Assembly: GCA_021812735.1 (NCBI GenBank)
Contig: JAKAMV010000325.1
Coordinates: 1 to 9,431 of the forward strand
Reading direction: 5' to 3'
DNA: 9,431 nt
Source of the DNA: Chloroflexota bacterium
GTDB lineage: Bacteria > Chloroflexota > Limnocylindria > Limnocylindrales > CSP1-4
A program made the translations under genes and the position numbers. The notes beneath the pieces were generated by a model, which saw only the letters and a program-made list of their open reading frames with translations, did not search any database and was not told the DNA's origin. Shown here in pieces: positions 1 through 9,431 of the stretch (the first letter of the stretch is position 1; every line of letters starts with the position of its first letter).

Positions 1-2279
1 ACGGCGTGCACAGCCTGCTCCAGCTCGCGCAGCGCAATGGCCGGGTTCCCGTAGTGCGCGGCGATCACCTCACCCTGTTCGGTGTGCTTCAGGCGGCCCC
101 GCACGGAACCGGCCGCCATCGCAAGGATCGCCCGGTTCGTCGGGCCGCCGCCGCGCCCGATCGCTCCACCGCGGCCATGGAAGAGCGTCAGCTCGATCCC
201 CTCTTCCGCAGCCGCTGCCGCCAGCGCGGCCTGCGCGCGATGGAGCGCCCACGACGCGGCCAGGAACCCCGACTCTTTGTTCGAGTCGGAGTAGCCCAAC
301 ATCACTTCCTGGCGCCACCCGCGGCGGTCCAGGTGCGCGCGGTATGTGGGGTCGCGCAGCAGCGCTCGCAGCAACGGCCCGGCAGCCTGCAGAGTATCGA
401 GCGACTCGAAGAGGGGCACGACGTCCAGCCGATCGGCGAGGCCGCCCGACGGATCAGCGAAGCGGGCCAGCTCGAGGACGGCCAGGACGTCCTCGGGACC
501 TCGCGTGAAGCTGATCACGTAGCGCCGGCACGCCTCCTCACCGAACACGGCCTGCAGCTCGCCGATCGCGCGGAAGGTGTCGAGCACCTCCTCCACCGGC
601 ACCCCCGGCGACGCCTCTGCGCGGCGGTCGCCGCCGGCACGCAGCACGGCGAGTGCAGCCTCGTGGACGGCGGCGTGCTGGCGGATCTCGAGTTCGGCCA
701 GGTGAAAGCCGAAGGTCTGCACCTGCCAGACGAACTCCTGGACGTCGCCCCAGGCGACCCGCCCGGCGCCCGCGGCAGCCAGCGCGGCCTGGATCATCCG
801 CAGATCGGCCAACAGCTCCTCCGGGGACGCGTACCCGCAGTCCGCCTGCCCAGCTCCTGCCGCGTCCAGCCCGGGCGCGTCCAGCCCTGCCGCTCGACCC
901 AGCCCGACCGCCCCATCCGGTCCACCGACCGTCTCCGGCCCGACGGCTCGCCGCGTCCCCGGGGCTCCATCCGACGCCCCGATGCGGGCCAGACCCCGGT
1001 CCACCCTCGACGAGGTGGCGAGATCGTCGGTCAATGGCGCGGGGTCGGCGGAGAACCCGACGCCCACGAGCCGCGCACGGGTGTGGCGGAGCCGCTCTCC
1101 GATGAACCCGAAGGCGCGCCGGAACGGCTCGGCCGCGAACCGCCGACCGAGCTCCCGGGCGGCCTCGGGGTGCCGCGCGGCCTCAGCGCCCAGCCAGGCG
1201 TCGAGGGCCGGCGGCACGTCCCGGCCGCTCGTGGAGAGGGCCACGGTCTGGAGCAGCCGCTCCGCGACGTGCTCGTACGCCCGCAACACGTGGTCCGCCT
1301 GGATGCGCAGCGTCGCGCGGGTGACGGCGGCAGTCACGTTCGGGTTGCCATCGCGGTCGCCGCCGATCCAGGTCCCCCAGCGCAGGAACGGCGTCACGCG
1401 TGGCGGACGGGTTCCCGTGCGGCCCGCGTCCGCGCCGCCGCGCAGCGCAGCGAGGTACGCGGCCCGGGGGGGCCGGTCGGGGCCTGCGGCACCCGTCGCC
1501 TGGTCCGGGGCGAGGTCGGGAACCATGTCGAGCGCGGCGTCGAGCGCCCGTAACACACGCGGCGCAACCCCGAACAGTGTCGCATCGAAGAAGACCATGG
1601 CGGACCGCACCTCGTCGAGCGGCGACGGGCGGATCTCGCGCAGGTCGTCGGCCTGCCAGAGGATCGTGATCGCCTCGCGGAGCCGGCGACGCACCTCGCG
1701 GTCCTCGCGCGGGGAGAGGCGCGGGTCGTCCAGTCGGTCGAGGAGGCCGTAGACGCGGCGCAGGGCGACAAGGAAGGTCCGGCGGCGTGCCTCGGTGGGA
1801 TGGGCCGTGAGGACCGGGTGGATCGAGAGGCCGGCCAGAAACGCCTCGATCTGGGACCGATCCCAGCCGCGCGCCGCCAGCTCGCGCACGGCAGCGCCCA
1901 CGCTCCCCGCCACATAGCCGTCCGACGTCATCCGCTCGCGCCGGCGCAGCGCCCGGACGCGCTGCTTCTCCTCGGCCAGGTTCACCAGCTGGAAGTAGCG
2001 CGTGAATGCGCGGGCCAGTTGCTCGGCCGTGGCGAGGTCGAGGTTGTCGAGGTCTTCCGCCAGCCGTCGCCGCTTCTCTGGGTCGGGCCCGGAGCGCAGC
2101 GCGATCGCCCGCCCGCGTACGCGCTCGACCAAGTCGAGGAGCTCCGGGCCACCCTGCTCCACGAGTACCTGGCCGAGCAGCGCACCGAGTAGGCGCACCT
2201 CGCGCCGGAGCGGATCGGAGGCGCCCGCGCTGCCGATCCCCCTGGGCTCGGCGCGGACGGCCTGGTTCTGCCGTGACAC
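1..2279 (-). CDS. ppc: Phosphoenolpyruvate carboxylase, 3' end outside window
   Basis: PEPC adds bicarbonate to phosphoenolpyruvate to make oxaloacetate, refilling the TCA cycle in the cytosol. About 759 codons are in the window; the C-terminal part (some 130-150 residues judged from E. coli PEPC) lies beyond the left edge. Seen in one unbroken frame: LTAHPTEARRR with the catalytic His at about residue 160, GTWIGGDRDGNPNVT around 305-315, EIRQHA, GYSDSNKESG, and the active-site loop FHGRGGAIGRGGGPTN from about 700. Frame continuity was checked at five motifs. The start is uncertain: GTG at 2279 gives an N-terminus close to the family and has a weak CATCAT box six bases upstream; GTG at 2294 has GGAG twelve bases upstream. 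Relative to E. coli, two low-complexity Ala/Gly/Pro-rich insertions lie between His160 and the HGRGG loop (about 33 and 66 residues). The family is certain; start and insertion lengths are estimates. Confidence 0.97.
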   Translation of the reverse strand, partial: MSRQNQAVRAEPRGIGSAGASDPLRREVRLLGALLGQVLVEQGGPELLDLVERVRGRAIALRSGPDPEKRRRLAEDLDNLDLATAEQLARAFTRYFQLVNLAEEKQRVRALRRRERMTSDGYVAGSVGAAVRELAARGWDRSQIEAFLAGLSIHPVLTAHPTEARRRTFLVALRRVYGLLDRLDDPRLSPREDREVRRRLREAITILWQADDLREIRPSPLDEVRSAMVFFDATLFGVAPRVLRALDAALDMVPDLAPDQATGAAGPDRPPRAAYLAALRGGADAGRTGTRPPRVTPFLRWGTWIGGDRDGNPNVTAAVTRATLRIQADHVLRAYEHVAERLLQTVALSTSGRDVPPALDAWLGAEAARHPEAARELGRRFAAEPFRRAFGFIGERLRHTRARLVGVGFSADPAPLTDDLATSSRVDRGLARIGASDGAPGTRRAVGPETVGGPDGAVGLGRAAGLDAPGLDAAGAGQADCGYASPEELLADLRMIQAALAAAGAGRVAWGDVQEFVWQVQTFGFHLAELEIRQHAAVHEAALAVLRAGGDRRAEASPGVPVEEVLDTFRAIGELQAVFGEEACRRYVISFTRGPEDVLAVLELARFADPSGGLADRLDVVPLFESLDTLQAAGPLLRALLRDPTYRAHLDRRGWRQEVMLGYSDSNKESGFLAASWALHRAQAALAAAAAEEGIELTLFHGRGGAIGRGGGPTNRAILAMAAGSVRGRLKHTEQGEVIAAHYGNPAIALRELEQAVHA

Positions 2280-2430
2280 GCTCTGATGATGCACGAAGAT
2301 CCGCGTCTCCGCGTTCCACGGGTCGGTCCGCGCGCTCCACCGCGCTCCGACGGGCCATCGTCCGGCGTCGGCGGCCGCGTGGAGGCGCCGGGTCGGCCCC
2401 TGGTTACGCCGCTGGCCCCCGCCCGCGCCA

Positions 2431-2454
2431 TCGGCCGACGCCGACGTCGGCCGA
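2431..2454. repeat. Perfect 10-bp inverted repeat between membrane-protein gene and ppc
   Basis: The arms TCGGCCGACG and CGTCGGCCGA are perfectly complementary with a four-base loop. They lie in the roughly 200-base gap downstream of the minus-strand membrane-protein gene and upstream of ppc. The hairpin could end the first transcript or insulate ppc, but neither strand has a T-run after it, so a standard intrinsic terminator is not shown. The rest of the gap holds nothing I recognise. Confidence 0.5.
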
Positions 2455-2487
2455 GTCACTCGGTCGCGCGGTCGGCTCGTATCGAGG

Positions 2488-2853
2488 TCAGCCGGTCATG
2501 AAGAGGCGGAGCAAGAAGAGCGCGAGCGCGACGAGCCCGGCCACGCTCAGGATCCCGCGTGCACGTGCCGAGGCGTGCGCGCCGAACGACCTGGCGAATG
2601 GGAGCGCGGCGACCGCGAGGACGCCATACAGGAGGTGGATCTGATCCTGCGGCGCGTGGCCCGAGAGCAGCTGGAGCAAGCCCACCACGGCGGTGATGGC
2701 AACGATACCCACGACCGCGGCCTGGAACGACTCGAGGCGCTGCCCGCCGCCTCGCCCGCTGACGACCGCCGCGACGGTCCAGGCCAGCGCGAGCAGGGTG
2801 CCGGCCACCGCCGCATACGCGAGACTCCGGTGCAGCTCTTCCACGTGCGACAT
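2488..2853 (-). CDS. Small four-helix membrane protein of unknown function
   Basis: A 121-residue protein I cannot assign to a named family. It starts MSHVEELHRSL and has four hydrophobic segments: about 11-33 (LAYAAVAGTLLALAWTVAAV), 42-66 (around FQAAVVGIVAITAVVGLLQLL), 71-92 (IHLLYGVLAVAALPFARSFG) and 97-119 (around GILSVAGLVALALFLLRLF). There is no Cys and no catalytic motif. The second and third helices are joined by a short polar GHAPQDQ stretch. ATG at 2853 is chosen because the in-frame extension to 3051 is Arg/Gly/Cys-rich, not membrane-like, and runs under the start of mutY; no good Shine-Dalgarno or TANNNT box precedes it, so a nearby GTG cannot be excluded. It is transcribed divergently from mutY and in the same direction as ppc, about 210 bases away. 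A small integral membrane protein is well supported; its role is unknown. Confidence 0.8.
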   Translation of the reverse strand: MSHVEELHRSLAYAAVAGTLLALAWTVAAVVSGRGGGQRLESFQAAVVGIVAITAVVGLLQLLSGHAPQDQIHLLYGVLAVAALPFARSFGAHASARARGILSVAGLVALALFLLRLFMTG

Positions 2854-2990
2854 GATGCCGCGGCCGAGCCGTGCACGCTCGCCGTGTGCGCACCTCGCCG
2901 TCGCATGCGCGACGCAGCTGCCGAACGCGCGGCCCATCTGCCGGTCGCATCCGCTGGCCGCGCCCCCTGCACCTGCGCCGCACGACCCGC

Positions 2991-2996
2991 TACCCT
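2991..2996 (+). promoter_or_regulatory. -10 box TACCCT, leaderless promoter of mutY
   Basis: TACCCT (TANNNT) ends exactly six bases before the GTG at 3003, placing the expected transcription start at or next to the start codon. No Shine-Dalgarno sequence precedes the GTG. The same arrangement occurs before the genes at 4041 and 7664. No convincing -35 box is visible. Confidence 0.55.
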
Positions 2997-3002
2997 GCGG
3001 CC

Positions 3003-4007
3003 GTGCCTCGTCCGACCCGTGTCGCCGCCGCCGCCCGCCCGGCCGATACACCTCGCGCCGCCGCTACACTCCAGGCCGCCAATGCACTCCGCGCCGCCGT
3101 GCTGGCATGGTCCGCCGCGCACGGGCGCACGCTTCCCGAGCGGGAGGCGCGCGAACCGTGGCGCGTGCTGGTCATCGAGGTGATGTCGCAGCAGACCCAG
3201 ATCGCGCGCTCGCTGCAGGCGGCCGTCACGTTCTGCGCGCGCTTCCCCACCCCGCAGTCGCTCGCCGAGGCGTCACCAGCGGAGGCCGTGCGAGCCTGGG
3301 CGGGGCTCGGCTACAACCGTCGGGCGCTCGCCCTGCGGGCCGCGGCACAGGCGATCGTCGAACGGCACGCCGGCCGCGTCCCCGCCGACCTCGCCGCGCT
3401 CCTCACACTACCGGGTATCGGCCCGTACACCGCACGCGCCATCGCCGCGCGCGTCCACGGCCTCCCGGTCATGCCGGTCGACGTGAACGTGCGCCGCGTC
3501 CTCGGCCGTCTGCTCGGCGATGCAGACGCCGCGGCGGTGCAGGAGCTGGGCGACGCCATCGCCGGGAGCGTCGCACGCGATGGCCCCGGGCAAGCCGAGC
3601 CGACGGCCCACCCCGGGGAGATCGCGGACGCCTTGATGGACCTCGCGGCGCTCGTCTGTCGGCCACGTCATCCCGACTGCCCCGCCTGCCCGCTCGAGCC
3701 CCACTGCGCCCGGGCCAGGAGCGTCGGGCAGCTCGTGGGCGGTGCCGCCGCGGTCGCTCCGGATCGCCGCCCGCGTCCGGAGCGACCGCGCTCGACGCCA
3801 GCAACGCCGTTCCCTCGCTCACGGCGCTGGCTGCGCGGCCAGCTGCTGCGTGAGCTGCGGCTCGCGCCGCCCGGTGCCTGGCTGGCGATCGAGGGGAACC
3901 GCGGGATGCACGGCCACACGGCCGTCCGGGAGGCGCTCAGTGCGCTGGCCGCCGAGGGGTTCGTCGAGCTCGACGAGGCAGGTCGGGCGCGGCTGGCGGA
4001 GGGGTGA
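3003..4007 (+). CDS. mutY: A/G-specific adenine glycosylase with non-NUDIX C-terminus
   Basis: MutY removes adenine mispaired with 8-oxoguanine in base excision repair. The 334-residue product shows the HhH-GPD fold: catalytic Glu59 in EVMSQQTQ; helix-hairpin-helix LPGIGPYTARAIAA at 136-149, with the Tyr typical of MutY in place of the EndoIII Lys; catalytic Asp160 in MPVDVNVRRVL; and a 4Fe-4S cluster loop with Cys219, 226, 229 and 235 in C-x6-C-x2-C-x5-C spacing. The E. coli enzyme continues with a NUDIX-like 8-oxoG recognition domain. Here the last 100 or so residues are instead a Pro/Arg-rich linker plus a short segment (about 272-334) ending in HTAVREALSALAAEGFVELD, which looks like a winged-helix repeat. 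Some actinobacterial MutY proteins have similar short tails. GTG at 3003 is chosen over the upstream ATG at 2871 because of the promoter box at 2991 and because the extension is Arg-rich and unlike the family. Confidence 0.94.
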   Translation: MPRPTRVAAAARPADTPRAAATLQAANALRAAVLAWSAAHGRTLPEREAREPWRVLVIEVMSQQTQIARSLQAAVTFCARFPTPQSLAEASPAEAVRAWAGLGYNRRALALRAAAQAIVERHAGRVPADLAALLTLPGIGPYTARAIAARVHGLPVMPVDVNVRRVLGRLLGDADAAAVQELGDAIAGSVARDGPGQAEPTAHPGEIADALMDLAALVCRPRHPDCPACPLEPHCARARSVGQLVGGAAAVAPDRRPRPERPRSTPATPFPRSRRWLRGQLLRELRLAPPGAWLAIEGNRGMHGHTAVREALSALAAEGFVELDEAGRARLAEG

Positions 4008-4028
4008 GGCAGTCCCCCGCGGCTGGGG

Positions 4029-4034
4029 TAGTCT
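4029..4034 (+). promoter_or_regulatory. -10 box TAGTCT, leaderless promoter of DUF1684 gene
   Basis: TAGTCT ends six bases before the ATG at 4041, in the 33-base gap after mutY. No ribosome binding site is present between them. The DUF1684 gene may therefore have its own leaderless transcript besides read-through from mutY. Confidence 0.5.
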
Positions 4035-4040
4035 GCGCGC

Positions 4041-4637
4041 ATGCACGAACACCACCACGCTTCGCACCACGAGCCCCGCGACATCGCGGACGCGTACGCC
4101 GAGGCGATCGCCGAGTTCCGCCGCCGCAAGGACCAAGCCTTTGCGGCCGGCCCTCAGAGTCCCCTGCTCCCCGCGGACCGGCCGCGCTTCCGTGGGTTGA
4201 CCTACTTCCCGCCGGACCTACGCTACCGCTTCGAGGGCCTCCCGCTGGGCCCATATACCGGCCACGAACCCCTCGACTTCGTCATGCAGACCTCCGATGG
4301 TCAGCCACGGCCGGCCCATCGCGTGGGGACGTTCCGGCTCGAGCTCGACGGGCGGCCACTCGAGCTGCACGCGTACGGTTTCGAGGGCTCCGACCCCGAC
4401 AGCCTCTTCGTGCCGTTCATGGACGCCACGAGCGGCCACGAGACCTACGAGGCGGGGCGCTACCTGGATCTCGAGCCGGAGGACGACGGCAGCTACGTCC
4501 TCGATTTCAACCTTGCCTACCATCCGCTCTGCGTCTATTCGCCCTACTATTCGTGTCCACTGCCACCGGCGGAGAATCGGCTGCCCGTGCGCATCGAGGC
4601 CGGCGAGATGCTCCCCGAGGGGATCGGCGGCCACTAG
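4041..4637 (+). CDS. DUF1684 family protein with His-rich N-terminus
   Basis: A 198-residue soluble protein with no signal peptide or membrane segment. The DUF1684 pattern is clear: FRRRKDQAF then SPLLPADRPRFRGLTYFPPD (about 28-60), TSDGQ, FRLELDGRPLELHAY, the core LFVPFMDATSGHETYEAGRYLDLEP (about 127-151), and VLDFNLAYHPLCVYSPYYSC followed by PLPPAENRLPVRIEAGE near the C-terminus. The biochemical role of DUF1684 proteins is not established to my knowledge; the conserved acidic, His and Cys residues in the last third would suit metal binding or catalysis (inference). Unusually, the N-terminus MHEHHHASHHE has six His in its first eleven residues, which looks like a metal-binding tail. The gene starts 33 bases after mutY and may be co-transcribed with it. 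Family assignment is confident, function unknown. Confidence 0.9.
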   Translation: MHEHHHASHHEPRDIADAYAEAIAEFRRRKDQAFAAGPQSPLLPADRPRFRGLTYFPPDLRYRFEGLPLGPYTGHEPLDFVMQTSDGQPRPAHRVGTFRLELDGRPLELHAYGFEGSDPDSLFVPFMDATSGHETYEAGRYLDLEPEDDGSYVLDFNLAYHPLCVYSPYYSCPLPPAENRLPVRIEAGEMLPEGIGGH

Positions 4638-4666
4638 CCGCGGCCGGGCGCGCCACCTCGCGGCAC

Positions 4667-4695
4667 TTGCGCCTCGCCCGTGCGTGTGGCAACCT
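4667..4695 (+). promoter_or_regulatory. Weak candidate promoter of the sulfurtransferase leader
   Basis: TTGCGC (4667-4672) and CAACCT (4690-4695) are separated by 17 bases. The expected start, about seven bases after the -10, falls around 4702, just before the leader ATG at 4706. Match to consensus is poor (TTG of the -35; A2 and T6 of the -10). It is listed because its position fits the leader peptide and attenuator downstream. Confidence 0.25.
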
Positions 4696-4705
4696 TCGCG
4701 TCCTG

Positions 4706-4768
4706 ATGCGCCACGCCAGCATGTGTCCGTGTCGATCTGCGGCCCTCCGTCCACCGGACGGGGCCTGA
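4706..4768 (+). CDS. Candidate Cys-Pro-Cys leader peptide upstream of sulfurtransferase
   Basis: A 20-codon frame with a second in-frame ATG at 4721. The shorter form reads MCPCRSAALRPPDGA and both end at TGA 4766-4768. The two Cys codons (4724-4726 and 4730-4732) are both TGT, whereas TGC outnumbers TGT roughly 12 to 4 among the Cys codons I counted in the window's genes. The frame lies between the DUF1684 stop and an intrinsic terminator, and its last codons form the first hairpin of the leader RNA (4741-4765). Cysteine-containing leader peptides that attenuate sulfur genes, including sulfurtransferase operons, are known in mycobacteria; this one has only two Cys and no Shine-Dalgarno. That it is translated is inference from position and content. 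Confidence 0.4.
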   Translation: MRHASMCPCRSAALRPPDGA

Positions 4769-4831
4769 GGCGGCGCGCCCACATCGCGCCGCGTGGCAGG
4801 CGCAGAGGCCGCAGTCGGCAACGACTGCGGC
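4733..4831 (+). promoter_or_regulatory. Attenuator or riboswitch-like leader: antiterminator and terminator
   Basis: CGATCTGCGGCC at 4733-4744 can pair with GGCCGCAGTCG at 4807-4817: eight continuous pairs (4737-4744 with 4807-4814), a one-base bulge (T4736), then three more. The same 4808-4817 segment is the left arm of the terminator hairpin, so the two helices exclude each other. The long-range helix would enclose two local hairpins: 4745-4763 (eight pairs including one G-U, loop ACC) and 4770-4792 (GCGGCGCG with CGCGCCGC, loop CCCACAT). The result is a multi-branched junction closed by a switching helix. Pairing was worked out by hand. Whether the switch responds to ribosome position on the Cys codons or to a ligand is unknown. 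I do not recognise a published riboswitch consensus in it. Confidence 0.5.
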
Positions 4832-4843
4832 TTTCGTGTTTCT
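4808..4843 (+). terminator. Intrinsic terminator within the sulfurtransferase leader
   Basis: Perfect 10-bp arms GCCGCAGTCG (4808-4817) and CGACTGCGGC (4822-4831) flank a GCAA tetraloop and are followed by TTTCGTGTTTCT, an unusually T-rich stretch for this DNA. It lies 170 bases after the DUF1684 stop and 90-125 bases before the sulfurtransferase start, so it either ends the upstream transcript or acts as the regulated terminator of the leader. The distance and the competing helix favour the second. Confidence 0.8.
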
Positions 4844-4846
4844 ACA

Positions 4847-4918
4847 GGGCTGAGCTGCCCGCCGCGGCGCCCGCGGCGGGTCCGGCAGCCCCAGTCCAGC
4901 TGCGGGCGAACTGCCCGC
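4847..4918 (+). repeat. Second structured block ahead of the ribosome binding site
   Basis: GGGCTG (4847-4852) pairs with CAGCCC (4886-4891) and encloses a perfect 10-bp hairpin, CCCGCCGCGG (4858-4867) with CCGCGGCGGG (4871-4880), loop CGC. A further hairpin GCGGGC (4902-4907) with GCCCGC (4913-4918), loop GAACT, ends four bases before the AGGAGG at 4922. GCCCGC at 4857-4862 can pair alternatively with GCGGGC at 4902-4907, so rearrangement is possible. It may influence access to the ribosome binding site. High GC makes some pairing expected by chance, but the perfect 10-bp stem is notable. Confidence 0.45.
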
Positions 4919-4933
4919 CACAGGAGGAGCAAG

Positions 4934-5779
4934 GTGAGCGTCCCCACCGCATCCGCCACCCAGGCGCTCGTGTCGCCCGAGTGGGCCAGAGAACACCTGA
5001 ACGACCCTCGCGTCCGCTTCGTGGAGGTGGACGTCGACACGACCGCCTACGAGCAGTCGCACATCCCCGGTGCTGTCGCCTGGAATTGGACCACGCAACT
5101 CGCCGACAACATCCGCCGTGACCTAGCCTCGCGCGAGGACCTCTCGCGGCTCCTCAGCCACTCGGGCATCGGGTCAGAAACCCACGTCGTCCTGTACGGC
5201 GACAACAACGACTGGTTCGCCGCCTGGGCGTACTGGCAGCTCAAGCTCTTCGGCTGGGAGCGCGTGAGCCTGCTCGACGGCGGCCGCCGCTACTGGCTGG
5301 ACAACGGCTATCCGATCACGACCGATCTGCCGCACTACCCGGAGACGGGCATCCAATTGCCGGAACCGTCCTACGCGCTCCGAGCGTTCCGCGACGACAT
5401 CCTGCCCCGCCTCGGCCGCGACGAGCTGGCGCTGGTCGATGTGCGGTCGCCCGCAGAATACAACGGCGAGGTGATCGCCCCGCCCGGGATGTCAGAGACG
5501 GCCCAGCGCGCCGGCCACATCCCAGGCGCCGTGTCGGTGCCGTGGTCGCAAGCAGTGCGCGACGACGGGCGCTTCAAGAGCCAGGCGGAGCTCCACGAGC
5601 TGTACGCCTCGAAGGGCGTCACGGCCGACCGCGACGTCATCGCGTACTGCCGCATCGGCGAGCGGTCGAGCCATACGTGGTTCGTGCTCCACGAGCTGCT
5701 CGGCTACCCGAACGTCCGCAACTACGACGGGTCTTGGACCGAGTGGGGTTCGATGGTGGGTGTCCCGATCGAAAGATGA
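4934..5779 (+). CDS. Thiosulfate sulfurtransferase (two-domain rhodanese, CysA2/SseA type)
   Basis: Transfers sulfane sulfur from thiosulfate, through a cysteine persulfide, to cyanide or thiol acceptors; cytosolic. The 281-residue protein has two rhodanese repeats: an inactive N-terminal one (about 8-130: LVSPEWAREHL, FVEVDVDTTAYEQSHIPGA, VVLYGDNNDWFAAWAYW, LLDGGRRYW) and the catalytic C-terminal one (about 160-275: LVDVRSPAEYNGE, HIPGAVSVPWSQA, then Cys239 in AYCRIGERSSHTWF, ending NYDGSWTEWGS). The CRIGERS loop and overall sequence closely match mycobacterial CysA2/CysA3. GTG at 4934 is chosen because AGGAGG (4922-4927) sits six bases upstream and the protein then starts just before the first domain; the longer frame from 4793 would begin inside the leader hairpins. 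The gene follows a structured leader with a terminator and converges on the TauE/DUF1634 operon, suggesting sulfur-linked regulation (inference). Confidence 0.95.
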   Translation: MSVPTASATQALVSPEWAREHLNDPRVRFVEVDVDTTAYEQSHIPGAVAWNWTTQLADNIRRDLASREDLSRLLSHSGIGSETHVVLYGDNNDWFAAWAYWQLKLFGWERVSLLDGGRRYWLDNGYPITTDLPHYPETGIQLPEPSYALRAFRDDILPRLGRDELALVDVRSPAEYNGEVIAPPGMSETAQRAGHIPGAVSVPWSQAVRDDGRFKSQAELHELYASKGVTADRDVIAYCRIGERSSHTWFVLHELLGYPNVRNYDGSWTEWGSMVGVPIER

Positions 5780-5810
5780 CGGTGCCGGGGCAACCGGGTG
5801 AGCCCGTCGG

Positions 5811-6248
5811 CTAGCGGATCAGGAAAATGCTCCCGAGCAGGATCGCCAGCACGACCAACGTGATCACCACGTAGAGGCGATCCTCCTCGAGGGCGAAACC
5901 GACCACCGATGCCGCCACACGCACCACCGGCGTCGCCAGCAGCAGCGCGAGCCCCAACTGCGTGATCGCGGAGGGCCGCAGCGCCACGAGCCCGGCCGGC
6001 ATCGCCGAGAAGTCGGCGAGATTGGCCGGGCCGGGCGCCCCGCCCGCGAGCGAGGTACGCCAGCCGAACGCGAGCGCCAGCACGAATCCCAGCGCGATGA
6101 CGGCGGCGCTGACGCTGACGCCGCCGGCCAACACATAGCTCACCATGACCCTGAAGCGCTCCGGTGACAGGTGGGACACGTGTCCCGGCTGCGGCTCGCC
6201 CGGGCCGCGCATCACCCTCTTCCCATCGGCCGTCCGGTTCGTCATCAT
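5811..6248 (-). CDS. DUF1634 membrane protein, partner of TauE/SafE permease
   Basis: A 145-residue membrane protein. After a polar, Arg-rich N-terminus come three hydrophobic segments: about 35-62 (VSYVLAGGVSVSAAVIALGF onwards), 93-118 (ITQLGLALLLATPVVRVAAS onwards) and 123-144 (YVVITLVVLAILLGSIFLI). The block LRPSAITQLGLALLLATPVVRVA followed by EEDRLYV is the DUF1634 hallmark. In many genomes DUF1634 genes sit next to TauE/SafE permease genes, as here, 14 bases after the TauE stop; a role as permease subunit is inferred from this linkage. The start is ATG 6248 or the adjacent ATG 6245, preceded by GCGGGG; later in-frame starts cannot be excluded. The stop is 31 bases from the stop of the convergent sulfurtransferase gene. 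No T-rich terminator is visible between them. Confidence 0.9.
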   Translation of the reverse strand: MMTNRTADGKRVMRGPGEPQPGHVSHLSPERFRVMVSYVLAGGVSVSAAVIALGFVLALAFGWRTSLAGGAPGPANLADFSAMPAGLVALRPSAITQLGLALLLATPVVRVAASVVGFALEEDRLYVVITLVVLAILLGSIFLIR

Positions 6249-6262
6249 CCCCGCTCGCCGAC

Positions 6263-7105
6263 TCAGATCCCGAGGCCGAAGCCGCGGGCCACCATCTCGG
6301 CCGCGATCACCACGAGGACCGGGAGGAAGACGCGGCGCACGCCGGCATTCGACATGTGCACGAGAAGTCTGGCCCCGATCAGCGCACCGACCAGCACCCC
6401 CAGCGCGACCGGGGCAGCGACGCTCGCGTCGACGTCGCCCCGCCCGATATAGATGCCCGCCGACGCCGCCGCGGTGACCCCGATCATGAAGTTGCTGGTG
6501 GTCGAGGAGACCTTCATCGGCAGCCGCATGGCGCCGTCCATCGCCATCACCTTGAGCGCCCCGGACCCGATGCCGAGCATCCCCGAGACCAGGCCGGCGA
6601 ACCCCATCATCACGAAGCCGAGCGGGATCCGGCGCGCCTCGTATCCCACTTCGCGACCCAACCGGGAGTCCGGATAGCTCGATGCGAGCCCCAGGCGCGC
6701 CGCGAGTCCGGTCGGCTCGATGTGCGGCGGGAGCTCCTCGCGCAGCCGCCAGAGCTGCTGCACGGCGGAGAGGAAGAGGACGACGCCAAGGAGGAAATAG
6801 AGGAACCGCACCGACACGATCGCCGCGAGGAGCGCGCCGATGACGGCCCCCGTGGTCGTGGCCAACTCGAGGAACATCCCGATGCGCAGGTTCGTCAGGC
6901 GGTCGCGCACGTAGGCGGCGGCGGCCCCCGAGCTCGTCGCGATCACCGAGACGACGCTCGCACCGACGGCATGCCGGATGTCCACGCCGAAGATCACTGT
7001 GAGCGCGGGGATGATCAAGATGCCACCACCCACACCCCCGAGCGCGCCGATGATGCCCGCGGCGATGCTCACCAGGAAGATGCCGAGGTCGGCGGAGATC
7101 GTCAC
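6263..7105 (-). CDS. Sulfite exporter TauE/SafE family permease
   Basis: A roughly 280-residue polytopic membrane protein, probably eight helices. TauE/SafE proteins move anions such as sulfite or organosulfonates across the inner membrane; the substrate here is not defined by sequence. Two homologous halves are visible: the first with GALGGVGGGILIIPAL near residues 18-33 and DIRHAVGASVVSVIATS, the second with SGMLGIGSGALKVMAMDGAM and LPMKVSSTTSNFMIGVTAAA. The second half is typical of the subfamily found with DUF1634. A polar loop (about 125-165) joins the halves. GTG 7105 is chosen because it lies seven bases after the thioesterase stop, suggesting coupled translation; a TTG at 7159 would add 18 residues inside the thioesterase frame. 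No clear Shine-Dalgarno is present. It is the middle gene of the thioesterase-TauE-DUF1634 operon. Confidence 0.93.
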   Translation of the reverse strand: MTISADLGIFLVSIAAGIIGALGGVGGGILIIPALTVIFGVDIRHAVGASVVSVIATSSGAAAAYVRDRLTNLRIGMFLELATTTGAVIGALLAAIVSVRFLYFLLGVVLFLSAVQQLWRLREELPPHIEPTGLAARLGLASSYPDSRLGREVGYEARRIPLGFVMMGFAGLVSGMLGIGSGALKVMAMDGAMRLPMKVSSTTSNFMIGVTAAASAGIYIGRGDVDASVAAPVALGVLVGALIGARLLVHMSNAGVRRVFLPVLVVIAAEMVARGFGLGI

Positions 7106-7112
7106 CGGTTGC

Positions 7113-7595
7113 TCATGCCCAGCGATGGTACGCCGGATGTCCGGGCCGGACCGCCACAAACGTGCCGCGGAAGGTGACGCAGCGCAGACCGCCGGCCTCC
7201 AGCGAGGATTCCACGGTCGCCCGGTCGGGCTGCAGGTCGACGACCCGCGCGCGCAGGGTCACGGGACCATCAGTGGGGCTGGGGCGCAGAAAGGTGAGCG
7301 CGAAGGAGGCCGTCACGGTCGCCGGAACGGCGTCGCTCCCGGCAGCGCGCATCAGGGCGATCACGGCGGCCCAGTTGCTGTGACAGTCGAGCAGCGTGCC
7401 GATGATCCCGCCGTTGAGCGCCCCCGGGAACGCCTCGTAGCGTGGCTCGGGACGCCACTTCGCGACGACCTCATCCCCCTCTTCGAAGCTGCGCAGGTGC
7501 AGACCAGCGGGGTTCGCGGGGCCACAGCCGAAGCAGACACTGCGGGGCGCCAGCCGCTCCTGGAGGCTGCGAGCCTCGGCGCGCAGATCGGTCAC
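7113..7595 (-). CDS. PaaI-type hotdog-fold thioesterase
   Basis: A 160-residue protein of the PaaI-like hotdog family, which hydrolyses acyl-CoA thioesters in the cytosol; substrate unknown. Visible motifs: an N-terminal CFGCG (Cys21, Cys24) followed by NPAGLHL, as in members with a Cys pair; the active-site helix region FPGALNGGIIGTLLDCHSNW (about 56-75) with Asp70; strands VTASFALTFLRPSP and VTLRARVVDLQPDRATVESSL; and a C-terminal GTFVAVRP. Many PaaI proteins have HGG before the central helix; here it is NGG, which appears to be a subfamily variant and not damage. GTG 7595 is chosen over far-upstream alternatives because of the TACACT box eight bases before it. It is first gene of the minus-strand operon with TauE and DUF1634. 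A thioesterase in a sulfite-export operon is not an obvious pairing, so the functional link is unknown. Confidence 0.87.
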   Translation of the reverse strand: MTDLRAEARSLQERLAPRSVCFGCGPANPAGLHLRSFEEGDEVVAKWRPEPRYEAFPGALNGGIIGTLLDCHSNWAAVIALMRAAGSDAVPATVTASFALTFLRPSPTDGPVTLRARVVDLQPDRATVESSLEAGGLRCVTFRGTFVAVRPGHPAYHRWA

Positions 7596-7603
7596 GAGCG
7601 CCA

Positions 7604-7609
7604 AGTGTA
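7604..7609 (-). promoter_or_regulatory. -10 box TACACT, promoter of thioesterase-TauE-DUF1634 operon
   Basis: On the minus strand TACACT ends eight bases before the GTG at 7595, with no ribosome binding site between, consistent with a leaderless or nearly leaderless transcript. It is divergent from the promoter at 7652-7657. Confidence 0.5.
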
Positions 7610-7627
7610 ACGCGCTGGGACGCCTCA

Positions 7628-7637
7628 CTGTCGACAG
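7628..7637. promoter_or_regulatory. Palindrome CTGTCGACAG between divergent promoters
   Basis: A perfect 10-bp palindrome lies almost exactly midway between the two divergent -10 boxes (7604-7609 and 7652-7657). Its TCGACA half also resembles a -35 for the rightward promoter (15-base spacing). It could be a shared operator or -35 region; a 10-bp palindrome alone is modest evidence. Confidence 0.35.
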
Positions 7638-7651
7638 GCGCGCCCTTGCGG

Positions 7652-7657
7652 TACCGT
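7652..7657 (+). promoter_or_regulatory. -10 box TACCGT, leaderless promoter of methyltransferase
   Basis: TACCGT ends exactly six bases before the ATG at 7664, as in the boxes before 3003 and 4041. There is no Shine-Dalgarno sequence. Confidence 0.55.
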
Positions 7658-7663
7658 GCGCAG

Positions 7664-8143
7664 ATGCGACGGAGACTCCCCGACCTGGGCCCGCGCGGTG
7701 AGGGTTGGGTCGCCCTCCAGGTCGTGATCGTTCTCGCGATCTGCGGCGCTGGACTGCTCGGACCGGCCTGGGACGGGACAGCGCGCCTGCTCTCCAGTGC
7801 GCTCGGCATCGCGCTGATCGCCGCGGGCGGACTGCTCGCGCTGCGCGCAGTGCTGGACCTCGGCCCCAACCTGACGGCGGTCCCCCGGCCGAAGGACGGC
7901 GCGCGGCTGGTCGAGTGGGGCGCGTACGCGCTGGTGCGGCACCCCATCTACGGCGGGCTCGTGGTCGGAGCAATCGGCTGGGGGTTCGTGACGGCGTCGC
8001 CGCCGGCGATCGCCGCCGGCCTGCTGCTCGGCGCCTTCTTCGATCTGAAGTCGCGGCGCGAGGAGGCATGGCTGGCCGAGCGCTTCGATGCCTACGCGGC
8101 CTACCGCTCCCGCACCCGCAAGCTCTTCCCCTGGATCTATTGA
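7664..8143 (+). CDS. ICMT/PEMT-like membrane methyltransferase
   Basis: A 159-residue integral membrane protein of the isoprenylcysteine carboxyl methyltransferase / phospholipid methyltransferase type, predicted to use S-adenosylmethionine; the bacterial substrate is unknown. Hydrophobic segments lie at about 15-33, 42-66, 97-110 and 112-127. The family signature is visible: GAYALVRHPIYGGLV (about 87-100, cofactor-binding RHPIY) and, near the end, REEAWLAERFDAYAAYRSRTRKLFPWIY (132-159), with the Glu pair and the E-x2-W-L-x2-R-F-x2-Y spacing. NLTAVPRPKDGARLVEWG precedes the RHP motif. The leaderless TACCGT box supports ATG 7664. It is transcribed divergently from the thioesterase operon across 68 bases. 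Confidence 0.9.
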   Translation: MRRRLPDLGPRGEGWVALQVVIVLAICGAGLLGPAWDGTARLLSSALGIALIAAGGLLALRAVLDLGPNLTAVPRPKDGARLVEWGAYALVRHPIYGGLVVGAIGWGFVTASPPAIAAGLLLGAFFDLKSRREEAWLAERFDAYAAYRSRTRKLFPWIY

Positions 8144-8161
8144 GGCGCGCCGAGTCTCCGA

Positions 8162-8195
8162 GTTCTCCCGCCCTCCGGGTTCTCCCGCGGCCCCA
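8162..8195 (+). repeat. Direct repeat GTTCTCCCGC, period 17, upstream of sigma gene
   Basis: GTTCTCCCGC occurs at 8162-8171 and 8179-8188, with related bases between (CCTCCGG after the first copy). It lies in the 97-base gap between the methyltransferase stop and the sigma factor start at 8241. Two sites roughly 1.6 helical turns apart could bind a regulator. The rest of the gap shows only a CGGCGCGCCG palindrome (8210-8219). Confidence 0.35.
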
Positions 8196-8228
8196 AACGG
8201 ATGAGTGGACGGCGCGCCGCCGTTGCGG

Positions 8229-8234
8229 CAGAGT
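8229..8234 (+). promoter_or_regulatory. Weak -10-like CAGAGT before sigma factor start
   Basis: CAGAGT ends six bases before GTG 8241, the same spacing as the TANNNT boxes elsewhere, but lacks the first T. A better TACACT box occurs inside the gene at 8324-8329, so the promoter is uncertain. Confidence 0.25.
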
Positions 8235-8240
8235 GGCCCC

Positions 8241-8927
8241 GTGATCCGGGAGGACGCGACCCCGAGCGAGCACCCCGCGACCCCTCAGCGTCAGCCGTCA
8301 CATCGGCCGGCGCCCATCGTTTCTACACTCGATGGAGACACGATCGACGATCTCGTGGAGCGCGCCAGGGCCGGCGACGCGGACGCGTTCGGAAGCCTGT
8401 ACGACATGTTCGCCCCGCGTCTGTACCGTTACCTGCGGTTTCGTACGCGCGAGCCGAGCGACGCGGAGGATCTCGTGCAGCGCGTCTTCGTGAAGGTCGT
8501 GGAGGCGCTTCCCCGCTACGAGCAACGGGGCGCGCCCTTTGCCGCCTGGCTCTTCCGGTTGGCTCACAACGCCGTGATCGACTTCGCCAGGACCGGCCGG
8601 GAGCACGCGTCGCTCGACAGCGTCGCCGACCGGCCGGCGGATGCGCCCGGGCCCGCCGAAGTCGCCGCGCACGCGTCGGATCTGGCTGCCCTCGATGCGG
8701 CGATCCGCGCGCTGACGCCGGATCAGCAGCAGGTGATCGCCTGCCGTTTCTTCGCAGGCCTGAGCAGCGCCGAGACGGCGCAGGTGATGGGCCGTCGCGA
8801 GATCGCAGTCCGAGCGCTGCAGTTTCGGGCACTCGGGGCGCTACGCCGCGCGCTGGCCGGGACGCTCGATCTCGACACGCTGGCTCCCGCGGCCCCCACC
8901 GACGTGACGCGGGAGGTCGATCTGTGA
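8241..8927 (+). CDS. ECF-type RNA polymerase sigma factor
   Basis: A 228-residue sigma-70 family protein of the two-domain ECF type that directs RNA polymerase to a specific regulon. Region 2 spans about 47-118: DAFGSLYDMFAPRLYRYLRF, DAEDLVQRVFVKVVEALPRY, FAAWLFRLAHNAVIDFARTG. A short Ala/Pro-rich linker follows, then region 4 at about 152-205: ALTPDQQQVIACRFFAGLSSAE onwards with the helix-turn-helix SSAETAQVMGRREIAVRALQ. About 22 residues of tail follow. The first 35 or so residues are polar and unconserved, so the start is uncertain: GTG 8241 has CAGAGT six bases upstream, whereas TACACT at 8324-8329 could start a transcript whose first in-frame codon is GTG 8355, giving a protein beginning right at region 2. 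It overlaps the next gene by four bases (GTGA), so the pair is translated together. Region 4 lacks the long SnoaL-type tail of ECF41 factors. Confidence 0.93.
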   Translation: MIREDATPSEHPATPQRQPSHRPAPIVSTLDGDTIDDLVERARAGDADAFGSLYDMFAPRLYRYLRFRTREPSDAEDLVQRVFVKVVEALPRYEQRGAPFAAWLFRLAHNAVIDFARTGREHASLDSVADRPADAPGPAEVAAHASDLAALDAAIRALTPDQQQVIACRFFAGLSSAETAQVMGRREIAVRALQFRALGALRRALAGTLDLDTLAPAAPTDVTREVDL

Positions 8928-9431
8928 TCCCGTTGCGCTTCCCCTGGCGGCACAGGGCGGCAGCCACGCGCTCCGACCGTGCGGACGATCCGCTTGCGAT
9001 CGTGCTGGAGCGCTACGCCCGCGAAACCCTCGACGCCGATCCGGCCGTCCTCGCCGATCTGCGAGCGCAATTGCTAGAGCGCGTCGTAGGGCTGAGACGA
9101 GCGGCAGCTCCCGCACACGAGCCCTTGCCCGCCCGTAAGCCCATCCCGGTCCTGGACAGCCCGCGGCGCTGGGCCTTCCACCCTGTCTCAGCGCGACGTG
9201 CCGGTGCGGTCGCTCTCGCTGGCGCGCTGCTGCTCGGGGGCGCGGGAGCCGCCGTGGCCACCAGCGGTCCAGGCGGGCCGCTCTACCCCACACGGCTCGA
9301 GATCGAAGCGCTCGGCCTGCCGCCGGCCGGCTCTGCGGCCTGGTTCTCGGCGGAGGCCGGGCGCCTCAATGCCCGGCTGCAGGAAGCGGAAACCGCGGCG
9401 CGGGCCGGCGACACGCCGGCCGTCGAGGCCG
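8924..9431 (+). CDS. Putative anti-sigma factor with DUF5667-like region, cut at window end
   Basis: 169 codons are visible and the frame is open at the right edge. GTG 8924 overlaps the sigma factor stop (GTGA) and has GGGAGG seven bases upstream. Residues 1-90 form a charged, probably cytosolic region with a helix-rich stretch (LAIVLERYARETLDADPAVL to about 60); no HxxxCxxC zinc motif is seen. A single membrane helix follows at about 93-112 (AGAVALAGALLLGGAGAAVA). Outside it comes SGPGGPLYPTRLEIEAL and a helical region (RLNARLQEAETAARAGDTPA), which resembles the DUF5667 domain found behind sigma genes in actinobacteria and Chloroflexota. Position, overlap and topology suggest a membrane anti-sigma factor that holds the upstream sigma; this is inference, as no defined anti-sigma domain is recognisable. 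Confidence 0.8.
   Translation, partial: MIPLRFPWRHRAAATRSDRADDPLAIVLERYARETLDADPAVLADLRAQLLERVVGLRRAAAPAHEPLPARKPIPVLDSPRRWAFHPVSARRAGAVALAGALLLGGAGAAVATSGPGGPLYPTRLEIEALGLPPAGSAAWFSAEAGRLNARLQEAETAARAGDTPAVEA

What the first reader, a model, noticed from the sequence alone, without database searches (positions are those of the whole stretch)
4706..4933. Candidate cysteine-sensing leader peptide upstream of a sulfurtransferase gene
A 20-codon frame with a Cys-Pro-Cys motif, both Cys as TGT, sits directly before an attenuator-like RNA and a CysA2-type thiosulfate sulfurtransferase. Cysteine leader peptides controlling sulfur genes are established in mycobacteria, some as polycysteine leaderless ORFs. 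A two-Cys version with a classical terminator/antiterminator in this genetic setting would be a variant I do not recognise. The direction of response is not clear: a ribosome stalled on the second Cys codon would cover 4733-4743 and might favour the terminator.
Basis: partly seen in the sequence, partly recalled or inferred. Interest (0 to 1): 0.78.

Follow-up and report, generated by a model that had tools for sequence, protein, structure and literature searches.

The report
Cysteine leader peptide before sulfurtransferase gene
Just before a sulfur-handling enzyme gene, an uncultured bacterium carries a tiny gene whose cysteine codons probably let the ribosome report the cell's cysteine supply to the RNA polymerase; relatives and distant phyla carry similar devices at the same gene.

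Summary
A closed 20-codon frame (4706-4768, MRHASMCPCRSAALRPPDGA*) with two TGT Cys codons lies before a terminator (4805-4834) and a CysA2-type sulfurtransferase (4934-5779); the organism is Candidatus Limnocylindria (Chloroflexota). In the family 21 of 34 orthologues carry a short frame with Cys at the same place (17 C-x-C, 4 single Cys). An automatic C-x-C test finds 16 of 33, shuffles 0.66. Polycysteine frames precede the orthologue in 20 of 21 Balneolales copies (terminator found by script behind 14), heading sulfite-reductase and PAPS-reductase genes where checked, and in 5 of 28 copies of one Anaerolineae order. Most likely it is a cysteine-responsive ribosome-mediated attenuator: a known kind (mycobacteria; cysS of Rhodobacterales), which I did not find in print for this gene in these phyla. 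In the window the antiterminator starts directly after the second Cys codon, so a stalled ribosome would mask it. That predicts the opposite of classical attenuation, but L082 does not fully reproduce it and no expression data exist.

The parts
4706..4768 (+). leader peptide frame MRHASMCPCRSAALRPPDGA*, Cys codons TGT 4724-4726 and TGT 4730-4732
   Evidence: 89% identical to L082 over 63 aligned bases without gaps, against 72% for the upstream gene
4667..4696 (+). weak promoter-like block TTGCGC - 17/18 nt - CAACCT/AACCTT, 9-10 nt before the leader ATG; no Shine-Dalgarno before the ATG, so a (nearly) leaderless start is possible
   Evidence: 5 of 12 consensus matches only; L082 has TTGCGC and AACGTT at the same spacing; best SD match 2 of 6 (leader) against 6 of 6 (gene). 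Inference, not shown
4733..4744 (+). antiterminator strand X (CGATCTGCGGCC), near-copy of the terminator 3' arm CGACTGCGGC; starts directly after the second Cys codon
4741..4765 (+). hairpin P1 (GGCCC-T-CCGTCC / ACC / GGACGG-GGCC) overlapping X and the end of the leader
   Evidence: minimum-energy structure; sequence kept in L082 but for one loop base
4805..4844 (+). intrinsic terminator: stem 4805-4834, tail CGTGTTTCTA
   Evidence: inner stem GGCCGCAGTCG/CGACTGCGGC identical in L082
4922..4927 (+). Shine-Dalgarno AGGAGG of the sulfurtransferase gene
4934..5779 (+). CysA2/CysA3-type thiosulfate sulfurtransferase (two rhodanese domains), GTG start
   Evidence: Pfam PF00581 E 4.3e-35, 2 stretches; best PDB matches 3hwi (thiosulfate sulfurtransferase) and 3aax (putative thiosulfate sulfurtransferase), E about 4e-97
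4041..4637 (+). upstream DUF1684 gene (context only)

Best explanation
The frame is a translated cysteine leader peptide and, with P1 and the terminator, forms a ribosome-mediated transcription attenuator of the sulfurtransferase gene. How fast the ribosome passes the two TGT codons depends on charged tRNA-Cys and decides whether X (4733-4744) is free to pair with the 5' arm of the terminator (4807-4817). Shown by sequence: the frame, the Cys codons, the terminator, the X:terminator complementarity and their conservation in L082. Inferred: translation, cysteine as the signal, and the switch itself. Direction (separate, about 0.4): a ribosome stalled at the second Cys codon covers X, so starvation should favour termination, and ready passage to the stop codon should free X and allow read-through, the reverse of a classical attenuator.
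For: The leader is the most conserved of the eight stretches compared with L082. Cys-bearing frame at the same place in 21 of 34 family orthologues, 16 of 33 by an automatic C-x-C test against 0.66 in shuffles. In 16 of the 19 family leaders outside the window clade an in-frame start lies within 8 nt of the stop of an upstream frame over 60 codons, as in coupled translation (no shuffle control made). First Cys slot is TGC in 14 and TGT in 3 of 21 leaders. Polycysteine frames before the orthologue in 20 of 21 Balneolales copies and 5 of 28 copies of one Anaerolineae order. In the Balneolales loci checked the gene is followed by sulfite reductase and PAPS reductase genes. X matches the terminator 3' arm in window and L082. 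Ribosome-mask scan of the window: pairing of the terminator 5' arm with upstream sequence 0.99-1.00 with the ribosome at codons 0-4 and 1.00 at the stop, 0.38 and 0.58 at the Cys codons.
Against: No expression or footprint data. 13 of 34 family orthologues show no leader (one, L113, a gene fragment; one, L090, with only 132 nt of upstream sequence). Among the family loci seen, only the window's species and L082 have the terminator, and the family model R1 does not detect their leaders, so common descent with the other family leaders is not shown. L082 does not reproduce the recovery of pairing at the stop codon (0.58-0.60 at the second and third Cys and 0.60 at the stop). In the complete RNA the terminator wins in every ribosome state tried (at least 0.96), so the switch would have to be kinetic. 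Leader substitutions against L082 show no third-position bias. Only two Cys codons. No consistent effect on Shine-Dalgarno access in the family (means 0.32 free, 0.37 stalled, 0.36 at stop), so how leaders without terminators act is open. In L082 access changes strongly (0.18 free, 0.80 stalled), which would fit translation attenuation there; the window species does not change (0.20-0.21).
Confidence: 0.72

Rival explanations
1. The conserved stretch is an untranslated RNA or DNA element (protein or metabolite binding, structural), and the Cys frame is a by-product.
For: Strong base-level conservation: the second Cys slot is TGT in 20 of 21 leaders (L081 left out, L118 included) although TGT is 14 of 101 Cys codons in family genes. 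A hairpin arm follows that slot at a fixed distance, with A-U replacing G-C at its fifth pair in 5 of the 21 rows that have a partner, of 22 examined. No third-position bias between window and L082.
Against: Start codons lie at the upstream stop in 16 of 19 leaders; the first Cys slot (TGC/TGT) and the following Pro codon vary silently; unrelated RNA sequences in Balneolales and Anaerolineae share only the Cys-rich frame and a terminator; no Rfam match in the window and one chance-level match in 16 relatives.
Confidence: 0.15
2. The terminator simply ends the upstream DUF1684 transcript and the leader frame is fortuitous.
For: An intergenic terminator is commonplace; the leader has only two Cys codons; the terminator wins at equilibrium.
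Against: The leader is better conserved than the DUF1684 gene (89% against 72%) and carries a near-copy of the terminator 3' arm. In L083, 78% identical in the sulfurtransferase, the two genes upstream match no Pfam family, so DUF1684 is not there, while a Cys leader is.
Confidence: 0.08
3. Classical direction: cysteine starvation frees the antiterminator and turns the gene on, through stalling at the first Cys codon or a fold not captured here.
For: Balneolales spacing is classical: X lies 8-17 nt after the last clustered Cys codon in the 11 of 20 leaders where the script resolved X. With the 31-nt mask the window keeps 0.89 pairing when the ribosome sits at the first Cys codon.
Against: X begins 0 nt after the second and 6 nt after the first Cys codon in the window; pairing falls at both with the 26-nt mask.
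Confidence: 0.35
4. The nascent CPC peptide itself binds a metal or reacts with a thiol oxidant and stalls the ribosome (compare copper-responsive leader peptides, recalled).
For: A spaced C-x-C followed by Pro/Arg is conserved in the family rather than a Cys run; four family leaders keep a single Cys there.
Against: In other phyla the peptides share only many Cys residues, not the motif, and in the Balneolales loci checked they head assimilatory sulfur genes.
Confidence: 0.1

Closest known systems
Polycysteine leaderless short ORFs of mycobacteria (Canestrari 2020, Mol Microbiol; paper not held; seen only as cited in PMC13236596, otherwise recalled)
   Same: short Cys-rich frame before sulfur genes, cysteine as signal, ribosome pausing as sensor; the window gene is closest in the PDB to 3hwi and 3aax, which I recall as mycobacterial CysA2 and CysA3
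   Different: those act on ribosome-binding-site access (translation attenuation); here a terminator/antiterminator pair in another phylum, with two spaced Cys codons
uORFC-8-2 motif before cysS in Rhodobacterales (PMC8632094, passages read)
   Same: leader frame with two Cys codons, hairpins and an intrinsic terminator
   Different: different gene, phylum, sequence and fold; two Cys codons in tandem; its authors presume the classical direction
Candidate cys leader peptides of Actinobacteria (PMC1262725, passages read)
   Same: Cys codons near the end of a short frame upstream of cys operons
   Different: no terminator found there
trp/his/ilv-type ribosome-mediated attenuators (recalled)
   Same: leader peptide plus mutually exclusive antiterminator and terminator
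   Different: in the window the antiterminator strand lies directly after the regulatory codons, inside the footprint of a stalled ribosome

Membership tests
ribosome-mediated transcription attenuator | short translated frame with regulatory codons upstream of the gene | tested here: met
   frame present and conserved; translation itself not shown
ribosome-mediated transcription attenuator | intrinsic terminator between leader and gene | tested here: met
ribosome-mediated transcription attenuator | alternative pairing between leader and terminator 5' arm | tested here: met
   8 nt in window (50 of 2000 letter shuffles as long), 9 nt in L082 (14 of 2000)
ribosome-mediated transcription attenuator | ribosome stalled at the regulatory codons leaves the antiterminator free (classical logic) | tested here: not met
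   window: pairing with X falls at the Cys codons; with a 31-nt mask the first Cys codon alone leaves it at 0.89
ribosome-mediated transcription attenuator | expression responds to the amino acid | not testable with these tools
   no expression data
mycobacterial polycysteine leaderless sORF attenuators | run of Cys codons | tested here: not met
   two spaced Cys codons in the window
mycobacterial polycysteine leaderless sORF attenuators | leaderless start | tested here: inconclusive
   no Shine-Dalgarno, weak promoter-like block 9-10 nt upstream
mycobacterial polycysteine leaderless sORF attenuators | leader structure sequesters the downstream ribosome-binding site | tested here: not met
   window species: SD unpaired 0.20 free, 0.21 stalled, 0.20 at stop; no consistent change in the 22 leaders folded (20 of them in the mean); L082 does change (0.18 to 0.80)
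uORFC-8-2 (cysS, Rhodobacterales) | located upstream of cysS | tested here: not met
   gene is a sulfurtransferase

The most novel reading that the evidence does not exclude
In the window clade the cysteine attenuator runs backwards. Because the antiterminator strand starts at the second Cys codon, cysteine starvation parks the ribosome on it and terminates, while ample cysteine lets the ribosome clear it and switches on a sulfurtransferase that would then act in cysteine-derived sulfur disposal. In Balneolales a similar device, whose antiterminator lies just beyond the stalled ribosome, would switch on sulfur assimilation when cysteine is scarce. A shift of about 15 nt would thus have inverted the logic.
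Probability: 0.33. Interest if true: 0.78.

Novelty: new variant of a known kind. Interest (0 to 1): 0.6.

Why it matters
It would extend cysteine-sensing leader peptides from Actinobacteria and Rhodobacterales to Chloroflexota, Balneolota and perhaps Acidobacteriota, and show that the same sulfurtransferase is repeatedly put under ribosome control. The contrast in spacing between window clade and Balneolales gives a testable case of how the sign of an attenuator can be set by the distance between regulatory codon and antiterminator.

Tried and rejected
Rfam search of the window (no match) and of 16 fetched loci, L081 of the window's species among them (one chance-level hit, E 0.62). Leader against Pfam and NCBIfam: nothing. 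MAFFT alignments of the family leaders misplace the hairpin and RNAalifold on A3 gave little covariation (6 pairs, 1 with changes on both sides), so the arm pairing was counted by script. Shine-Dalgarno sequestration in family leaders: no consistent effect, L082 excepted. Covariance model R1 (7 sequences) over 107 family genomes: 22 hits at E <= 0.01 in 19 genomes. By their coordinates 13 lie upstream of the sulfurtransferase (7 of these in the genomes the model was built from), 1 at a contig end before an unseen gene (G107), 8 elsewhere (E 6.7e-5 to 0.01; neighbourhoods only glanced at). G001 has no hit and G078 (L082) only one elsewhere, so R1 does not see the window-clade leader. No wider regulon was recognised. 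Leaders before cysteine synthase or PAPS reductase in the family: 1 of 56 loci has a closed frame of at most 45 codons with C-x-C or CC within 450 nt before the domain match. Limits of that control: 30 of the cysKM matches only, from genomes nearly all without the sulfurtransferase; a few loci with little upstream sequence, L239 almost none; and part of the 450 nt is coding in the PAPS-reductase set. The Anaerolineae leaders (L061; L140, L142, L144) and L063 gave no clean switch in the mask scans. In Balneolales the script found no terminator for 6 of 20 leaders and no usable X for 3 more; L119-L121 show low antiterminator pairing in the free and Cys-stalled states. The looser test (C-x-C or CC) barely separates the Anaerolineae order from shuffles (6 of 27 against mean 4.28, maximum 10) and is weak in Balneolales (20 of 21 against 9.56, maximum 15). 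Structure prediction and fold search were not used.

Full report
WHAT IS THERE. The frame 4706-4768 reads M R H A S M C P C R S A A L R P P D G A stop, with Cys codons TGT at 4724-4726 and 4730-4732. A terminator-like hairpin lies at 4805-4834 with tail CGTGTTTCTA. The gene at 4934-5779 is a two-rhodanese sulfurtransferase; its best PDB matches are 3hwi (thiosulfate sulfurtransferase) and 3aax (putative thiosulfate sulfurtransferase), E about 4e-97, which I recall as mycobacterial CysA2 and CysA3. Some protein hits named Candidatus Limnocylindrales and a 99% identical MAG locus of a Chloroflexi bacterium, L001, place the window in Chloroflexota, most likely class Candidatus Limnocylindria (lineage). 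No whole genome is held for the window.

CLOSE RELATIVE. The family search (107 genomes held, 34 with an orthologue at E <= 1e-100) gave one clearly diverged close relative, L082, 83-84% identical in the sulfurtransferase. Its leader is MHNACMCPCRYAALRPLDGA*. Aligned to the window the leader is 89% identical without gaps; the DUF1684 gene upstream 72%, the stretch between that gene and the leader 68%, 4769-4804 64%, the terminator region 74% (its inner stem unchanged), 4847-4915 56%, the ribosome-binding stretch 83% and the start of the gene 85%. Seven leader substitutions fall 2/3/2 over codon positions. By my count five change the amino acid (one adds a third Cys) and two are silent (Cys TGT to TGC, Arg CGA to CGG). 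Both window Cys codons and the stop are kept. Conservation is strong, but this pair alone cannot tell peptide from RNA.

WIDER FAMILY. Of the 34 family orthologues (one, L081, being the window's own species), 21 have a short frame with Cys at one place before the gene: 17 with C-x-C and 4 with one Cys at the second slot (for L104 the frame was corrected by eye). In 13 I recognised none; one of these is a gene fragment (L113) and one has only 132 nt of upstream sequence (L090). Typical peptides outside the window clade read (G)RCACPRRAR. Automatic test: a closed frame of at most 60 codons with C-x-C within 260 nt upstream occurs in 16 of 33 loci (L090 dropped for length; window in place of L081), in 0 of 33 on the reverse strand, and in a mean of 0.66 (maximum 3) over 100 dinucleotide shuffles. 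Real-sequence control: 1 of 56 cysKM or PAPS-reductase loci of the same family has a closed short frame with C-x-C or CC (limits under Tried and rejected). In 16 of the 19 leaders outside the window clade a start codon lies within 8 nt of the stop of an upstream frame longer than 60 codons (no shuffle control), as expected of coupled translation. The second Cys slot is TGT in 20 of 21 leaders (L081 left out, L118 from outside the family included), while TGT is 14 of 101 Cys codons in family genes; this may reflect selection for a slow codon or an RNA constraint. A hairpin arm starts 8 nt after the T of that codon. Its fifth base pairs as G-C in 16 and A-U in 5 of the 21 rows with a partner, of 22 examined; L086 has none, and L081, L082 and L118, counted among the 16, are in another register. 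A chance partner for the A variants occurs in 14-20% of letter shuffles each, for the G variants in 15-84%. A covariance model of seven of these leaders finds other family leaders but neither that of G001 (window species) nor that of L082: the window-clade leader is thus alike in place and Cys codons, not shown to be the same RNA element.

OTHER PHYLA. Scanning upstream of the first 80 loci showed polycysteine frames in Balneolota, Anaerolineae and one Acidobacteriaceae MAG. In the order of Rhodohalobacter (Balneolales) 20 of 128 genomes have the gene at E <= 1e-110, in 21 copies; 20 of the 21 have a polycysteine frame, for example MRMDMCMCCCMNPLKGSGADMSK*. The exception, L139, is a second copy in G199. 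The script found a terminator behind 14 of the 20. In the Anaerolineae order 27 of 154 genomes have the gene at E <= 1e-120, in 28 copies; 5 of 28 (L140-L144) have MVNL...MCC.C-type leaders, with a terminator in the three put through the script (for L140 the frame was read). Control for two Cys pairs in one closed frame: Balneolales 16 of 21 against 0 on the reverse strand and 0.67 in shuffles, Anaerolineae 5 of 27 against 0 and 0.12; with looser patterns these AT-richer sets separate poorly from shuffles. In the Rhodohalobacter locus L036 the gene is followed on the same strand by assimilatory sulfite reductase, uroporphyrinogen-III methyltransferase, PAPS reductase and a sirohaem gene. A sulfite-reductase neighbour was checked and found in L045, L048, L051, L052 and L059, and PAPS reductase in the four of these in which it was checked. 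This fits cysteine feedback on cysteine supply.

MECHANISM. The terminator 5' arm can pair with its own 3' arm or with leader strand X. In the window X is CGATCTGCGGCC (4733-4744), a near-copy of the 3' arm CGACTGCGGC; longest exact complementarity 8 nt (50 of 2000 letter shuffles as long), 9 nt in L082 (14 of 2000). Masking a 26-nt ribosome on the truncated transcript gives pairing of the 5' arm with upstream sequence of 0.93 free, 0.99-1.00 with the A site at codons 0-4, 0.38 and 0.58 at the two Cys codons (at the second the partner is bases before the ATG, not X), and 1.00 at the stop. A second setting gives the same order: 0.89 free, 0.70 and 0.65 at the two leader Cys codons, 0.96 at stop; with a 31-nt mask 0.89 and 0.64 at the Cys codons and 0.93 at stop. 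L082 gives 0.80 at its first Cys codon, 0.58-0.60 at the second and third, and stays at 0.60 at the stop, so it does not reproduce the recovery. With the complete terminator in the RNA the terminator dominates in all states tried, so any switch is kinetic. In Balneolales X (AGGTAGTGG-like) lies 8-17 nt after the last clustered Cys codon in the 11 of 20 leaders where the script resolved it. In L045, L048 and L059 a ribosome at the clustered Cys codons leaves the pairing at 0.81-0.98, and moving on lowers it (lowest values seen 0.06, 0.33 and 0.05; part of the L048 output was cut); but at the stop codon it returns (0.75 in L045, 0.81 in L059), so with this mask the Cys-replete state is not clearly different. 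With the 31-nt mask pairing at the stop is 0.36-0.48 in L123, L124, L130, L131, L134, L137 and L138. L119-L121 and L052 do not show the classical pattern. Hence the spacing favours classical logic in Balneolales and reversed logic in the window; both remain predictions, the latter with low confidence.

START OF THE LEADER. No good Shine-Dalgarno precedes the first leader ATG listed for window, L082, L140, L142, L144 or L063 (best 2 of 6), while the window and L082 genes have AGGAGG (in the other phyla my gene starts also scored 3 of 6 or less, so the contrast holds only for the window clade). A promoter-like pair (8 of 12 matches) lies 9 nt before the ATG in L140, L142 and L144 and 7 nt before it in L063; the window and L082 have only a weak one (5 of 12) at the same place. 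A leaderless start, as in mycobacteria, is possible but not shown.

WHAT IS KNOWN. Cys leader peptides without terminators were predicted in Actinobacteria (PMC1262725, passages read). A two-Cys leader with terminator was predicted before cysS in Rhodobacterales (PMC8632094, passages read). PMC13236596 (passages read) cites Canestrari 2020 for translation attenuation of cysteine biosynthetic genes in M. smegmatis; that paper is not held. Eight searches of the open-access library (listings seen) showed no report of such leaders in Chloroflexota or Balneolota; most subscription papers are missing from that library.

VERDICT. The direction of response in the window is unresolved and is the most interesting open point.

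Noticed in passing
L036:4992-10187; also L045, L048, L051, L052, L059: In Balneolota the polycysteine attenuator heads an apparent operon: in L036 sulfurtransferase, assimilatory sulfite reductase, uroporphyrinogen-III methyltransferase, PAPS reductase and a sirohaem gene; sulfite reductase checked in all six loci, PAPS reductase in all but L052.
   Followed up: partly
PMC8079986, Table 4 (Streptomyces lividans metL; passages read): The published leader MSTTSDRTPATEATTTPGARCMCRRMCAF before metNIQ, read there as a methionine leader, holds RCMCRR, close to the RCxC(P/R)xR motif of the Limnocylindria leaders; it may be a cysteine leader.
   Followed up: no
L139 upstream region: A second sulfurtransferase copy in genome G199 keeps a terminator-like repeat and a GATAGTGG block but no polycysteine frame, perhaps a decayed attenuator (seen by eye).
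   Followed up: no
window 5811-7159, minus strand: Convergent to the sulfurtransferase lie a DUF1634 gene and a TauE/SafE-type (sulfite exporter family) gene, so the neighbourhood looks sulfur-related.
   Followed up: partly
window 4853-4890: Very GC-rich strong hairpin (seen by eye and in the fold) between terminator and ribosome-binding site; the stretch is poorly conserved in L082.
   Followed up: partly
L175 (G107:C286:151-204): Strong match to the leader-hairpin model (E 8.1e-8) at a contig end; the gene behind it is off the contig.
   Followed up: no
L177 (G032:C234:10180-10230): Match to the leader-hairpin model (E 6.7e-5) in a genome without a listed sulfurtransferase; long open frames overlap it on both strands, so it may be chance, but it was not resolved.
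   Followed up: no
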